A DNA stretch of 64,000 nt, from positions 186,001 to 250,000 of the forward strand of contig CASGDA010000001.1 of the NCBI GenBank assembly GCA_949300145.1. Reading direction: 5' to 3'. Every line of letters begins with the position of its first letter. Positions within the stretch are counted from its first letter, which is position 1. The notes below the pieces were generated by a model, which was not told where the DNA came from, did not search any database, and saw only the letters and a list, made by a program, of their open reading frames with translations. Positions 1 through 64,000 of the stretch are shown one piece after another. The translations under genes and the position numbers were made by a program. The stretch is from an uncultured Treponema sp. (GTDB taxonomy: Bacteria > Spirochaetota > Spirochaetia > Treponematales > Treponemataceae).

Positions 1-880
1 TCCAGAATTCAGTGACGGAGAAAGAAGCATACGGCCTGTGGAAATTATCCGGCGTGTCAAAACCCAGCAAAAGGGCTGCGGCGACGGCCAGATCGCTGTA
101 ACCGGAAAAGTCACAGTAAATGACAACCGTGTAGGACAACGCGGCGAAAAGGGCGTCCAGGGAATGAACGGAACCCAGATCGGAAAACACAGGGGAAACA
201 ACCAGGGTTGAAAGAAAATTGGCAAAAACAAGTTTTTTCAGGAGACCTGAAACAATGAGAGCCGCCGCCCTGTCAAACTTTATTGGCCTGGAACCCGGTT
301 CCACCCCGGCAGCCAGGGATTCAGGCAGGGAGGGAAAAAAATCCGCCGCATGGACAATGGGACCTGAGGCGACCTGCGGAAAAAAGGAAACGTATAAAAG
401 AACATCGGAGAATTTTTTCGATGACGGTATCTTGCACAGATATATATCGAAAACATAACTCATCGCCTTGAAGGTATAAAAGGAAATGCCCAGCGGCATC
501 ACTACAGAAAGAACCGGCAGGAGAAAAGGTTCCACACCCTTCCCGGCGGAAAGCGACAGAATGAGGGAATTCACCTGTCCCGCAAAAAAATTGTAATATT
601 TGAAAAATCCCAGTACTGAAATATTAAAAACCACGGACAGAATAAGGAATATCTTACGGTGGATGTATTCCCGGCTTCGTCCGATTAACAACCCGAATCC
701 GAAATTTGCGGCGGAGGAAAAAAGAATCAGGAAATAAAAACGCCAGTCCCAGAAAGCGTAAAAAACAAAATTCGCGGCCAGAAGGAAAAAACGCCTGGAA
801 ACCGGTGTACGGAAAACATACCAGAAACCGGTGAAAACAACGAGGAAGAATATTAAAAACGAAAAAGTAGGAAAAAGCAT
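1..880 (-). CDS. MBOAT-family O-acyltransferase (AlgI/DltB-like), truncated by the left window edge
   Basis: Translating the minus strand from the ATG at 878-880 gives an open frame of about 293 codons running off the left edge. It is strongly hydrophobic with several membrane spans. It carries conserved stretches of the membrane-bound O-acyltransferase family: FYAFWDWRF near residue 42, then MPLGISFYTFKAMSYVFD, FFPQVASGPI, and YCDFSGYSDLA followed by GFDTPDNFHRPYASFSV. The family moves acyl groups onto polysaccharides or other envelope polymers. The active-site histidine normally follows just after the last motif and lies outside the window, so catalytic competence cannot be judged. The gene begins 44 nt after the acyl-CoA synthetase at 925-2634 on the same strand and may be the last gene of that operon. 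Confidence 0.88.
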   Translation of the reverse strand, partial: MLFPTFSFLIFFLVVFTGFWYVFRTPVSRRFFLLAANFVFYAFWDWRFYFLILFSSAANFGFGLLIGRSREYIHRKIFLILSVVFNISVLGFFKYYNFFAGQVNSLILSLSAGKGVEPFLLPVLSVVMPLGISFYTFKAMSYVFDIYLCKIPSSKKFSDVLLYVSFFPQVASGPIVHAADFFPSLPESLAAGVEPGSRPIKFDRAAALIVSGLLKKLVFANFLSTLVVSPVFSDLGSVHSLDALFAALSYTVVIYCDFSGYSDLAVAAALLLGFDTPDNFHRPYASFSVTEFW

Positions 881-924
881 CCTGAAAACAGTTTGCCCGA
901 AGGAAATGATTTGGTCAACTGTTT

Positions 925-2634
925 TCAGTCACTCTGCTTTGGTTTCCGCAGCTCCTTGCGCATGATTTTTCCGCTGGTGGTCTTAGGGAGGGCGTCCACA
1001 AAGTCAATGATACGCGGATACTTATACGGAGCTGTCATTTCCTTTACAAAGCGCTTTATATCAACAGCCAGATCCTCATTCCCGGGTTTATAATCCTCCG
1101 CAAGGACTATAGTGGCTTTTACAACCTGCCCCCTGACCGGATCAGGTTCCCCGGTGACAGCGCATTCCAGCACAGCGGGATGCTTTATCAAAACACTTTC
1201 AACCTCAAAGGTTCCTATCCTGTAACCGGAACATTTGATAACATCATCACAGCGGCCGACAAACCAGTAATACCCGTCCTCATCACGCCATGCGGTATCA
1301 CCCGTATAATAATAGCCGTTGTGGAAAGCCTCCCCGGTTTTCTCAGGGGAACCGTAATACTCGCAGACTAATCCGGGGAACCGGCCGTCTGTATCCGGGA
1401 ACCTTTCCTTGTCCAGCTTGAAGCAAATCTGCCCGACAACAGCGTTTCCGACTTCTTCATCTTCATCGTTGAGAAGACAGATATTGTAGTAGGGGGCGGG
1501 CTTGCCAATCGAACCGGGTTTTATGCGCTGGTCGTCAAAATTGAAAAGAGAAACGGTTGTCTCACTTTGACCGAAGCCCTCGGTGATTTCCAGTCCGGTT
1601 ATTTTTTTCCACTGGGTGAAAACCTCTTCTGAAAGCGGCTCGCCGGCGGTGGAACAATGCGTCAATGAAGAAAAATCTATACCGGACAAATCTTCTTTTA
1701 TAAGAAACCTGTAAATCGTCGGAGGGGCGCAGAATGTCGTAATACGGTGTTTCTGGACCTGATGCAGCAAATCGACCGGCTTGAAACGGGAATGATAGTC
1801 GTAGACGAAAAGCGCCGTCTCGCAAATCCACTGCCCGTACAACCGTCCCCATGAAGTTTTTGCCCATCCGGTATCCGCCACGGTTAGATGCAGTCCGCCT
1901 TTCGACACATGCTGCCAATATTTGGCCGTGGTGATATGACCCAGAGGATAAAGGAAATCATGAATCGCAAGCTTGGGATGGCTTGTTGTTCCGGAAGTAA
2001 AATAACCGAGCATATAATCACGGTTCGAGGAAACCTGATCACGCGGCAGGACAGGGAAAGGCGGAGCTTTTTCGCAGCCGGTTGTGAAATCAAGCCATCC
2101 TTCGGGAAGATCCGCCACCGGCTTCTCCACTCCGAACTCGTTTACGAGGACACAGGCTTTCAGTGAAGGGGACTCCCCGCGGGATTCATCAATATGCTTC
2201 ACCACATCCGGGACATTCACAGCAACAATCATTTTTATTGAAGCCACATTGTTCCGGTAAATCAAATCCTCTTTCGTCAGCATATGGGTTGCAGGAACAG
2301 CCACCGCACCTATTTTATGCAGGGCTATCATGCTTATCCAGAATTCATAACGGCGCTGGAGAATCAGCATTACAAAGTCACCGCGTTTTACCCCGCACTG
2401 TAAAAAGAAAGAGGCGGCTTTGTCGGACAACTCCTTCATTTTACCGAATGTGATTTCATAATATTCATCCTCATCATTTGTCCACATAAGGGCGAGGGCA
2501 TCCGGAGTTTTTTCCGCAATTTTATCCATAACATCATACCCGAAGTTGAAGTTCTCAGGTATTTTCAGCTCATAATTCCGTATAAAATCGTCATAGGATG
2601 AAAATTCAGTCCGCGCTAAAAAAATTTCTTCCAT
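925..2634 (-). CDS. AMP-forming acyl-CoA synthetase (ACS/MACS type), copy 1
   Basis: This 569-residue adenylate-forming enzyme would make acyl-CoA from a carboxylate, ATP and CoA. Visible motifs are the P-loop TSGTTSHPK (residues 213-221), GFGQSET (353-359), YTGD (443-446), the hinge GRCDDVIKCSGYRIG (460-474) and the C-terminal TSGK with the adenylation lysine at about residue 556. The LTVADTGWAKTSWGRLYGQW block and the YDVMD N-terminus resemble the medium-chain/acetyl-CoA synthetase group rather than long-chain FadD enzymes. The protein is very like the second copy (3285-5042). It sits 64 nt after an XRE-cupin gene. The acid substrate cannot be read from the sequence; branched, short-chain or aryl acids are plausible given the nearby 2-oxoacid oxidoreductase. 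Confidence 0.93.
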   Translation of the reverse strand: MEEIFLARTEFSSYDDFIRNYELKIPENFNFGYDVMDKIAEKTPDALALMWTNDEDEYYEITFGKMKELSDKAASFFLQCGVKRGDFVMLILQRRYEFWISMIALHKIGAVAVPATHMLTKEDLIYRNNVASIKMIVAVNVPDVVKHIDESRGESPSLKACVLVNEFGVEKPVADLPEGWLDFTTGCEKAPPFPVLPRDQVSSNRDYMLGYFTSGTTSHPKLAIHDFLYPLGHITTAKYWQHVSKGGLHLTVADTGWAKTSWGRLYGQWICETALFVYDYHSRFKPVDLLHQVQKHRITTFCAPPTIYRFLIKEDLSGIDFSSLTHCSTAGEPLSEEVFTQWKKITGLEITEGFGQSETTVSLFNFDDQRIKPGSIGKPAPYYNICLLNDEDEEVGNAVVGQICFKLDKERFPDTDGRFPGLVCEYYGSPEKTGEAFHNGYYYTGDTAWRDEDGYYWFVGRCDDVIKCSGYRIGTFEVESVLIKHPAVLECAVTGEPDPVRGQVVKATIVLAEDYKPGNEDLAVDIKRFVKEMTAPYKYPRIIDFVDALPKTTSGKIMRKELRKPKQSD

Positions 2635-2698
2635 ATCTTATCCGCTAAACCCCGTTATTCATTGAATCCGGCATACCGCCTGAACACCAGTTGAACTA

Positions 2699-3250
2699 TT
2701 ATAAAATGATTGTTATAAACCTGCAGCGCTTGTCATCGGCGTTCTGCATTCCATGCGGTTTTGAAGAATCAAAATAAAGAGCATCACCCTCTTTCAGGAT
2801 AACCTCATTGTCACCTATAACAATGCGGACAGTCCCTTCGATGACATAATTGAATTCCTGTCCGGGATGAGTGGTGTAATGTATTTCCGGGATATCGCCC
2901 GGATTTATTGTGACAAGAAAGGGGTCAGCCTTCCGGTTGGCAAAGCCGTAAGCCAGAGACTCGAAGTGGTAATCCGCCAGCCGGTCAACGGCGATACCCT
3001 TGTCTTTTTCCGTGACAAAGTACGAAACTGTGTGGGGCTCCTCGCCGGAAATGAATGAAGTCAAATCAACGTTGTATTTCTTGCCCATACAGAACATTAC
3101 GCTTAAAGGAATGTCAACTTCCCCTGATTCATAGCGCATATATTCTTTGGGTGAAATTCCACAGACATTGGCGGCGGTTTCTATCGATATGTCCAACATA
3201 TCCCGCAATCCTTTTAATCTGGCGGCGACAGCTTTAATCTCTGCATTCAT
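2699..3250 (-). CDS. XRE-family HTH regulator with C-terminal cupin domain, copy 1
   Basis: The protein has 183 residues. An N-terminal helix-turn-helix (about residues 8-65, containing LRDMLDISIETAANVCGISP) is followed by a small cupin barrel (about residues 110-180) with the HPGQEFNYVIEG and YFDSSKPHGMQN motifs. The family architecture is a one-component transcription factor whose cupin senses a small ligand or metal. The ATG is preceded by AAGGAG. The gene lies 34 nt after acyl-CoA synthetase copy 2 and 64 nt before copy 1, so it probably regulates the array it sits in. The ligand is unknown; an acid or acyl-CoA is an inference from position only. Confidence 0.9.
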   Translation of the reverse strand: MNAEIKAVAARLKGLRDMLDISIETAANVCGISPKEYMRYESGEVDIPLSVMFCMGKKYNVDLTSFISGEEPHTVSYFVTEKDKGIAVDRLADYHFESLAYGFANRKADPFLVTINPGDIPEIHYTTHPGQEFNYVIEGTVRIVIGDNEVILKEGDALYFDSSKPHGMQNADDKRCRFITIIL

Positions 3251-3284
3251 TCCGTAACTCCTTCACAGTCTTTATATCAGGCTC

Positions 3285-5042
3285 TTAGTTTTTCGCCCGG
3301 ATTTCCCTGCGTTTTATTTTTCCGCTTATTGTTTTCGGCAACTCGTCAACGAATTCCACAATACGCGGATATTTATAAGGCGCGGTTGTTTCCTTCACAA
3401 AGCGCTGGATGTCTTTTTTCAAATCATCGTTTCCCGGCCTGTAAGATTCGGTAAGGACAATACTGGCCTTCACCACCTGTCCGCGGACAGGATCCGGGGC
3501 AGCGGTTACGGCGCATTCAAGCACGGAAGGATGCTGCATAAGGACGCTCTCGACTTCAAAGGTTCCAATCCGGTAGCCTGAACATTTTATAACATCATCA
3601 CTGCGTCCTGTAAACCAGAAAAAACCGTCCTCGTCACGCCAGGCTGTATCACCCGTAAAATAAAAACCGTCACGGATGACTTCCCTGGTTTTTTCATTGT
3701 CCCGGAAATATTCCAGGAAAAGGCCGGGGAAGGTCGGGCGTCCGTTGAAGGAACCGTATTTCCGGCTTCCGTCTCCTTCCAGAGGGAAAGCGATTTCACC
3801 GACTTCACCGTCTTCACATTCACGGCCCGCGTCATTAAGAAGAACGCAGTTGTAATACGGCGCCGGTTTCCCGATGGATCCCGGCTTTACCTTTTCGTGC
3901 CCGAAATTGAAAAGTGACAGCGCTGTCTCAGTTTGCCCGAAACCTTCTTTTAATTCAAGCCCGGTAATGTCAAACCATTTCCGGAAAACTTCATCCGAAA
4001 GGGGTTCCCCGGCGGTTGAACAATGCTCCAGGGAGGAAAGATCAAATTTGGAAAGATCTTCCTGAATCAGGAAACGGTAGATTGTGGGCGGAGCGCAAAA
4101 AGAGGTTATTTTATATTCTTCAATCTTGTGGATAAGATCTATCGGCTTGAATCTGGCGTGGTAATCATAGACGAAAACAGCGCACTCACAGATAAACTGT
4201 CCGTACAGTTTTCCCCAGACAGCTTTCCCCCAGCCTGTATCCGCCACCGTGAGATGAAGGCCGCCTTTTTTCACCTGCTGCCAGTATTTCGCCGTGACGA
4301 TGTGTCCCAACGGATAAGTAAAATCATGGGCAACAAGTTTGGGATGGCTTGTCGTTCCGGACGTGAAATAAGCAAGCATTATGTCGGTATTGTCATTTAT
4401 TTTATCCCTCGCAGGAGGTATAAAAACCGGAGCGGACGCCACGCCGGAAGTGAAATCAAACCACCCTTCAGGGAGAACCGAGGCCGGATGCTCCGTTCCG
4501 TCCGGGGAAACGCAGGAGCGGCCCGACGGCACGTCAATGCCGTGGGCGTTTACGGCGATACGGATTTTCAGGGAGGGAGATGCGGGAAGACTTCCGTCAA
4601 CGTGTTTCAGAATATCGCCGTCATTGACCGCAACAACAGCCTTTATGTCCGCCGCATTATTGCGGTACTCGATGTCTTCCTTCGTCAGCATATGTGTCGC
4701 AGGAATAACGGAGGCGCCGAGTTTGTGCAGGGCCAGTATCGAAATCCAGAATTCGTAGCGGCGCTGAAGAATCAGCATGACCATATCGCCGCGGCCTATT
4801 CCGCAGAACTGGAAAAAAGAGGCGGCGGCATCCGTCCTCTGCTTTATTTCCGCATAGGAAAACTCACGCAGAAAACCTTCATCGTTTGTCCACACAAGCG
4901 CACGTGTATCGGGACTTTTTGCGGCAAGAACATCCATGACATCATATGCAAAATTGAAGTGTTCCGGCACATTAACCTTATAGTTTTTGAAAAAATCATC
5001 GTATGAATCAAATTCAGTACGCGGTAAAAATACTTCTTCCAT
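3285..5042 (-). CDS. AMP-forming acyl-CoA synthetase (ACS/MACS type), copy 2
   Basis: This 585-residue protein is a close paralogue of the 925-2634 product. It has the same P-loop (FTSGTTSHPK), a GFGQTET motif, YFTGD, the GRSDDVIKCSGYRIGTFEV hinge and the terminal ISGK with the adenylation lysine at about residue 575. It differs from copy 1 by a short insertion around residue 165-185 and a longer loop before the YFTGD motif. Both copies keep the LHLTVADTGW block that shapes the acyl pocket in this group, so they probably accept related but not identical acids. It is the middle of three regulator/synthetase pairs, 66 nt downstream of its XRE-cupin partner. Confidence 0.93.
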   Translation of the reverse strand: MEEVFLPRTEFDSYDDFFKNYKVNVPEHFNFAYDVMDVLAAKSPDTRALVWTNDEGFLREFSYAEIKQRTDAAASFFQFCGIGRGDMVMLILQRRYEFWISILALHKLGASVIPATHMLTKEDIEYRNNAADIKAVVAVNDGDILKHVDGSLPASPSLKIRIAVNAHGIDVPSGRSCVSPDGTEHPASVLPEGWFDFTSGVASAPVFIPPARDKINDNTDIMLAYFTSGTTSHPKLVAHDFTYPLGHIVTAKYWQQVKKGGLHLTVADTGWGKAVWGKLYGQFICECAVFVYDYHARFKPIDLIHKIEEYKITSFCAPPTIYRFLIQEDLSKFDLSSLEHCSTAGEPLSDEVFRKWFDITGLELKEGFGQTETALSLFNFGHEKVKPGSIGKPAPYYNCVLLNDAGRECEDGEVGEIAFPLEGDGSRKYGSFNGRPTFPGLFLEYFRDNEKTREVIRDGFYFTGDTAWRDEDGFFWFTGRSDDVIKCSGYRIGTFEVESVLMQHPSVLECAVTAAPDPVRGQVVKASIVLTESYRPGNDDLKKDIQRFVKETTAPYKYPRIVEFVDELPKTISGKIKRREIRAKN

Positions 5043-5108
5043 AAAATATATCCTCCATGAAAATTATCAAAGTGAAAACAGCAACTGTATGCGGTAAACT
5101 GAAGGCGG

Positions 5109-5660
5109 TTAAATTATTATAGCCAGAAACTTCGCGTTTTTGCCGTTCATAGCCTGCATACCATGGGGTTTTGTGGAATCGAAATAAAGGGAATCACCCT
5201 CTTCCAAAATCATTTCCTTGCCGTCAACGATAATACGCATGGAGCCTTCAATCATGTAATTGAATTCATGTCCCGGATGGGAATTAAAATGGATTTCCTT
5301 TGTATCTTCCGGTGTTATTGTAACCATAAACGGTTCCGCCTTCCGGTTCATGAAACCGTAAGCGAGGGACTGATAACGGTAATCAGCCCGCCGCTCCACG
5401 GAAATCCCCTTGTCCTTTTTTGTAAGGAAATACGAATGCATGTGGGGCTCGCCGCCTGAAATCAGAGTGGTGAGCTCTATGCCGTATTTTTTGGACATAC
5501 TGTGCAGCACGCTGACGGGAATGTCTTTTGTGCCCGATTCATATTCAACATATTCTTCCGGGGAAATGCCGCAGACTGAAGCGGCTTCCTCCACGGAAAC
5601 ATCAAGTACGTCCCGCAAACCTTTGAGGCGGTCTGCCACAGCTTTCAATTCTTCGCTCAT
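5109..5660 (-). CDS. XRE-family HTH regulator with C-terminal cupin domain, copy 2
   Basis: This 183-residue protein, counted from MSEELKAV, is a paralogue of the 2699-3250 product. It has an HTH (LRDVLDVSVEEAASVCGISPEEY) and a cupin (HPGHEFNYMIEG, then YFDSTKPHGMQ). A longer frame exists upstream to 5699. The start at 5660 is preferred because GGAGG lies 7 nt before it and the result matches the length of copy 1. It is followed after 66 nt by acyl-CoA synthetase copy 2. Close similarity to copy 1 suggests that the regulator and enzyme were duplicated together as a unit. Confidence 0.9.
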   Translation of the reverse strand: MSEELKAVADRLKGLRDVLDVSVEEAASVCGISPEEYVEYESGTKDIPVSVLHSMSKKYGIELTTLISGGEPHMHSYFLTKKDKGISVERRADYRYQSLAYGFMNRKAEPFMVTITPEDTKEIHFNSHPGHEFNYMIEGSMRIIVDGKEMILEEGDSLYFDSTKPHGMQAMNGKNAKFLAIII

Positions 5661-5705
5661 TTTTTTCCTCCACAAAAAAACGCGCTTTTCCCGGAACATC
5701 GGAAA

Positions 5706-7349
5706 TCATTCCAATCCGAGAACCTCTTTCCTGTACTTTGTCCCTATTTCCGTCAGCTTGAATTTCTGGATTTTGCCGGAACCGGTCATCGGGAACTCGT
5801 CCATGAACATGACCAGCTGCGGGAATTTATATTTCGCGATTTTTCCCCGGCAGAATTCTATGACGTCCTCTTCCGTGAGCTTCTTTCCCTCATGCAGGAT
5901 GATGAAAGCGCCGGTGATTTCGCCCAGCCGCTTGTCCTTGACGGCGGCGACCTGGACGTCGCGGATTTCCGGCATCTGCGAAAGGAATTCCTCGATTTCA
6001 CGGGGATAAATATTCTCGCCGCCGCGGATAATCATATCCTTTATGCGTCCGGTTATCCGGTAATATCCGTTCTCGTCCTTCACGCCCAAATCCCCGGAAT
6101 GCAGGAACCCGTTCGAATCGATTATTTCCGCGGTCGCCTCAGGCATCTTGTAATAGCCTTTCATGATGTTATACCCGCGGCAGCACATCTCGCCCTGGAC
6201 GCCGACGGGACATTCCTCGTTTGTCTCCGGGTCGAGAACCTTCACCTCGATGTCGGGCAGTTCCTTGCCCACAGTGGTGGCGCGGATTTCCGGCGGGTCA
6301 TCGGTGCGGCTCTGCGTCATTCCGGGAGAAGTTTCCGTCAGGCCATACACGCTGGTTATTTCCTTCATGTTCATTTTGTCCATGACCTGCTTCATCAATT
6401 CAACCGGGCACAGGGATCCCGCCATGATTCCCGTGCGGAGGCTCGACATATCGAACATACTGAACATCGGGTGATTCAATTCCGCGATGAACATTGTCGG
6501 CACACCGTAAATCGCCGTGCACTTTTCCTTATGGACGGAGGCGAGGGCCACAAGCGGATCGAAGCTTTCGAGCAGCACGTGGGTCGCACCGTGGGTAAGC
6601 ACAGCCATGACGCCGAGGACAATCCCGAAACAGTGGAACAGCGGGACGGGCAGGCAGACACGCTCGGCATCCGTGTACTTCATGCACTCGCCGATTGAAA
6701 AGCCGTTGTTCACGATATTCCGGCTGGTGAGCATCACGCCTTTCGGGAATCCCGTCGTACCCGAAGTGTACTGCATATTCACGACATCATCGCAGGTTGT
6801 CTCCGCTTCAAGTCTGTGGATGATTTCCATATCGACATGGGAACCGAGCAGAAGCAGTTCGGGTGTGGAATACAAGCCGCGGAATTTCTCCGGGCCCATG
6901 AACACGACATTCCGCAGATACGGGAACCGCTGTGACTTGAGACAACCGCGTTCGTATTCGTCCAGCTCAGGAACGAGCTCTTTTATCATCGCGACATAGT
7001 TGGAATCCTTGACACCGTCGGTAAGACAAAGCGTCGTGATGTCGGACTGCTTCACCAGATACTCAAGCTCGTGCAGCTTGTAGCTTGTATTCACGGTGAC
7101 GGCGACGGCGCCGAGACGCGCGCAGGCGAACATATAGGTAAGCCAGTCGGGAACGTTCGTCGCCCAGATACCGAGATGGTCTCCCTTGCGGACGCCGATC
7201 GCATACAGTCCGCGCGCCAAATCATCGACACGCCGGTCGAATTCCCGGTACGTGAAGCGGAGGTCCCGGTCGGAGTACACCATGAACTCGTGTTCCGGGT
7301 CGGCCTTCGTCTTTTCCCGCAAAACCTGATTCAATGTCAGCTCAATCAT
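5706..7349 (-). CDS. AMP-forming acyl-CoA synthetase, divergent third copy (ACSF2/FadD-like)
   Basis: This 547-residue adenylate-forming enzyme has the P-loop [10 protein letters not shown] (about residues 195-204), an [11 protein letters not shown] motif, [28 protein letters not shown] and a C-terminal TGSGK with the lysine at about residue 526. It clearly belongs to a different branch from copies 1 and 2: the [13 protein letters not shown] hinge is typical of the ACSF2-like acyl-CoA synthetases that act on medium or longer acids. It is paired with the most divergent XRE-cupin regulator, 14 nt upstream. The array therefore combines two similar enzymes and one distinct one, which suggests a range of acid substrates. 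The true substrate is unknown. Confidence 0.92.
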
Positions 7350-7363
7350 ACAATCACCTCACA

Positions 7364-7954
7364 TCAAACCGGGGTATAAATGACGGCGAGAATCTTCGCA
7401 TTTCCGCTGTTGGAATGCACATGGTGCGCGACAATCGAATCGTAATAAATGCTGTCGCCGACCGTCAGCTCATATTTGTCTTTGCCGTACAGAATCTCGA
7501 CGTTGCCCTCGAGGACATAAATGAATTCCTCTCCTTCATGGGAAGAGAGCTTGACCTCTTCGCCGGAGGACTCGTAGATATCGATAATGAAGGGATCCAT
7601 GTGGCGGTCCGCCTTGTTATGGGAGAGAGAGAAAAAATCCAGGTCGGAAGAGACAGCATTGTTCCTCTCGGAGAAGCGCGTCACATTGTTCTGGTTCTTC
7701 TTTTCTTTTTCACTTCCGCCGCGGTTCACGACAGGCCCGAGGTTCTCCTGATCATCCATGAAGGTGCCCAGTCTTACACCGAGAACGCGGGCGATTTTAA
7801 TAAGAGGGGTAAGCCCCGGAATCAGTTCTCCTTTTTCAATCCGTTCAATTCCTTCCGCACTGAGATTTGTGCGTTCGGAAACATCTTCGATAGAAAGCTT
7901 CCTGTTTTCACGGACAAGCTTTACTTTTTTTCCTATGCGGTTTTTCTCGCTCAT
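7364..7954 (-). CDS. XRE-family HTH regulator with C-terminal cupin domain, copy 3 (first gene of array)
   Basis: The protein has 196 residues from MSEKNRIGKK. Its HTH (LSIEDVSERTNLSAEGIERIEKG) is followed by a linker and a cupin barrel (HEGEEFIYVLEG, then YYDSIVAHHVHS). The frame remains open to 8023, but AGAGGTG lies 5 nt upstream of the 7954 ATG and the HTH begins directly after it, so 7954 is preferred. It is more divergent than the other two regulators, as is its partner synthetase. As first gene of the minus-strand array, with a possible promoter just upstream, it may control the whole cluster. Confidence 0.88.
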   Translation of the reverse strand: MSEKNRIGKKVKLVRENRKLSIEDVSERTNLSAEGIERIEKGELIPGLTPLIKIARVLGVRLGTFMDDQENLGPVVNRGGSEKEKKNQNNVTRFSERNNAVSSDLDFFSLSHNKADRHMDPFIIDIYESSGEEVKLSSHEGEEFIYVLEGNVEILYGKDKYELTVGDSIYYDSIVAHHVHSNSGNAKILAVIYTPV

Positions 7955-8012
7955 AATGCACCTCTTGTGTTTTACTGGGTCGGAACTGAATTCAATCCGA
8001 AAAGATGAGTTA

Positions 8013-8040
8013 TCTTTACACAACTTTAGTATTTATGCAA
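8013..8040 (-). promoter_or_regulatory. Possible sigma-70 promoter of the regulator/acyl-CoA synthetase array
   Basis: On the minus strand TTGCAT (8035-8040) and TAAAGA (8013-8018) are spaced by 16 nt, about 60 nt before the 7954 start. A short inverted repeat, GTATT-TATGC-AATAC (8030-8044), overlaps the -35 element and could be an operator for the adjacent XRE-cupin regulator. Both calls are by eye and moderate to weak. Confidence 0.4.
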
Positions 8041-8088
8041 TACCTTTAATATAATTAAAACAATATTTTCAGGAATTTCATGGACCAA

Positions 8089-8119
8089 CGGGGGAACCGT
8101 CCGCAAACGGCTTCCCCCG
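8089..8119 (-). terminator. Strong GC-rich hairpin after the 2-oxoacid oxidoreductase operon
   Basis: The arms CGGGGGAACCGT and ACGGCTTCCCCCG form an almost perfect stem of 12 pairs with one bulge and a 6-nt loop, starting 7 nt after the stop codon of the gamma subunit gene. No clear U-tract follows on the minus strand, so it may be an RNA-stabilising hairpin or a weak terminator rather than a full intrinsic one. Confidence 0.5.
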
Positions 8120-8126
8120 GAGATTT

Positions 8127-8678
8127 TTAACCTTTTATTTCGTAATCCTTGGAAAAAGCCGCCTCTATTGTGGCTATATTCAAAGAATTAAACTTCTTGT
8201 TGCGGGCGGAAATCGCTTCATCCAACGCATATTCAAAGGACTTGACCCCAACCATCCCGGGAACAACCTTCGCAAGGCAACCAAGGACAACCATATTGGC
8301 CCCCCTGTCATTACCACATTCGGAGGCAATATCGTTTGCAGGCAAAGCCAAAGTCCTTATGTCGTTCCGCTGGGGAGTGGTGTCTATAAGAGAACTGTTG
8401 TAAATAAGAAGCCCTCCTTTTTTCAACATCGGTTCAAATTTTGCCATTGAAGGTTTATTCAAAGCGACCACAACATCCGGGTGCTCAATTACAGGGGAGG
8501 CAACCTCATCATCAGAAACAATGACGGAACAGTTGGCTGTACCCCCGCGCATTTCCGCACCGTAAGAGGGAATGTGGGAAACATTTTTGTCTTCGCTCAT
8601 TCCCGCCAGGGCTAAAATTTTTCCGGCAAGGATTACACCCTGCCCCCCGAAACCGGCAAAAATTATTTCAGTAGTCAT
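8127..8678 (-). CDS. 2-oxoacid:ferredoxin oxidoreductase, gamma subunit
   Basis: This 183-residue protein is the gamma domain of the pyruvate/2-oxoacid:ferredoxin oxidoreductase family. It opens with the typical FAGFGGQGVILAGKILALAG (residues 6-25), followed by SHIPSYGAEMRGGTANCSV and the VVALNKPSM stretch. In the complex it joins the TPP-binding beta and the alpha subunits to exchange a 2-oxoacid for an acyl-CoA, with electrons going to or coming from ferredoxin. It is last in a four-gene operon, 12 nt after the beta gene, with AGGAG before its ATG. Subunit order ferredoxin-alpha-beta-gamma fits the VOR/KOR type. Confidence 0.93.
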   Translation of the reverse strand: MTTEIIFAGFGGQGVILAGKILALAGMSEDKNVSHIPSYGAEMRGGTANCSVIVSDDEVASPVIEHPDVVVALNKPSMAKFEPMLKKGGLLIYNSSLIDTTPQRNDIRTLALPANDIASECGNDRGANMVVLGCLAKVVPGMVGVKSFEYALDEAISARNKKFNSLNIATIEAAFSKDYEIKG

Positions 8679-8690
8679 ATTATCTCCTGT

Positions 8691-9485
8691 TCATGCACCG
8701 GCGGAAACAACCCCGCCTTTAGGCTGTGCCGCTTCCGGAACAACACCGGCCGGAATATCACGGAAAACCCCGAGCGGATAATAGGGTTCCATTGCATCCC
8801 GAACCCAGTCCGCGGCGATTTTCGGATCGACACCCCAGTTTGTCGGGCACATCGACAGAATCTCGACAAAGGAATAGCCTTTCCCTTCCTTCTGATAAGT
8901 GAGGGCTTTTTTTATCGCGGCCTTCGTCTTGTTTATATGTTTGACGTCATAAACGGCACAGCGCTCTATGTACTTCGGCTCAACAAGCGTGTTGAGAAGC
9001 TCCGCAGCCCGGATAGGATAACCGACTTCATCAGCATTCCTGCCGTAAGGAGTTGTCTTCGTCACCTGTCCGACAAGCGTCGTCGGCGCCATCTGCCCGC
9101 CGGTCATTCCGTAGATAGCGTTGTTGATGAAAATGACGCTGATATTCTCGCCGCGGTTCGCCGCATGGATTGTCTCGCCGGTGCCGATTGCGAGCAAGTC
9201 GCCGTCACCCTGATAACAAATCACTATCTTATCTTTGTGGACGCGCTTCATTCCGGTTGAAACGGCCGGAGCCCGCCCGTGAGCGGCTTCAACCGAATCC
9301 ACATCCAGATAATTGTAGGCGAAAACCGCGCATCCTACCGGAGCGACAAGAAGGGTATCCTGCTGAATTCCCATTTCATCGATAACCTGGGCCACAAGCT
9401 TATGAACTATTCCGTGGCCGCAGCCGGCGCAATAATGGTTTTTAACATCCTTCATGGACTTGGGAAAACTATACACCTTAGACAT
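8691..9485 (-). CDS. 2-oxoacid:ferredoxin oxidoreductase, beta subunit (TPP-binding)
   Basis: This 264-residue protein carries the thiamine diphosphate module: CAGCGHG (residues 19-25), GDGDLLAIGTGETIHAANRG with the metal-binding GDG, and NNAIYGMTGGQ. The sequence CPTNWG near residue 205 and the lack of an internal ferredoxin domain resemble the KOR/VOR group more than pyruvate:ferredoxin oxidoreductase. Its start overlaps the alpha gene by 8 nt, so expression is probably coupled. It would decarboxylate a branched or other 2-oxoacid, or run in reverse as a reductive carboxylase. The direction depends on growth conditions and is not encoded in the sequence. Confidence 0.93.
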   Translation of the reverse strand: MSKVYSFPKSMKDVKNHYCAGCGHGIVHKLVAQVIDEMGIQQDTLLVAPVGCAVFAYNYLDVDSVEAAHGRAPAVSTGMKRVHKDKIVICYQGDGDLLAIGTGETIHAANRGENISVIFINNAIYGMTGGQMAPTTLVGQVTKTTPYGRNADEVGYPIRAAELLNTLVEPKYIERCAVYDVKHINKTKAAIKKALTYQKEGKGYSFVEILSMCPTNWGVDPKIAADWVRDAMEPYYPLGVFRDIPAGVVPEAAQPKGGVVSAGA

Positions 9486-10536
9486 AGCTTCTTACCTTCT
9501 CCAAAATAACATCGAGTTTCGGGATGATTCCTCCAGGCTCGCCGTAGAAATCAACTTCAGTTTTTCTCTTTCCGCTGTAAAGGCGGACATCCTGCACCAT
9601 CTGTCCGAGGCTCATTTCAACGGCGAGAACTTTCTTCGCACTGCTGCAGGCGGCTTCAAGCTCATTCTCAGGGAAAGGCCACAGGGTGACCGGGCGGAAG
9701 AGGCCGGCCTTAATTCCTTCACCACGGAGTACTTTGACAGCCTTTTTGCAAACCCTTGCCGATGTTCCGTAAGCGCAGAGCACAAAATCCGCGTCATCAC
9801 ACAGATAATTTTCATATATGACTTCGGAATCCGCGATTTTCCGGTAATTCTCTTCCAAAGCACGGACATGGCGTGACAAATAAGCATCGTCCTTGCCCAA
9901 TTTCAGGGACGCGATGATATGGGCTTCCCTGTCAGGGGTTTTACCGGTCAAAGCCCATGGTTTCGCGGGCAAATCCGTCACCTCCGCCGGAAGGACGCAG
10001 GGTTCCGCCATCTGTCCGAGGTAGCCGTCGCCGAGAATCATGACGACGACACGGTATTTGTCGGCTATTTCAAAGGCCTTTACAGTATAATCCGCCAGCT
10101 CCTGGACAGTTCCGGGGGCAATAACTACAACATGGTAATCGCCGTTTCCGCCGCCGCGGGTTGCCTGGAAATAATCTCCCTGGGCGCCGGCGATGTTTCC
10201 CAGACCGGGGCCGCCGCGCATCATATTCACGATTACGGCAGGAAGCTGGGCGCCGGAAAGATAGGAAATCCCCTCCTGCTTCAACGAAATTCCGGGAGAA
10301 GAGGATGAAGTCATAACCCTGGCGCCTGAAGCGGAAGCCCCCATAACCATATTGACGGCGGCTATTTCACTCTCAGCCTGAAGGAACGTGCCTCCGACCT
10401 GCGGCAGACGTTTTGACAAATAAGCCGGAATCTCGTTCTGCGGCGTTATAGGATAGGCGAAATAATACCGGCAGCCGGCAAGAACCGCAGCCTCTCCTAT
10501 AGCCTCATTTCCTTTCATCAGTATTTTTTTGCTCAT
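9478..10536 (-). CDS. 2-oxoacid:ferredoxin oxidoreductase, alpha subunit (VOR/KOR type)
   Basis: This 352-residue alpha subunit has the family hallmarks KGNEAIGEAAVLAGCRYYFAYPITPQNEI (quoted here in outline: GNEAIGEAAVLAG then YPITPQNEI), QAESEIAAVNMVMGASASGAR and SSSPGISLKQEGISYL. In this family the pyrimidine end of TPP and the substrate are bound here. The TGSAR-type ASGARVMTSSSSPG segment and overall length match subunits usually annotated as 3-methyl-2-oxobutanoate (VorB-like) oxidoreductase. It follows the ferredoxin gene after 3 nt and overlaps the beta gene. The exact 2-oxoacid is not certain; branched-chain specificity is favoured by homology type and by the leuA-cimA neighbours. Confidence 0.92.
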   Translation of the reverse strand: MSKKILMKGNEAIGEAAVLAGCRYYFAYPITPQNEIPAYLSKRLPQVGGTFLQAESEIAAVNMVMGASASGARVMTSSSSPGISLKQEGISYLSGAQLPAVIVNMMRGGPGLGNIAGAQGDYFQATRGGGNGDYHVVVIAPGTVQELADYTVKAFEIADKYRVVVMILGDGYLGQMAEPCVLPAEVTDLPAKPWALTGKTPDREAHIIASLKLGKDDAYLSRHVRALEENYRKIADSEVIYENYLCDDADFVLCAYGTSARVCKKAVKVLRGEGIKAGLFRPVTLWPFPENELEAACSSAKKVLAVEMSLGQMVQDVRLYSGKRKTEVDFYGEPGGIIPKLDVILEKVRSYV

Positions 10537-10539
10537 GGT

Positions 10540-10752
10540 TTATTCCTTTTCTATTTCGATAGCGGCATCGGGGCACATAATCGCACAAAAAGTACAGGCT
10601 ATACACAGGGATTCATCGGTACAAACAGGATAATGAACACCCTGTCCGTTTGTTTCTTTGGACATTACCAATATTTTTTTTGCACATGAACCGATACAGA
10701 GTCCGCAACCCTTGCAACGCTCCACAGCGATAATAGGTCTACAAGCAGCCAC
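10540..10752 (-). CDS. 2x[4Fe-4S] ferredoxin-type delta subunit of the 2-oxoacid oxidoreductase
   Basis: This 70-residue protein has two complete CxxCxxCxxxC clusters: Cys13/16/19/23 and Cys50/53/56/60, the second followed by proline as usual. It would carry electrons between the TPP active site and external ferredoxin. The start is a GTG with AAAGGAGG 5 nt upstream. It is the first gene of the four-gene oxidoreductase operon and follows a clear promoter at 10817-10845. Confidence 0.94.
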   Translation of the reverse strand: MAACRPIIAVERCKGCGLCIGSCAKKILVMSKETNGQGVHYPVCTDESLCIACTFCAIMCPDAAIEIEKE

Positions 10753-10816
10753 GCCAGCCTCCTTTATTAATTTAAACCGGCGGCGGATGTTTCGCCGTCA
10801 TACGGTCATGGAAGAA

Positions 10817-10845
10817 AGTATAATAAACTACAAAATATTAGGCAA
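10817..10845 (-). promoter_or_regulatory. Sigma-70-type promoter of the 2-oxoacid oxidoreductase operon
   Basis: On the minus strand TTGCCT (10840-10845) and TATACT (10817-10822) are separated by exactly 17 nt, 65 nt upstream of the GTG start. The rest of the 10753-10970 gap is AT-rich and shows no gene. No strong terminator is visible after the upstream cimA gene. Confidence 0.7.
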
Positions 10846-10970
10846 TGCAAATGAATTGTTTTTTCTGCATTTTTACTAAAATTTATGTAAAATTATTAAA
10901 TATTTTCAAGTGAAAAACAACGCCTTCCACAGGATTCACGCAGGCCGCCCGGACGGGATTACGGGAGGAA

Positions 10971-12572
10971 TCAAATTAAAAAACGCTTTTCCGCGTCCAG
11001 AATAAGCTTGTACTCAAAGGAATCGGTAAGGGCGAGCCAGCTCGCCTCTATCAAGTCGGATGAAACCCCTACCGTGGACCACATATTTTCGCCGTCACTT
11101 GTCTCAATCAACACCCTGACCTTTGCGGCGGTGGCGCTCTTTGAATCCAGAACCCTGACTTTAAAGTCCTTCAGTCTTATATGCTTCACCGAAGGATAAA
11201 AACGGCCCAGAGCCCGCCTGAAAGCGATGTCCAGCGCATGGACGGGCCCGTCCCCCTCTCCGGCGGTAACGGCGATTTCACCGTCAACTTCAATCTTTAT
11301 CTGGGCGAAGGCTGTACAGTTATCGCCGGCGACAGCCTGTTCTCCTATAACTTTATAATAATGAAGCTTGAAAAACGGCCTGTACTTGCCGAGGTTTCTC
11401 CGCACAAGAAGTTCAAAACTGCCTCCGGCTCCTTCAAACTGATACCCGGCGCATTCCAATTCCTTGATTTTATTGATGATTTGGGAGGTTATCGGACTGT
11501 CCTTTGTAACCCAGGGGTCGAATTTTTTGATTTTGTCGATAATCGCGGACCGGCCCGAAACCTCACTTAAAAGGAAGGACCGCTCGTTGCCGACACTTTC
11601 CGGGGAAATCTGCTCATAAGCCAGGGGATTTTTGTGGACCGCGTCCACATGCATACCGGCTTTGTGGGTAAAGGCATTCACCCCGACAAAGGGCATGGAG
11701 CTGTCCAGGGTGACATTGGCAATCTCCGCCACATATCTGGCTGTAGCTGTCAGCATTTTTATGTTGCCCTCGGGAAGACATTTTACACCGTATTTCAATT
11801 CAAGGGCGGGGATTATGCTGGACAAATTCGCATTGCCGCAGCGTTCCCCGAAGCCGAGCAACGTTCCCTGAACCTGGACGGCTCCCGCTTCCACCGCCAT
11901 GACGGAAGCGGCCTCCGCCATATTCATGTCATTGTGACAGTGAATCCCAACGGGAACATCAAAACGCCTGACCATCTCTTCCGTAACATCCCGGATTTTT
12001 CCCGGAAGGGTGCCGCCGTTTGTGTCGCACAATATGAGCGAAACAGCCCCGGCGCCGGCGGCCGCCTTCAGTGTCTCCACGGCATATTCCGGATCGGAAA
12101 AGTACCCGTCGAAAAAATGCTCCGCATCATAAAAGACCTTCCGCCCGGAATCGGTTAAAAAGCGGACGGTGTCGGCTATCATTTTCAGGTTTTCTTCGAG
12201 AGACGTGCGGAGAACCTCCGTCACCTGAAAATCCCAGGTTTTACCGAATACACACACATATTCGGTTCCGGCGGCCAGCAGGCTTTTCAGATTCACATCT
12301 TCGTCCACAGGGATGTTTTTCCTGCGGGTGGCACCGAACGCGACCACCTTGATATTTTTAAGCGGAACCTTTTTTATTTCCGTGAAAAATTCAATATCCT
12401 TCGGATTCGACCCTGGATTTCCGGCTTCCGCGAAAGATATGCCGAGTTCATCCAATGCCCTGACAATATAAATTTTATCCTGAACGGAAAAACTGATACC
12501 CTCACCCTGGGCACCGTCCCTCAACGTGGAGTCAAAAATCCGGACAGTTTCCGGCAAAAGGGTTTTATCCAT
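10971..12572 (-). CDS. cimA: (R)-citramalate synthase
   Basis: This 533-residue enzyme of the DRE-TIM metallolyase family opens with FDSTLRDGAQGEGISFS. It has the metal-binding HCHNDMNMAEA (HxH) motif and GTLLGFGERCGNANL. A C-terminal LeuA-type allosteric dimer domain ends the protein. The GAQGEGISF signature and FGKTWDFQV stretch match the citramalate synthase type rather than LeuA. The reaction joins acetyl-CoA and pyruvate to citramalate, giving 2-oxobutyrate for isoleucine without threonine. The start at 12572 is chosen because GGAG lies 5 nt before it; the frame extends to 12605. It overlaps the leuA stop by 8 nt, so the two are translationally coupled. Confidence 0.9.
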   Translation of the reverse strand: MDKTLLPETVRIFDSTLRDGAQGEGISFSVQDKIYIVRALDELGISFAEAGNPGSNPKDIEFFTEIKKVPLKNIKVVAFGATRRKNIPVDEDVNLKSLLAAGTEYVCVFGKTWDFQVTEVLRTSLEENLKMIADTVRFLTDSGRKVFYDAEHFFDGYFSDPEYAVETLKAAAGAGAVSLILCDTNGGTLPGKIRDVTEEMVRRFDVPVGIHCHNDMNMAEAASVMAVEAGAVQVQGTLLGFGERCGNANLSSIIPALELKYGVKCLPEGNIKMLTATARYVAEIANVTLDSSMPFVGVNAFTHKAGMHVDAVHKNPLAYEQISPESVGNERSFLLSEVSGRSAIIDKIKKFDPWVTKDSPITSQIINKIKELECAGYQFEGAGGSFELLVRRNLGKYRPFFKLHYYKVIGEQAVAGDNCTAFAQIKIEVDGEIAVTAGEGDGPVHALDIAFRRALGRFYPSVKHIRLKDFKVRVLDSKSATAAKVRVLIETSDGENMWSTVGVSSDLIEASWLALTDSFEYKLILDAEKRFLI

Positions 12573-14151
12573 TTTTCTCCGCCTCCCGGATTTTTTCCGC
12601 CTCACGCTCGCAGGCTAATTCATAGACCATGGCGTTTATCGCGGACAGATACGCTTTTATTCCGGATTCAACTATGTCGGTTGAAACACCGCTGCCGTTC
12701 CAGCTCCTTCCTCCGCGGGTCACCCGCATAAGGCATTCACCCTGGGCGTCAGTTCCGGTATCGACGGCATCAACAACCTGAAGTGAAAAATCCTCGAGCT
12801 TTACTTCCTCGCCGCCTATAATTTTATCAACAGCATTCAAGGAAGCGTCAATCGGTCCGTCCCCGATCGCGACTTTTTCCACGAAAGAGCCGTCCGCGAT
12901 TTTCAGACGGACAACTGAGGTTGAAGTAATCGAGGAACCGGAATTAATAACAAAGCGGTCGAGCACATAAGCCTGCGGTATTTCCGCATTACGGCCCGCA
13001 ACCAGCGCCTCAATGTCCCTGTCGGATACCGTTTTCTTTTTATCAGCAAGTTTTTTGAATTCCTCAAAGAGATGATCCAGAATCTCCCTGGAATCCCCCA
13101 GATTGATTCCAAGATAAGAAAGCCTTTCCTCAAAAGCATGCCGGCCTGAATGTTTCCCCAAAACCATTTTGCTGAAGGACTTATCAGGTATACCGATGGA
13201 CTGCGGCGTCATGATTTCATATGTTCCCGGATTCGCCATAACCCCGTGCTGGTGGATTCCCGCCTCATGGGCGAAAGCATTCTCTCCGACAATGGCCTTG
13301 TTAGGCTGGCATCTGACGCCGCTCGCCTTTGAAACGATTTTTGACGCCTGATAAATTCTGGAGATATCTATGCCCGTATTCATCTTGTAATAATCACGGC
13401 GAACATGAAGATTCATCACAAATTCCTCAAGGGCGGTATTCCCGGCCCTCTCCCCTATTCCGTTCACGGAACATTCAACCTGATCCGCTCCGGCGGCGGC
13501 TGCGGCGAGACTGTTCGCAACCGCCAAACCCAAATCATTATGACAGTGAACGGAAAGACACGCCTTGTCTATATTTGGAACGTAATTTTTTATGTTTCTT
13601 ATCAGGGCCGCATATTCCTCGGGAACCGCATATCCCACCGTATCCGGAATATTAACCGTGGATGCGCCTGCGTCAATCACAGATTCTATGACACGGTAAA
13701 TAAAGTCCGGCTCCGAACGGGAAGCATCCTCCAAAGAAAACTCGATATCCGGACACAAATTCCTGGCATAAGAGACCATCTCTACAGCCTGGGAAAGGAC
13801 TTTCTCCGGAGATTTCCTGAGCTTGTATTTCATGTGTATCGGGCTTGTGGCGAGGAAAACATGGATGCGCGGCGACCTGGCGGGCAGAAGGGCCTCCACG
13901 GCCGCATCTATATCCTGGACAGAAGCTCTGGCCAAGGCTGCCACAACAGGCCCGTTTACACAGTGGGCTATTGTTTGAACCGCCCGGAAATCCCCGGCAC
14001 TGCATACAGGAAAACCGGCTTCAATCACATCGACCCCCAGCTCCTGAAGGATTTCCGCCACTGCAACCTTGCTGTGCAGATTCATGCTGCAACCAGGAGC
14101 CTGTTCGCCGTCCCTTAAAGAAGTGTCAAAAATTTTTATCCGCCGTTCCAA
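12565..14151 (-). CDS. leuA: 2-isopropylmalate synthase
   Basis: The enzyme (about 528 residues) condenses acetyl-CoA with 2-oxoisovalerate, the first step of leucine synthesis. It shows FDTSLRDGEQAPGCSMN, SVHCHNDLGLAVANSLAA with the HxH metal site, and VNGIGERAGNTALEE. Then come HQHGV and a C-terminal regulatory domain (SITSTSVVRLKI onward) that gives leucine feedback in this family. The start chosen is the TTG at 14151: GAGAGG lies upstream at workable spacing and the protein then begins MERRIKIFDTSLR, as expected. A longer frame to 14169 is also TTG-initiated. leuA-cimA forms a two-gene operon. Confidence 0.92.
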   Translation of the reverse strand: MERRIKIFDTSLRDGEQAPGCSMNLHSKVAVAEILQELGVDVIEAGFPVCSAGDFRAVQTIAHCVNGPVVAALARASVQDIDAAVEALLPARSPRIHVFLATSPIHMKYKLRKSPEKVLSQAVEMVSYARNLCPDIEFSLEDASRSEPDFIYRVIESVIDAGASTVNIPDTVGYAVPEEYAALIRNIKNYVPNIDKACLSVHCHNDLGLAVANSLAAAAAGADQVECSVNGIGERAGNTALEEFVMNLHVRRDYYKMNTGIDISRIYQASKIVSKASGVRCQPNKAIVGENAFAHEAGIHQHGVMANPGTYEIMTPQSIGIPDKSFSKMVLGKHSGRHAFEERLSYLGINLGDSREILDHLFEEFKKLADKKKTVSDRDIEALVAGRNAEIPQAYVLDRFVINSGSSITSTSVVRLKIADGSFVEKVAIGDGPIDASLNAVDKIIGGEEVKLEDFSLQVVDAVDTGTDAQGECLMRVTRGGRSWNGSGVSTDIVESGIKAYLSAINAMVYELACEREAEKIREAEKNG

Positions 14152-14186
14152 TTTTCCAATACCTCTCAAAAATTATAAGCGCATAT

Positions 14187-14192
14187 ATTATA
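14187..14192 (-). promoter_or_regulatory. -10 box of the leuA-cimA promoter
   Basis: TATAAT on the minus strand, about 36 nt before the leuA start. The -35 region is masked by a T9 tract (14204-14212) and is poorly conserved. No T-box or leader-peptide structure is visible between this box and leuA. Confidence 0.5.
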
Positions 14193-14252
14193 TCATCTTA
14201 AAGAAAAAAAAATAAGAAGGGAAGCGTCTGTTTCACGATAAGCACGCGGAAA

Positions 14253-14300
14253 CAAAAAAAACACCTGCCGGTCAAACGGAAAGTTCTGACGGCAGGTGTT
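14253..14300 (-). terminator. Intrinsic terminator after htrA
   Basis: A hairpin (AACACCTGCC-GTCA pairing with TGAC-GGCAGGTGTT, one bulge, 12-nt loop) lies 28 nt after the htrA stop and is followed on the minus strand by eight U residues. It ends the long operon that begins before secG and separates it from the leuA promoter. Confidence 0.85.
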
Positions 14301-14327
14301 CCGGAATTATAAAAATTATAAACAGGA

Positions 14328-15878
14328 TTATGATTTAAGATGGAATCTTATTGTTGAAAGTTCATGACCCTCACGTATGACAGTAAACCATACCTCGCCG
14401 GATCTTGCTGATGCCATTCCCCCATACAATGAAGTAAGATTGGAAACATCCTTGTCATTCACTTTCACAATGATATCCCCCGACATGAGCCCCATAACGG
14501 CTGCGGGACTTTTCGGCATTACATTTGTGACAAGAACGCCTTTTTGATTCTTGTCCAAATCAAAGCGGTTACGCAAATCATCATTTATCTCGTATGGGAT
14601 GAAGCCCGGCCAGAGCTTGCTGTAATCGTTCACAAGATTTTCATCCCGCTCGTCGATTTTCACGGAAAGGTTTATGGTCTTTCCGTTTCTGATAAGCGTG
14701 AATTCCGCCGTATCGCCGTTACGCAATTCACCCACATCACGGACAAGCTGGTTGACAGACTTCACGGGTTTTCCATTCAAGGCCGTAACATAGTCACCCG
14801 GAAGGAATCCGCCCTTATCAGCAGGAGAACCTATAAAGACCTGGGCAGCCAGAGCTCCGGTGTTTTTTTCCAATCCCAGAGCCTCAAGTATTTCCCTGTC
14901 CGCATCCAGAAGCTGAACACCCAGCCAGCCGTAATTCAATTTACCACCGGCGATGAATTCATCAACGGCATTTTTAACATTGTTTATCGGAATTGAAAAG
15001 CCAAGCCCCTGTGAACCGCCGGAATAAGAGGCAATCCAGGAATTTATACCGATAACTTCCCCGTAAATGTTAACCAAAGGTCCTCCGGAGTTACCCTGGT
15101 TGATGGCGGCGTCAGTCTGGATGAAGTCGTTGATATTTCCGTTGGGGCCGCCATTCCGTCCCACAGCGCTGACAACACCCTGCGTGAGGGAAGAAACATA
15201 CCCTAGGGGAGAACCCACCGCAAAAACAATGTCGCCCGGCTGCACCGAATCGGAATCCCCCATCTTTGCCACCGGAATGGAATCATCGCTGGATTCAAAA
15301 GAAACAAGGGCGATATCCTTGCGCTCATCGCCTCCGACAATCTTTCCGGAAAATTCCTGTCCGCCGTAAAGTTTCACACGGATTTTGTCAGCATCTTTCA
15401 CCACATGGTAATTTGTCAGGACATAATAAGTTTTTCCCGACCGGCGGATTATGACACCGGAACCCATCCCCTCGGTCTCATATTCACGTTTATTCCGGGA
15501 GTCTTCTTCATCATTGTTGTCCCTGTCAGGACGGCCGAAAAAGAACCACGGGAAACCGTCCATGGGAGAGGATTCAATAGTGTGTGTCTCCACAACATCA
15601 AGGGTAGCCACAGACGGAAGAACGGCGGAAGCCACCGCCCTGTTAGCGTTCTGTAATGATTCCAGAAAGTCCCTTGATTCAGCGGAAATTTCAGGAGCGG
15701 AAACAAGTATGTTTTCAGCTGTGGTTGATACGGGCTGGGTATCCCTGACTCCTCCCGCAAGAACTTCCGGGTCTTTTGCAACAGCACAAACGGCAAGTAA
15801 AAAACAAAAGAAGATGCAGGACACAATAAAAATTACTTTTCGTTTTTGTACAGAAGTATCCTTTGAATTTTTCTTCAT
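14328..15878 (-). CDS. htrA: Periplasmic serine protease, HtrA/DegP family
   Basis: The protein has 516 residues. An N-terminal signal anchor (residues 13-33) is followed by a trypsin-like domain with the triad His158 (LTNYHVV), Asp188 (RKDIALV) and Ser264 (GNSGGPL). Two PDZ domains then occupy about residues 310-400 and 425-516. An acidic, asparagine-rich loop (residues 117-132) precedes the protease core. The family degrades or refolds damaged envelope proteins in the periplasm. The ATG at 15878 is preferred over a TTG 9 nt upstream because AAGGAG lies 11 nt before the ATG and only 2 nt before the TTG. The gene follows map by 77 nt. Confidence 0.93.
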   Translation of the reverse strand: MKKNSKDTSVQKRKVIFIVSCIFFCFLLAVCAVAKDPEVLAGGVRDTQPVSTTAENILVSAPEISAESRDFLESLQNANRAVASAVLPSVATLDVVETHTIESSPMDGFPWFFFGRPDRDNNDEEDSRNKREYETEGMGSGVIIRRSGKTYYVLTNYHVVKDADKIRVKLYGGQEFSGKIVGGDERKDIALVSFESSDDSIPVAKMGDSDSVQPGDIVFAVGSPLGYVSSLTQGVVSAVGRNGGPNGNINDFIQTDAAINQGNSGGPLVNIYGEVIGINSWIASYSGGSQGLGFSIPINNVKNAVDEFIAGGKLNYGWLGVQLLDADREILEALGLEKNTGALAAQVFIGSPADKGGFLPGDYVTALNGKPVKSVNQLVRDVGELRNGDTAEFTLIRNGKTINLSVKIDERDENLVNDYSKLWPGFIPYEINDDLRNRFDLDKNQKGVLVTNVMPKSPAAVMGLMSGDIIVKVNDKDVSNLTSLYGGMASARSGEVWFTVIREGHELSTIRFHLKS

Positions 15879-15955
15879 AAAAAGCAAATCTCCTTAACTG
15901 ATTTTAAAATACTGATCAAGGCCGTCAGGTTACAAATACTTTTATGAGGTGGAAA

Positions 15956-16705
15956 TCACAGGGCTGTCAGAATCTCGGTGTGGTCTCCAAAAACCGCGAC
16001 AGTATGCTCAATGTGGCACGCCCTGCTTTTATCGGCGGTAACAACCGTCCATCCGTCGGAAAGCAGTTCGACGTCATCCGTTCCCAGCGTTATCATGGGT
16101 TCGATGGCAATAACCATGCCGGGGACTATCCTGTGGTTCGGACCGCGTTTTGACGGCACATTCGGCACATTCGGATCCTCGTGCACATCCAGACCGACTC
16201 CGTGCCCGCAGTATTCATAAACAACGCCGAAACCCGCCGAACGCGCGATGTTATACACTGCACGTGAAATATCCCCTATGCGGTTGCCTGCCTTACAGGC
16301 GGCGATTCCCGCGTCAAGACAAGCCTTCGTAACTTCAATAAGCTCTGATTCCCTGGGGGAAATTTTCCCCACGCCCACCGTCTTCGCCGCGTCACTTATA
16401 TATCCGTCAAGGTTTATTCCTATATCAAGCGACACAAGATCCCCGGCTTTCACAACTTTACGCCTGGAAGGAATTCCATGTATAACTTCCTCGTTTATGG
16501 AAACACAAACCGCGCCCGGAAAATCCTCCGAATACCAGGCGGGAGTTCCTCCGTTGGCTTTTATGAAATTTTTACAATATTCATCGATATCCGCGGCGGT
16601 GATTCCTTCCTTAATCATGGGCAGAAGTTCCTCGTATAAGGCCGCGAGCAATTTGCAGGATTTTCTTATTCCGTTTATCTGTTTTTCATTTTTTATCCGT
16701 ATCAT
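15956..16705 (-). CDS. map: Methionine aminopeptidase, type I
   Basis: This 249-residue cytosolic metallopeptidase removes the initiator methionine from new proteins. The five metal ligands are visible in order: Asp in VSLDIGINLDG, Asp in YISDAAKTVG, His in YCGHGVG, Glu in AIEPMI and Glu in HIEHTV. The length matches the bacterial type I enzyme with no N-terminal extension. It is 15 nt downstream of the DnaJ-domain gene and appears to be near the 3' end of the long V-ATPase transcription unit. Confidence 0.95.
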   Translation of the reverse strand: MIRIKNEKQINGIRKSCKLLAALYEELLPMIKEGITAADIDEYCKNFIKANGGTPAWYSEDFPGAVCVSINEEVIHGIPSRRKVVKAGDLVSLDIGINLDGYISDAAKTVGVGKISPRESELIEVTKACLDAGIAACKAGNRIGDISRAVYNIARSAGFGVVYEYCGHGVGLDVHEDPNVPNVPSKRGPNHRIVPGMVIAIEPMITLGTDDVELLSDGWTVVTADKSRACHIEHTVAVFGDHTEILTAL

Positions 16706-16720
16706 TTTTCTCCTCCGGAA

Positions 16721-17557
16721 TCATGAAATTTTGAAAAGGGAACGGGAGCGGGAGCGGGAAGTTTTACGGCATGAAGAAGCGATTTTTTCAGCCTCCGAGG
16801 CACAAACGGCGGCGGTATTTTCATCTCCTATACGCAAATAACATTCCGCCATACGCCGCAGAATAAAAATATCATCCTTTTCACCCAAACGCAATTCAAG
16901 GGCATATTCAAAACAATCCAACGCCAGTTCATCGGACAGATTCTCAGGAATAATTTTACGTATCACCGAACGCAGGAAATCCAGGGCATCAGAAAAAAAA
17001 TGACGGAAATAGGGTTTCCTGTATTCTTCCGAAATTACATCGGCCAGCAGACAGAAGGCTTCGTAAATTTTATTCCGGGCCGCCAGTTCTTCCGCAAGGA
17101 CAAAACCGCAGTCCATAAAATCTTCCCGGTCAAAATAATTTGAAAGGACAAACTTTCCCGGCGGATACAAATACTTCAAATATTCCTCAACAGCCTCTTC
17201 CTCCAAATCATGAAACAAATCGAAGAAAATAAGCTTGGCGCGGCTTTCATTGTCCGTCCTGGAAAGAAGCCAGCGCCTGTAATCAAAAGCATCCCCGGGA
17301 GACTGTCTCCTGGAATAACGGAAACGGGCATAGGTGGCGTCAAAGCCTTCCCGCAAAGCCGGGTCGGACAACGTCCTGTAGGCTTCCAACAGTTCCCGCA
17401 TACCGGCGGAATTTTCATCCGGCTCTTTCCCGCCTTTATGCAGATGGCGGGCTGTATCAGGATGGAGTAACTTAGCCTTTTCCCTGAAAGCGCGTTTTAT
17501 CTCTGCGGCGCCTGCTGTCTCAGGAACACCGAGAATGCGGTAACAATCCTTAACCAA
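16721..17557 (-). CDS. DnaJ-domain protein with helical C-terminal region
   Basis: The protein has 278 residues. An N-terminal J-domain (about residues 3-75) contains DCYRILGVPETAGAAEIKRAFR and the essential HPD tripeptide (KLLHPDTARH). There is no Gly/Phe region, no zinc-finger CxxCxGxG repeats and no canonical substrate-binding domain, so it is not the housekeeping DnaJ. The remainder (residues 95-265) is leucine-rich and helical and looks TPR-like, ending in a short basic Ser-Arg tail. It probably recruits Hsp70 to a specific client, but the client is unknown. It lies 5 nt after the flavodoxin-like gene. Confidence 0.8.
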   Translation of the reverse strand: MVKDCYRILGVPETAGAAEIKRAFREKAKLLHPDTARHLHKGGKEPDENSAGMRELLEAYRTLSDPALREGFDATYARFRYSRRQSPGDAFDYRRWLLSRTDNESRAKLIFFDLFHDLEEEAVEEYLKYLYPPGKFVLSNYFDREDFMDCGFVLAEELAARNKIYEAFCLLADVISEEYRKPYFRHFFSDALDFLRSVIRKIIPENLSDELALDCFEYALELRLGEKDDIFILRRMAECYLRIGDENTAAVCASEAEKIASSCRKTSRSRSRSLFKIS

Positions 17558-17561
17558 AGCA

Positions 17562-17975
17562 TCAACCTATTTTTTTTCCGGATTCAACAGCCTGTTCCCT
17601 GTTTTTCAATATATCGGAATAGTCAAGCAGCAGACCCTCTTTTTCCAGAACACGCATTAAATTCGCGCACGCCTTTGAATTACCGAAAACACCGGATGAA
17701 ATAACAAACGCCGCACCTTTCTTTCCTGCGACGGTTCCTGACTCTGCGAGGAATTCCTTTACACGTGGAGGAATATTCCCGGAGAACAACCCCTTCTTTT
17801 TAACAACAACGGCTATATAATCAAAAAAGGAAAGCTTAGTCTGACCGGCATCATCCTGACCGTTAAAAGACTCAACCGCCCCGCCGGTTTTTTCAGCCGC
17901 CTTTAAAAGGGCATCGACAATTGACGCAGAACGGCTGTCATCTTTATCACAAAAACTTATCAAAGCAATCCGCAT
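17562..17975 (-). CDS. Flavodoxin-like fold protein of unknown function
   Basis: The protein has 137 residues with alternating beta and alpha segments: MRIALISF at the start, DYIAVVV and KKGAAFVISSGVFG in the middle. These positions correspond to the phosphate loop, the second strand and the later loop of flavodoxin-like proteins. The first loop (CDKDDSRSASI) lacks the usual T/SxTGxT FMN-phosphate motif, so FMN binding is doubtful. It lies between the universal stress gene and the DnaJ-domain gene within the V-ATPase transcription unit. A specific function cannot be assigned. Confidence 0.6.
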   Translation of the reverse strand: MRIALISFCDKDDSRSASIVDALLKAAEKTGGAVESFNGQDDAGQTKLSFFDYIAVVVKKKGLFSGNIPPRVKEFLAESGTVAGKKGAAFVISSGVFGNSKACANLMRVLEKEGLLLDYSDILKNREQAVESGKKIG

Positions 17976-17994
17976 ATTATTTCAATCTCCCTTT

Positions 17995-18483
17995 CTAACT
18001 TATTTTGTAAAGCTGTTCTATCATCTTTTCTTTTACCATAAGAACAGAACAACGGGCGTTAAGCAGAATTGATTTTGAGGAAGACGACAGAAGGTCTTTT
18101 TGATCTATCACACCCCTTTCGTATCCACCCAGCAGAATCGTATCAACAGAAAACTCTTCAGCGGCGGAAACAACCTCGCTCCAAATCACGCCACGGCGGA
18201 AAACAAGCTCGACCTTCACACCCTTGGCTTTTGCAATTTCATCTACATACTGTAAGTACCGCCGTCCGTTTTCATCCAGACTTTGCTCGTATTCCCGCGC
18301 TTCTTCCTCAACAAAAAATTTCCCCAAGGTAAGCTGCCTGATTGTCGCGGTATCGACAACATAAATAGCATATACCTTGCACCGGTACAGTTTCGCCATA
18401 AGAACCGCATACTTAAAGGCGTTTATCGACGAATCGGAGCCGTTTATAACAACCATTATGTTTCTAAAAAGTGGTTTAATCAT
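17995..18483 (-). CDS. Universal stress protein (UspA family)
   Basis: This protein of about 162 residues has a UspA fold. It starts FRNIMVVINGSDSSINAFKYA, which corresponds to the first strand and Asp-loop, and has DTILLGGYERG followed by SSSSKSILLNARCSVLMVK near the C-terminus. The ATP-binding GxxGxxxGS(S) motif appears altered (GGYERGVIDQKDLLSSSSKS), so nucleotide binding is uncertain. The frame is open to 18516, where an ATG overlaps the atpD stop. The ATG at 18483 places the start right before the domain, but no convincing Shine-Dalgarno is seen for either. It directly follows the V-ATPase genes. Confidence 0.8.
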   Translation of the reverse strand: MIKPLFRNIMVVINGSDSSINAFKYAVLMAKLYRCKVYAIYVVDTATIRQLTLGKFFVEEEAREYEQSLDENGRRYLQYVDEIAKAKGVKVELVFRRGVIWSEVVSAAEEFSVDTILLGGYERGVIDQKDLLSSSSKSILLNARCSVLMVKEKMIEQLYKIS

Positions 18484-18499
18484 AACAACACACGCCGTC

Positions 18500-19126
18500 T
18501 TACAGCGTCCCTCCATTTCTTGATTTTAAATTTTTCAAAACAAAAACATTTTCCCGTTCCCTTTCTTCAAGAACACCTTCGATGTAAACCTTCGTTTCCT
18601 GGGTCTGGGGAATAACCTGCTTGTCAAGCGCATTCACACGCCGCTGGGTTTTCTGGACTTCACGTGCCAGCCGCCACACGATTGTCCTGATTGAAGCCAT
18701 CTGGGTAAGAAGGCGCAGCAATTCAAAAAATTCAACAGTAACCTTGTCACAGTCAGCGAAAGAATTACCATATGACCAGGCAGGTTCAGGCTTAGGAAGC
18801 TCAACATCAATTGTTGAGAAACTCATGCCGGCCAGAACGACACGGTTTTCGGTTGATTTAAAATTATAGGAAAGGGAGCGTGAAAGCCTGTCAACCTGTT
18901 CCGTTCCTACGGCCATATACATATGCTTGAGGGATGAATAAGCTTTCTCTATCTGCTTATCGATGTCGCTTTCAAGAAGCTTGACACGCTCAACCATATG
19001 CATCAATTCCATGACAAGAATTTCACGCTTTTGTTCAAGAAGCTCATAACCGTCTTTAGCTATCGCAAGCTGTTCTTTCACTGAGAGGAGATTGGATTTT
19101 GTCGGGGCGAGAGGAAGCCGTGACAT
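18500..19126 (-). CDS. atpD: V/A-type ATP synthase subunit D (central stalk)
   Basis: The protein has 208 residues, mostly two long helices. It opens with PTKSNLLSVKEQLAIAKDGYELLEQKR (in outline: PTKSNLL then AKDGYELLEQKREIL), the hallmark of the V-type D subunit, and ends with helices containing RRVNALDKQVIP. D forms the rotating shaft inside the A3B3 head and connects to F and C. It overlaps the B gene by 1 nt (ATGA-type coupling). The last V-ATPase gene of the cluster, it is followed by the stress-protein gene. Confidence 0.93.
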   Translation of the reverse strand: MSRLPLAPTKSNLLSVKEQLAIAKDGYELLEQKREILVMELMHMVERVKLLESDIDKQIEKAYSSLKHMYMAVGTEQVDRLSRSLSYNFKSTENRVVLAGMSFSTIDVELPKPEPAWSYGNSFADCDKVTVEFFELLRLLTQMASIRTIVWRLAREVQKTQRRVNALDKQVIPQTQETKVYIEGVLEERERENVFVLKNLKSRNGGTL

Positions 19127-20541
19127 TACTCTTTATCCCCTTCAGAATGAATTTTATCCTGGACAGATCCGCCGCCCATATATTTTTCGATTAAAGCGGA
19201 ATTTATCCGGAACAAATCCGCGCGGGGAAGAATCTTCAACAGCTCCCAACCGATATCCAGAGTCTGTTCAATTGTCCTGTTTTCAAATTCACCCTGGGAC
19301 AGGAATTTCTGCTCAAATTTATCACCGAATGCCAGATACTGTTTGTCGGTGTCGCTTAATTCTTCCTCGCCGATAATCGCCGCGAGGCTGCGGATGCTTT
19401 TCACCTTGGAATACGAAGCGAACAACTGGCTGGACAAATCCTTATGATCCTCCCGGGTCATACCTTTCCCTATCCCGTCTTTCATAAGCCTTGAAAGGCT
19501 TGGCAGTCCCGAAACCGGCGGATAAATCCCCTTTTGGGAAAGTTCCCTGTCAAGGACAATCTGCCCTTCCGTTATGTAGCCGGTCAAATCAGGAATAGGA
19601 TGTGAAATATCATCGTTTGGCATTGTCAATATCGGAATCTGGGTGATTGAACCTTCAGACCCTTTTATTTTACCGGCCCTCTCATAAAGCTCCGCAAGAT
19701 CCGAATACAGATACCCCGGATACCCTTTACGACCGGGAACCTCTCCGCGTGTGGTGGAAATTTCCCGGAGAGCCTCGCAATAGTTTGTCATATCAGTTAG
19801 GACCACAAGAACATGCATTCCCTTTTCGTAGGCGAGATATTCAGCCGCCGTAAGGGCGCAGCGCGGTGTAATGATACGCTCTATGGAAGGCGCGTCAGCC
19901 AGCGACAGGAACATGGCCACCTTGGACAAAACCCCGGACTTTTCAAATGTGTCAATAAAGAAGCGCGCTACATCATATTTGATGCCCATGCCGGCGAAGA
20001 CCATGACAAAGCCTTCATCTTCTGAAAGTATTTTCGCCTGCCGTATAATTTGAGCCGTAAGTTTGTTATGCGGCAATCCGTTCCCGGAAAAAACAGGAAG
20101 CTTTTGTCCGCGGATAAGGGTATTCATTCCGTCTATTGCTGAAATACCCGTCTGGATAAAATCACGGGGGTATACACGGGCGAAAGGATTTATGGGACAC
20201 CCGTTGACATTCCGTTTGGCGGAGGAGTAAAGCTCAGGATACCCGTCTATGGGTTTACCCAATCCGTTGAAAATGCGGCCCAAAAGGCCTTCTGAAACAC
20301 GGATTTCCATGGGCGTATCAAGAAACTCGACGGAAGATTCCCTCAAGCTTAAACCTGAAGTTGAACCGAAAATCTGAACAACGCAATATTCCTCGGAAAC
20401 ATCGATTATCCTTCCTGTACGGACGGCACCGGAAGAATCCCTGACCGCGGCTATCTCGCCGTAAAACACATTTTCCCGCCGGTTTACAATAACGATGGGG
20501 CCGTCAACGGAAGACAATCCCCTGTATTCAACGCCTCTCAT
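19126..20541 (-). CDS. atpB: V/A-type ATP synthase subunit B (regulatory, non-catalytic)
   Basis: The protein has 471 residues of the RecA-like ATPase core. It shows [15 protein letters not shown] at the start, [33 protein letters not shown] (a degenerate P-loop, as expected for the non-catalytic subunit), and [19 protein letters not shown] with [13 protein letters not shown]. The length is normal for the family. Three copies alternate with subunit A in the head. The gene overlaps the A gene by 4 nt. Confidence 0.95.
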
Positions 20542-22322
20542 ATCGCACCTGCCTTCCGGTAAAATCTGTCCAATTCGTCAAGCTGCTGATTCATGTGGTT
20601 TTCAACAGAAGCGATACCCGCTGTATCATCATTGGCAAAGGTCGTCTTGATACGGACAATCTCTTCCCTGCAGGAAAGGTTCATGATTTTCACGAGGGGA
20701 CAGCCGTTCCTTATGATTTCCAGCGCCCTTTTATAAAAAGACATCATAATGGAAAGGATGAGTATTTGTTTTTCAGGAACGGAATACATATCGATTTCAT
20801 CAAAGGCACTCTGCTGAAGGAATCCGTTCTTTATCATCTCAGCGGCCACAAGCACTATCCGCTCAGTGTCAGGAAGGGCGTCGGGGCCTATAAGACGGAC
20901 AATCTGCTGAAGCCTCTGTTCTTTTTTCAAAAGCTCAAGAGCCTGCATACGGACTGAATTCCACCTGGGATCAAGTTTGTCCCACCAGGGCTTTATTTCC
21001 TCGGCGTACTCCGAATAGGACTCAATCCAGCCTATCGCAGGATAATGGCGCGCGTTCGCCAAATCGCGGTCCAGGGCCCAGAAACACCGGATGAACCGCT
21101 TCGTGTGCTGGGTTACAGGCTCGGAAAAATCACCGCCTGCTGGAGAGACCGCTCCAATCAGACTGACGGATCCGGTTTTATCAGACAGGGAAGTAACACG
21201 TCCCGCCCTCTCGTAGAATTCAGCAAGCCTTGTGGGAAGATATGCGGGATACCCTTCCTCCGCCGGCATTTCCTCCATGCGGCCGGAAAGTTCCCTGAGG
21301 GCTTCCGCCCACCGGCTTGTGGAATCCGCCATGATAGCGACATCAAGCCCCATATCCCTGTAGTATTCCGCCAGGGTTATACCTGAATAAAGGGACACCT
21401 CCCTGGCCGCCACAGGCATATTTGACGTATTCGCGATTAAAATCGTCCGTTCCATCAGGGAACGTCCTGTCCTGGGGTCTATCAACCCGGGGAATTCCGA
21501 GAGGACGTCCGTCATCTCGTTGCCCCTTTCACCGCACCCGATATAAACAATTATATCAGCGTCACACCATTTCGCGATGGCATGCTGGGTCATGGTTTTT
21601 CCTGTTCCGAAACCACCTGGGATTGCAGCCGTTCCCCCCTTGGAGAGAGGGAAAAACACGTCAATAACCCTTTGCCCTGTTATAAGCGGTTCGGAAACGG
21701 AAAGCTTTTGGGTGAAAGGTCTGGGGGAACGGACCGGCCAGTAATGGGAAAGATATATATTTTCCCCCAGCTCGGTTGCGCCTATTTTCTGCTCCACCGT
21801 GTATTCCCCGCCGCCGGAAAATTCCGCAAGAGTCCTTCCCCGCACAGAAGGAGGAACCATAATCGAATGACTGACGGAATCCGTCTCCTTTACGGACCCC
21901 AGTATAATGCCGGGTTTAATGGGCATACCTGCCTTAACTTCCTCAGCGGGAACAAAGATCCACTTTTTTGAGATGTCCAAAGGCTCGCTGCGGACACCGG
22001 GCTTCAAAAAAGCGCCTGAATCGCTGAATAATCTTTCAAGCGGCCTCTGTATGCCGTCATAAATGGTGCCGATCAATCCCGGCCCGAGCCTGACAGAGAG
22101 AGGCCGGCGGCGGCAGACAACTTTCTCGCCGACCGTCATTCCCGTCACGTCTTCATATATCTGGAGTGTGGCGAGACCGCCTTTCATCCGGATTATTTCA
22201 CCGGTCACAGCCTGCTCCCCGACTTCCACCACATCGTAAAGACCGCAGGAGTCCAAACCTTCCGCATAAACTATCGGACCGGAAATTCTTGTTATCTTAC
22301 CTTCTACTTCGTAAACGCTCAC
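20538..22322 (-). CDS. atpA: V/A-type ATP synthase subunit A (catalytic)
   Basis: This 594-residue catalytic subunit has the Walker A loop PGGFGTGKT (residues 235-243), the GERGNEM motif (264-270), [13 protein letters not shown] and [11 protein letters not shown]. The A-specific insertion (about residues 110-205) that separates V-type A from F-type beta is present. It hydrolyses or makes ATP in the cytoplasmic head. The P-loop reads GGFGTGKT rather than the common GPFGSGKT, a conservative change. It follows the E gene by 12 nt. Confidence 0.95.
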
Positions 22323-22334
22323 AGTGACGCTCCA

Positions 22335-22979
22335 TCAATTGGAATTTCCCGCTACGGAAAAAACATCCGGTCCCAAAAGCCTTACGGCAAGCTCCTCCCG
22401 GTGTTCCTGCAAAATCTCATCCCGTAATTCAGCGCAGGTAACACGGCAGAAAACAAAACCGTCATCAGTTTGAATAAAAAAACCGTCATCAAGCCCGCGG
22501 GAACGGGCTTCGGAATCCGAGAGCTCTTTCATTGAAAGAACCGTTGAATTTTTCAGCCGCCCGGAAATCAACCGCTCAATATCCCCGTCATGATAGCCGC
22601 AGTAAAAGACATTAAGTTTTCTGCCTTCCAGCGCCGGAGAATATTTGGAAAGCAAAACGCCTAAAAGACCGAGCTTTTTTTCAGTTCCTGCTGAAGCGAA
22701 CCAACTGTCCAAAGCGTTTTGAACGGCACCGTCGATGTAAGCAATCAAACGCCGCTGTTTTTCCAGAGGGACAGCAGCCTCCGCATCCTTCCGGTAGGAA
22801 TCAAGCATATGCCCGTATTCCTCCTTTTTCTGGACACTCATCTTTTCAAAACGCTCGGCCGCTTCCCGTTCGATTCCGATACAGTCACTTTCGGCGGCTT
22901 TTAAAATCTTATCGGCCTTACGCCGTGCGTCTTCCTGAATTTCCCTGTCGAGAATTTCCGTTGAACGAAGTTCTTCCAT
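22335..22979 (-). CDS. atpE: V/A-type ATP synthase subunit E (peripheral stalk)
   Basis: The protein has 214 residues. An N-terminal charged helix (residues 1-75, with heptad-like Ala/Glu/Lys pattern) is followed by a globular C-terminal domain. This is the layout of E, which pairs with G/H to form the peripheral stalk. The stretch CGYHDGDIERLISGRL and the ending RDEILQEHREELAVRLLG match the position of the conserved C-terminal domain. Overall sequence similarity to well-known E subunits is modest, and the assignment rests on architecture plus position between F and A. Confidence 0.8.
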   Translation of the reverse strand: MEELRSTEILDREIQEDARRKADKILKAAESDCIGIEREAAERFEKMSVQKKEEYGHMLDSYRKDAEAAVPLEKQRRLIAYIDGAVQNALDSWFASAGTEKKLGLLGVLLSKYSPALEGRKLNVFYCGYHDGDIERLISGRLKNSTVLSMKELSDSEARSRGLDDGFFIQTDDGFVFCRVTCAELRDEILQEHREELAVRLLGPDVFSVAGNSN

Positions 22980-23033
22980 AACTATTCATCCCGATTTATC
23001 CGATTAAAAGGACATAAAACAAACCGCGCACGT

Positions 23034-23375
23034 TTACACATGCACCCCGATAGCCTCACGGATAGAATCCGTAAGCGTTTTACGTCCCTCCAAATGACCA
23101 TGAAGCCCCGGAATTTCAACAATGAGGGGATAATCCGCTTTCATCTGCCAGTCCCGGACTTCCTCCTCAAGCATCGAAACGACCTCTTCAGTCAGTATGA
23201 GGATTTTCGGAAGCTCCTCTTCGGAAGAGACTGAGGCAGCGAGCCTGTTTCCCCGGCCGGTGACACGGAAAAAAGCGTCCTTCGCTTCTTCCCGTCCGTT
23301 GACGATTATGCCTTCCACACCGACAAGCCTGAAACCCAGGACAACAGCGCGTCCTCCGATAATACAGTATTTCAC
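23034..23375 (-). CDS. atpF: V/A-type ATP synthase subunit F (central stalk)
   Basis: This 113-residue small alpha/beta protein opens MKYCIIGGRAVVLGFRLVGV, typical of V-type F subunits, with KILILTEEVVSMLEEEV in the middle and YPLIVEIPG near the C-terminus. F binds D in the rotor shaft. It follows the K gene by 13 nt. The 54 nt between its stop and the E gene hold no feature. Confidence 0.9.
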   Translation of the reverse strand: MKYCIIGGRAVVLGFRLVGVEGIIVNGREEAKDAFFRVTGRGNRLAASVSSEEELPKILILTEEVVSMLEEEVRDWQMKADYPLIVEIPGLHGHLEGRKTLTDSIREAIGVHV

Positions 23376-23388
23376 AACAGCCGGTATG

Positions 23389-23685
23389 TCAAAGCAGGAT
23401 TATCAGAAGGGCGACAAGGAATCCCCAAAGGCAAATACCTTCGGCGAGACCCACAAACGGCAGGGCTTTTCCGGAAAGCTCGGCATTTTCGCTCATTGCC
23501 CCCATAGCCGCGGCGCCTATCCGGCCTACAGCCATACCGCCGGCTATACAGGCGATGCCGACCGCAACCGCCGCCGCGATGTATTTGAGCCCGGAAGAGG
23601 ACACAGCAGCCCCGGAGCTCTGCGCAAAAAGCCCGCAGACAGAAACTGCAAGACAAACCACAATGAAAACAGCCTTTTTACTCAT
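23389..23685 (-). CDS. atpK: V/A-type ATP synthase subunit K (membrane rotor ring)
   Basis: The protein has 98 residues. An N-terminal segment (1-21) ending AVSVCGLFAQ looks like a signal peptide, so the mature proteolipid would be a single two-helix hairpin (about residues 33-98). The second helix carries the ion-binding glutamate in LPFVGLAEGICLWG. The usual Na-type Gln/Thr ligands are not obvious, so proton coupling is possible, but this cannot be settled by eye. It lies 31 nt after the I gene. Confidence 0.9.
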   Translation of the reverse strand: MSKKAVFIVVCLAVSVCGLFAQSSGAAVSSSGLKYIAAAVAVGIACIAGGMAVGRIGAAAMGAMSENAELSGKALPFVGLAEGICLWGFLVALLIILL

Positions 23686-23716
23686 ATGGAACTCCTTATA
23701 ACCATATATTTATAGT

Positions 23717-25699
23717 TTAATTGTCTTTATATTTAAAGCGGAAAGGCGTAAATTCCTTCCCCGTTTCCGTGAAAAATTTTGAAAAGAATTCATAATACTG
23801 AAGCCTTATAACCTGAATCGCAACGATAAGCCCTTCAAGAACTATTATGATGAAATTTCCGAAAATGGTGACAGCCAGTCCTCCCGCGGAAAGAGAGCCG
23901 CCCACAAGGTTTGTCATGGTAAAAACAATGTAGCTGAGAACGGCATGGGAAAGGGCGAAGGCTCCCACACGCAGGAAACTTACCGAATTGGAAATGTACG
24001 TGGAAACAACTTCCAGAAGCTCGACGACACCCTCAATAAAAGCTGAAAAAATACCGTTTTCAAACACATTTTCCTCATGCTCGATAATCCGGGTTATCGG
24101 TGAAGCGAAAAACAGTCCCAGAAGAGGCAGGGCTATCATAACCACATCAAAAATCCCGAACTCCCCGTTGAAAAAGGCTATGCGTATAACCATGGCGACC
24201 ACATACCAGAAAAACCAGGCACCGCAGATTCCCGTTTTACTGAAAATCGCGCGGGCGGGACGCCCCAATGAAAACTGGTTGATAATGTTAATTATAAGCC
24301 CGATGGAATTTATCACAAAACCGACGCACAGGGTAAAGGCGAAAAAGAACATCAGTTTGTCAATGGAGTCAGCGGAAGGCATAAGATGAAGTATCTTATC
24401 GTGGGGTTCCCCGAACAGCCCTGTCACCCAGCGGCTGAAAGGCACGAGAACCTGTCCGTTTGTAAAAAATTCACCTGTCAGCAGCCCCATAATCATAGAC
24501 GAACAGCCTATGGCGACAAAAATAGGGCCGAATTTCCTCCATTTGTTGATAATACGCAGTTTCCCGGACAGCATTATAAGACCGAGAACGAAAAACACCA
24601 TCCCCTGCCCTAAATCCCCGAACATAATCCCGAAAAGAAGGGTGAAGAAAAAAGCCACCATGGGAGTCGGATCAATTGTACCGTACAGAGGGGCTCCGTA
24701 ACTGAAAACCATTCTTTCAAAGCTTTTTGTCAAAGCGTTGTGCTTGTATTTGACAGGAACCTTTTCCCGTCCGTTCTTTATAGAGGGCACTTCTTCAGGA
24801 GAATAAAGCCTGATGGCGATTCTTCCCTCGGTCAGATTATCCAAATCCCGCATGATTCTGGAAGCATCATCAGCGGGAATCCAGCCGGAAATACGGTATA
24901 CAAGCTGGGTGGCTTCAAGTTTATCCCTCACCTTGGAAATCTGGGTTTCCAGGGAAAATGTCTGCAAAAGGGAAACAAGTTCCGGCCCTTTCAATTTGGC
25001 GAAATTACGCTTTTCCTCAATGATAAGCCCAGCGTTTTTTTCAGCATCCTTCACCTGTTTCTCAAGGCCCTCGAGAACACCGTCCGGAACACCTTTGAAA
25101 TCCTTGGAAATCTCAAGATTGACAAACCCGAAACGCTTCAACTCGCTGTCCAGGGCGAACCTGCCCTTCTTGGAAGAAGCGGCGAGAATCCTGCTTTTGT
25201 CTTCACCGAGGGCGACGACCACAGCCCTGTCACCCAGCGTGAATCTCAAATCCTCAAAAACCGCCGGGTCTATTTTACCAATCCTGAAAGTCAAAAAAGT
25301 CAGGTGTTCCAGCTCGGAATACGAAACCTTCAGATTCGCGAAAGCCTTGGCTTCCGTATAAGCGGAAGAAACACGTTTATACAATTCCGCGTTCTCGGTT
25401 TCCCGCTTGCGTATATCATCCACCGCGGAAATAATCCTGACAGCGGCTTCCTCGTCTTCTTTGGACGGCAGTGTTGTGGAGGGGGAATATTCATCCGCAT
25501 CCGGAATCCCAAGGTACACACGGCTTTCTTTCAGTCTTTCCAAAATCCGTCCCTGGAGACCATCGCCGGAATCATAATTTCCGGAAACATCCTGCTGGAG
25601 CTGGAATTCCGCTTTTTTCCCTATATATTCCAGAACACGGTCAATATCCTGCCGGAGAATCATCAATTCCGCCATTTTCATAGGAGCAGTTTTAAGCAT
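23717..25699 (-). CDS. atpI: V/A-type ATP synthase subunit I (membrane stator, a-subunit)
   Basis: The protein has 660 residues. A long cytoplasmic N-terminal half (1-345) with coiled stretches is followed by about seven to eight membrane spans. The membrane half includes PTPMVAFFFTLLFGIMFGDLGQG (in outline: TPMVAFFF then GIMFGDLGQG), conserved in this family. The final helices SNSVSFLRVGAFALSHAVL include the essential arginine (FLRVGAFAL) that works with the K-subunit glutamate. The start ATG overlaps the C stop by 8 nt and has GGGGGA upstream. Confidence 0.94.
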   Translation of the reverse strand: MLKTAPMKMAELMILRQDIDRVLEYIGKKAEFQLQQDVSGNYDSGDGLQGRILERLKESRVYLGIPDADEYSPSTTLPSKEDEEAAVRIISAVDDIRKRETENAELYKRVSSAYTEAKAFANLKVSYSELEHLTFLTFRIGKIDPAVFEDLRFTLGDRAVVVALGEDKSRILAASSKKGRFALDSELKRFGFVNLEISKDFKGVPDGVLEGLEKQVKDAEKNAGLIIEEKRNFAKLKGPELVSLLQTFSLETQISKVRDKLEATQLVYRISGWIPADDASRIMRDLDNLTEGRIAIRLYSPEEVPSIKNGREKVPVKYKHNALTKSFERMVFSYGAPLYGTIDPTPMVAFFFTLLFGIMFGDLGQGMVFFVLGLIMLSGKLRIINKWRKFGPIFVAIGCSSMIMGLLTGEFFTNGQVLVPFSRWVTGLFGEPHDKILHLMPSADSIDKLMFFFAFTLCVGFVINSIGLIINIINQFSLGRPARAIFSKTGICGAWFFWYVVAMVIRIAFFNGEFGIFDVVMIALPLLGLFFASPITRIIEHEENVFENGIFSAFIEGVVELLEVVSTYISNSVSFLRVGAFALSHAVLSYIVFTMTNLVGGSLSAGGLAVTIFGNFIIIVLEGLIVAIQVIRLQYYEFFSKFFTETGKEFTPFRFKYKDN

Positions 25700-26705
25700 C
25701 TAAATCCCCCACAAATTCATTCATCTGGTTTTCGGATGCGCCCATCCTTATTCCTTCAGCCGCAACCCTTATCATATATTCCTGCAGTCTCTGTATTTTA
25801 AAAAAAGAAACCAGAATTCCCACAGTAAACTGACTCTGATGAAAACGCGTTTGCGCGGCCCTGTAAATCTTTCTCTGAATTTTAAGGCCCAGCCACCTCG
25901 GATCCAACTGCCAGAAACCGTTTTCATCCTCGGGATTAAGAAGATGGAAGTATTTCCAGTTCTTCCACTCGCTGATTGAATCCAGAGGCTTTCTCAGAAC
26001 AGCGGCGGCCGGTTCAGTCAACACAGCCTTCACCTCAGGACTTTCACCGGAACCTGCCAGCATGGGGAGGATTTCCTCTTCTGACATCTTGTAGTACACA
26101 CGGAGCCGCAACGCCCATACAACATTCTGCAGTATGATTTCCTCACGGACGAAATCCTCAACCGCCGCACGGTCCTTCCCGGAAAGAAGATTCAGCGCGG
26201 TCCAAATCCCCATGAAGTACTGGTTATCCAGGCGGTTTTCCCATTTTACACGGAGTTTTTCGTCAGGAACCCGGTCAAACCAGCTGTAAGGGGTTCCCGC
26301 CGTCATCGCGCCGATATCCGGCCATGCATCAGTTTTTAACGATGAGAAAGGCGCGATATTCACCAGATAAGGCTTTTCCGCCCCGGACAAGACAGACTGG
26401 CAGGCGGTTTTTATGTTGTTGCAATCGTAAAATGAAAGAAAAGCCAGCGACAGGGGATCAGGCTTGTCATACATTTTCACAAGGGAAACAAAGTCAGCAG
26501 CGCTCTGTTCCGCGACACGGCGCTCCAAAAGCTGCGCAAGCCTTCCCTCGGGAACAAGGGGAACATCGTCATTGAACAGAAGGGACCATAAATCCGAAAC
26601 ATGGCTTTTCTCAAAGAGCTTTTTCGCGCGTTCCCCTACAAAGGCTCTGGAATACATTCCGCTTGCCTTTGCGTAAACGAAAGCATCAGCGGCGACCTTA
26701 TCCAT
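25692..26705 (-). CDS. atpC: V/A-type ATP synthase subunit C (rotor cap)
   Basis: This 337-residue all-helical protein is of the V-type C/V0-d family, which links the D-F shaft to the K ring. It shows ADAFVYAKASGMYSRAF near the N-terminus, DNQYFMGIWTAL and a run of charged helices such as NVVWALRLRVYYKMSEEEI. The length is normal for prokaryotic C subunits. It lies 3 nt after the G/H gene and overlaps the I gene. It is the least conserved subunit by sequence, so context adds weight. Confidence 0.88.
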   Translation of the reverse strand: MDKVAADAFVYAKASGMYSRAFVGERAKKLFEKSHVSDLWSLLFNDDVPLVPEGRLAQLLERRVAEQSAADFVSLVKMYDKPDPLSLAFLSFYDCNNIKTACQSVLSGAEKPYLVNIAPFSSLKTDAWPDIGAMTAGTPYSWFDRVPDEKLRVKWENRLDNQYFMGIWTALNLLSGKDRAAVEDFVREEIILQNVVWALRLRVYYKMSEEEILPMLAGSGESPEVKAVLTEPAAAVLRKPLDSISEWKNWKYFHLLNPEDENGFWQLDPRWLGLKIQRKIYRAAQTRFHQSQFTVGILVSFFKIQRLQEYMIRVAAEGIRMGASENQMNEFVGDLDA

Positions 26706-26708
26706 AGG

Positions 26709-27026
26709 CTACTTCCCGGAAAAAACAGATTCCACGAAAGCGTTGAATGCTTCAACATTTTTGGGAAGGGATTCGAGGCGGGCGGCGTAGTTTTTATATT
26801 CCAGACCGCGGGCGGCGTCACATTCTTCTTTTCCGGCTTTGTACCATGACTCCAACTCGGCGATGAGCCCTTCATATTTAGTCCGGTACTCCGCTTCCGC
26901 TTTCTGCTTCGCTTCCGCCCGTCTTTTATCCGCTTCCTGCTGGGCTTCCAAAGCGAGCTCAGAGGCGGCGGATTCCACTTCCATCAAATGGCCCAGAATA
27001 TCCTGTTCAGTGGAAAAATCACCCAC
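26709..27026 (-). CDS. V/A-type ATP synthase subunit G/H (peripheral stalk)
   Basis: The protein has 105 residues and is almost entirely one helix, with an Ala/Glu/Lys-rich heptad pattern (ASELALEAQQEADKRRAEAK, then residues to 55). This is typical of the G/H subunit that dimerises with E. Its place as first V-ATPase gene before C fits operons of this type. It begins 11 nt after the PTS IIA-like gene. It is assigned by structure and context, since such short coils carry few diagnostic residues. Confidence 0.8.
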   Translation of the reverse strand: MGDFSTEQDILGHLMEVESAASELALEAQQEADKRRAEAKQKAEAEYRTKYEGLIAELESWYKAGKEECDAARGLEYKNYAARLESLPKNVEAFNAFVESVFSGK

Positions 27027-27037
27027 ACCATCCCCCT

Positions 27038-27511
27038 TTATAGAGAATCCGTCAGTTCATCCTCAAACCGGCAGATAACCGAATGCACTCCCTCCGCTGT
27101 TTTTTCATTAATTATTGAAGGGTAAAATTCAGGATTCTCCAGTAAAAGGGCCAGCCGGCGGAGAACCCTCAGATAACTGAAACAATCACCGCCGGGGGAA
27201 AGAATCAAAAAAACAATGTGGACAGGCAGTCCGTCAAGAGAATCATAATCCAGACCCTTCCGGGAAATTCCGATGACGCCGCACATTTCCCTGATGGAAT
27301 CAAGCCGGGCATGGGGGACGGCGATGCCGGCTTTTATACCGGTGGAAAGCTTTGTCTCCCTTTCATTTATGGCTTCCAGAATATCCCTGCGCAGCGGCAA
27401 TCCGGTTTTGGAAATGAAGACATCGACAAGTTCCTCGAAAACTTCCTCTTTGTCTTCGCTTTCCAAATCAACTTTTATCATTGCCGGAGAAAAAATTTTG
27501 CCGAGTATCAT
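27038..27511 (-). CDS. PTS EIIA-like protein (fructose/nitrogen PtsN type)
   Basis: The protein has 157 residues with the EIIA type-2 fold. The phosphorylatable histidine is His67 in GIAVPHARLDS, preceded by RETKLSTGIKAG, both highly conserved. VFLILSPGGDCFSYLRVLRRLALLL is the matching later segment. It would accept a phosphate from HPr or NPr. No EIIB or EIIC gene lies nearby, so a regulatory role is more likely than sugar transport. CGGAG lies 6 nt before the start. It is placed 11 nt ahead of the V-ATPase genes and 14 nt after secG, apparently on one transcript. Confidence 0.88.
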   Translation of the reverse strand: MILGKIFSPAMIKVDLESEDKEEVFEELVDVFISKTGLPLRRDILEAINERETKLSTGIKAGIAVPHARLDSIREMCGVIGISRKGLDYDSLDGLPVHIVFLILSPGGDCFSYLRVLRRLALLLENPEFYPSIINEKTAEGVHSVICRFEDELTDSL

Positions 27512-27525
27512 ATAACACTCCGGGT

Positions 27526-27948
27526 TTATTCCGCCTGCCGGGCTTCTCCTGAATCAGAACCGGCGGCAGGAACTTCCGCATCAGGAACAGAGTCCGCGGC
27601 AGCGTCAGGAGCAGAGTCCGCGGCAGCGTCAGGAGCAGCCTCCTGTTCTTCCGCCCACCATTCCGTGTCAGCGGCACGCTGCATCTGGGCTTCCTGTTCG
27701 AGACCTTCGTCCGAGGGAGATTTATTCGCCAGGGCCAAAAAGAACGCCGTGACAAAAAACAAAAACACAGCCCCGTAAGTTATCTTGGTCAAAACGGTCG
27801 CGGAGCGGGAACCGAAAGCAGAATTACTGCCGCCGGCGAAAAGACCGCCAAGCCCGTCGCCTTCATTATTCTGAAGGAGAACGAGAGCAATAATAATAAG
27901 ACAAACTATAACAAAAATTACCAGAAGGATTACACCAATAAAACCCAT
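27526..27948 (-). CDS. secG: Protein translocase subunit SecG with long acidic C-terminal tail
   Basis: The protein has 140 residues. Two membrane spans (about 2-24 and 53-75) are separated by the conserved loop QNNEGDGLGGLFAGGSNSAFGSR, quoted in outline as LLQNNEGDGLGGLF then AFGSRSA. This is the SecG signature. The C-terminal 60 residues are an unusual acidic Ala/Asp/Glu/Pro-rich tail with an in-frame 24-nt tandem repeat (27581-27643). SecG assists SecYE during protein export. The ATG at 27948 is chosen since GGAG lies 6 nt upstream; a TTG 12 nt earlier would overlap this site. It appears to lead a long operon. Confidence 0.92.
   Translation of the reverse strand: MGFIGVILLVIFVIVCLIIIALVLLQNNEGDGLGGLFAGGSNSAFGSRSATVLTKITYGAVFLFFVTAFFLALANKSPSDEGLEQEAQMQRAADTEWWAEEQEAAPDAAADSAPDAAADSVPDAEVPAAGSDSGEARQAE
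27581..27643. repeat. 24-nt tandem repeat inside the secG tail
   Basis: Two full copies (27581-27604 and 27605-27628) differing at one base and a partial third copy. The repeat is in frame and encodes an Ala-Asp-Ser-Pro-Asp-Ala-type octapeptide. Length changes would alter the acidic tail without a frameshift. Confidence 0.85.
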
Positions 27949-27974
27949 ATTAAACTCCAAGAGATATTGGATAA

Positions 27975-28003
27975 ACTATAACTAAAACAAAAATCTTATT
28001 CAA
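27975..28003 (-). promoter_or_regulatory. Sigma-70-type promoter before secG and the V-ATPase operon
   Basis: Minus strand TTGAAT (27998-28003) and TATAGT (27975-27980) with exactly 17 nt spacing, 27 nt from the secG start. As no other comparably good promoter or terminator was seen until after htrA, this may drive about 13.7 kb of genes. Confidence 0.7.
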
Positions 28004-28011
28004 GAGATTAG

Positions 28012-28398
28012 TTATAAAAGAATAAAACGCTCACAGCGTACTTTTTGAACACCAAAAAGCCTGTAAATATCCGAGGGCTTGTAAGGCGAACGGTTCTCCG
28101 TACAGGCACGGTTGTAGGAATCAATCACTTCCATGACAGCATCGTCAGAACCGGAATTGACAGCGGCGGCCGCCGCGGCACGGTACAAGCCCGCCGCCAA
28201 AAGGGAGGAAACCGAAGCATTTCCATGGGAAGAAACGCCTTCCTTATCAACTATGGCTGAAAGACCGTCAAAACCTATCGTCCAGGCGGAAAATGAAAGA
28301 GGATGCTTCTTTTCTTTTGCGTCTTTGGTTTTATTTTCAGAAGCCCCCGCCCCCGAAACAGGAGGCAGAGAGTCATCTCCGGAAAGTTCTTCAGCCAT
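28012..28398 (-). CDS. Small protein of unknown function
   Basis: I do not recognise this gene. It encodes about 128 residues from the ATG at 28398 (a TTG at 28419 is an alternative). The first 30 residues are polar and likely disordered. The rest has LSFSAWTIGFDGLSAIVDKEGVSS, an Ala-rich helix (LLAAGLYRAAAAAAV) and a polar C-terminus. No signal peptide or membrane span is seen. It lies 28 nt after the rubredoxin gene and probably shares its transcript. Neither start has a strong ribosome site. Confidence 0.6.
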   Translation of the reverse strand: MAEELSGDDSLPPVSGAGASENKTKDAKEKKHPLSFSAWTIGFDGLSAIVDKEGVSSHGNASVSSLLAAGLYRAAAAAAVNSGSDDAVMEVIDSYNRACTENRSPYKPSDIYRLFGVQKVRCERFILL

Positions 28399-28426
28399 AT
28401 TTCCAGCCGCAATAAGCAATTAAATA

Positions 28427-28585
28427 TCAGGCTTTTGAAAAGCTGTCTTTTCCGACCCCGCAGACAGGGCAAACCCAGCTGTCGGGCAAATCTTCAAAAG
28501 CAGTTCCGGGGGCGATTCCGTTGTCAGGATCTCCGGCGGCGGGATCATACTCATATCCGCAGGCATCACAAATATATTTTTCCAT
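28427..28585 (-). CDS. Rubredoxin (52 residues)
   Basis: This short gene encodes 52 residues with the four iron-ligating cysteines in two knuckles: Cys6/Cys9 ([12 protein letters not shown]) and Cys39/Cys42 ([13 protein letters not shown]). It matches classical rubredoxins over the full length, including the [15 protein letters not shown] stretch. It carries single electrons in the cytoplasm, often for oxygen or peroxide detoxification in anaerobes. No partner reductase or rubrerythrin lies in the window. GGAGG is 6 nt before the ATG and a good promoter is just upstream. Confidence 0.96.
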
Positions 28586-28620
28586 TACAGTCCTCCATAA
28601 GGATTAAAATGCTTTCATTG

Positions 28621-28649
28621 AATATAATGCGGAACCGCTGTTTTTGCAA
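28621..28649 (-). promoter_or_regulatory. Sigma-70-type promoter of the rubredoxin gene
   Basis: Minus strand TTGCAA (28644-28649) and TATATT (28621-28626) with 17 nt spacing, 35 nt from the ATG. It is among the best-matching promoters in the window. Confidence 0.7.
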
Positions 28650-28693
28650 TAGAGAATCATGCTTCCGATGAATTTTATTATCCCTGAAATTCA

Positions 28694-30538
28694 TTATTGT
28701 CCCAGAAGGGAATCCAATTCATCAAGAAGCCTTGTGTATTCGCGGTTCAGGGGATTTATAGCCGCCACCTGCTTCAGATAATACTGGGCGCGTCTGTATT
28801 CCCCGGTTCTGTAATACCAGGCATACATGGCGAACAAAGCCTTGCTGTTACGGGGATCTGTCAGCAGGCTGGAGCGCAGGGATGAAAGCTCCATTTCAGG
28901 GTCAGTCTGAAGCCGGCTCAAATGATAATAAAGCTTGCTTTGAAGGGACGGCGAAGCGGATGACATAAGGGAATCTATGACGCGCCTTGCCTGCGGCGAG
29001 TCGCCGGAATCCACCAGGGATTCAATATACAGGTCAACGGCCTCCTCATTTGAAGGGTCGCTTGAATAGAGGTTTCTGGCTATCACAAGCGCCTTTCCCG
29101 TCTGCCCGGAACCGGAATAAGCCTTCGCCAAAAGCAGGGATGATTCCGCTCCGGGAGAAACCTGTGCGAATTTCTCCGCTGAGGATACCGCTTTCTGCCA
29201 GTCAAAGGCGTTTATGTAATCATTCACGAGAAGGGACAAAGCCTGCCTCTGTTCAGAATTCTTTTCCAGAACTTTAAGGACAAAATCCCTGCCGTTTTTA
29301 CCGTTTATGGTCATTCCGCTCTCATAGCAAATTTCCGCGGAGGCAAGCATAACAGCCTCATCTTCAGGGTACAGCCGCTGGGCTTCCTGCATAAATGAAA
29401 TCGCGGACGCCGGACTTTTATTCCATTCACGGCCTATACGAGCCTTGAGAAGAAGATAATCCCTGTCCGTCCTGTTGACCGTACTGAACGCATCCAGCAG
29501 GGAATTCGCCCGGAGATAATCTTTCTGCTCCACAAGTATGCGCGCCCGCAGCAAAAGAAGACGGGAATTTCCCGGCTCAATCTGAAGGGCGGAAAGAACA
29601 TAGGGTTCGGCCGCCTGCCAGTTTCCCATGACGACATTGGCCTCGGCGCAAAGCCCTATGGCTTCCACTGATGAAGGATAGCGGCGCAAAAGCGTCTGGG
29701 CTGTACTGAGGGCTGTTTCACCGTCACCCTGTTCAATAAGAGCCGCGGCATAACCGAAACCGGCCGGATAACAGCCGCTTTCAAGCTCCCATGCCTGCCT
29801 GTAGAATTCCAGCGCATCCGCCTTCCTGCCTTCCCTTTCAGCGATGACAGCCCGGAACCAGGGAGGAAGAACGGACCGGGAATTCAAGCCGGAAGCTTTC
29901 TCCAGCGCGCTGTCCATTTCATCCAGCCGGAGGGTGGCTTCCGGAGCATAAAAAAGAACCAGGGCGGGAAGAACAAGGGCGAAAAAGTCTTCACCTCCGG
30001 AATAATCCGTGACACCCATTTTTGCCGACCGTATGATGCGGGCGTAAACATCCTGCTCAGGCACGGAAGGAATATTCCAGGAAACTGTTTCCAGCGGGTA
30101 AAGAATTTTCATCATCTCACCGGCCATAGCCAGCGCGGAACGGTTTAAATCGGACATACCCCGGGAATCCGCGTTTATTTTATCCACCGCGAGCCGGATA
30201 CTGTCCGGGGACCCGATTTCAAGTGAAAAAAGAACCCCTTCGCTCAACTGGCCCTGTCTCAGCTGTTCACTTGAAGGCACATCGAGGACAGTCCCCCCCT
30301 GATTGCCGGAGGATGTCCCGGCGTCTGAAGAGGCTGGGGCCTCGTTTACGGCACCACCGGAAGCGGGAGAAGAAGCCTTTGGCTCCGGGGAGGAGGCGCA
30401 GGACAGGAACAAAAAGCAGGCGGAAAACCACAAAGCAAGCACCAATCCCGCAAAAAACACGGGTCTGTCAATGAGTATATTTCTGCCGGATTTTCCCGGA
30501 ATGTCTGTATATCCGGGATAACGGTGTCCTCTTTTCAT
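28694..30538 (-). CDS. Large TPR-repeat lipoprotein
   Basis: The protein has about 614 residues. An N-terminal membrane segment ends with the lipobox LFLSC (about residue 47), so it is probably a lipoprotein. A Ser/Pro/Gly-rich linker follows. The body is a long array of TPR-like helical hairpins (for example KADALEFYRQAWELESG, SALQIEPGNSRLLLLRARIL, YLKQVAAINPLNREY). Such proteins scaffold envelope complexes; the partner is unknown. The ATG at 30538 follows the upstream stop directly (TAG/ATG). A GTG at 30565 would extend it by 9 residues. The organisation suggests coupling to the membrane protein upstream. Confidence 0.82.
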   Translation of the reverse strand: MKRGHRYPGYTDIPGKSGRNILIDRPVFFAGLVLALWFSACFLFLSCASSPEPKASSPASGGAVNEAPASSDAGTSSGNQGGTVLDVPSSEQLRQGQLSEGVLFSLEIGSPDSIRLAVDKINADSRGMSDLNRSALAMAGEMMKILYPLETVSWNIPSVPEQDVYARIIRSAKMGVTDYSGGEDFFALVLPALVLFYAPEATLRLDEMDSALEKASGLNSRSVLPPWFRAVIAEREGRKADALEFYRQAWELESGCYPAGFGYAAALIEQGDGETALSTAQTLLRRYPSSVEAIGLCAEANVVMGNWQAAEPYVLSALQIEPGNSRLLLLRARILVEQKDYLRANSLLDAFSTVNRTDRDYLLLKARIGREWNKSPASAISFMQEAQRLYPEDEAVMLASAEICYESGMTINGKNGRDFVLKVLEKNSEQRQALSLLVNDYINAFDWQKAVSSAEKFAQVSPGAESSLLLAKAYSGSGQTGKALVIARNLYSSDPSNEEAVDLYIESLVDSGDSPQARRVIDSLMSSASPSLQSKLYYHLSRLQTDPEMELSSLRSSLLTDPRNSKALFAMYAWYYRTGEYRRAQYYLKQVAAINPLNREYTRLLDELDSLLGQ

Positions 30539-30539
30539 T

Positions 30540-31154
30540 CTATAACCATTCCTGCCGGGAATCACACCGGACGGATTTTTCTTCCGCTGTTCCGCCCTGT
30601 TCCGCGGTGTTTTTTATCCTCTCCATGCGGAAACTGACAAAAGCTGAAACCACGGCAATGAAAATCAAAATAAAAACAGGGAAACAGTATACAAACATGG
30701 ATGAAAAAGAAAAAGGGATTATTTCGGAAGAAAACAAAAGGAATATCCCCCCTAAAATCAAAAAACCGCCGGAAACCACCGTGTAAAAATTCAAAATCCT
30801 CTTTTTTTTCATGACTCCGGCCGCAAAAAAGGAAATTCCGCAAAATAAAACCAAAACAGGCCAGAAAATTCCTGAACTCATTTTTACAGGTGACACAGCC
30901 GAGAAAAAAAACAGGAAAAAGGTCTGGAAACAAAACACGGCGGAAAACAGGAACAAAAAGCACTTACGTATTTTACGGGCTGAAATCCAGGAAAGCATTC
31001 CGGCTGCGAGGGCGACGACAGAAGAGAACAGAAGATTGACATAACCGAAGCCGGCAAAAATCAGGGTGGCATTAACCATTATGAATAGAAGAGAGAAGGT
31101 AATAAAAAACACGGCAAAAAAATACAAAAGTTTTCCGGCTCCGTTTTTTCCCAT
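30540..31154 (-). CDS. Multi-span membrane protein of unknown function
   Basis: I do not recognise a family. The product of about 204 residues is dominated by Phe/Leu/Ile/Val with around six predicted membrane spans and short charged loops (ISARKIRKC, GVMKKKRIL). The C-terminal 30 residues are polar. A start at 31187 is also open, but the promoter -10 at 31194-31199 would leave it without a leader. 31154 gives a leader and a weak GGGAAAG site. It lies directly upstream of the TPR lipoprotein gene and overlaps its optional GTG start. Confidence 0.6.
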   Translation of the reverse strand: MGKNGAGKLLYFFAVFFITFSLLFIMVNATLIFAGFGYVNLLFSSVVALAAGMLSWISARKIRKCFLFLFSAVFCFQTFFLFFFSAVSPVKMSSGIFWPVLVLFCGISFFAAGVMKKKRILNFYTVVSGGFLILGGIFLLFSSEIIPFSFSSMFVYCFPVFILIFIAVVSAFVSFRMERIKNTAEQGGTAEEKSVRCDSRQEWL

Positions 31155-31193
31155 ATGAACTTTCCCGCTTGCGGCGGAGACCTCCATTATGAT

Positions 31194-31222
31194 ACTATAA
31201 CCCTGTGCTAAAAAAATGTCTT
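31194..31222 (-). promoter_or_regulatory. Promoter of the membrane protein/TPR lipoprotein pair
   Basis: Minus strand AAGACA (31217-31222) and TATAGT (31194-31199) with 17 nt spacing. The elements lie inside the first codons of the divergent plus-strand gene, so the two transcription units overlap head to head. Confidence 0.55.
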
Positions 31223-32275
31223 CCCTTAAACTTCATATGCATAGCCATTTCCGCATTATCAGGCATATACATTTCATGCACGAAACCCGATTACCTGATA
31301 TCATGCATTCCTCCCGGAGAAATGCGCAGGGAACAGCAGGAACTCGTCAAGCTGCTGGATTCCGGGTTTCCGGAACAGGAAACCATGTTTACGGTTAAAA
31401 ACCGTATCGCCAGAAACTTATCCGCAACGGACAACATTCCGGCCCTGATAGTCTTCCTTACTTCAGACGCAGCGAAAGACAATTCGGATCCGTATTCCGC
31501 ATACTGGCTTCTGATGACAGCCGACCTTTACATGAAGCAGGGTTCGCCACAAATAGCCGCATACTATTTTGAACGCATTCTCGATAATTGTAAAGACTTA
31601 AGAATACAAGGTAATTCAATTCACCAGATGTGCCTTCAAAATCTTATAAACATAACCGATTCACCCGCCAGACTTATACGGTATTATACCGATTATATAA
31701 CACGGTTTCCACAGGATGAAAAAATACCCCGGTTTTATTTTATGCTCGGCCGTTCTTATGAAAACGCCGGTGAATGGGAAATGGCTATACAATCGTATAC
31801 AAGATTTCTCCAGTTAGGGCAATATGATGTGCTTGTGCCGGGAATTCCCGATTCCTACGCCCATGCGAAAAGAATCATAGACTACAACAACTCGTCCAAA
31901 GACTGGACCTTTGAAACCCTGGATGAACTTGTAAGCAGTATAAAAAGAGCCATTGACCGGTATGACCACAGGGCCCTGGAAAGGTACAGGGCGAAAGTCA
32001 ACTTTTTCGCCATATCATGGAAACAGGATTACAGCGGCGTTGAAAGGGATCAGATTGAATTCCAGATGCGTGATTTTATGAGGGGGAACCGTATTTCTTA
32101 CTCCAGGGAGCTGGACCCTTCATCAACACCATACGAAGCTTATCTGCGTACATCAGGCTGGAACCAGTACGTCACCGTGTGGTACCTGTACTTCCGCAAA
32201 GTGAATTTCCCCGCTGACCCTGAAATACACGGCCGCTGGGAATGGGCGGGAATTTATTACGGAGAAAAAATTTGA
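31205..32275 (+). CDS. TPR-like lipoprotein, GTG start
   Basis: The protein has 356 residues. A short signal segment (1-24) ends with a lipobox-like YISC. The body has TPR-type helices: QIAAYYFERILDNC, RFYFMLGRSYENAGEWEMAIQSYTRFLQ. The C-terminal third is a different, aromatic-rich domain (TSGWNQYVTVWYLYFRKVNFP). The role is unknown; it is probably an envelope scaffold. No Shine-Dalgarno is seen before the GTG, and an in-frame stop at 31190 rules out any earlier start. It overlaps the next gene by 4 nt. Confidence 0.75.
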   Translation: MLKKCLPLNFICIAISALSGIYISCTKPDYLISCIPPGEMRREQQELVKLLDSGFPEQETMFTVKNRIARNLSATDNIPALIVFLTSDAAKDNSDPYSAYWLLMTADLYMKQGSPQIAAYYFERILDNCKDLRIQGNSIHQMCLQNLINITDSPARLIRYYTDYITRFPQDEKIPRFYFMLGRSYENAGEWEMAIQSYTRFLQLGQYDVLVPGIPDSYAHAKRIIDYNNSSKDWTFETLDELVSSIKRAIDRYDHRALERYRAKVNFFAISWKQDYSGVERDQIEFQMRDFMRGNRISYSRELDPSSTPYEAYLRTSGWNQYVTVWYLYFRKVNFPADPEIHGRWEWAGIYYGEKI

Positions 32276-33663
32276 CAAAAAACCCCTGCAAGAGGAATCC
32301 AACCGAAAACAGATCCTCCGCGCGGAAAAACGCGGCTTTTCTTTGTCTGGCGTGTTTTTTGAATATAACCGCCTGCGCCTCGGTGGAAACTCCCGGAACC
32401 CCCGCGGCGGAAATTGAAATGATAAAACAACCGGAGCCGTCCGCGGAAGGCATTGCCGGGCAAAACCCGGAAGAGGAAAATAAGACAGCCGCAGGGCAGC
32501 CGGAAAAAAACAGCGGTATTCCAGAACTGGAGCTTGCCGTCCCGGAGGACAACAAGCTGGTAAACCGTTACAGAAACCAGTATTCAAGCGGAGACGGGTT
32601 AAAATACCTTTCAGCGGTCATGAAGCGTTCGGTTCCGTACAGGAACTTCATTCTGGCTGAAATTGAAAGACTCGGAGCGCCCGGGTTCCTGCTTTATTTA
32701 CCCGTCATCGAATCCGGTTTTTCCGAGACAGCTGTTTCCAGATCCGGCGCCGTCGGTATATGGCAGTTCATGAAAAACAGCATAGGCGGCTACGGGATAA
32801 GAATCAACGAATGGCTCGATGAACGCAGGGATCCGTGGCTTAGCACCACGGCCGCCATACACAAACTCATGTATAATTACGAATATCTCCAGGACTGGAA
32901 CCTTGCCCTGGCGGCTTACAACTGCGGACTCGGAGCCGTTTCCCGCGCCGTAAAAAAAGCCGGAACAAAGGATTATTGGGAGCTTTGTGAAAACGGATAC
33001 TTCAAAACGGAAACCGTTAATTATGTCCCAAAATTCCTGGCTATAGCGGAAATTCTGTCAAAAAGCGAAGAGCTCGGCATAGACTGGGGGGAAGCGGCCG
33101 AAGTGACGGATTATGAGACAATCAGCGTTTCCAGGGCGGTTGATATAAACCTGCTGGCGAGGGAAACGGAGGAAGACCCTGAACTGCTGCGGAAGCTCAA
33201 TCCTTCACTGCATTACTCGATAACACCGCCCGGAACAAAATACGCATTGAGGATACCCGCCGCAAAAAAGCAGGAGACACAGGAACTGCTTGATTCAGGC
33301 AAAATGCTGATAGAGTATTATGTGTACAAAATCCGTTCAGGTGACACACTGTATGCCCTTTCCCGCCATTACGGTGTAAGCGTGGACATGATACAGGAAT
33401 ACAATCCCGGCATAAAGGCGGACACCCTCAGAATCGGCTCGAATGTTCTTATCCCGGCGCTGAAAGAAGTCCAGGCTTACAAAGGCAGAACGGATGACTC
33501 TTCCCTGAATTTCAACGGAACTTACATAGTAAAACAGGGGGACACCTTGTGGTCCATCGCCCTGGCATACAACGTGCAGGTTGAAACCCTGGCCGAAAAA
33601 AACAATATGGAAGTCAATTCAATACTCAAATTAGGGAAACTTCTGAAAGTTCCGGCCTTTTAA
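32272..33663 (+). CDS. Membrane-bound lytic transglycosylase with LysM repeats (MltD-like)
   Basis: The protein has about 463 residues. A signal peptide with lipobox (ITAC) and a Pro/Glu-rich linker lead to a family-1 transglycosylase domain (about residues 95-260). This domain has the catalytic glutamate in LPVIESGFSE, then SRSGAVGIWQFM and LALAAYNCGLGAVSRA. Two LysM peptidoglycan-binding motifs follow (YKIRSGDTLYALSRHYGVS and YIVKQGDTLWSIALAYNVQ). It cleaves the glycan strands of peptidoglycan in the periplasm. The TTG at 32272 is chosen because GGAG lies 7 nt upstream and it overlaps the previous stop (TTGA). An ATG at 32242 lies inside the upstream gene. Confidence 0.92.
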   Translation: MTKNPCKRNPTENRSSARKNAAFLCLACFLNITACASVETPGTPAAEIEMIKQPEPSAEGIAGQNPEEENKTAAGQPEKNSGIPELELAVPEDNKLVNRYRNQYSSGDGLKYLSAVMKRSVPYRNFILAEIERLGAPGFLLYLPVIESGFSETAVSRSGAVGIWQFMKNSIGGYGIRINEWLDERRDPWLSTTAAIHKLMYNYEYLQDWNLALAAYNCGLGAVSRAVKKAGTKDYWELCENGYFKTETVNYVPKFLAIAEILSKSEELGIDWGEAAEVTDYETISVSRAVDINLLARETEEDPELLRKLNPSLHYSITPPGTKYALRIPAAKKQETQELLDSGKMLIEYYVYKIRSGDTLYALSRHYGVSVDMIQEYNPGIKADTLRIGSNVLIPALKEVQAYKGRTDDSSLNFNGTYIVKQGDTLWSIALAYNVQVETLAEKNNMEVNSILKLGKLLKVPAF

Positions 33664-33710
33664 GCCGATATTTAAACGGCAGAACATACAACCAAAAACG
33701 GGAGACTGTT

Positions 33711-35042
33711 TTGACAAAGACAATCAAAAACGCGGCCGCGGTCATCCTGTATATTGCAGCGGTGATATTTTCCGCAAAGGCACAGAACAACGGTGAAATT
33801 ATTTCCGCGGAAAATGTCATAAACTGGGGAAAAGAAGAAATATATTCAACCATAACCTTGGACGTGGAATCTTCCGGTATAATTCTTCCGGACGGAAGGG
33901 AATCTGTTTATCAGATTATGAGACGGAAGCTGCCTGAACTGATATCGCCGGTGATTTTTTCAATTCACGTTGACTCATCGAAAACCCTGGGAGAAGCCGT
34001 AAGCTCCGGGGAAGTTTCCCTGTCCGAAATACACAAAATCATTGACGACGGAAAAAGAACAACACCCTGGTTTTCACAGGATTTAAAAACTTCGACAATG
34101 GTAAACACCATGTCCCTTTCAAAGCTCAGGGAAATTTTCGTAAAGCACCGGACAGCTTACAACCCCAAAAAACCGCTGGATTCAATCCCGACAAGAACCT
34201 ACAGCGGAATTATAATCGACGCGCGCGGGAAACTGCCTGTCCACGGAGAATTCACGGAAGAAAAACTCGTCCCCGCAATGTTCCCAAAAATCAGGACAAC
34301 CCAGATGAAAACCGTATACGAAAGGAACATGGTTTATCCAGAAACGGCCGCAAAAACGGGGATAGTCTCCTATGCGCTGACTCCGGCACAGAATAACTGC
34401 ATCAGTACCGCAGGGGACGACCCTCTCTACATAAAAGCGGCCGGGGTCTACGGAATTTCCAGAACAGATCCTGTCATCTCCGAGCGGGATTATCTCAGGA
34501 TTTTCTGTGACGCCGGAAACCTTGAACTGCTCAGGCAGGGACGTGTTGTTATTCTGTGTGACGAAGATGTGATAGAAACATCGGGCGTCCCAAAAATTGA
34601 AAATGAAAACTACTACTTTGTAAGGCGGGACATAGAACGCTTCCTCGAAGACCACGGGGTTGAAGGTGTCGGAGTAGCGGAAAACAAAAACGGTATCACG
34701 CTCACGATTTACGGCATACGCTTTATAGCGGATTCAGCGGAAATTCTTCCGGAGGAATATGACCGCATACACGAAATAGCGGCGGCGCTGGCTTCAACGG
34801 AAGAGGGAACCAGATTCATCATCGAAGGACATACAGCTTCCGTAGGGCGTCCCCGGGGAGAACTCCAGCTCTCATTTGAGAGAGCCGAAGCAATCGCCGG
34901 AAGACTCATCGCCGCGGGAATTGACGGCTCCAGAATCGAAACGACAGGATACGGCGGAACCAGGCCGGTAGCCCCCAACGACACAGAAGAAAACAAAGCG
35001 CGGAACAGACGTGTTGAAATAACAGCTGTTTTTGACGAATAA
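33711..35042 (+). CDS. OmpA C-terminal-domain protein with unknown N-terminal region
   Basis: The protein has 443 residues. A signal peptide (1-24, ending FSAKAQ) is followed by an unrecognised domain of about 290 residues. A C-terminal OmpA/MotB peptidoglycan-binding domain (about 325-440) shows IRFIADSAEILPEE, IEGHTASVGRP, LSFERAEAIAGRLI and ending ARNRRVEITAVF. The last of these contains the peptidoglycan-contacting Asn-Arg-Arg. It would anchor envelope structures to the cell wall. The start is a TTG with GGGAG upstream. It follows the transglycosylase by 47 nt, probably on the same transcript. Confidence 0.85.
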   Translation: MTKTIKNAAAVILYIAAVIFSAKAQNNGEIISAENVINWGKEEIYSTITLDVESSGIILPDGRESVYQIMRRKLPELISPVIFSIHVDSSKTLGEAVSSGEVSLSEIHKIIDDGKRTTPWFSQDLKTSTMVNTMSLSKLREIFVKHRTAYNPKKPLDSIPTRTYSGIIIDARGKLPVHGEFTEEKLVPAMFPKIRTTQMKTVYERNMVYPETAAKTGIVSYALTPAQNNCISTAGDDPLYIKAAGVYGISRTDPVISERDYLRIFCDAGNLELLRQGRVVILCDEDVIETSGVPKIENENYYFVRRDIERFLEDHGVEGVGVAENKNGITLTIYGIRFIADSAEILPEEYDRIHEIAAALASTEEGTRFIIEGHTASVGRPRGELQLSFERAEAIAGRLIAAGIDGSRIETTGYGGTRPVAPNDTEENKARNRRVEITAVFDE

Positions 35043-35089
35043 AATCTGCAAATTTTTTCTGTATTCATTTGGAAAATAAAAAAAGACGC

Positions 35090-35095
35090 TATAAT
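35090..35095 (+). promoter_or_regulatory. TATAAT -10 box before the small Cys-containing gene
   Basis: Perfect TATAAT, 30 nt before the ATG at 35125. A -35-like TTGGAA at 35069-35074 is only 15 nt upstream, so the -35 is weak. Confidence 0.45.
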
Positions 35096-35124
35096 TAAGT
35101 ATGTAAAAAACGAGGGGGCTTGTT

Positions 35125-35460
35125 ATGCAAAAATATACGGCTGTATTGGAAAAAAGGGAAACAGAAAACAGCATGCAGGATTTCATCGATTCCGGGAAAA
35201 TCTATTGTGCGAACTGCATCCACTGCAAACTTGTACCTGCACCGGTAGAAAGTTCTCCCGGCCAGTTTTACCTGCGGGTCAGGTGTGACGCAGGAAAATG
35301 GAAAAAGAAAATGGGCGGTGAAAAAATATACAAATATTTTACTGTCACCAGACGCAGCATTGATTATTGTGATTCATATGAATCAATGGGAGATGATGAT
35401 AACTTTATATCGGAATTACGGAACAATCTTCCCATCCGTGATGAATTATATGACAAATAA
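35125..35460 (+). CDS. Small cysteine-containing protein of unknown function
   Basis: I do not recognise a family. The 111-residue product has CANCIHCKL (three Cys), RCDAGKWKKKMGG and DYCDSYESMG, giving at least five cysteines arranged like a zinc ribbon or small metal site. No signal peptide is seen, so it is probably cytoplasmic. GAGGGGG lies 5-8 nt before the ATG. It stands alone between two promoters. Confidence 0.65.
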   Translation: MQKYTAVLEKRETENSMQDFIDSGKIYCANCIHCKLVPAPVESSPGQFYLRVRCDAGKWKKKMGGEKIYKYFTVTRRSIDYCDSYESMGDDDNFISELRNNLPIRDELYDK

Positions 35461-35473
35461 TAACTGTGGTTTG

Positions 35474-35502
35474 TTGTCATAATCATACAATTACTGTATA
35501 TA
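35474..35502 (+). promoter_or_regulatory. Promoter of the small lipoprotein gene
   Basis: TTGTCA (35474-35479) and TATATA (35497-35502) with 17 nt spacing, 45 nt from the next start. An overlapping TATAAT at 35499-35504 gives 19 nt spacing. Confidence 0.55.
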
Positions 35503-35546
35503 ATTATATCATATAAACAACTCTTAATATTCTGGAGAGCCTGTAT

Positions 35547-35984
35547 ATGAATATGAAGAAAGCCGCCGCCTGTTTTTTTACAACAACGTTGCTGGCGTTT
35601 TCGCTGGCATTGTCGATTATATCCTGTAAAACGGTTCCGTTGAAGGAAGAAATCCCCCAGGATCTGACAACAGCGGAACTAAGCTTAATGGGACAAAAAG
35701 CCCTCGACAACAACAACTATAAAGCGGCGGAAGTATACTACCAGACAATTATAGAACGCTATTCCAATGACATGAGCGCGGTAACAGCCGCTGAATATGA
35801 AATAGCCCACATAAGGGTCAAACAAAGACACTGGAGCAGCGCGCGTCCCCTTCTTGAGCAGGTGATAGCAAGATACGAAACCGCCGGCGGAGCCGGACTT
35901 CCTCCTGAATATCTTGTGCTGGCAAGAAATGACCTGGAAAAAGTCACGGAAGGCGAACAAGCCGCGATAAAAAAAGAGGAATAG
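35547..35984 (+). CDS. Small TPR-type lipoprotein
   Basis: The protein has 145 residues. A signal peptide (1-26) ends with the lipobox IISC. Two TPR-like hairpins follow (GQKALDNNNYKAAEVYYQTI, WSSARPLLEQVIARYETAGG). It is likely an outer- or inner-membrane-anchored adaptor. GGAG lies 9 nt before the ATG. A second ATG two codons later is equally usable. It is followed by a VWA-domain gene on the same strand. Confidence 0.75.
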   Translation: MNMKKAAACFFTTTLLAFSLALSIISCKTVPLKEEIPQDLTTAELSLMGQKALDNNNYKAAEVYYQTIIERYSNDMSAVTAAEYEIAHIRVKQRHWSSARPLLEQVIARYETAGGAGLPPEYLVLARNDLEKVTEGEQAAIKKEE

Positions 35985-36062
35985 TATTGCCAAAACCGGC
36001 GGCGGTTCCAGCTAATATTTAATAAAGTAAAAATTCCCCTCACGTATACCGATAATGTATGC

Positions 36063-37247
36063 ATGAAAGAAATATTGCCGAAAATCCAACCCGCCGGAAT
36101 TTCCGGAAAAATCCGGAAATGGCTGCTGATAATGACGCTTGTTTTTCCCGTGTGTGTCTACGCACAGGACCTGACAGTCTCTCCCGAAGACATACGCATC
36201 ACCCAAAGTCCTGAAGGCGGCTATAATCTTTACATCAGGAAAAAACCCGGAATAGAATCAGTCCTTTTGACGGAAACAACTAAAGACCCGGCGCTGCGGT
36301 CTGACAATTACGCTTACAGAACCCCCGAATATAATACCATTAACGGCGATGAAAAACGGATTTTGGACGGACAATTTATCGGAGAAACGGAAGAAGGGAA
36401 ACAGCTTTATTTTCTGGTTGACTCAACGCCTTCAAAAGATCCGGTTTTCGGAGAAGCCTTTCATGTCTGGATTCCATATATACTGGAATACGGTTATAAC
36501 TGGACACGGCACGGTGAAGTCCAGGTTTTGGACGGCACATTTTTCAATATACGCGCGTTTGAAAAACCCTATGCGGATTACACCGGTGCATTCAAGGATA
36601 ACCCGTACAAGTTGAAAGTCACGCAGAAACCTGTGAAAAAAGAACCTGAAAGGGATATATCCATTTACATGACGGAAACCGTGGAATCATTTTCCAACAT
36701 GGCTTTGACTTCCGGCGGAAGCATAAACTACGCATCGTCACCAGAAGAAATAATACCGGTTGTCAGAAACCTTCTGAGTGAAAAAGAATCCGCGGACTTC
36801 AATCTGGTATTTGTAATTGACGCCACCGAAAGCATGAAAAACGACATAAAGGAAATAAGGAAAAGTATTCCGGAGCTGTTGGATGAAATTCTTCCGCAAT
36901 ACACATCCTGGAAAATCGGTCTGGTTTTGTACAAGGATTATTTTGAAGACTTCACCGTAAAAACAGCCTGCGGACTTACCGACGACATCAACATATTCAT
37001 GCGCGCACTGAAAAACTTCTCCGTGAATGGCGGGCGTGATATTCCGGAAGCGGTTTACGAGGGAATCGACAGCGCCCTGGATTCAGCCTGGGACGAAACC
37101 GCCGAGAAAAGAATCATTCTTATCGGTGACGCACCGCCGCATCCGAAACCACGCGGACGAGTAACAAAAGAAGATGTTCTGGCAAAAGCCGGGGAAATGA
37201 ATGTGAAGGTAGACGCCATCATTCTTCCCCACGGAGAAACCTATTAA
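36063..37247 (+). CDS. Secreted von Willebrand factor type A domain protein
   Basis: The protein has 394 residues. A signal peptide (about 1-34, ending CVYAQ) and an unrecognised N-terminal domain (35-220) precede a VWA domain (about 245-390). The metal-site motif is present in slightly changed form (VIDATESM in place of DxSxS), and GGRDIPEAVYEGI and RIILIGDAPPH mark the later metal ligands. VWA domains bind protein partners through a divalent metal. No ribosome site is visible. A GATAAT at 36051-36056 would put transcription start at or near the ATG, suggesting a leaderless message. It runs tail-to-tail with the next gene, 14 nt apart. Confidence 0.82.
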   Translation: MKEILPKIQPAGISGKIRKWLLIMTLVFPVCVYAQDLTVSPEDIRITQSPEGGYNLYIRKKPGIESVLLTETTKDPALRSDNYAYRTPEYNTINGDEKRILDGQFIGETEEGKQLYFLVDSTPSKDPVFGEAFHVWIPYILEYGYNWTRHGEVQVLDGTFFNIRAFEKPYADYTGAFKDNPYKLKVTQKPVKKEPERDISIYMTETVESFSNMALTSGGSINYASSPEEIIPVVRNLLSEKESADFNLVFVIDATESMKNDIKEIRKSIPELLDEILPQYTSWKIGLVLYKDYFEDFTVKTACGLTDDINIFMRALKNFSVNGGRDIPEAVYEGIDSALDSAWDETAEKRIILIGDAPPHPKPRGRVTKEDVLAKAGEMNVKVDAIILPHGETY

Positions 37248-37261
37248 CCGCTGATGAAAGG

Positions 37262-38122
37262 CTAACAGTTCCCCAGGAACACATGGGGCAGATATTCACG
37301 CGCAGCATCCGCAAGATTCTGCATCAATGCAACGGATGTCGGTTCCGCGTCCGTCATTTTCCATCTGGGGAAAAACCTTGTGATATGCAGAACGACGGAA
37401 CCGTCATAACTTTTCAAAGAGGAAAGCCATGCGGACATTTCCCTTATTTCCCTGACGGAATCATTAAAGCCCGGGACTATAAGGGTTGTTATTTCCACAT
37501 GGCAGCATTCCGCGCATCTTTCTATGGTTTTAATTACGGAATTAAAATCACCGCCTAAAGCAGAATAATGCCCTTCGGTAAAACACTTGCAGTCGATATT
37601 CATTGCGTCCGTGTACGGGAGGATTTCATCCAGAACCAACGATGAAACACATCCGTTCGTCACAATAATATTTTTCATTCCGTATTCACGCACCAGCTTT
37701 GAAGTATCCCGCACATATTCCCAACCGGTGAGAGGCTCGTTGTATGTATACGCCACGCCGATATTATTCCGGCGGATCAACTCATAAGCCCTGGACGCAA
37801 TGTCTTCAGGAGAAAAATACTCCGGACAGCGTCCGGCTTCCTGCTCATTATCCACGGAAAGAAAATCATTCTGGGAGATTTCATGGTTCTGGCAAAACGC
37901 ACAGCGCATGTTGCATCCGAAACTTCCGACCGAAAGAACATATTTTCCGGGACAAAACATAGCCAGCGGCTTTTTCTCCACGGGGTCAAGATTTAAGGCC
38001 GTGAGCAATCCGTAATTCTTGGCGGTAACCCTGCCGTTCTTATTTATCCGCGCCCTGCAAAAACCTGTGGCGCCGTCTTCAAGCTTACAATTGCGGAAAC
38101 ATGTACGGCATTCAGCAATCAT
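37262..38122 (-). CDS. AmmeMemoRadiSam system radical-SAM enzyme
   Basis: This 286-residue radical S-adenosylmethionine enzyme has the [4Fe-4S] motif CNMRCAFC (CxxxCxxC variant) near residue 70. It follows an N-terminal Cys-rich segment (CRTCFRNC, GFCRARINKNG) typical of the pyruvate-formate-lyase-activase-like group. VAYTYNEPLTGWEYV and NGCVS match the same group. The family is named for its co-occurrence with AMMECR1 and Memo proteins, and the neighbouring gene encodes a fusion of those two, 9 nt upstream. The reaction and substrate are unknown in general. Confidence 0.92.
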   Translation of the reverse strand: MIAECRTCFRNCKLEDGATGFCRARINKNGRVTAKNYGLLTALNLDPVEKKPLAMFCPGKYVLSVGSFGCNMRCAFCQNHEISQNDFLSVDNEQEAGRCPEYFSPEDIASRAYELIRRNNIGVAYTYNEPLTGWEYVRDTSKLVREYGMKNIIVTNGCVSSLVLDEILPYTDAMNIDCKCFTEGHYSALGGDFNSVIKTIERCAECCHVEITTLIVPGFNDSVREIREMSAWLSSLKSYDGSVVLHITRFFPRWKMTDAEPTSVALMQNLADAAREYLPHVFLGNC

Positions 38123-38131
38123 ATGTTCCGC

Positions 38132-39562
38132 CTATTTATGCCGTACAACTTCAAAACGCATCAACCCGGGATTCTCATCCGGATTTATACCGCCCTTACG
38201 GCAGGCGATTTCAATCTGCTGCCTGACGCTTGTCACTGAATCCAAATCAGGAAGCAGCAGCCCCCTTCGGTTGCCTTTGAAACAAATCACGCCGTAACGC
38301 TTTACATCAAGAAAGTCAGGGGATTCTATTAATTCAGGCTCAGTCAGAACATCAACATTATACACGATTTTATCCAGCTCGCTTCCCTCAACAGGATTAA
38401 ACCTCGGATCATCCGCGGATGCACTTACGGCATTGTTTATGATTTCCTCCGCTATCGAATTTGTGCAGGGAGCTGTAGTCCCGATACACCCACGTAAATC
38501 ATCCTCTTTATGAAGCGAGACAAAAACGCCCGCCTGCCGCCCGGTCATTTCAGACGGAAGAAGCAACTCCGTTCCGTCAGGTGCAACAGCGCGTATTCCT
38601 TCACCGGCCGCTTCCAGTACAGGCTTTTTACCGTAAAGTGCATGGGATTCGACTGTCATGCGGGCAAGCTTCACGTAGGCATCCTCGGCTTTCCTGATTT
38701 TATCCATTTCATTGCACCGCAGTTCCTCATACCTGCGGAGAAAGTTTCGTGAAGGGTTGGAGCCTTCAGGATAAAAAGAACACACTCCGTATCCGACTCC
38801 GAAAGGACCTTCATATGAAAGGCATGACGCCTTAACCTCAGTACAGTCAAAGACGCCGGCCATCATTACAAAAGAACGGTGGCCGCATTCAGCGGCTTCA
38901 TCACAAAAAGAAGGTGAAAAAGAAAAAAGCTCTCCGAATCTGCCGGCTCCCATGACATCCATTATTTTCTTGTCATACTCAGGACCGGAGGGATTGAATC
39001 CGTAAGGACCGTCCGCTTTCAATTTGTGGGATAAATCACCGCTGGCTATATACACGGCGTTAATCCCTTCTTTTTCGACGGCTTCTTTTATGCAGATTCC
39101 CATCCTGTAATGTTCCTGCAAAGACAGTCCGGACAAACCTATCCTCACCAATTTATAACCGGTGTATTTTTTATTCACAAAATAAAGGGGAACCATAACA
39201 CCGTGATCAAGGGTTTTGTCTTTCTCGCCCAGCACACCCGCGGGGATTCCGGCCCGTTCCGCGCGCAGACAAATTGAACGCACAAGATTCATGTCATATT
39301 CCTGCAGAAAGGAAACATGCGGGGCGCCGAACCTGCCGAAACCGCCCGCCGCCTCCGTTCCCGGAGAAATATGGAAATAGTCCGCATACATTACCGCATG
39401 GGGTGATGAAACAATAATTGTTCCGGGTTTTATTCCTGCAATCTGATCCGCCACATCGTTATAAGCGGAAATGGTTTTCTTTATTTCAGCTTCCCCGCCT
39501 TTCCCGATTTCATGGACAGCCAGAGGAGGATGGGGAAGCATAAACGCAGCCTGTATTCCCAT
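38132..39562 (-). CDS. Memo-AMMECR1 fusion protein (AmmeMemoRadiSam components)
   Basis: The protein has 476 residues. The N-terminal half (about 1-265) is a Memo domain, related in fold to LigB class III dioxygenases, with conserved MLPHPPLA and SSPHAVMYAD histidines and IASGDLSHKL. The C-terminal half (about 290-476) is an AMMECR1 domain with the invariant LRGCIGT motif, then DDPRFNPV and VDVLTEPE. Usually these are separate genes; here they are fused and paired with the radical-SAM gene. GAGGTG lies 7 nt upstream of the ATG. The biochemical role is not established. The gene has its own promoter. Confidence 0.92.
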   Translation of the reverse strand: MGIQAAFMLPHPPLAVHEIGKGGEAEIKKTISAYNDVADQIAGIKPGTIIVSSPHAVMYADYFHISPGTEAAGGFGRFGAPHVSFLQEYDMNLVRSICLRAERAGIPAGVLGEKDKTLDHGVMVPLYFVNKKYTGYKLVRIGLSGLSLQEHYRMGICIKEAVEKEGINAVYIASGDLSHKLKADGPYGFNPSGPEYDKKIMDVMGAGRFGELFSFSPSFCDEAAECGHRSFVMMAGVFDCTEVKASCLSYEGPFGVGYGVCSFYPEGSNPSRNFLRRYEELRCNEMDKIRKAEDAYVKLARMTVESHALYGKKPVLEAAGEGIRAVAPDGTELLLPSEMTGRQAGVFVSLHKEDDLRGCIGTTAPCTNSIAEEIINNAVSASADDPRFNPVEGSELDKIVYNVDVLTEPELIESPDFLDVKRYGVICFKGNRRGLLLPDLDSVTSVRQQIEIACRKGGINPDENPGLMRFEVVRHK

Positions 39563-39594
39563 TTGATTACACCTCGGTTTGTTTTATCTACCGT

Positions 39595-39623
39595 ATTGTA
39601 ATTCGTATTTATACCGGACTCAA
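39595..39623 (-). promoter_or_regulatory. Promoter of the AmmeMemoRadiSam pair
   Basis: Minus strand TTGAGT (39618-39623) and TACAAT (39595-39600), 17 nt spacing, 33 nt before the ATG. The -35 lies next to the U-tract of the symporter terminator, so the two units are packed end to end. Confidence 0.65.
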
Positions 39624-39625
39624 GC

Positions 39626-39656
39626 AAAAAAAATGTGCAGGAAAAAAATCCTGCAC
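39626..39656 (-). terminator. Intrinsic terminator after the DAACS symporter gene
   Basis: Perfect 8-bp stem GTGCAGGA/TCCTGCAC with a 6-nt loop, followed on the minus strand by a U8 tract, 28 nt after the symporter stop. Confidence 0.88.
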
Positions 39657-39683
39657 GCAGTGTATTATGCATTCAGCGGTTGG

Positions 39684-40910
39684 TTAACCCAAGTCAACCT
39701 CAGCAGGCTGCTCTTCGATACCGTGTTTTTCAGCATAACCTGTAAGAATAAGGGTAAGGGCGCCGTCGCCGGTAACGTTACAGGCTGTTCCGAAAGAATC
39801 CTGGAGGGCAAAAATAGTAAGCATTAAAGCCGTACCTGCCTCATCAAAACCAAGAACGCTTATTATAAGACCGAGTGACGCAACGACTGTACCGCCGGGA
39901 ACACCGGGCGCACCGATTGCAAATACCGCAAGCAGGATGCAGAAAAGAATCATCGTGGACAATTCGGGGAAAGAACCGTAAAGGATTTTGGAAACAGCCA
40001 TAACAAAGAATGTTTCCGTTAAAACAGATCCGCAAAGATGAATATTAGCGAAAAGCGGAATACCGAAATTCGTCAGGTCGCGGCGCAGCGGCGGTTCTGA
40101 TTTTTTGGCGCATTCAAGGGCAACGGAAAGAGTCGCGGCGGAAGACATTGTTCCGATGGCGGTGAGATATGCAGGCCCGTAATTTTTCAGGACGGCAAAA
40201 GGATTTTTCTTTGAATAAGCGCCCGCTACTCCGTACAAAAGGGCAAGCCAGATATAATGTCCGATAATTACAATCACAATTATTGAAATAAACACAGGCA
40301 GCTGCTTTGCGATGGTTCCCTCATACGACAGGAGAGAAAAAGACGCAAAGATGTAAACAGGCAGCAACGGAATAACGAAATGCTCAACAATAGCGAGGAC
40401 AAGTTTCTGGAATTCTTCCAGAATGTTGATAATCGCTTTTGTCTTTACCCATGCCGCGGTGAGACCAACAACAATCGAAAGAACCAAAGCCGACATAACA
40501 GACATGACGGCAGGTATATCCAGACGGAACAAAAGGGCGGGAAGTTCTTTCATTCCTTCAGTGCTGGAGCTGATATTCAGGAACGGAAGAATAACATATC
40601 CGGCAACCATCGAAGCAAATGCCGCCAGAACAGAAGAGACATAGGCAAGAATAAGCGCTACACCGAGCATCCTTGACGCACTGCCGCCAAGCCGGGTAAT
40701 GGAAGGCGCGATAAAACCAATGATAATCAACGGCACACAGAAGTTAATGAATTGGGAAGCAATATACCTGAAAGTAACAAGAACATTCAAAATACCCCGT
40801 GAAATCGAAGATACATCTGTAGAACTCAGAATCATTCCGATTACGATACCAAGAGCAACGCCGACAATAAGCCTGAACGGTAAACTCTTGAAAAATTTTC
40901 CTTCTGCCAT
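39684..40910 (-). CDS. Dicarboxylate/amino acid:cation symporter (DAACS family)
   Basis: The protein has 408 residues and about eight membrane spans plus two re-entrant loops. The family signatures are GTMSSAATLSVALECAKK (serine-rich first re-entrant loop) and FALQDSFGTACNVTGDGALTL (second loop, with the conserved NVTGDGA site). The closest relatives carry glutamate, aspartate, serine or threonine with Na+ or H+. The upstream gene encodes a serine/cysteine deaminase-type enzyme, so serine or cysteine uptake is plausible. AAAGGAGG precedes the ATG. The gene ends at a clear terminator. Confidence 0.9.
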   Translation of the reverse strand: MAEGKFFKSLPFRLIVGVALGIVIGMILSSTDVSSISRGILNVLVTFRYIASQFINFCVPLIIIGFIAPSITRLGGSASRMLGVALILAYVSSVLAAFASMVAGYVILPFLNISSSTEGMKELPALLFRLDIPAVMSVMSALVLSIVVGLTAAWVKTKAIINILEEFQKLVLAIVEHFVIPLLPVYIFASFSLLSYEGTIAKQLPVFISIIVIVIIGHYIWLALLYGVAGAYSKKNPFAVLKNYGPAYLTAIGTMSSAATLSVALECAKKSEPPLRRDLTNFGIPLFANIHLCGSVLTETFFVMAVSKILYGSFPELSTMILFCILLAVFAIGAPGVPGGTVVASLGLIISVLGFDEAGTALMLTIFALQDSFGTACNVTGDGALTLILTGYAEKHGIEEQPAEVDLG

Positions 40911-40992
40911 TGAATTCCTCCTTTAAAAAATTCTATGACCAAAACGCCGCGGATCTGGATAAATTTTCCGCAGGTATAAATCACAATTGAAT

Positions 40993-42297
40993 TCAGCAGG
41001 ACAAATCAACATCCGCCTTTCCCGTCATAACATTAAGGATTTCCTTGTCGGTTATTTTCATTCCAACTCTGCCGATGTAGCCCATATTTTTTATTGTTTC
41101 CTCCACGGAATCCTCTATGAATCCCTCACCCTCTTTGAACTGCTTGTTTTCAATCCCCATGTAATGGGCGAGAAGGGCTGCATGAACCGAAGAAGCTATT
41201 TTTGCGGCGCAGCTTGGTTTCGCGCCGTCACAGACAATGCCGCCTACATTCCCGAGCGTATTTATTATGGTTCTGGAAATATGAGGATACTGCCCGCCGT
41301 ACATATAAGTGATGGCCGCGCCTGCACCGCATGCCGCACTTACAGCGCCGCAAAAAGCGGAAAGGCTCCCGATGAAATATTTCAAGTGGAGGGAAATAAG
41401 GTTGCTCAAAACAAGGGCGCGGTATCTCTTTTCAGGGGAAACATCCCATTTTTCCGCGAACTCCAAAACAGGGAGGGAAACGGTTATACCCTGATTTCCG
41501 CTTCCGGAATTTATCACCACGGGAAGGATACACCCGCCCATTCTCGCATCCGAACCGGCGGCGGCCCTGGCACAGGCCCTTGTTTTCGGATCATTGCCCC
41601 ACACCGAAAGCAGGGTTTTCCCGACCTGTGCGCCCCAGGGGTTGTCAAGGCCTTCCCTGGAAATGGCGGTGTTCATTTCTATCTGCCTGTCCAAAAGTTC
41701 TTTCACATCTTCAATTTTAACCGCATCGGCAAATTCTATTATGTCCCTTACATCAAGCTTTGATTTATCATAGAGAGGATCCGCTTCACCTGAGTTGGGG
41801 GAAACAGGCCTGTGCAAAATGACTTCCCCGTTTTTTTCTATGCAGGAAATATTCGTATGATTTTCAGTTATTGTGACGGAAGCAGAATCACCGCCCTTTG
41901 AAACAAAAGCCCTGATATACAGATTCGGGACATCTTCCGCAAAAGAATATGTGCAAAAACCGGATTTAACAAGCTCCCTTGTTTTTTCCCTGGCGCTGTC
42001 GGTTACCGTCTCAAGAACCTCAAGCTCCTTTTCAGGATCTCCGCCGACAATCCCCAGAACAGCGGCGACCTCTATTCCTTTCTGGCCGCCCGATGCAGGA
42101 ACAATCACACCCTTCACATTTTTTATGATATTCCCGCTGCATTCAATCTCAACCTTATCAGGAAAAGCACCCAGAACGGACGCAGCTTTCGAGGCGGCAT
42201 ATGCGATGGCAATGGGTTCGGTGCATCCGAGAGCCGGCATCAATTCATGATTCAAAATGGTAATGTAGGTATCGTAGAGCTCTTTTGTCAACGGCAT
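40993..42297 (-). CDS. L-cysteine desulfidase/L-serine deaminase-type iron-sulfur enzyme (UPF0597/CyuA-like)
   Basis: The protein has 434 residues. It matches the family of oxygen-sensitive [4Fe-4S] lyases that split cysteine or serine to pyruvate and ammonia (plus sulfide from cysteine). It has ALGCTEPIAIAYAASKA near the N-terminus and the cluster-ligand region CGAVSAACGAGAAI with CDGAKPSCAAK towards the C-terminus. GSGNQGITVSLPV is also characteristic. The ATG at 42297 has GGGAG 8 nt upstream; the TTG-initiated frame to 42324 is rejected. It leads an operon with the DAACS symporter (82 nt gap), suggesting coupled uptake and breakdown. Confidence 0.88.
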   Translation of the reverse strand: MPLTKELYDTYITILNHELMPALGCTEPIAIAYAASKAASVLGAFPDKVEIECSGNIIKNVKGVIVPASGGQKGIEVAAVLGIVGGDPEKELEVLETVTDSAREKTRELVKSGFCTYSFAEDVPNLYIRAFVSKGGDSASVTITENHTNISCIEKNGEVILHRPVSPNSGEADPLYDKSKLDVRDIIEFADAVKIEDVKELLDRQIEMNTAISREGLDNPWGAQVGKTLLSVWGNDPKTRACARAAAGSDARMGGCILPVVINSGSGNQGITVSLPVLEFAEKWDVSPEKRYRALVLSNLISLHLKYFIGSLSAFCGAVSAACGAGAAITYMYGGQYPHISRTIINTLGNVGGIVCDGAKPSCAAKIASSVHAALLAHYMGIENKQFKEGEGFIEDSVEETIKNMGYIGRVGMKITDKEILNVMTGKADVDLSC

Positions 42298-42360
42298 ATT
42301 CCAATCTCCCTTTACAGTATTCAAACCTGATCTGCCGGAAAATGAACCATATCAAACCGG

Positions 42361-42389
42361 AATATTAAAATAAGCAGAAAATGGAACAA
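42361..42389 (-). promoter_or_regulatory. Possible promoter of the deaminase-symporter operon
   Basis: Minus strand TTGTTC (42384-42389) and AATATT (42361-42366) with 17 nt spacing, 64 nt before the start. The -10 is weak. Confidence 0.4.
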
Positions 42390-42409
42390 TTATCCGTTAT
42401 ATTATTCTC

Positions 42410-42425
42410 ATACGGAATTCCGCAT
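42410..42425. promoter_or_regulatory. 16-bp near-perfect palindrome upstream of the deaminase-symporter promoter
   Basis: ATACGGAATTCCGCAT, with a single mismatch between arms, lies 20 nt upstream of the candidate -35. No U-tract follows on either strand at a useful distance, so a protein-binding operator is more likely than a terminator. Confidence 0.35.
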
Positions 42426-42492
42426 AAGTCAAGAAAAAATTATCGTTATGAATATTTTTTACAATCCGATACAACAGGGAGGGTATGGGTAT

Positions 42493-43215
42493 TCAAAAAA
42501 CCTTTTCCACGGCAAGTATGTAGCCATGCGACATGCCGTTCTTTTTCCTTCCGATCACGGCTGTTGCATATGATTTATCCTGAGCGGAATCCGAAGGGAT
42601 AACTGGAAAATCGAGGACAAAGGAAAAAACACCTTCAGCGGAAGACAAAACCTTTTCCGATATTCTTTTCTTTAAATATTCGATGGAAGGAGCTTCAGGA
42701 ATAGAATTACAGAAACTGAATCCCGAAAAGTCAATTTTCCACCGGAACGTATACTTTTTATCTTGAAATTCATCCAAAATGTCAGTGAGCCCGGTAAGCT
42801 GCTTTACTTTTTCCTCGGCCATCATAATTGATTTTTCGAGTTCATGTTTATAAACAGACATATTGATAACAGCACCGACAGTCTCAGCATTAACAGGTTT
42901 GAATACAACCTCGCAGGAAGTCATTTTCCGGGCAATTTCCAGAATATCCGTTTCAAAGGGAGAAAGACAGAAAACAACCGGGCAGTCAAACTCCCTTATG
43001 ATTTTCGAGGCGGTTTGAAAGGATTTACCTCCGATAATATCCCCGCCCATTAATACAACATCAGGTTTAAATCTTCCCACCGCGGCGACTGCGGCGTCGG
43101 CTTCCGACACAGACGCCACGACATCATGTCCGATGTTAATCATTATCCCCTGCAAATCCAAGGCAATAATGGGGTCTTTTTCAACGATGAGAACAGCGTA
43201 AGTTTTCTTTTCCAT
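42493..43215 (-). CDS. Receiver-domain protein lacking the phosphoacceptor aspartate (pseudo-receiver)
   Basis: The protein has 240 residues. The first 125 form a CheY-like receiver fold (VLIVEKDPIIALDLQ, FKPDVVLMG, VVFKPVN with the conserved lysine 106). The acidic pair that binds magnesium reads Glu12-Lys13 and the phosphoacceptor position after VVLM is Gly57, with Asp only at 59. Standard phosphorylation is therefore doubtful. A helix (123-150) joins it to an unrecognised C-terminal domain (155-240). There is no DNA-binding or enzymatic output that I recognise. No histidine kinase lies nearby. Confidence 0.75.
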   Translation of the reverse strand: MEKKTYAVLIVEKDPIIALDLQGIMINIGHDVVASVSEADAAVAAVGRFKPDVVLMGGDIIGGKSFQTASKIIREFDCPVVFCLSPFETDILEIARKMTSCEVVFKPVNAETVGAVINMSVYKHELEKSIMMAEEKVKQLTGLTDILDEFQDKKYTFRWKIDFSGFSFCNSIPEAPSIEYLKKRISEKVLSSAEGVFSFVLDFPVIPSDSAQDKSYATAVIGRKKNGMSHGYILAVEKVF

Positions 43216-43322
43216 AGACGATAACTTCAGAACCTCATGCCATAAAAAACAAGGAAGAAAAGAGACAGGAAGGAATTTCCCAAGACAGAAACATAAAACA
43301 AAAATACAGAAAATTATTTTAG

Positions 43323-43396
43323 TCGGGCAACCCGGATTTGAACCGGGGACCCCAAGTCCCCCAGACTTGTACGCTAACCACCTGCGCTATTGCCCG
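43323..43396 (-). tRNA. tRNA-Pro (anticodon GGG)
   Basis: The sequence folds into a full cloverleaf. The acceptor stem is CGGGCAA/TTGCCCG with discriminator A. The D-arm is GCGC...GCGT. The anticodon stem CAAGT/ACTTG encloses the loop CTGGGGG, so the anticodon is GGG. A 5-nt variable loop and the T-arm CCCGG-TTCAAAT-CCGGG follow. The C1-G72 pair fits bacterial proline tRNAs. CCA is not encoded. Confidence 0.96.
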
Positions 43397-43450
43397 GCTA
43401 AAATAACTCGCTCTGTAACACAATGATGATATCAAAAAGAGCAGGTAAAG

Positions 43451-45214
43451 TCAACGTATGTCAAAATAAAACCTGCGGATATATCTGATTCTCCTGTCAG
43501 CGGCATCCCACCATTCGCTGTAAGGATACATCTCGGTGAGGGTTTCATAGGAGGAAAGAGCCCGCCGTATATTCCTCCGGGGGCCCGGCATCTCATAAGC
43601 CTGCCCCTGCAAAAACAAGGCTTCATCCGTACCGGAGGAAGAGGAGGCGAAGAAGCGGTCCAGGGCATCAAGGGCGCCGGCGGAATCACCGGCTTCCAGC
43701 AGTGACTTTATCTCCGGTAATCCGGAAGGTACAGTCCCGGCATCCTCTACGGAGGATACATCCGCGGAATCATCCGTTCCGCCGTCACCGGCAGAAGTTT
43801 CAGGAGAAGCGCCCGGATCCTCACCGGATGTCTCCGTTTCCGGCGGAGCCAATGTTATGACGGAAGGTTCCTGGAACACGGAAGAATAACCGGAAGATTC
43901 CCCGTGTGTACCGGAACCCTCTGGCGAAGCACTTTCCGGGGACGCGGAAGGCTCCGCCGCCGGGACGTCATCCACGGCGGTTCCACCGGCTTCCGTTTCC
44001 TGACCAGGCGAAACAGCCGCCGCGGGGGCCTCTTCTTCCGTGACGGCATCGGACTGTTCCCCGGAAACGGCGGATTCCTCCGCATCATCTTTTTCCGGAA
44101 GAACGGCTTGAATCGGAAGTCCCTGATAATCAGGGGCACGGACAATATTCACATCTTCCCCACCGCTTTCACCGGAGTCCGGCAGAACAGTGACGGAAAC
44201 AGCATCCTCAACATATCCGCCTGTCAAAACATCAAACCTGGAGAAATCGAGGATATAGGATCCTTCCTCAAAGGTTCTGAATAAAAACATTGTATCCCTG
44301 TCGTCCAGACGGCGGGAATCAAAGGAAACCCCCTGCTTTTTCTCCCTTAAACCCAGGAACACCCATCCGCGGCCCGGATACCATATTTCAAGAAGCTGAC
44401 CGCGTGAAAGGGAAACGGAACGGGAAGGCTCTACAGGAAGACTCTCCTCAATTTCCTGCCCCGGCATCTCTTCCACTGAAGATTCAGGCGCCGGTTCCGT
44501 TTCCGCACCGGATTCAGTTTCAGGGATAGATTCAGGAACATCCGGCACCGGAGAATTTTCCGCCGGCTCAGCAGGTTCCCCGGAAACGGGTATATCAGCA
44601 GAACTATCCTGAACAGGCGGGACAGAAGATTCCGTTCCAGAAACTTCCGCTGGTTCCGGCTCATCAGGAACGGAAGAAACCGCACTTTCTCCGGCAACAT
44701 CTTCCGGTGTAATATCCGCCGTCCCGTCCTCGCTTCCCTGCATCACGTATTCAGGAGAAGGAGATGCCTCCGCCTCCTGAACAGGAATCACAAACACTTC
44801 GGGTTCATCGCTCACAACAGGCGAGCCGGAATCAGACGCGGTGTCAGGAACCGGGGACGCCGGCTCAACAGGCTCAACAGATTCGTCGCTCACAACAGGC
44901 GAGCCGGAATCAGAGGCGGTGTCAGGAACCGGGGGTACAGGCTCAACAGGCTCAAGGACGGCAGACGGCGATTCCTGTTCGGGAACTTCATCCGCGGGGA
45001 CAGCAGCGTCAGACGGAACAGCGGTTTCTTCTTCCGCAGGGCTTTCCTGCGCCTGTGTTTCCGTATTTTCATCCACGGGGACAGCCTCCGCCGGAACCAG
45101 GCCGGCGGTTTTTTCTTCGGGGGAAGAAGAACAGGAAGTCATAAAAAGTGAACAGAAAATAACAAGGCAAAAGCCCAGCGGCAGACAGATTTTACGCAGA
45201 AAGCTTGTTTTCAA
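43451..45214 (-). CDS. Large disordered Pro/Glu/Ser-rich lipoprotein with TPR-like C-terminus
   Basis: The protein has 587 residues. A signal peptide ends with a lipobox (FMTSC, Cys at about 28). Residues 30-265 and 365-510 are low-complexity, rich in Pro, Glu, Ser, Ala and Val, and include a 26-residue tandem repeat (VEPV...DTASDSGSPVVSDE). A compact beta-rich segment lies between them (about 268-350; SLSRGQLLEIWYPGRGWVFLG, FEEGSYILDFSRFD). The last 70 residues look TPR-like (SYETLTEMYPYSEWWDAADR). It is probably an envelope lipoprotein reaching across the periplasm. The function is unknown. Its start lies 4 nt after the next gene's stop. Confidence 0.75.
   Translation of the reverse strand: MKTSFLRKICLPLGFCLVIFCSLFMTSCSSSPEEKTAGLVPAEAVPVDENTETQAQESPAEEETAVPSDAAVPADEVPEQESPSAVLEPVEPVPPVPDTASDSGSPVVSDESVEPVEPASPVPDTASDSGSPVVSDEPEVFVIPVQEAEASPSPEYVMQGSEDGTADITPEDVAGESAVSSVPDEPEPAEVSGTESSVPPVQDSSADIPVSGEPAEPAENSPVPDVPESIPETESGAETEPAPESSVEEMPGQEIEESLPVEPSRSVSLSRGQLLEIWYPGRGWVFLGLREKKQGVSFDSRRLDDRDTMFLFRTFEEGSYILDFSRFDVLTGGYVEDAVSVTVLPDSGESGGEDVNIVRAPDYQGLPIQAVLPEKDDAEESAVSGEQSDAVTEEEAPAAAVSPGQETEAGGTAVDDVPAAEPSASPESASPEGSGTHGESSGYSSVFQEPSVITLAPPETETSGEDPGASPETSAGDGGTDDSADVSSVEDAGTVPSGLPEIKSLLEAGDSAGALDALDRFFASSSSGTDEALFLQGQAYEMPGPRRNIRRALSSYETLTEMYPYSEWWDAADRRIRYIRRFYFDIR
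44805..44955. repeat. 78-nt tandem repeat coding for 26 residues
   Basis: Two adjacent copies offset by exactly 78 nt (TCGCT at 44808 and again at 44886), nearly identical except for a few bases near the 3' end of the unit. The repeat lies in frame in the disordered lipoprotein at 43451-45214. Confidence 0.85.
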
Positions 45215-45579
45215 GGAACCGCCTCCAGAAGATTTTCAACGGCATTCTCACCGATGGAACGGAGTCCGTCCAAGTCTTCTTCAGAAGGAAGGACATACCA
45301 CCGGGAAACTTCTTCCTCAGTCCACTGAGAAGAGGATTCCCTGGAAAGCTGGATACCCGGAACCTGCAGAGGTTCTTCCGGGAGGAAAAATTCTTCGGGA
45401 GGGATGCTTTTTGCTTTAAGCCGCTCCGCCTCTTCCAGACGGCGTTTCTCCCCGTTGCGGAAGGCAATAACCGAAACAAACAAAACCAGCAAAAAACATA
45501 CGAACACAGCGGAAACAACGGCGATAAGCACCTTCAGATGGGATTGAATAAAATCTGAAATCCGTTCCCTGTCAATCAC
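45211..45579 (-). CDS. Small single-span membrane protein downstream of smc
   Basis: I do not recognise a family. The 122-residue product has one membrane span (about residues 14-38) after a short N-terminal segment VIDRERISDFIQSHLK, then an acidic, probably extracytoplasmic tail with SIPPEEFFLPEEPLQVPG and WYVLPSEEDLDGLRSIGENAVENLL. The GTG at 45579 is chosen because GGAGG lies 9 nt upstream and it overlaps the smc stop by 8 nt. The frame is open to 45741, but that part reads inside smc. It is coupled to smc and followed by the disordered lipoprotein. Confidence 0.65.
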   Translation of the reverse strand: MIDRERISDFIQSHLKVLIAVVSAVFVCFLLVLFVSVIAFRNGEKRRLEEAERLKAKSIPPEEFFLPEEPLQVPGIQLSRESSSQWTEEEVSRWYVLPSEEDLDGLRSIGENAVENLLEAVP

Positions 45580-48565
45580 CGCCGGCATCCTCCGGTACAG
45601 CCTCGGCGGAATCACGGGACTCCGCAGGCTGTTCCACCTGTTCACCCTGATCAGCCTCCGCAGCTTTATCATGACGGGCATGGCGTTCCGGTCGGGGCGG
45701 GACAACAACACCTTCCTCCGGGGGAACATCCTCTTCCTCAAAGTTTTCTATGTCAGGCAGCTTGTCATCAGGGGAATAATCAATATCATTTTCCAATTTG
45801 ATGGCTATTAACTTTGTCACTCCGGACTCCTCCATTGTAACGCCCAGCATAGTCCCCGCCCCCATAACGGTCTTTTTGTTATGGGTTATAACTATGTACT
45901 GGCTGACATTGGCGAATTCCCTCAGGGTATGAATGAAACGTGTGACATTCTGCTCGTCCAATGCAGCGTCAATTTCGTCAAGCAGACAGAAAGGAGACGG
46001 CTTCACCATATATGTCGCAAAAAGAAGAGCCACCGCGGTCATTGATTTTTCACCGCCGGAAAGGAGGCTGATGTTCTCAAGTTTTTTCCCCGGCGGCTGG
46101 GCGAAAATATCTATACCTGATTCCAGAACGTTGGCAGGATCCACAAGCCTCAATTCACCGCGGCCGCCGCCGAAAAGCCTGCGGAACATATTATGAAAGT
46201 TCTTCTTGATTTTGTTATATGAAGCAAGGAACAGCTCGGTCGATTCCGCGCGGATTTCTTCCGTAACAATCCGCAAATCCTCACGGGCCTTGCGCAAATC
46301 CTCAAGCTGGCCGGAAAGAAAGGCGTAGCGCTCCTTCGCATCCTCAAACTGCTCGGGAGCCTGAAGGTTCACGCTTCCCAGGGTTTTCAGCTGCTGCCGG
46401 ACTCCGGCGAGTTTCTCACGCAAATCCGCGGCGGGGACGGTTATGGTGAACATACGTTCCTCGAACTCCATGAGATCACGGGAAAACCTTTCACGGAAGT
46501 TTTCCTGCACATTCCGTATCTCCGTTTCGGAAAGCATAACATCCATGTGCATCTTTTCGAGCCTGGACTGCTCTTTTATCAGGCTGTCATTCAGTTCCTT
46601 TAGTTTTCCCTGCCTGCCCGAAACATCGCTTGTGCCGGAATGGATTTTGTTGTTGAGCTCTTCCATCTCCCCGGCAAGCTTCGAGCCTTTATGCTCTATC
46701 TCTGAAAGCTCGCTGTCAACATCCGCTATCTGCGAATCAACTTCCTCAAGATTCTTTTCTTCGGAAAACATCTCGTTTTCAAGATATTTCAGCTGTGACT
46801 CCTGGGAAGCAATCTCACGGCGGATGAGCTTGGCCTGTTCCTCCGCGGCGGCGCTCTGGGTTTTCATCTGCACCTGGTTGAGGCGCAAATCCTCCAGGGT
46901 CCTGCGGTATTCGTCTATTTTCCGGGACAACCCGGTGTTTTCCGTTTTCAAACCGGAAATCGCCGTCCTTTTATCCGCGCACTGTCCGCGGTTCTGCTGG
47001 ATTTGCGCATCAACGGCTCTTTTCCTGGTTATAATTCCTTCCGGCGCCAGAAATTCATCGATGAAGCCCGGTGAAGCCTTTTTCAGACTTTCAAAACCTT
47101 CCTCAAGTTTTTCGACAAGGCTTTCCAATTCGGAAAAAGAATCCACAGCGTTTCCGGCGAATTTCGCGACATCCTGTTCCGACGTGGAAATATTGCGGGT
47201 GAAATCCGAAAAAATATTCCGGCGGCCTGTAATCAGGGTTTTCATTTTCCCTATAACGTCAGCGACAGTTTCCTCCGCCCTGGAATGGGCCGAAGAGGAA
47301 TAACCCGCCTCCCGGAGCCTCTTGTCCAGCTCGGTGACAATATCCTCCGTCAAAGCCTGAAGGGAAGCCTCGAACTTGGAACACTGGGCCTCCAGAGAAG
47401 AGATTTCATTTTCCAGCCGGAGGGCTTCATTGTCATTCCCGGTGATACGCGCAGCCGCCGCATCCACAGCCTGTTCAAACGACGCGATATTCTTTTCGGT
47501 TTCCGCCAGCCTGGAAGCCAGATCCCTGGAAATCATGTCCTGGTTGCCGGCGTCCTCCTGTAAAACAGAAATACGTTCCGTTATGCTTTGCCGCCGTATT
47601 TCAAGCTGGCCTATTTTTGACTTGAGCTCATTTTTTCTGTCGGCGAGATGCCGGGATAAATTCGTCTTTTCATTTTTTGAAACCTGAAGCTTTGTCAATT
47701 CCAGCATAAAAGCATTCATCTGCTCCTGCATTTCGTTGACACGGCTCATGTTCCGCTCAAGTGAAGCGCTTATTTCGTCTATTTCGGCTTTTATCCCGTC
47801 GCGTTTTTTCTGTATCTCCTCAAGGGAGGAAGACCGCCTGTCCCTGTCCTGTATAAAACCTTTCAGGCGGAGCAGGTTTATATCCAGCTCGTTCTCAAAT
47901 TCCTCGTTTTTAAGCTTCCTGAAACGTGAGGTTTCTTCGGCTTGTTTCTTCAAGGAATCATATTCCCTTTTCACCTCGGAGAGAATGAGCTCACTCTGCT
48001 TCATGTAACCTTCGGTACGCTCCAAATCCCTCTCGGCATTGAGACGGCGGGCTTTGAATCTGGTGATTCCCGCGGCTTCCTCGAAAAGATAGCGCCTGTC
48101 CTCCGGCTTGCTGGAAAGAATCTGGTCGATTTTCCCCTGCTCCATGACAGAATACGCGACTTTTCCTACACCGGTGTCCCAGAAAAGCTCACGGATTTCC
48201 TTCAGTTTTACAGGCTTTCCGTTTATGAAATATTCACTTTCACCGGAACGGTACAAACGCCTTTTTATGGCGACTTCCGTCAAATCAAGATTCAGCAGGC
48301 CGTTTTCATTCGCGATGGTCAGGGTCACTTCCGCCACGTTAAGCGGTTTCCGGTTTTCGGTTCCGGTAAAAATAACGTCTTCCATTTTCTCGGCGCGCAA
48401 AGCCTTGGAACCCTGCTCGCCTATAACCCATTTTACAGCGTCAACAACATTACTTTTACCGCATCCATTCGGTCCCAGAAGAGCCGTAATCCCGTCGGAA
48501 AACTCGATGCGGGTTCTGTCGGCGAATGATTTGAAACCGAATATCTCTAGACTTTTAAGAAACAC
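45572..48565 (-). CDS. smc: Chromosome segregation SMC ATPase lacking a recognisable hinge
   Basis: The protein has 997 residues, shorter than the usual 1150-1200. The head motifs are complete: Walker A GPNGCGKS (31-38), VMEQGKIDQILSSKPEDRR, signature LLSGGEKSMTAVALL and Walker B FCLLDEIDAALDE with THNKKTV. Two long coiled coils run about residues 170-420 and 540-725. The region between them (about 425-540) has no strand-rich hinge with the usual Gly pairs. A disordered acidic tail of about 65 residues follows the head. The start is GTG with AGAGG 6 nt upstream. SMC compacts and segregates chromosomes with ScpA/B, which are absent from this window. Confidence 0.92.
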   Translation of the reverse strand: MFLKSLEIFGFKSFADRTRIEFSDGITALLGPNGCGKSNVVDAVKWVIGEQGSKALRAEKMEDVIFTGTENRKPLNVAEVTLTIANENGLLNLDLTEVAIKRRLYRSGESEYFINGKPVKLKEIRELFWDTGVGKVAYSVMEQGKIDQILSSKPEDRRYLFEEAAGITRFKARRLNAERDLERTEGYMKQSELILSEVKREYDSLKKQAEETSRFRKLKNEEFENELDINLLRLKGFIQDRDRRSSSLEEIQKKRDGIKAEIDEISASLERNMSRVNEMQEQMNAFMLELTKLQVSKNEKTNLSRHLADRKNELKSKIGQLEIRRQSITERISVLQEDAGNQDMISRDLASRLAETEKNIASFEQAVDAAAARITGNDNEALRLENEISSLEAQCSKFEASLQALTEDIVTELDKRLREAGYSSSAHSRAEETVADVIGKMKTLITGRRNIFSDFTRNISTSEQDVAKFAGNAVDSFSELESLVEKLEEGFESLKKASPGFIDEFLAPEGIITRKRAVDAQIQQNRGQCADKRTAISGLKTENTGLSRKIDEYRRTLEDLRLNQVQMKTQSAAAEEQAKLIRREIASQESQLKYLENEMFSEEKNLEEVDSQIADVDSELSEIEHKGSKLAGEMEELNNKIHSGTSDVSGRQGKLKELNDSLIKEQSRLEKMHMDVMLSETEIRNVQENFRERFSRDLMEFEERMFTITVPAADLREKLAGVRQQLKTLGSVNLQAPEQFEDAKERYAFLSGQLEDLRKAREDLRIVTEEIRAESTELFLASYNKIKKNFHNMFRRLFGGGRGELRLVDPANVLESGIDIFAQPPGKKLENISLLSGGEKSMTAVALLFATYMVKPSPFCLLDEIDAALDEQNVTRFIHTLREFANVSQYIVITHNKKTVMGAGTMLGVTMEESGVTKLIAIKLENDIDYSPDDKLPDIENFEEEDVPPEEGVVVPPRPERHARHDKAAEADQGEQVEQPAESRDSAEAVPEDAGGD

Positions 48566-48583
48566 AAAAAACCTCTGGGAAAT

Positions 48584-48612
48584 ACTTTACTGTACAGTGA
48601 AAAATCGGTCAA
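48584..48612 (-). promoter_or_regulatory. Promoter of smc with a palindrome in the spacer
   Basis: Minus strand TTGACC (48607-48612) and TAAAGT (48584-48589), 17 nt spacing, 19 nt before the GTG. The perfect 10-bp palindrome ACTGTACAGT (48589-48598) fills the spacer next to the -10 box and could be an operator. Confidence 0.65.
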
Positions 48613-48656
48613 CATATAATGCCCGGACGGAAAAATTCACGTATTCCGGAGGATTT

Positions 48657-50285
48657 TCAACTGTCCCCGCTGTTTTTCCCGCAGGAAGAGGCATATTCCG
48701 CCGCGGCCCGGATGAACTCCCTGAATAACGGATGGGGTCTGTTGGGTCTTGACTTGAATTCGGGATGGAACTGCACCCCGACCATCCACGGATGGCCTTC
48801 CATCTCCACGATTTCAACCAGATTCCTTTCCTGGTTAACCCCGGTCACCTTCAAGCCGGCGGAATCGATTTTATCCCGGAAAGTGTTGTTGAATTCGTAT
48901 CTGTGTCGGTGGCGTTCCCAGATTGTCTTTTCCCCGTAGGCTTTTTCCGCGGCGCTGCCGGAAGAAAGGGTGCATTCGTACTTTCCCAGCCTCAAAGTCC
49001 CGCCGAGGATAACACCGGTCTGGTCGGGCATCAAATCTATCACGGGGAAAGGCGTTTCCTTGTTGATTTCCGTTGAATCAGCGTCCTTCATTTTCAGCAC
49101 ATTCCTGGCAAATTCAATGACCTGAATCTGCATTCCAAGACAAATGCCGAAATAAGGGACACGCCGTGTCCTGGCGAATTCCGCCGCGAGAATCATTCCG
49201 TCTATACCCCTGTTTCCGAAACCGCCGGGAACAATGATGCCGTCGGCGGACTCCAGTATTCCGGCGGTTTTCTCCCTGCTGGTAAGGGTTTCCGCATCCA
49301 CCCAGTCAATGGAAACTTCCGCACTGTTATAAATCCCCCCGTGAAGAAGGGCTTCAACAACGGAAAGATAGGCGTCATGCAGCTTCACATATTTGCCTAC
49401 AAGGGCAATCTTCACCTTTTTTGAAGGATGGTAAAGCCTGTCCACCATCAAAGCCCATTCTTCAAGATGGGCAGGTCTGTCCTCTATCTGCAGCGCCTTG
49501 CATACAGCCTTTCCGAGGCCTTCCCTTTCCATAATCAGCGGAATTTCGTATATGGATTTCGCATTCAGGTTCTGTATAATAGAAGAAGGATCAACATCGC
49601 AGAACAGGGAAAGTTTAGCCCTTGTCCCGGCATCAACGGGAACCTCGCTTCTTACCATTATGATATCAGGCTGAATCCCGAGTCCCTGAAGCTCCTTGAC
49701 TGAATGCTGGGTCGGTTTTGATTTCAGCTCCTGGGCTGTTTTCAGATAAGGCAGAAGGGTCAGGTGTATATAGGCGCTGTTCTGGACGCCAACCTCGCGT
49801 TTTATCTGCCTGATAGCCTCTATAAACGGAAGGGACTCAATGTCACCGACGGTTCCGCCTATTTCAGTTATGATTACATCGGCCCCCGTTTCCTCCGCAG
49901 GAAGAAGTATGCGCCGGCGGATTTCATCCGTAACATTCGGAATAACCTGGACTGTTCCGCCGTGATACCCGCCTTCCCTTTCACGATTCAAAATGGAAAG
50001 ATAAACCCGGCCGGCTGTGGTATTGCTGCTTTTGGAAAGATTTTCATCGGTAAAACGTTCATAGTGGCCTAAATCCAGGTCAGTTTCCGCACCGTCATCC
50101 GTTACAAAAACCTCGCCGTGCTGGTATGGATTCATGGTTCCGGGATCTATATTCAGATAAGGGTCAAACTTCTGGTTGACGACTTTCAACCCCCTGCTTT
50201 TCAGGATTAAACCCAGGGAAGCCGCGGCGATTCCCTTACCCAGGGAAGAAACAACACCGCCGGTGATGAAAACATACTTTGTCAT
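48657..50285 (-). CDS. pyrG: CTP synthase
   Basis: This 542-residue enzyme makes CTP from UTP, ATP and glutamine. The N-terminal synthetase domain shows [20 protein letters not shown] and [20 protein letters not shown]. The C-terminal class I glutamine amidotransferase has GGFGNRG and the nucleophile cysteine in YFGICLGMQ, with the later His and Glu in [11 protein letters not shown]. Length and motifs are normal. CCGGAG precedes the ATG. The promoter spacer contains a T10 run. Confidence 0.96.
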
Positions 50286-50314
50286 GGGATACTCCGGTTT
50301 TTAAAGGCTCGTTT

Positions 50315-50343
50315 ATTCTAGCAAAAAAAAAACCGATATACAA
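50315..50343 (-). promoter_or_regulatory. Promoter of pyrG with a T10 spacer tract
   Basis: Minus strand TTGTAT (50338-50343) and TAGAAT (50315-50320) with exactly 17 nt between them, ten of which are a T homopolymer (50323-50332). Confidence 0.65.
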
Positions 50344-50435
50344 GCACGGCTACATTCTTTCCATTTCCCGGCATTAAAACAAATTCAAATAACTGTAAAA
50401 AGAATCAAAAAACTTTGAAACTTTATTTGTTTTTG

Positions 50436-50465
50436 TTGCAGGAATCCTTAAATAGTTGATATAAT
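50436..50465 (+). promoter_or_regulatory. Promoter of the EAL-domain gene
   Basis: TTGCAG (50436-50441) and a perfect TATAAT (50460-50465) with 18 nt spacing. A second TATAAT at 50483-50488 has no good -35. Confidence 0.6.
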
Positions 50466-50592
50466 AACGCATCAAGCTATGATATAATTGTGGGTAGAAA
50501 TACTGCCGATTAAACATCTTTATATAATTTGCATGATGCTTTCGGGAAGCAATTATTCGATTTGAATTCTAACCTGTCCGTCTGAGATAGTT

Positions 50593-50604
50593 GGGGGGGG
50601 GGGG
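50593..50604 (+). repeat. Poly-G tract (12 G) at the ribosome-binding position
   Basis: Twelve consecutive G residues lie 4 nt before the ATG of the EAL-domain gene (TAAA between). The tract occupies the Shine-Dalgarno position and there is no other ribosome site. Homopolymers of this length are prone to slippage during replication. Confidence 0.9.
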
Positions 50605-50608
50605 TAAA

Positions 50609-53600
50609 ATGGTTAAAGGTGAAGGTGAAAGCGTCCTGCAAAAAATACAGGAGCGGATGGAGACTGTAAATCCGCAGGATATCTGTTCCGTTTTTTTACT
50701 TTCAGTCGAAAACAAAGAGAATAAAAACGAAGGCTTCAATCTTGACAAGGTTGCGGAACGCACCACAAGCCTTCTTTCACGCTTTTTCCGGATCACGGAT
50801 ATAGTAGGGTATTTAGGTGACAACCGGTTTATCGCCTTCCTCACGGGGAAACTTCCCGGAAGCGTAATCTGGGAAAAAGCGGAAACCCTCACCGAGGCGC
50901 TCTGGCTTTCGGAACAGGACATTTCCACGGAAAACCTGGAGAACTACATAGGCGTATATGTTTTCCGGAACACGGAGGAAAAGCTGGATTCCGCCTTTCA
51001 AAAAGCGGAGCACGCCCTCCGGATGGCGAAAAAAGACCCGAACCGCAATTTCTTCATCTATACGGTAGCGGACGCTGATTCCATATTCTCCGACGCGAAC
51101 GCGGACAGCTCATCATCAACCGTCTTACGGAATTATGTTGACGAAGCGGTCAGGCTGCTTACCGTAAAGGACAAAATAGAAGCGGTGTACACAAGTCCGG
51201 CTTATCTGCGCAGGCTGACCGGAAGCAAAAAAGACGGGGAAACGGCGCAGAACGTCATAGTCCATAAAGACGACCTCGAAGCTTTTGAAAAAGACGTGCA
51301 TGACGTTGTACGCACCGGGGAACCAAAGGAAAGCGGATACAGGATTTCCGTTGACGGCTTTAACTGGACGGCGTGCCGCATCAGGCTGCTCCGGATTCCC
51401 TCAGACAAAGAAAATCCGTCGGTACTTGAAGTTTCACATAATATTTCCGGTCTGGAGCATCTCAAGTCACAATACGATGAAGAAAAAAAATGGCTGGGTT
51501 TTTTAACGGAAGAAACAGACTTTCATCTTTGGGAAGTGGACATAAAAACCCGGGTTTTCACTCCGCTGAATAGAAAAAGCCTCCCTTATAACCGGCAGAT
51601 CTGTTACCCGAACTTTCCCGAATCCCTCATAGAAAACGGCATAATACAACAGGACTCGGCAGGAAAATTCCGGGAATTCGCCCGGGAAATGCTTGAAGGC
51701 ACCAATGACGGCAGGGGCAACTTCTCGCTCCAGTACAAAAAAACGAACTGTTACAGCTGGTTCTCGGTTTCCTACCAAATGCTGTACGATGAGGAGGGAA
51801 GACCTGAAAAAGCCATAGGAATCAGCAAGAATCTTTCATCCCAGATGTATTATGGAACAAAATCCATATACAGGAGACAGATACCGGAGGATATTTACCC
51901 CAACCTGTATTTGTACGTACAGGTGAATCTGACGACAGACACGGTGGAAAAACTTCTGATTGAAGGACGCGATGTGCTTCCGGCCATACAAGGCAAGAAA
52001 TTCTCGGAAATTCCGGAAATCCTCGATGACACTATTGACTACCTGACTTCAGCGGAAGACGCCGACCGCTTCAGGAACAAATACAACCGCACGCACCTGC
52101 TGTCCGAATTTGAAAAAGGCAGGCGGTGGTTTTATGACCGCTGCCGGATTGTGAATTCAAGAGGCGAAATCCAGAAAATGTCCGTGGGTATCAATTTGAC
52201 ACGTGACACTGAAACAAACGACATCTGTCTGTTCGTATACCTGCAAAACAGGAACCGGCAGCATGAATGGGAAAATGAAATTGAATCTGAAGTCGCCTAC
52301 GATTTGAAAAGCGGTCTTTACGACAGCGCCACCGCAAAATACATGGCAAAAAAACACCTGGATAAAGAGGGATCAGGATTTTCAGCCCTTGCGGAAATAT
52401 CCATGTACGGAGCGGAAAATTTATTCAACGTTCCCGGTAAAAAACGCAGGATGCTTGAAATCCTGACAGCGCTCAATGTATTCCTCGGCTCCGATTCAAT
52501 CATGAGCAGGGACAAATCCGGCAGAATCTTTGTATTTTTCCCGGACGCCGTTTCCGCCACGACTTTGAAGCGCAGGATTGAAAACGCGTTTTATTTCACC
52601 CGGATTTCTCTGTCCGACATATACGAAATAAAATACCTGCGCTTCACCGCCGGGGTAATCTATGCGGACACAAAAAACGCGGACTACAACAGAATGAAGA
52701 ATGCGGCGGGACAGCTGACTGAATTACATGCAAACGAATCGGAGGACCGGGCCGTATTTTCCGTGATGGATTTCGGCGCGGACAACGTAAACCTCAGCGA
52801 GCTGAAAACAGAGGATTTGAATGTCCGGGAAATAAAGGTTATCAAAACTTTGAGCGAAGAAGACAAGGCGACAGCGCTTGAATGCCTCGGACTCATGCTG
52901 AAAGCCGACGACGCAGACAGTTCCGTAAACGCCGTTCTGGCAAAACTCGGGGAAAAATATCAGGCGAGCAGGGTTTACACGCTTTCACTGCCGGACAACG
53001 GGCGGACAATCATAATGCTTAACGAATGGTGCGCCCCGGACAGATTCAGCATCAAGCACAGCATCAGCGGAAAACAGACGAGCCTTTTCCCGGTGATAGA
53101 ACGGTATGCAAAAAGTCCGCGTCCGCTCATCCTTTCCACAAAAGGACAGGCAAGAACCATACAGCACAGCTTTAATTCGGACTGGTCCTATGCCCTGTTC
53201 CCGATGGAAAAAAACGGCGGCACCGAACAGTGCCTGTGCATTGAAGACGCAAAGTGCAACATGGAGCAGACCGGGCTTATTGAAGAACTCATTCCGTTTT
53301 TGGGCAGAGAAAGGGAACGTTTCCACATGACAACCCGTTCCGAAACACCGATGGAACAGATTTTCATGATTTCAAACATGCAGAAATACAAAGATAAAAT
53401 CTATTCCATTACTTCGGATAAATACACTTCCCTCGGCGTAATTTCCATCGATATACCCAGATTCAATTACCTGAAAGAGCAGAAGGGCTATGAATATGGA
53501 ACAAAATTCTTCTTCAGGATTTTTGAAATTCTTCTGAACACCTTCGGGCGTGTGCCGATTTTCCACACAAAAGAAAGTGAATTCGTCGTTTTGTGCACGG

Positions 53601-54592
53601 ATATAAGTTACAAATCATTCGTTGACCAGTATACATGGGTAAGGCATTCAATCGGAAAGGAATACGGCCAGCAGTTCCGCATAGGGTGCACCTGGTCGGA
53701 CGGTATTTTCAAAGGCGAGGACCTTGTTGAAAAAGCCCGTTCCATCATGAAAATCGCGAATCCGTCCAATATGCTTGTCATGGAACCGCCGCAAAAAGAA
53801 GAAAAGGACAGGCAGTCCGGCCAGGATACTGCAAACACCCCTGCTCAAAACAAACAGACGCAGATATTCACGATTTACCTCCAGCCCAAAATTGACATGC
53901 GTACCGGGAATCTTTCCGGTGCGGAAGCCCTTGTCCGTGTCATGGATGAAAACGGCAAACTTCTTCCGCACGGCAGCATAATAAGCGGCATGGAAGAAAA
54001 CGGAACAATCCAGAATCTGGACTGCTTTGTATTTGACAAGACGTTAAGCACCCTCTCCGAATGGAGAAGGAAAGGCTACAAGCTCAAACCGATTTCCAGC
54101 AATTTCTCCAGGAAAACGATTCTGAATCCCACCGCGCTCGCCTCCGTGCTTGCGATTTTCAGCCGGTATCCGAATGTCCCGCAGGATTTGGTGGAGCTTG
54201 AAATCACGGAAACCGCGGGAAGTTTTGAAAACAACACATTCATGGAGCTCATACAAAAGTTCGGTGAATACGGGCTGAAATTCTCGCTGGACGATTTCGG
54301 CTCGAATTACTCGAATATGTCCATGCTTGCCGAGCTTCCGTTCCATTCCGTAAAGCTGGACCGGAGCATGGTGAGAAGCATGACCGAAAATTCCGTGTCA
54401 AAAATGATGGTGCGGGATATCGCGAAAATATGCGAAAGCTGCAATATGCTGTGCATCGCGGAAGGCGTTGAAACACAGGCGCAGGTTGACTCATTGATTG
54501 AAAACGGATGTTTTTATGCGCAAGGATATTTCTACGGAAAACCCATGCCCATAGATGAATTCGAAAGGAAATATTTCCAGACAACGGTCTGA
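50609..54592 (+). CDS. Very large multi-domain sensor with degenerate GGDEF domains and C-terminal EAL phosphodiesterase
   Basis: The protein has about 1327 residues. Reading by eye, in order: a degenerate GGDEF (about 20-150), two or three PAS-like segments (about 170-560), a second degenerate GGDEF-like region (about 565-710), a GAF-like domain (about 765-905), a third GGDEF-like domain with HTKESEF in place of GGDEF (about 930-1070), and an EAL domain (about 1095-1327). The EAL motifs look complete: GAEALVR, SSNFS, ELEITET, LDDFGSNYS, VKLDRSMV, AEGVETQAQ, QGYFYGKPM. It would degrade c-di-GMP in response to signals. The start is the ATG after the poly-G tract. It is followed after 21 nt by a CheB-CheR fusion gene. 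Confidence 0.85.
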   Translation: MVKGEGESVLQKIQERMETVNPQDICSVFLLSVENKENKNEGFNLDKVAERTTSLLSRFFRITDIVGYLGDNRFIAFLTGKLPGSVIWEKAETLTEALWLSEQDISTENLENYIGVYVFRNTEEKLDSAFQKAEHALRMAKKDPNRNFFIYTVADADSIFSDANADSSSSTVLRNYVDEAVRLLTVKDKIEAVYTSPAYLRRLTGSKKDGETAQNVIVHKDDLEAFEKDVHDVVRTGEPKESGYRISVDGFNWTACRIRLLRIPSDKENPSVLEVSHNISGLEHLKSQYDEEKKWLGFLTEETDFHLWEVDIKTRVFTPLNRKSLPYNRQICYPNFPESLIENGIIQQDSAGKFREFAREMLEGTNDGRGNFSLQYKKTNCYSWFSVSYQMLYDEEGRPEKAIGISKNLSSQMYYGTKSIYRRQIPEDIYPNLYLYVQVNLTTDTVEKLLIEGRDVLPAIQGKKFSEIPEILDDTIDYLTSAEDADRFRNKYNRTHLLSEFEKGRRWFYDRCRIVNSRGEIQKMSVGINLTRDTETNDICLFVYLQNRNRQHEWENEIESEVAYDLKSGLYDSATAKYMAKKHLDKEGSGFSALAEISMYGAENLFNVPGKKRRMLEILTALNVFLGSDSIMSRDKSGRIFVFFPDAVSATTLKRRIENAFYFTRISLSDIYEIKYLRFTAGVIYADTKNADYNRMKNAAGQLTELHANESEDRAVFSVMDFGADNVNLSELKTEDLNVREIKVIKTLSEEDKATALECLGLMLKADDADSSVNAVLAKLGEKYQASRVYTLSLPDNGRTIIMLNEWCAPDRFSIKHSISGKQTSLFPVIERYAKSPRPLILSTKGQARTIQHSFNSDWSYALFPMEKNGGTEQCLCIEDAKCNMEQTGLIEELIPFLGRERERFHMTTRSETPMEQIFMISNMQKYKDKIYSITSDKYTSLGVISIDIPRFNYLKEQKGYEYGTKFFFRIFEILLNTFGRVPIFHTKESEFVVLCTDISYKSFVDQYTWVRHSIGKEYGQQFRIGCTWSDGIFKGEDLVEKARSIMKIANPSNMLVMEPPQKEEKDRQSGQDTANTPAQNKQTQIFTIYLQPKIDMRTGNLSGAEALVRVMDENGKLLPHGSIISGMEENGTIQNLDCFVFDKTLSTLSEWRRKGYKLKPISSNFSRKTILNPTALASVLAIFSRYPNVPQDLVELEITETAGSFENNTFMELIQKFGEYGLKFSLDDFGSNYSNMSMLAELPFHSVKLDRSMVRSMTENSVSKMMVRDIAKICESCNMLCIAEGVETQAQVDSLIENGCFYAQGYFYGKPMPIDEFERKYFQTTV

Positions 54593-54613
54593 TATAAAGG
54601 GGAAGGAGTATTT

Positions 54614-57184
54614 ATGGAAAATTCAAACAAAGACGATGTTCCGCAGCAGAAAGATGAATTCAAACTGGACGAAATGTTTGTTGTCGGTGTAGGCGCATCG
54701 GCGGGAGGGCTCGAAGCCCTGCAGCAGTTTTTCCGCTCCATGCCCTCAAACACCGGTCTCAGCTTTGTCGTCATCCAGCACCTTGCCCCGGACTACAAGA
54801 GCCTGATGACGGACATTCTCTCAAAGTACACCGATATGCCGGTCATGCAGGCGGAGAACCATATGCAGGTAAAGCCGAACACCGTGTATTTAATCCCGCC
54901 GAAAAAAAACATCACTTTTCATAACGGCCTGCTGATTCTGAAAGAGCAAATACAGGGGGTTCTGAACCATCCCATTGATATTTTCTTCAATTCACTGGCT
55001 GAGGGAAAAGGGGATCATTCAATCGCGATAATTCTGTCGGGAACCGGGTCTGACGGAACGAACGGAATCAAAACCATCAAGGAAAAAGGCGGTCTCACGA
55101 TTGTACAGGATCCGGTTTCCGCGAAATTCGACGGAATGCCGAAAAGCGCGATAAGCACGGGGGTCATCGATTATGTTCTGTCGCCCCAGAAAATCGCGGA
55201 CGAGCTGATTCATTATTCAAAATACCATGTTATCATAGAACCTGAAAGTGAAAACATGCTGTTTTCTGACGAAGACAGCTTCACCCATATTTATTCAATT
55301 TTGAAAAAAGCACGGGGAATAGACTTTACAAATTACAAGAGGACGACCATCCTGCGGAGAATCGAACGCCGCATGGTCGTAACGCACACCATCAATTTGT
55401 CCGACTACGCCAAATTCCTGGACACAAACCCTGACGAAGTGAACATACTGCTCAAAGAAATCCTGATAGGCGTGACAAACTTCTTCCGTGATCCGGCGTT
55501 CTTCGAGAAACTGAAGGAAAAGGTCGTCAAGCCCATCATCCAGAACGCGGAGGAAGGCGATCCCATCAGGGTATGGAGCGCGGGATGCTCAACAGGAGAA
55601 GAAGCGTACTCGATTGCCATACTGTTCCAGGAAGTACTGGAGGAACTGGCGGTTAAACGTGACATAAAGATTTTCGCGACCGATATAGATATCCAGGCAA
55701 TCGAGCAGGCGGGACGCGGCGTATTCCAGGAAAACATCATCGACGATGTTTCCCCGGAACGGCTGGCGAAATACTTCATCAAGCGGAATGACCAGTACCA
55801 CATTTCAAAGGCAATAAGGCGGATGATTATCTTCGCGCCGCACAACATGCTGTCGGATCCCCCGTTCGGCAAACTGGATTTAATCAGCTGCCGGAACGTC
55901 ATGATTTATTTCCAGCCGGTCCTTCAGCGCACGATGTTCGCTATTTTCCATTCCGCGCTGAAACCCAGGGGATACCTGTTCCTCGGCAAAAGCGAAACAG
56001 CCAACGAATCAGCCGACATGTTCAAACCGGCCTGCAGCGTGGAAAAGATTTACATCCACAACAGCACCAAGAAGAATTTCGCCATCCTTCCGATGAACTT
56101 CAATGTGCCGACGGTTATTTCGTCGCAGCACCGTGGACGCGGATACATCGAGCCGCGGGAAACCGGTCCGGAAACGGAATCGGTGTACACCCATTTCCTT
56201 GAGAAATTCCTGCCGGCATCGCTGATTATCAATTCCTCAAACAATGTCATCCATTTCTTCGGAAACTACATGGACTACGTGTCGATTGCGCCCGGAAAAG
56301 CTTCTTTCAATCTGTTCAACATCATCCACAAAGACCTCAGTCTCGCCGCCTCCACGGCTTTAAGCCGGTGCCGTTCTGAAAACACAGCCGTCACCTACGA
56401 GAACATTCCCTACGATACGCCGGAGGGCCAGAAATTCTGCAACCTGGGGGTTCAGCCGATTCCCATGAGCGATTCCGACAGTGATCTGACGGTGATGGTT
56501 TTCAAGGATTACAAGCAGCCGGACAAAAACGGGGAAGACGGGCTTACTGAAAAATACGACATCGACATCACCGCGGCGCGCAGAATCACCGACCTGGAAC
56601 AGGAACTCCAGGAGTCCCAGTCGGATTTGCGCAAAACAATCAGCGAGCTGGAAACAGTGAACGAGGAGCTTCAGGCGGCGAACGAAGAGCTGCTGACGGC
56701 AAACGAAGAGCTGCAGAGCTCCAACGAGGAACTGCAGTCCGTCAACGAAGAATTGTACACCGTCAATGCGGAATACCAGCTCAAAGTGGATGAGCTTATC
56801 ACGCTTACCAACGACCTTTCAAACTTCCTTTCCTCCACAATGATCGGAATCCTGTTTGTTGACAGCAATCTGAATATCCGTAAGTTCACGGAATATATCA
56901 GCAGGGAATTCCAGTTGATGGATCAGGATATCGGCCGGTCAATCCAGATTTTCGCGCACAGTTTCCCCTACGAAAAAATCGTCGAAGACGCCATGAACGT
57001 CCAGAAGACGCTTACCCCCATCGACCGGGAAGTCGTAGGCACAAACGGCCGCTTTTATACGCTCAGGATTGCGCCGTACCGTACAACCGAGAACAGCATT
57101 AAAGGGCTGGTAATCACCATCATCGACAGCCTGGGTGTGGACGCGACAAATAAAACGAAAAACGCCGAGCCGCAGCCGCAGTAA
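54614..57184 (+). CDS. CheB-CheR-PAS chemotaxis-type fusion protein
   Basis: The protein has 856 residues. The N-terminal CheB methylesterase (20-200) has the triad Ser29 (GASAGG), His56 (IQHLAPD) and Asp147 (GTGSDGTNG). The CheR methyltransferase (about 230-480) has GVTNFFRDP, SAGCSTGEEAYSIA and FATDID. A coiled coil follows (about 650-725, Asn-Glu-Glu-Leu repeats such as ELQAANEELLTANEELQSSN), then a PAS domain (about 735-840). Such fusions often end in a histidine kinase; here none is present. There is no receiver domain before CheB. GGAG lies 5 nt before the ATG. It probably forms an operon with the EAL protein. Confidence 0.92.
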   Translation: MENSNKDDVPQQKDEFKLDEMFVVGVGASAGGLEALQQFFRSMPSNTGLSFVVIQHLAPDYKSLMTDILSKYTDMPVMQAENHMQVKPNTVYLIPPKKNITFHNGLLILKEQIQGVLNHPIDIFFNSLAEGKGDHSIAIILSGTGSDGTNGIKTIKEKGGLTIVQDPVSAKFDGMPKSAISTGVIDYVLSPQKIADELIHYSKYHVIIEPESENMLFSDEDSFTHIYSILKKARGIDFTNYKRTTILRRIERRMVVTHTINLSDYAKFLDTNPDEVNILLKEILIGVTNFFRDPAFFEKLKEKVVKPIIQNAEEGDPIRVWSAGCSTGEEAYSIAILFQEVLEELAVKRDIKIFATDIDIQAIEQAGRGVFQENIIDDVSPERLAKYFIKRNDQYHISKAIRRMIIFAPHNMLSDPPFGKLDLISCRNVMIYFQPVLQRTMFAIFHSALKPRGYLFLGKSETANESADMFKPACSVEKIYIHNSTKKNFAILPMNFNVPTVISSQHRGRGYIEPRETGPETESVYTHFLEKFLPASLIINSSNNVIHFFGNYMDYVSIAPGKASFNLFNIIHKDLSLAASTALSRCRSENTAVTYENIPYDTPEGQKFCNLGVQPIPMSDSDSDLTVMVFKDYKQPDKNGEDGLTEKYDIDITAARRITDLEQELQESQSDLRKTISELETVNEELQAANEELLTANEELQSSNEELQSVNEELYTVNAEYQLKVDELITLTNDLSNFLSSTMIGILFVDSNLNIRKFTEYISREFQLMDQDIGRSIQIFAHSFPYEKIVEDAMNVQKTLTPIDREVVGTNGRFYTLRIAPYRTTENSIKGLVITIIDSLGVDATNKTKNAEPQPQ

Positions 57185-57210
57185 AAAAACGCAGAAGAAT
57201 GAAGAATAAA

Positions 57211-57280
57211 GCGTTCCGGGGTTTGGCAGCCGCCGCATAACCCGGAACGCGCGGAAAGGCCCGCTTTTCCGGCGGGTCTG
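57211..57280. terminator. Terminator region between convergent genes
   Basis: A stem of 10 bp, GCGTTCCGGG/CCCGGAACGC (57211-57250), is followed by a second hairpin GGCCCGC/GCGGGT-type (57258-57277) and a T-rich stretch on the plus strand. Together they can end the CheB-CheR transcript and possibly the permease transcript from the other side. Confidence 0.7.
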
Positions 57281-57316
57281 TTTGTATTCACGCAGAATAC
57301 GGAACGCCGTTTCTCC

Positions 57317-59890
57317 TCATTCCACCGATTTAAGGGAGCTGGCCATGTCTATTTTTTCAAGCTTGTATCCCATAACCAGATTTGAGAAAAAAGCGAATGC
57401 TACTGTGCAGAAAAAAGAAATCACATAACTCGAAAATGAAATGTGCGTGTCAAAGGACATCGCCTCCACCTGCACCTGAAGCATGACATACCAATGCAGC
57501 AATTTACCCAGCGCGAGCCCCAGCAGTCCGCCGAGCACTGAAAGCATGATATTCTCACGCAGAACATAAGAGGCGGTTTCCGCCGGGAAAAATCCAAGAA
57601 CCTTGACGGTGGCCACTTCCCTGTCCCTGTCGATGATGTTGATGTTGGTCAGATTATAAAGGACAATGAACGCCAAAGCGCCGGCAAACAATATCACAAG
57701 AATGACAATATAGTTCATGGAAGACATTGACTGCTCCATTACAGCCCTCTCTTCCGAAGAAACCAAAACATAATTCACGCCGGCCACAGACCTGAGCTCC
57801 GCCGCGGTCCGCTCAATCCCGCCGGCGCTTCCTTCAACAGCGAAGGAAGTGTTTACTGAATATCCGGGGACAGCGGACGGAACTATATAAACGTAATGAT
57901 TAAGATAATTGTCACAGACACCACGCACAGTGAATTCAACGCTGTTATCACCGAAGAGGATATCAACGGAACCGCCCGCCTCCACCCCGAGTTGCTCCGC
58001 CAATTTGGAACTCAAAACAGCTTCCGTTCCATCCGGATAACCTATATTTTTTTTACCCGAATGCAGACTGAAAAAATCGTCCGCCGCTTCCGGGGGAACG
58101 GCTATAACAGTCGCCTCTTTTCCGGAGTTTCCGGAACGTACAGTCAGATTATTCCGGTAACCTGAAACAAAACGGCATCCATCACCGGAAAGCAAATCCT
58201 CGACCACGGAACGGACTTCCGGCCCGGCGTCGAAAGACACAGCCGCGTCATACAGCATAATCCGGTCGAACTGGTTGTCCAGAACATCGGCCACGGAATC
58301 CTTGAGACCGAAGCCGGTCACCATCAAAGCCGTGCACCCGCTTATCCCCAGCAGCATCATGGTTACCCGGCGTTTGTACAGGAAAGAGTTGCGGATTGTA
58401 ACCTTATTGAGGAACGACAGGGAATTCCAAAGCGGTTTGATTTTTTCGATAAACACACGGCGGCCGCTTCTGGGCATTTTAGGGCGGATTAACTCCGCCG
58501 GTTTCCCATTCAATTCACGGTGGCAGGCAAAAAGAGTTACGGCGGCGGAACCGACAACAGATACCGCAAGACAGCATATCTGCATCACCGGGCTGAAATA
58601 ATAAACCAATTCCGAAAAATCATAGCCGATTGCATAAACAGCCCAGATTATTTTTGGAATAATTCCGGTACCCAAAAAGAAACCTATGCTGCATCCGATC
58701 AGAGATGCGGTGGAGGCGTACAAAGTGTATTTCAGGGAAATAACAGAATCGGAATACCCCAGGGCCTTCAATGTACCGATTTGAATACGCTCATCATTCA
58801 CCATACGGGTCATGGTGGTGATACAAACCAGCGCGGCGATTAACACAAAAAAAACAGGGAAAGCGTTCGCGATACCGTCTATAATCCCGATATCATTTTT
58901 GAACGAAGCGCAGCCTGTATTGGAGTCAACCCCAAGCACATAGGTTTTCGGCGCGGCCAACCCGGCGAGCTTCTCTTCCGACGCTGATATTTCAGCCTCG
59001 GCTTCTTCCAGCTGAAGGAGCGTGTCCGCAAGCATTTCTTCGGGAATCCCGGAAGCTACGGCCTGTTCATACTCCGCCCGGCCGGCGGCCAGCTCTTCCT
59101 TTGCCCCGGCGATTTCCCGCCCGGCGTCATCCCTGATTTCCCTGTACCGCGAATCAGCCCGGGAACGCAGACGCGCCTCTACTTCCGGTGACACCTGCTC
59201 AATCCTGGCGTCGTATTCATCAGAGAAAATCTCCGTGTCCGCCGCACAAACCAGCAGAGCCTCGTGGAACACCTCCGAGCGGAACGCGTCCGCCGGAAAA
59301 TACAGGAAGCCCGCTATCTTTCCGCTTCCGAGGGATGTGTTCCCCCTGTTGGTTCCTATAAAGCGCGGGGAACGCACGACTCCTGTAACAGTGAATTCAC
59401 GCTGCGAAAACTGTTCCAAAGTGTCCACGGAATTTGAAGATGACAGGCTTACCGTCGTTCCTATATCCTCCGCTGAAAAAACCGCGGAATCCGCAAGGCA
59501 TTCATTTTCAGATCCGGGCATACGGCCGGAAATCAGCTCCGGCATGGCAACCCGCAGGGGAATTGAAATCGCCTGATAGACCTGCTCATCCCGGCTCCCT
59601 GCGGCGGCAAGTACATCGAGCCGGTACCCTCCCTCCGCATCCGTAACCCCGGCGGCTTCCCCGAAAGCCGCTACATCACCGGAAGTGATTCCGAGAGACG
59701 ATAAAAGCTGCAAATCATACATATGCTGCCTGTCCAGATAAACATCAGCGGTAAGCTGCATGGACGGGCGGGCGCTTTTCAGCCCAGTGAAAAATCCGAC
59801 ACCGATGGCGACAATGGCAAGAATCGCGGCGTACCTGCCGAAAGAGGAGCGTATGGAACGGTAAAGGGTTTTCGACGTTAAATTTGCCAT
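57317..59890 (-). CDS. ABC transporter permease, FtsX/MacB-like, two-module
   Basis: The protein has 857 residues. It shows an N-terminal span (SFGRYAAILAIVAIGVGFFTG), a large extracytoplasmic domain with an acidic coiled coil (about 230-310), and three spans including DERIQIGTLKALGYSDSVI. Then come a second FtsX module (LNKVTIRNSFLYKRRVTMM) with another extracytoplasmic domain, and three final spans with DREVATVKVLGFFPAET. This is the layout of two fused FtsX-type permeases. The start at 59890 is 4 nt after the ATPase stop. The function could be export of lipoprotein, lipid or peptide; the substrate is unknown. Confidence 0.88.
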   Translation of the reverse strand: MANLTSKTLYRSIRSSFGRYAAILAIVAIGVGFFTGLKSARPSMQLTADVYLDRQHMYDLQLLSSLGITSGDVAAFGEAAGVTDAEGGYRLDVLAAAGSRDEQVYQAISIPLRVAMPELISGRMPGSENECLADSAVFSAEDIGTTVSLSSSNSVDTLEQFSQREFTVTGVVRSPRFIGTNRGNTSLGSGKIAGFLYFPADAFRSEVFHEALLVCAADTEIFSDEYDARIEQVSPEVEARLRSRADSRYREIRDDAGREIAGAKEELAAGRAEYEQAVASGIPEEMLADTLLQLEEAEAEISASEEKLAGLAAPKTYVLGVDSNTGCASFKNDIGIIDGIANAFPVFFVLIAALVCITTMTRMVNDERIQIGTLKALGYSDSVISLKYTLYASTASLIGCSIGFFLGTGIIPKIIWAVYAIGYDFSELVYYFSPVMQICCLAVSVVGSAAVTLFACHRELNGKPAELIRPKMPRSGRRVFIEKIKPLWNSLSFLNKVTIRNSFLYKRRVTMMLLGISGCTALMVTGFGLKDSVADVLDNQFDRIMLYDAAVSFDAGPEVRSVVEDLLSGDGCRFVSGYRNNLTVRSGNSGKEATVIAVPPEAADDFFSLHSGKKNIGYPDGTEAVLSSKLAEQLGVEAGGSVDILFGDNSVEFTVRGVCDNYLNHYVYIVPSAVPGYSVNTSFAVEGSAGGIERTAAELRSVAGVNYVLVSSEERAVMEQSMSSMNYIVILVILFAGALAFIVLYNLTNINIIDRDREVATVKVLGFFPAETASYVLRENIMLSVLGGLLGLALGKLLHWYVMLQVQVEAMSFDTHISFSSYVISFFCTVAFAFFSNLVMGYKLEKIDMASSLKSVE

Positions 59891-59894
59891 GCCA

Positions 59895-60602
59895 TCACCA
59901 CTCAAGCTCTTCAACAGGAACCGCCTGCCCGTTGTATTCCGATGAAATGATTTTCCCGCTTTTCACGGTAATCACGTGGTCGGCCATCGCCTTCAGGGCC
60001 TTGTTATGCGTGATGATGACGACCGTCATTCCTGTACTGCGGCAGGTATCCTGCAGAAGCTTGAGAATCGTCTTGCCGGTATTGTAATCCAGCGCTCCGG
60101 TCGGCTCGTCACAAAGCAGAAGCTTCGGATTCTTTGCCAGGGCGCGGGCAATCGCGACACGCTGCTGCTCACCGCCGGAAAGCTGGGACGGAAAATTGGA
60201 ACAGCGGTCCTTCAAGCCGACCTCCGTCAGGACAGACTGGGGATCCAGGGAATCACGGCAAAGATGGGCGGCGATTTCCACGTTTTCCAGGGCGGTGAGA
60301 TTTGGAATCAGGTTGTAAAACTGAAAAACAAAACCCACGTCATTCCGCCGGAATTCCGTAAGCCGGCGCTTGCCGTAAGTTGATATTTCCGCACCGTCCA
60401 CAATAACCCTGCCGCTTGTCAGGCTGTCCATTCCGCCGAGGATATTCAGCAGCGTTGTTTTCCCCGCGCCGGATTCGCCGACAATGATACAAATTTCGCC
60501 GCGGGAAATTGTGAAAGAGGCGTCCGAAAGTGCCGTAACTGCAACCGCCCCGCTTCTGTATTCTTTCGTCACTTTGTCAAAACAAACGAAATCACTATTC
60601 AT
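59895..60602 (-). CDS. ABC transporter ATP-binding protein, MacB/LolD type
   Basis: This 235-residue nucleotide-binding subunit has Walker A GESGAGKT (42-49), Q-loop [19 protein letters not shown], signature [15 protein letters not shown] and Walker [13 protein letters not shown], with the H-loop VIITHN. The [16 protein letters not shown] and TGALD stretches are typical of the MacB/LolD group that pairs with FtsX permeases. It lies just upstream of such a permease (4 nt gap). GGAGG is present near the start. Confidence 0.94.
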
Positions 60603-60750
60603 TCCGACTGAAGCCTCCTCATCTTCTTTTAATATAAGTTATAATAGCGGAAAAAAGTTAGTTTATTTTTAAATTTTACGAATTTTCATGCCTACACGTT
60701 TTTCCATACCACTGTGCAGACGGGAGGGAGATGACAAAGGTCTGTTCTGC

Positions 60751-60779
60751 TTGTCATTGTGCAAAATTTTCGTTATACT
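60751..60779 (+). promoter_or_regulatory. Promoter of fusA
   Basis: TTGTCA (60751-60756) and TATACT (60774-60779) with exactly 17 nt spacing, 47 nt before the ATG. GAGAGG before the start is a good ribosome site. Confidence 0.75.
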
Positions 60780-60826
60780 GCGTTAGATTCCAATATTTGC
60801 AAAACATTTAAGAGAGGTAAAGGAAT

Positions 60827-62911
60827 ATGGCTATTGATATTTCCAAAATGAGGAATATCGGTATCAGCGCCCATATTGACTCAGGAAAGACAACCCTTTC
60901 CGAACGCATCCTTTTTTACTGCAACAAGATTCATGCCATTCATGAAGTCCGCGGTAAAGACGGTGTAGGCGCTGTAATGGACAACATGGAGCTCGAAAGG
61001 GAGCGCGGAATCACGATTGCGTCCGCTTCTACCCAGGTTCAGTGGAAAGACTACACAATAAACGTTATCGATACACCCGGACACGTTGACTTCACCATCG
61101 AAGTTGAAAGGTCTCTGAGGGTTCTCGACGGAGCCATCCTGGTTCTTTGTTCCGTCGGCGGCGTGCAGTCCCAGTCAATCACTGTAGACAGACAGCTTAA
61201 ACGCTATCACGTCCCCCGCATCGCCTTTGTGAACAAATGCGACAGAACCGGCGCGAATCCGCTTAAAGTACGTATGCAGCTGCGGGAAAAACTCGGCCTC
61301 AACGCCTACATGATGCAGCTCCCCATCGGTCTGGAGGACAAGCTTGAGGGTGTTGTTGACCTTGTTTCAATGAAAGCGGTTTATTTTGAAGGTGACAACG
61401 GAACGGAAGTCCGTATAGCGGAAATCCCCGAGCACCTGAAGGCTGACGCCCAGAAATACCGCGAGGAAATGCTCGACGCCGCGTCGATGTTCTCTGACGA
61501 ACTTGCGGAAGCCTTCCTCGAAGGAACAGAGACGGAAGAAATGATTCATGCCGCCATCAGGAAGGGAACCATCGCCGAACAATTTGTTCCGGTGTTCCTT
61601 GGTTCCGCCTATAAGAACAAGGGTATCCAGTGCCTTCTGGACGGCGTCACCAGATACCTCCCCGATCCCACGGAAGTTAAAAACGTCGCCCTCAACCTGG
61701 ACAAAAACGAGGAGCCTGTCGAGCTTTCCTGTGATGAGAATTCCCCCACTGTCGCCCTCGGATTCAAGCTGGAGGACGGCAAATACGGACAGCTTACCTA
61801 TGTGCGTATTTACCAGGGCTGCCTGAAAAAAGGCGACGAACTTTACAACACAAGGGCCAGGAAGAAATTCAAAGTCGGCCGCCTTGTCCGCATGAATTCA
61901 GCGTCCATGGAAGATATAAACGAAGGCGCGCCCGGCGATATCGTCGCGCTTTTCGGAATTGACTGCGCTTCCGGAGATACTTTCTGCGGCGGAGGGCTCA
62001 ACTACGCTATGAGCTCCATGTTCGTACCGAATCCGGTTATCGACCTGTCAATAACACCCAAGGACAAAAAATCCGCGGACCAGATGGCAAAGGCCATCAA
62101 CCGCTTCACGAAAGAAGACCCGACCTTCCACTGCTATGTGGATCCCGAGTCAAACCAGACTATCATACAGGGTATGGGCGAGCTTCATCTTGAGGTTTAC
62201 ATTGAGCGTATGAAGCGCGAATACAACTGCGAGGTGGAGACCGGACAGCCCCAGGTCGCCTACCGTGAAACAATCACCCAGAAAGCTGACTTCAACTATA
62301 CACACAAGAAGCAGACCGGTGGTTCAGGTCAGTACGGCCGTGTGGCGGGATTCATGGAGCCGGTTGAGCAGGATTACGAATTTGTGGACTCCATCAAAGG
62401 AGGCGCGATTCCCAACGAATTCATTCCTTCCTGTGACAAGGGTTTCCAGCAGGCAATGAAAAAAGGCGATCTTATCGGATTCCCGATTGTGGGTGTCCGC
62501 ATGACCATAAACGACGGTCAGTCCCATCCTGTGGACTCATCGGATATAGCCTTCCAGACAGCGGCCATCGGCGGTTTCCGCGAGGCTTATGCGAAAGCCA
62601 AGCCCTGCATTCTTGAGCCTATAATGAAAGTTTCAATAGAAGGACCCCAGGAATTCCAGGGAAATATTTTCGGGCTGATTAACCAAAGACGGGGTATAAT
62701 ACTGTCGTCCACAGAAGACGATAGCTTCGCCAGAGTGGATGCTGAAGTGCCGCTCAGCGAAATGTTCGGATTTTCCACCATTCTGCGTTCGTCCACCCAG
62801 GGCAAGGCGGAATATTCGATGGAATTTGCGAAATACGGCAAAGTGCCGCAGAGCGTAGCGGATACTCTTATAAAAGAGTACGAAGCGAAACGCAAGGCAG
62901 AACAAAAATAA
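60827..62911 (+). CDS. fusA: Elongation factor G (spirochaetal/mitochondrial EF-G1-like)
   Basis: This 694-residue translational GTPase moves tRNAs and mRNA through the ribosome. G1 is AHIDSGKT (15-22), G3 is DTPGHVDF and G4 is NKCD. The stretch [20 protein letters not shown] just before the switch region resembles mitochondrial EF-G1 and the spirochaetal EF-G group (spdEFG), not the ordinary bacterial EF-G. Domains II-V appear complete to the ending [18 protein letters not shown]. It is separated from the next gene by 10 nt. Confidence 0.95.
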
Positions 62912-62921
62912 GGAGTTCGCG

Positions 62922-63602
62922 ATGGTAAAACAGGATCTTATTGAACGCAGCCCCGTAAGGAATTTTGAGAAACTGCTCGAAGGCGGAGTCAAAGAGGGTG
63001 AAATCGGATTAATTGCCTCCAAAAAAGGTCTGGGGAAAACCTCTATCCTCGTGCAGCTGGCTATCGACACCCTTCTGCAGGGAAAGGCTGTTGTGCATGT
63101 GTCTTTCAACCAGCAGGCAAACCACGTTATGACCTGGTATGAAAACATTTTTTCAGAACAGGCGAAACGCAAGAACCTCGACAAGGCTCCCGAAGTAAAG
63201 GCCGAGCTCGTGAGCAAACGCATTGTCCTCAACTTCAACCAGGAGACAGTCCGCACAACACAGGTTATAAAAACCATCAGGGCCCTTGCGGAATCAGGAA
63301 TCAAGGCTGAATCCATAATCATTGACGGCTTTGACTTCTCGAAGGCTCTTCCTGAAGAACTCAAGCAGATGAAAACCTTTGCGGAAGAAACAAAGGCCAC
63401 TGTATGGTACAGCGCCAATGCGGAGCTTGATAACAACGAAATTTCATCCCTTACGGAATATGAAAAACTTCTGGACGTCATTCTTTTCCTGGAGCCCGGA
63501 CAGGATGGAATTCAAATCAAGGTTATCAAGGAACACGGCAAAAAGAACATCTCTACAGACCTAAAACTGGATGTAAAGACCCTTCTGCTTGCAGAAAAAT
63601 AA
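62922..63602 (+). CDS. RecA/KaiC-fold ATPase of unknown function downstream of fusA
   Basis: The protein has 226 residues. It has a P-loop ASKKGLGKTSI (GLGKT at 36-40), strand-helix alternation and a Walker B-like strand ESIIIDGFDF (about 126-135), as in the RecA/KaiC/DnaB-type P-loop group. There is no DNA-binding or hexamerisation extension that I recognise. It follows fusA by 10 nt with AAGGAG before the ATG and precedes a terminator. Its partner is unknown; translation-linked or motility roles would be guesses. Confidence 0.75.
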   Translation: MVKQDLIERSPVRNFEKLLEGGVKEGEIGLIASKKGLGKTSILVQLAIDTLLQGKAVVHVSFNQQANHVMTWYENIFSEQAKRKNLDKAPEVKAELVSKRIVLNFNQETVRTTQVIKTIRALAESGIKAESIIIDGFDFSKALPEELKQMKTFAEETKATVWYSANAELDNNEISSLTEYEKLLDVILFLEPGQDGIQIKVIKEHGKKNISTDLKLDVKTLLLAEK

Positions 63603-63655
63603 AATTATTACATAAAAACGGACTATACAATCCGGCTTTTAAGGTAATAAAATAG

Positions 63656-63696
63656 ACGGGTGGTGTCAGGACAAAAATCCTGCCCCCCGTTTTTTA
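63656..63696 (+). terminator. Intrinsic terminator after fusA and the ATPase gene
   Basis: The hairpin ACGGG...CAGGA/TCCTG...CCCCGT with a central bulge and a 6-nt loop is followed by TTTTTTT on the plus strand, 53 nt after the ATPase stop. Confidence 0.75.
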
Positions 63697-63756
63697 TTGC
63701 CCGAAACAAACCATGACGGGCAGTAAACCTACAAGAATTATATTCGGAGGAACAAA

Positions 63757-64000
63757 ATGAATACGGACAGACGCAGCGGCATTCTTCTGCACATAACATC
63801 CCTGCCGGAATCGCCCGGTATAGGCACAATGGGAAAATCCGCCTATGATTTCGTGGACTGGCTTGAAAAAGGCGGACAGACATTATGGCAGATACTTCCG
63901 TTGGGTCCCACAGGATACGGCGATTCCCCTTACGCCTCCTTCTCGACATTCGCCGGGAACCCGCTCCTCATAGACATTGAAAAACTGATGGAAGACGGCT
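63757..64000 (+). CDS. malQ: 4-alpha-glucanotransferase (amylomaltase), truncated by the right window edge
   Basis: The first 81 residues are visible: MNTDRRSGILLHITSLPESP, then GIGTMGKSAYDFVDWL, GQTLWQILPLGPTGYGDSPY and FAGNPLLIDIEKL. These are the conserved opening of GH77 amylomaltases. The enzyme transfers glucan chains and supports maltodextrin or glycogen use in the cytoplasm. The catalytic residues lie outside the window. GGAGG is 6 nt before the ATG. Confidence 0.95.
   Translation, partial: MNTDRRSGILLHITSLPESPGIGTMGKSAYDFVDWLEKGGQTLWQILPLGPTGYGDSPYASFSTFAGNPLLIDIEKLMEDG

Follow-up and report, generated by a model that had tools for sequence, protein, structure and literature searches.

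A conserved poly-G tract upstream of an EAL/CheB-CheR operon in an uncultured Treponema as a candidate contingency locus

The known treponemal poly-G switches lie mostly on surface proteins of Treponema pallidum, an organism that is hard to grow and manipulate. In this species 76% of 17 tested poly-G tracts vary in length (PMC7864442). At TP0126, an OmpW homologue, the tract lies between the -35 and -10 elements and transcription is best at a spacing of 17 nt, according to the summary given in PMC7864442, which cites Giacani 2015. For tprE/G/J, 8 or fewer Gs are permissive, while the activity of tprL is higher at 8 than at 10 (PMC7864442). A poly-G tract in the promoter spacer also sets the transcription level of Neisseria porA, as that work is described in PMC7864442. 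Phase variation of c-di-GMP phosphodiesterases is known from Clostridioides difficile, where stochastic variation of pdcB and pdcC diversifies several phenotypes (PMC9286219).

The window analysed here is a 64,000-nucleotide stretch from an uncultured Treponema sp. It contains a G12 homopolymer tract (50593..50604, + strand) followed directly by TAAA (50605-50608) and an ATG (50609..50611, +). This ATG opens the gene for a large protein of 1327 aa with a GGDEF-like N-terminal domain and a C-terminal EAL phosphodiesterase domain (50609..54592, +; Pfam EAL, 1.4e-51). The catalytic residues (EAL, N, E, DD, K, E, Q) are all present, and the motifs can be aligned with those of the MorA phosphodiesterase (structure 4rni). 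A CheB-CheR-PAS fusion gene with its own Shine-Dalgarno (SD) sequence (AAGGAG) begins 21 nt 3′ of the EAL gene stop (54614..57184, +). With the EAL catalytic motifs kept and cheB-cheR this close downstream, the pairing of an EAL protein with a coupled CheB-CheR gene, as given in the preliminary description of the locus, is supported. Counting the tract-associated protein, the window genome encodes four EAL proteins. A second one, of 783 aa, carries a C9 in its C-terminal codons (L044 4077-4157), and about 60 nt beyond that C9 there is a G10 in codons 2-5 of a short ORF, beside a convergent gene. The leader upstream of the tract-associated EAL gene gave no Rfam match above threshold, on which ground a riboswitch in the leader was rejected.

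We considered whether a run of this length could be due to chance. The G8 word count in the window is not significant (5 observed versus 4.46 expected in shuffles, all five within one run), because dinucleotide shuffles keep GG frequent. We rejected calling this count enriched on a shuffle test that stood by itself, and used the run-length distribution in its place. G/C runs were counted in 192 kb of the window genome, with tracts of at least 9 excluded, and the distribution was extrapolated genome-wide. Runs of length 4, 5, 6 and 7 numbered 764, 156, 21 and 2, respectively. From these the extrapolation predicts 0.87 runs of at least 9 across the genome, where 19 are present, 0.13 runs of at least 10 (15 present) and 0.003 runs of at least 12 (3 present). 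Long G tracts therefore constitute a special class in this genome. The G12 run is not a chance occurrence, and has the form expected of a TP0126-type spacer locus, which calls for some 8 or more Gs without a break, in excess of chance.

Conservation of the tract was followed in a genus sample of three genomes. In the sister species G001, the EAL orthologue shares 48% protein identity with the window protein and carries a G10 in the corresponding place, after which come TAAAA and GTG as the start codon. The tract measures 12 Gs in the window versus 10 in the orthologue, and the distance from tract to start is 4-5 nt in both. Retention of the tract at the same spot at 48% protein identity argues that it is old. 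Six of the 11 residues at positions 6-16 of the frame opened by ATG 50609 are identical to the G001 orthologue. G002 gave no orthologue match at the cut-offs used, and an EAL relative in G005, at 25% identity, is too distant to inform the 5′ end. The upstream neighbour of the EAL gene is pyrG in the window and an smc-like gene in G001, both judged from reading frames. A scan with PyrG places the organism no more precisely than near Treponema, with matches at 78% (L081) and about 73% (T. lecithinolyticum and T. socranskii). The CheB-CheR fusion of the window is represented in G001 by two genes, which overlap at residue 201 in an ATGA, stop with start (L052 3001-3007, minus). Another G10 of G001 lies towards the 3′ end of the EAL gene, 72 nt before the cheB ATG (L052 3679-3688, minus). 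A change in its length alters the EAL C-terminus and shifts the EAL stop with respect to the SD of cheB.

The tract had previously been read as the ribosome site of ATG 50609, with no other SD upstream. In position this is confirmed, since the tract is the sole SD-like element before the ATG, lying 4 nt upstream, and the orthologous tract is likewise placed; for this conserved start it would act as an SD-like element. The calculated duplex of the tract with the anti-SD (-10.2 kcal/mol) is stronger than that of the cheB-cheR SD (-8.5 kcal/mol), and compares with an average of -2.6 kcal/mol and a 5th percentile of -6.9 kcal/mol for random 20-mers. Lengthening the run stepwise from G6 to G14 leaves the value of -10.2 kcal/mol unchanged, and the last G always stays at the same distance from the ATG. 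Slippage should therefore not change the SD, and the earlier proposal that it alters the ribosome site finds no support in either pairing energy or SD-to-start spacing. The same constancy favours a slippery but largely neutral SD, where any G run of at least 6 makes a good ribosome site and length changes are without consequence; the fixed distance between start and tract, and the keeping of the tract at two different lengths in two species, also fit. We nevertheless regard this explanation as unlikely, given that five or six Gs would suffice, that runs so long are otherwise almost absent, and that the tract belongs to a selected-looking repertoire.

Length could still matter at translation initiation through RNA structure, for example a G-quadruplex formed only at 11 or more Gs, and not through SD strength. 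The tract would then act as the SD of ATG 50609 on a transcript from TGATATAAT, an extended -10-like element upstream and independent of the tract (50480..50488, +), which is recognised by consensus only and overlaps a TTGATA-16-TATGAT arrangement matching at 10/12. ViennaRNA with quadruplexes enabled predicts such a structure at G11-G15 and none at G6-G10, although two-layer quadruplex energies are uncertain and the folding is a model prediction. RNA quadruplexes in 5′UTRs alter E. coli translation in a size-dependent manner, at least as reported in PMC11087576, and in both species 4-5 nt separate the tract from the start, with coding conservation beginning just 3′ of the tract. SD pairing and ordinary RNA accessibility, in contrast, are flat across tract lengths, and we find this explanation rather improbable. 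Little weight can be given to a length-gated ribosome site derived from the same modelling, where 10 or fewer Gs would leave the SD open and 11 or more would place a quadruplex over it, such that slippage would switch translation of the phosphodiesterase and CheB-CheR. If true, it would represent translational homopolymer phase variation kept in two treponeme species.

The preliminary description further proposed a frame switch from an alternative TTG start (50591..50593, +; 1333 aa). This TTG is indeed in frame and overlaps the first G of the tract, but it is a weak candidate, with upstream pairing of only -2.7 kcal/mol and stops close upstream in every frame. Ahead of the window tract, the open frames contain no other start codon. 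The situation differs in G001. Here an ATG lies 53 nt ahead of the G10 tract, has a fair SD (AAAGGAAAGAACATG) and opens a frame that runs through the Gs (L052 7722-7660, minus). At G10 this frame meets a stop just after the tract; with G8 or G11 it would continue into EAL as a fusion. A translational frame switch, in which an upstream start reads through the tract and the number of Gs determines access to the EAL frame, thus works on paper in the sister species, and several other tracts of the window genome split genes by frame in a like manner. For the window itself, where only TTG 50591 could provide such a start, we consider it a very doubtful explanation.

Split genes were also seen at individual loci. 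In an N6/N4 DNA methyltransferase gene (PF01555) the DPPY motif is immediately followed by a G10 (L038 4096-4105) that splits the frame; the two parts would join at G9, making this a candidate phase-variable methyltransferase. An acyltransferase-like gene (PF01757) is split by a tract of nine Gs in one species (L037 3844-3852) and of ten in the other (L066 1982-1991). A further G9 (L042 3489-3497) divides a gene into two frames that would join at G10, the downstream one having a weak match to asparagine synthase.

Tract length differs in 5/6 flank-matched pairs elsewhere (9/10, 12/9, 10/13, 10/14 and 9/10, with one pair equal). One of the 9/10 pairs is L037/L066, in which the adjacent flanks are identical. 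In the 10/14 pair the difference arises from substitutions beside the tract, the total length being unchanged.

Across 274 family genomes, G9-TANAAT occurs at 163 sites versus 3 for the reversed control. TTGACA, matched at 5/6 or 6/6, lies 12-24 nt upstream of the -10 in 52/69 distinct sites read with their flanks, and a strict promoter-spacer test was passed by 12/49 genus tracts and by 0 in the reversed control. TTGACA-polyG-TANAAT is a family-wide promoter architecture, of the T. pallidum TP0126 type. The analogy drawn earlier with treponemal poly-G tracts is borne out to the extent that the window tract is one of many such long tracts in this genome and across the family. Examples with TTGACA, a short spacer, G9 to G17 and TANAAT are L036, L065, L071, L075, L076, L166, L172-L176 and L203-L207, and poly-G promoters of the family often stand before genes whose good SD follows 34-63 nt further on. 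In the window genome they precede lipoprotein-like genes (L036, L048, L039) and an outer-membrane-like gene (L032), as named by eye from signal peptides. We do not claim poly-G as a general SD class across the family: many G9-N(3-7)-ATG matches are a -10 with a G after it (TATAATG, TAGAATG), and in the per-genome counts the reversed control equals or exceeds the motif in several genomes. The window genome is a draft of 20 contigs, and short reads or a mixed population can miscount a homopolymer by one or two. However, with the tract at the same place in the independent genome G001, its position internal to a long contig, and flanks that form a consistent promoter architecture across many genomes, an assembly or sequencing artefact is hardly credible.

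At the window tract, a -10-like hexamer TAAAAT (5/6; 50605..50610, +) lies directly 3′ of the Gs, as in the G9-TANAAT sites of the family, and here overlaps the ATG. It was absent from the preliminary description. A weak -35-like hexamer CTGAGA (50582..50587, +) is placed exactly 17 nt before TAAAAT at G12; it matches at 4/6, below the strict 5/6 test, and a match of this quality at spacings 16-18 has an estimated chance probability of about 11%. Since the tract is followed by TAAAAT, the usual -10 after family poly-G, promoter spacing is a more likely route of action than the ribosome site. Our best reading is therefore a hypermutable poly-G contingency tract on the EAL/CheB-CheR operon, acting most likely via promoter spacing, to which we tentatively assign a probability of about 0.4. 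Phase variation in any form is plausible, with odds slightly in its favour. We infer that the window tract may vary in length within a population, that the tract promoter may be active, and that c-di-GMP may be affected.

We postulate that tract length sets the distance between the -35-like hexamer and TAAAAT, which at G12 would be the optimal 17 nt, as in TTGACA-polyG-TATAAT promoters. Slippage by one or two Gs would change transcription of the operon, and c-di-GMP breakdown would in turn vary between cells. A transcript started from the tract promoter would begin after ATG 50609 and would need to use a later start. One possibility is an in-frame CTG aligned with an ATG of the orthologue (50636..50638, +), CTG starts in spirochetes being discussed in PMC7864442. 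The other is an in-frame ATG preceded by AGGAG (50657..50659, +), which is not conserved in the G001 orthologue; its distance from the tract, 52 nt, is a common one for the family poly-G promoter class. Residues 6-16 look coding, given the six identities, and an upstream promoter such as TGATATAAT at 50480 would therefore be needed for the full-length protein. The conservation suggests that these residues are translated from such a promoter, and both transcripts, tract-proximal and upstream, may exist. Besides this coding conservation, several points speak against the promoter-spacing reading. First, the putative window -35 matches at only 4/6. Second, the G001 tract ends in TAAAAG with no recognisable -35 upstream; promoter-like elements are not conserved between the window and G001, although the tract is, and the two species appear to share the tract but not its flanking logic. 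Lastly, the start-adjacent T. pallidum tract of tp0986 (at -7) is among the minimally variable or invariant ones (PMC7864442).

If the promoter-spacing reading is true, a conserved tract on the operon of a c-di-GMP enzyme would render a whole behavioural programme stochastic. The family-wide TTGACA-polyG-TANAAT arrangement makes such switches listable, and testable in cultivable relatives of T. pallidum, with the G9-TANAAT sites of the family serving as a catalogue of candidate phase-variable promoters. Among described systems, the window tract resembles TP0126 in having, in a treponeme, Gs that run straight into a -10-like hexamer, a putative spacing of 17 nt corresponding to the best one, and a potentially misleading annotated start near the tract, following the account of TP0126 in PMC7864442. 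It differs from TP0126 in lying on a signalling enzyme operon and not on an outer membrane protein, and in its weak -35-like element. With tprE/G/J and tprL it would share the modulation of promoter activity by poly-G length reported for those genes (PMC7864442), whereas the Gs of these genes are found ahead of the transcription start or covering part of the -10, not in the spacer, and the gene products are surface antigens. Neisseria porA, as described in PMC7864442, offers the likeness of a poly-G in the promoter spacer by which the transcription level is set, but belongs to another phylum and encodes a surface porin. The likeness to C. difficile pdcB and pdcC is stochastic variation of a c-di-GMP phosphodiesterase (PMC9286219), which there arises from site-specific promoter inversion and not from homopolymer slippage. 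A phase-variable c-di-GMP phosphodiesterase is thus already known from C. difficile by another mechanism (PMC9286219), and what makes the window tract notable is the signalling operon on which it lies.
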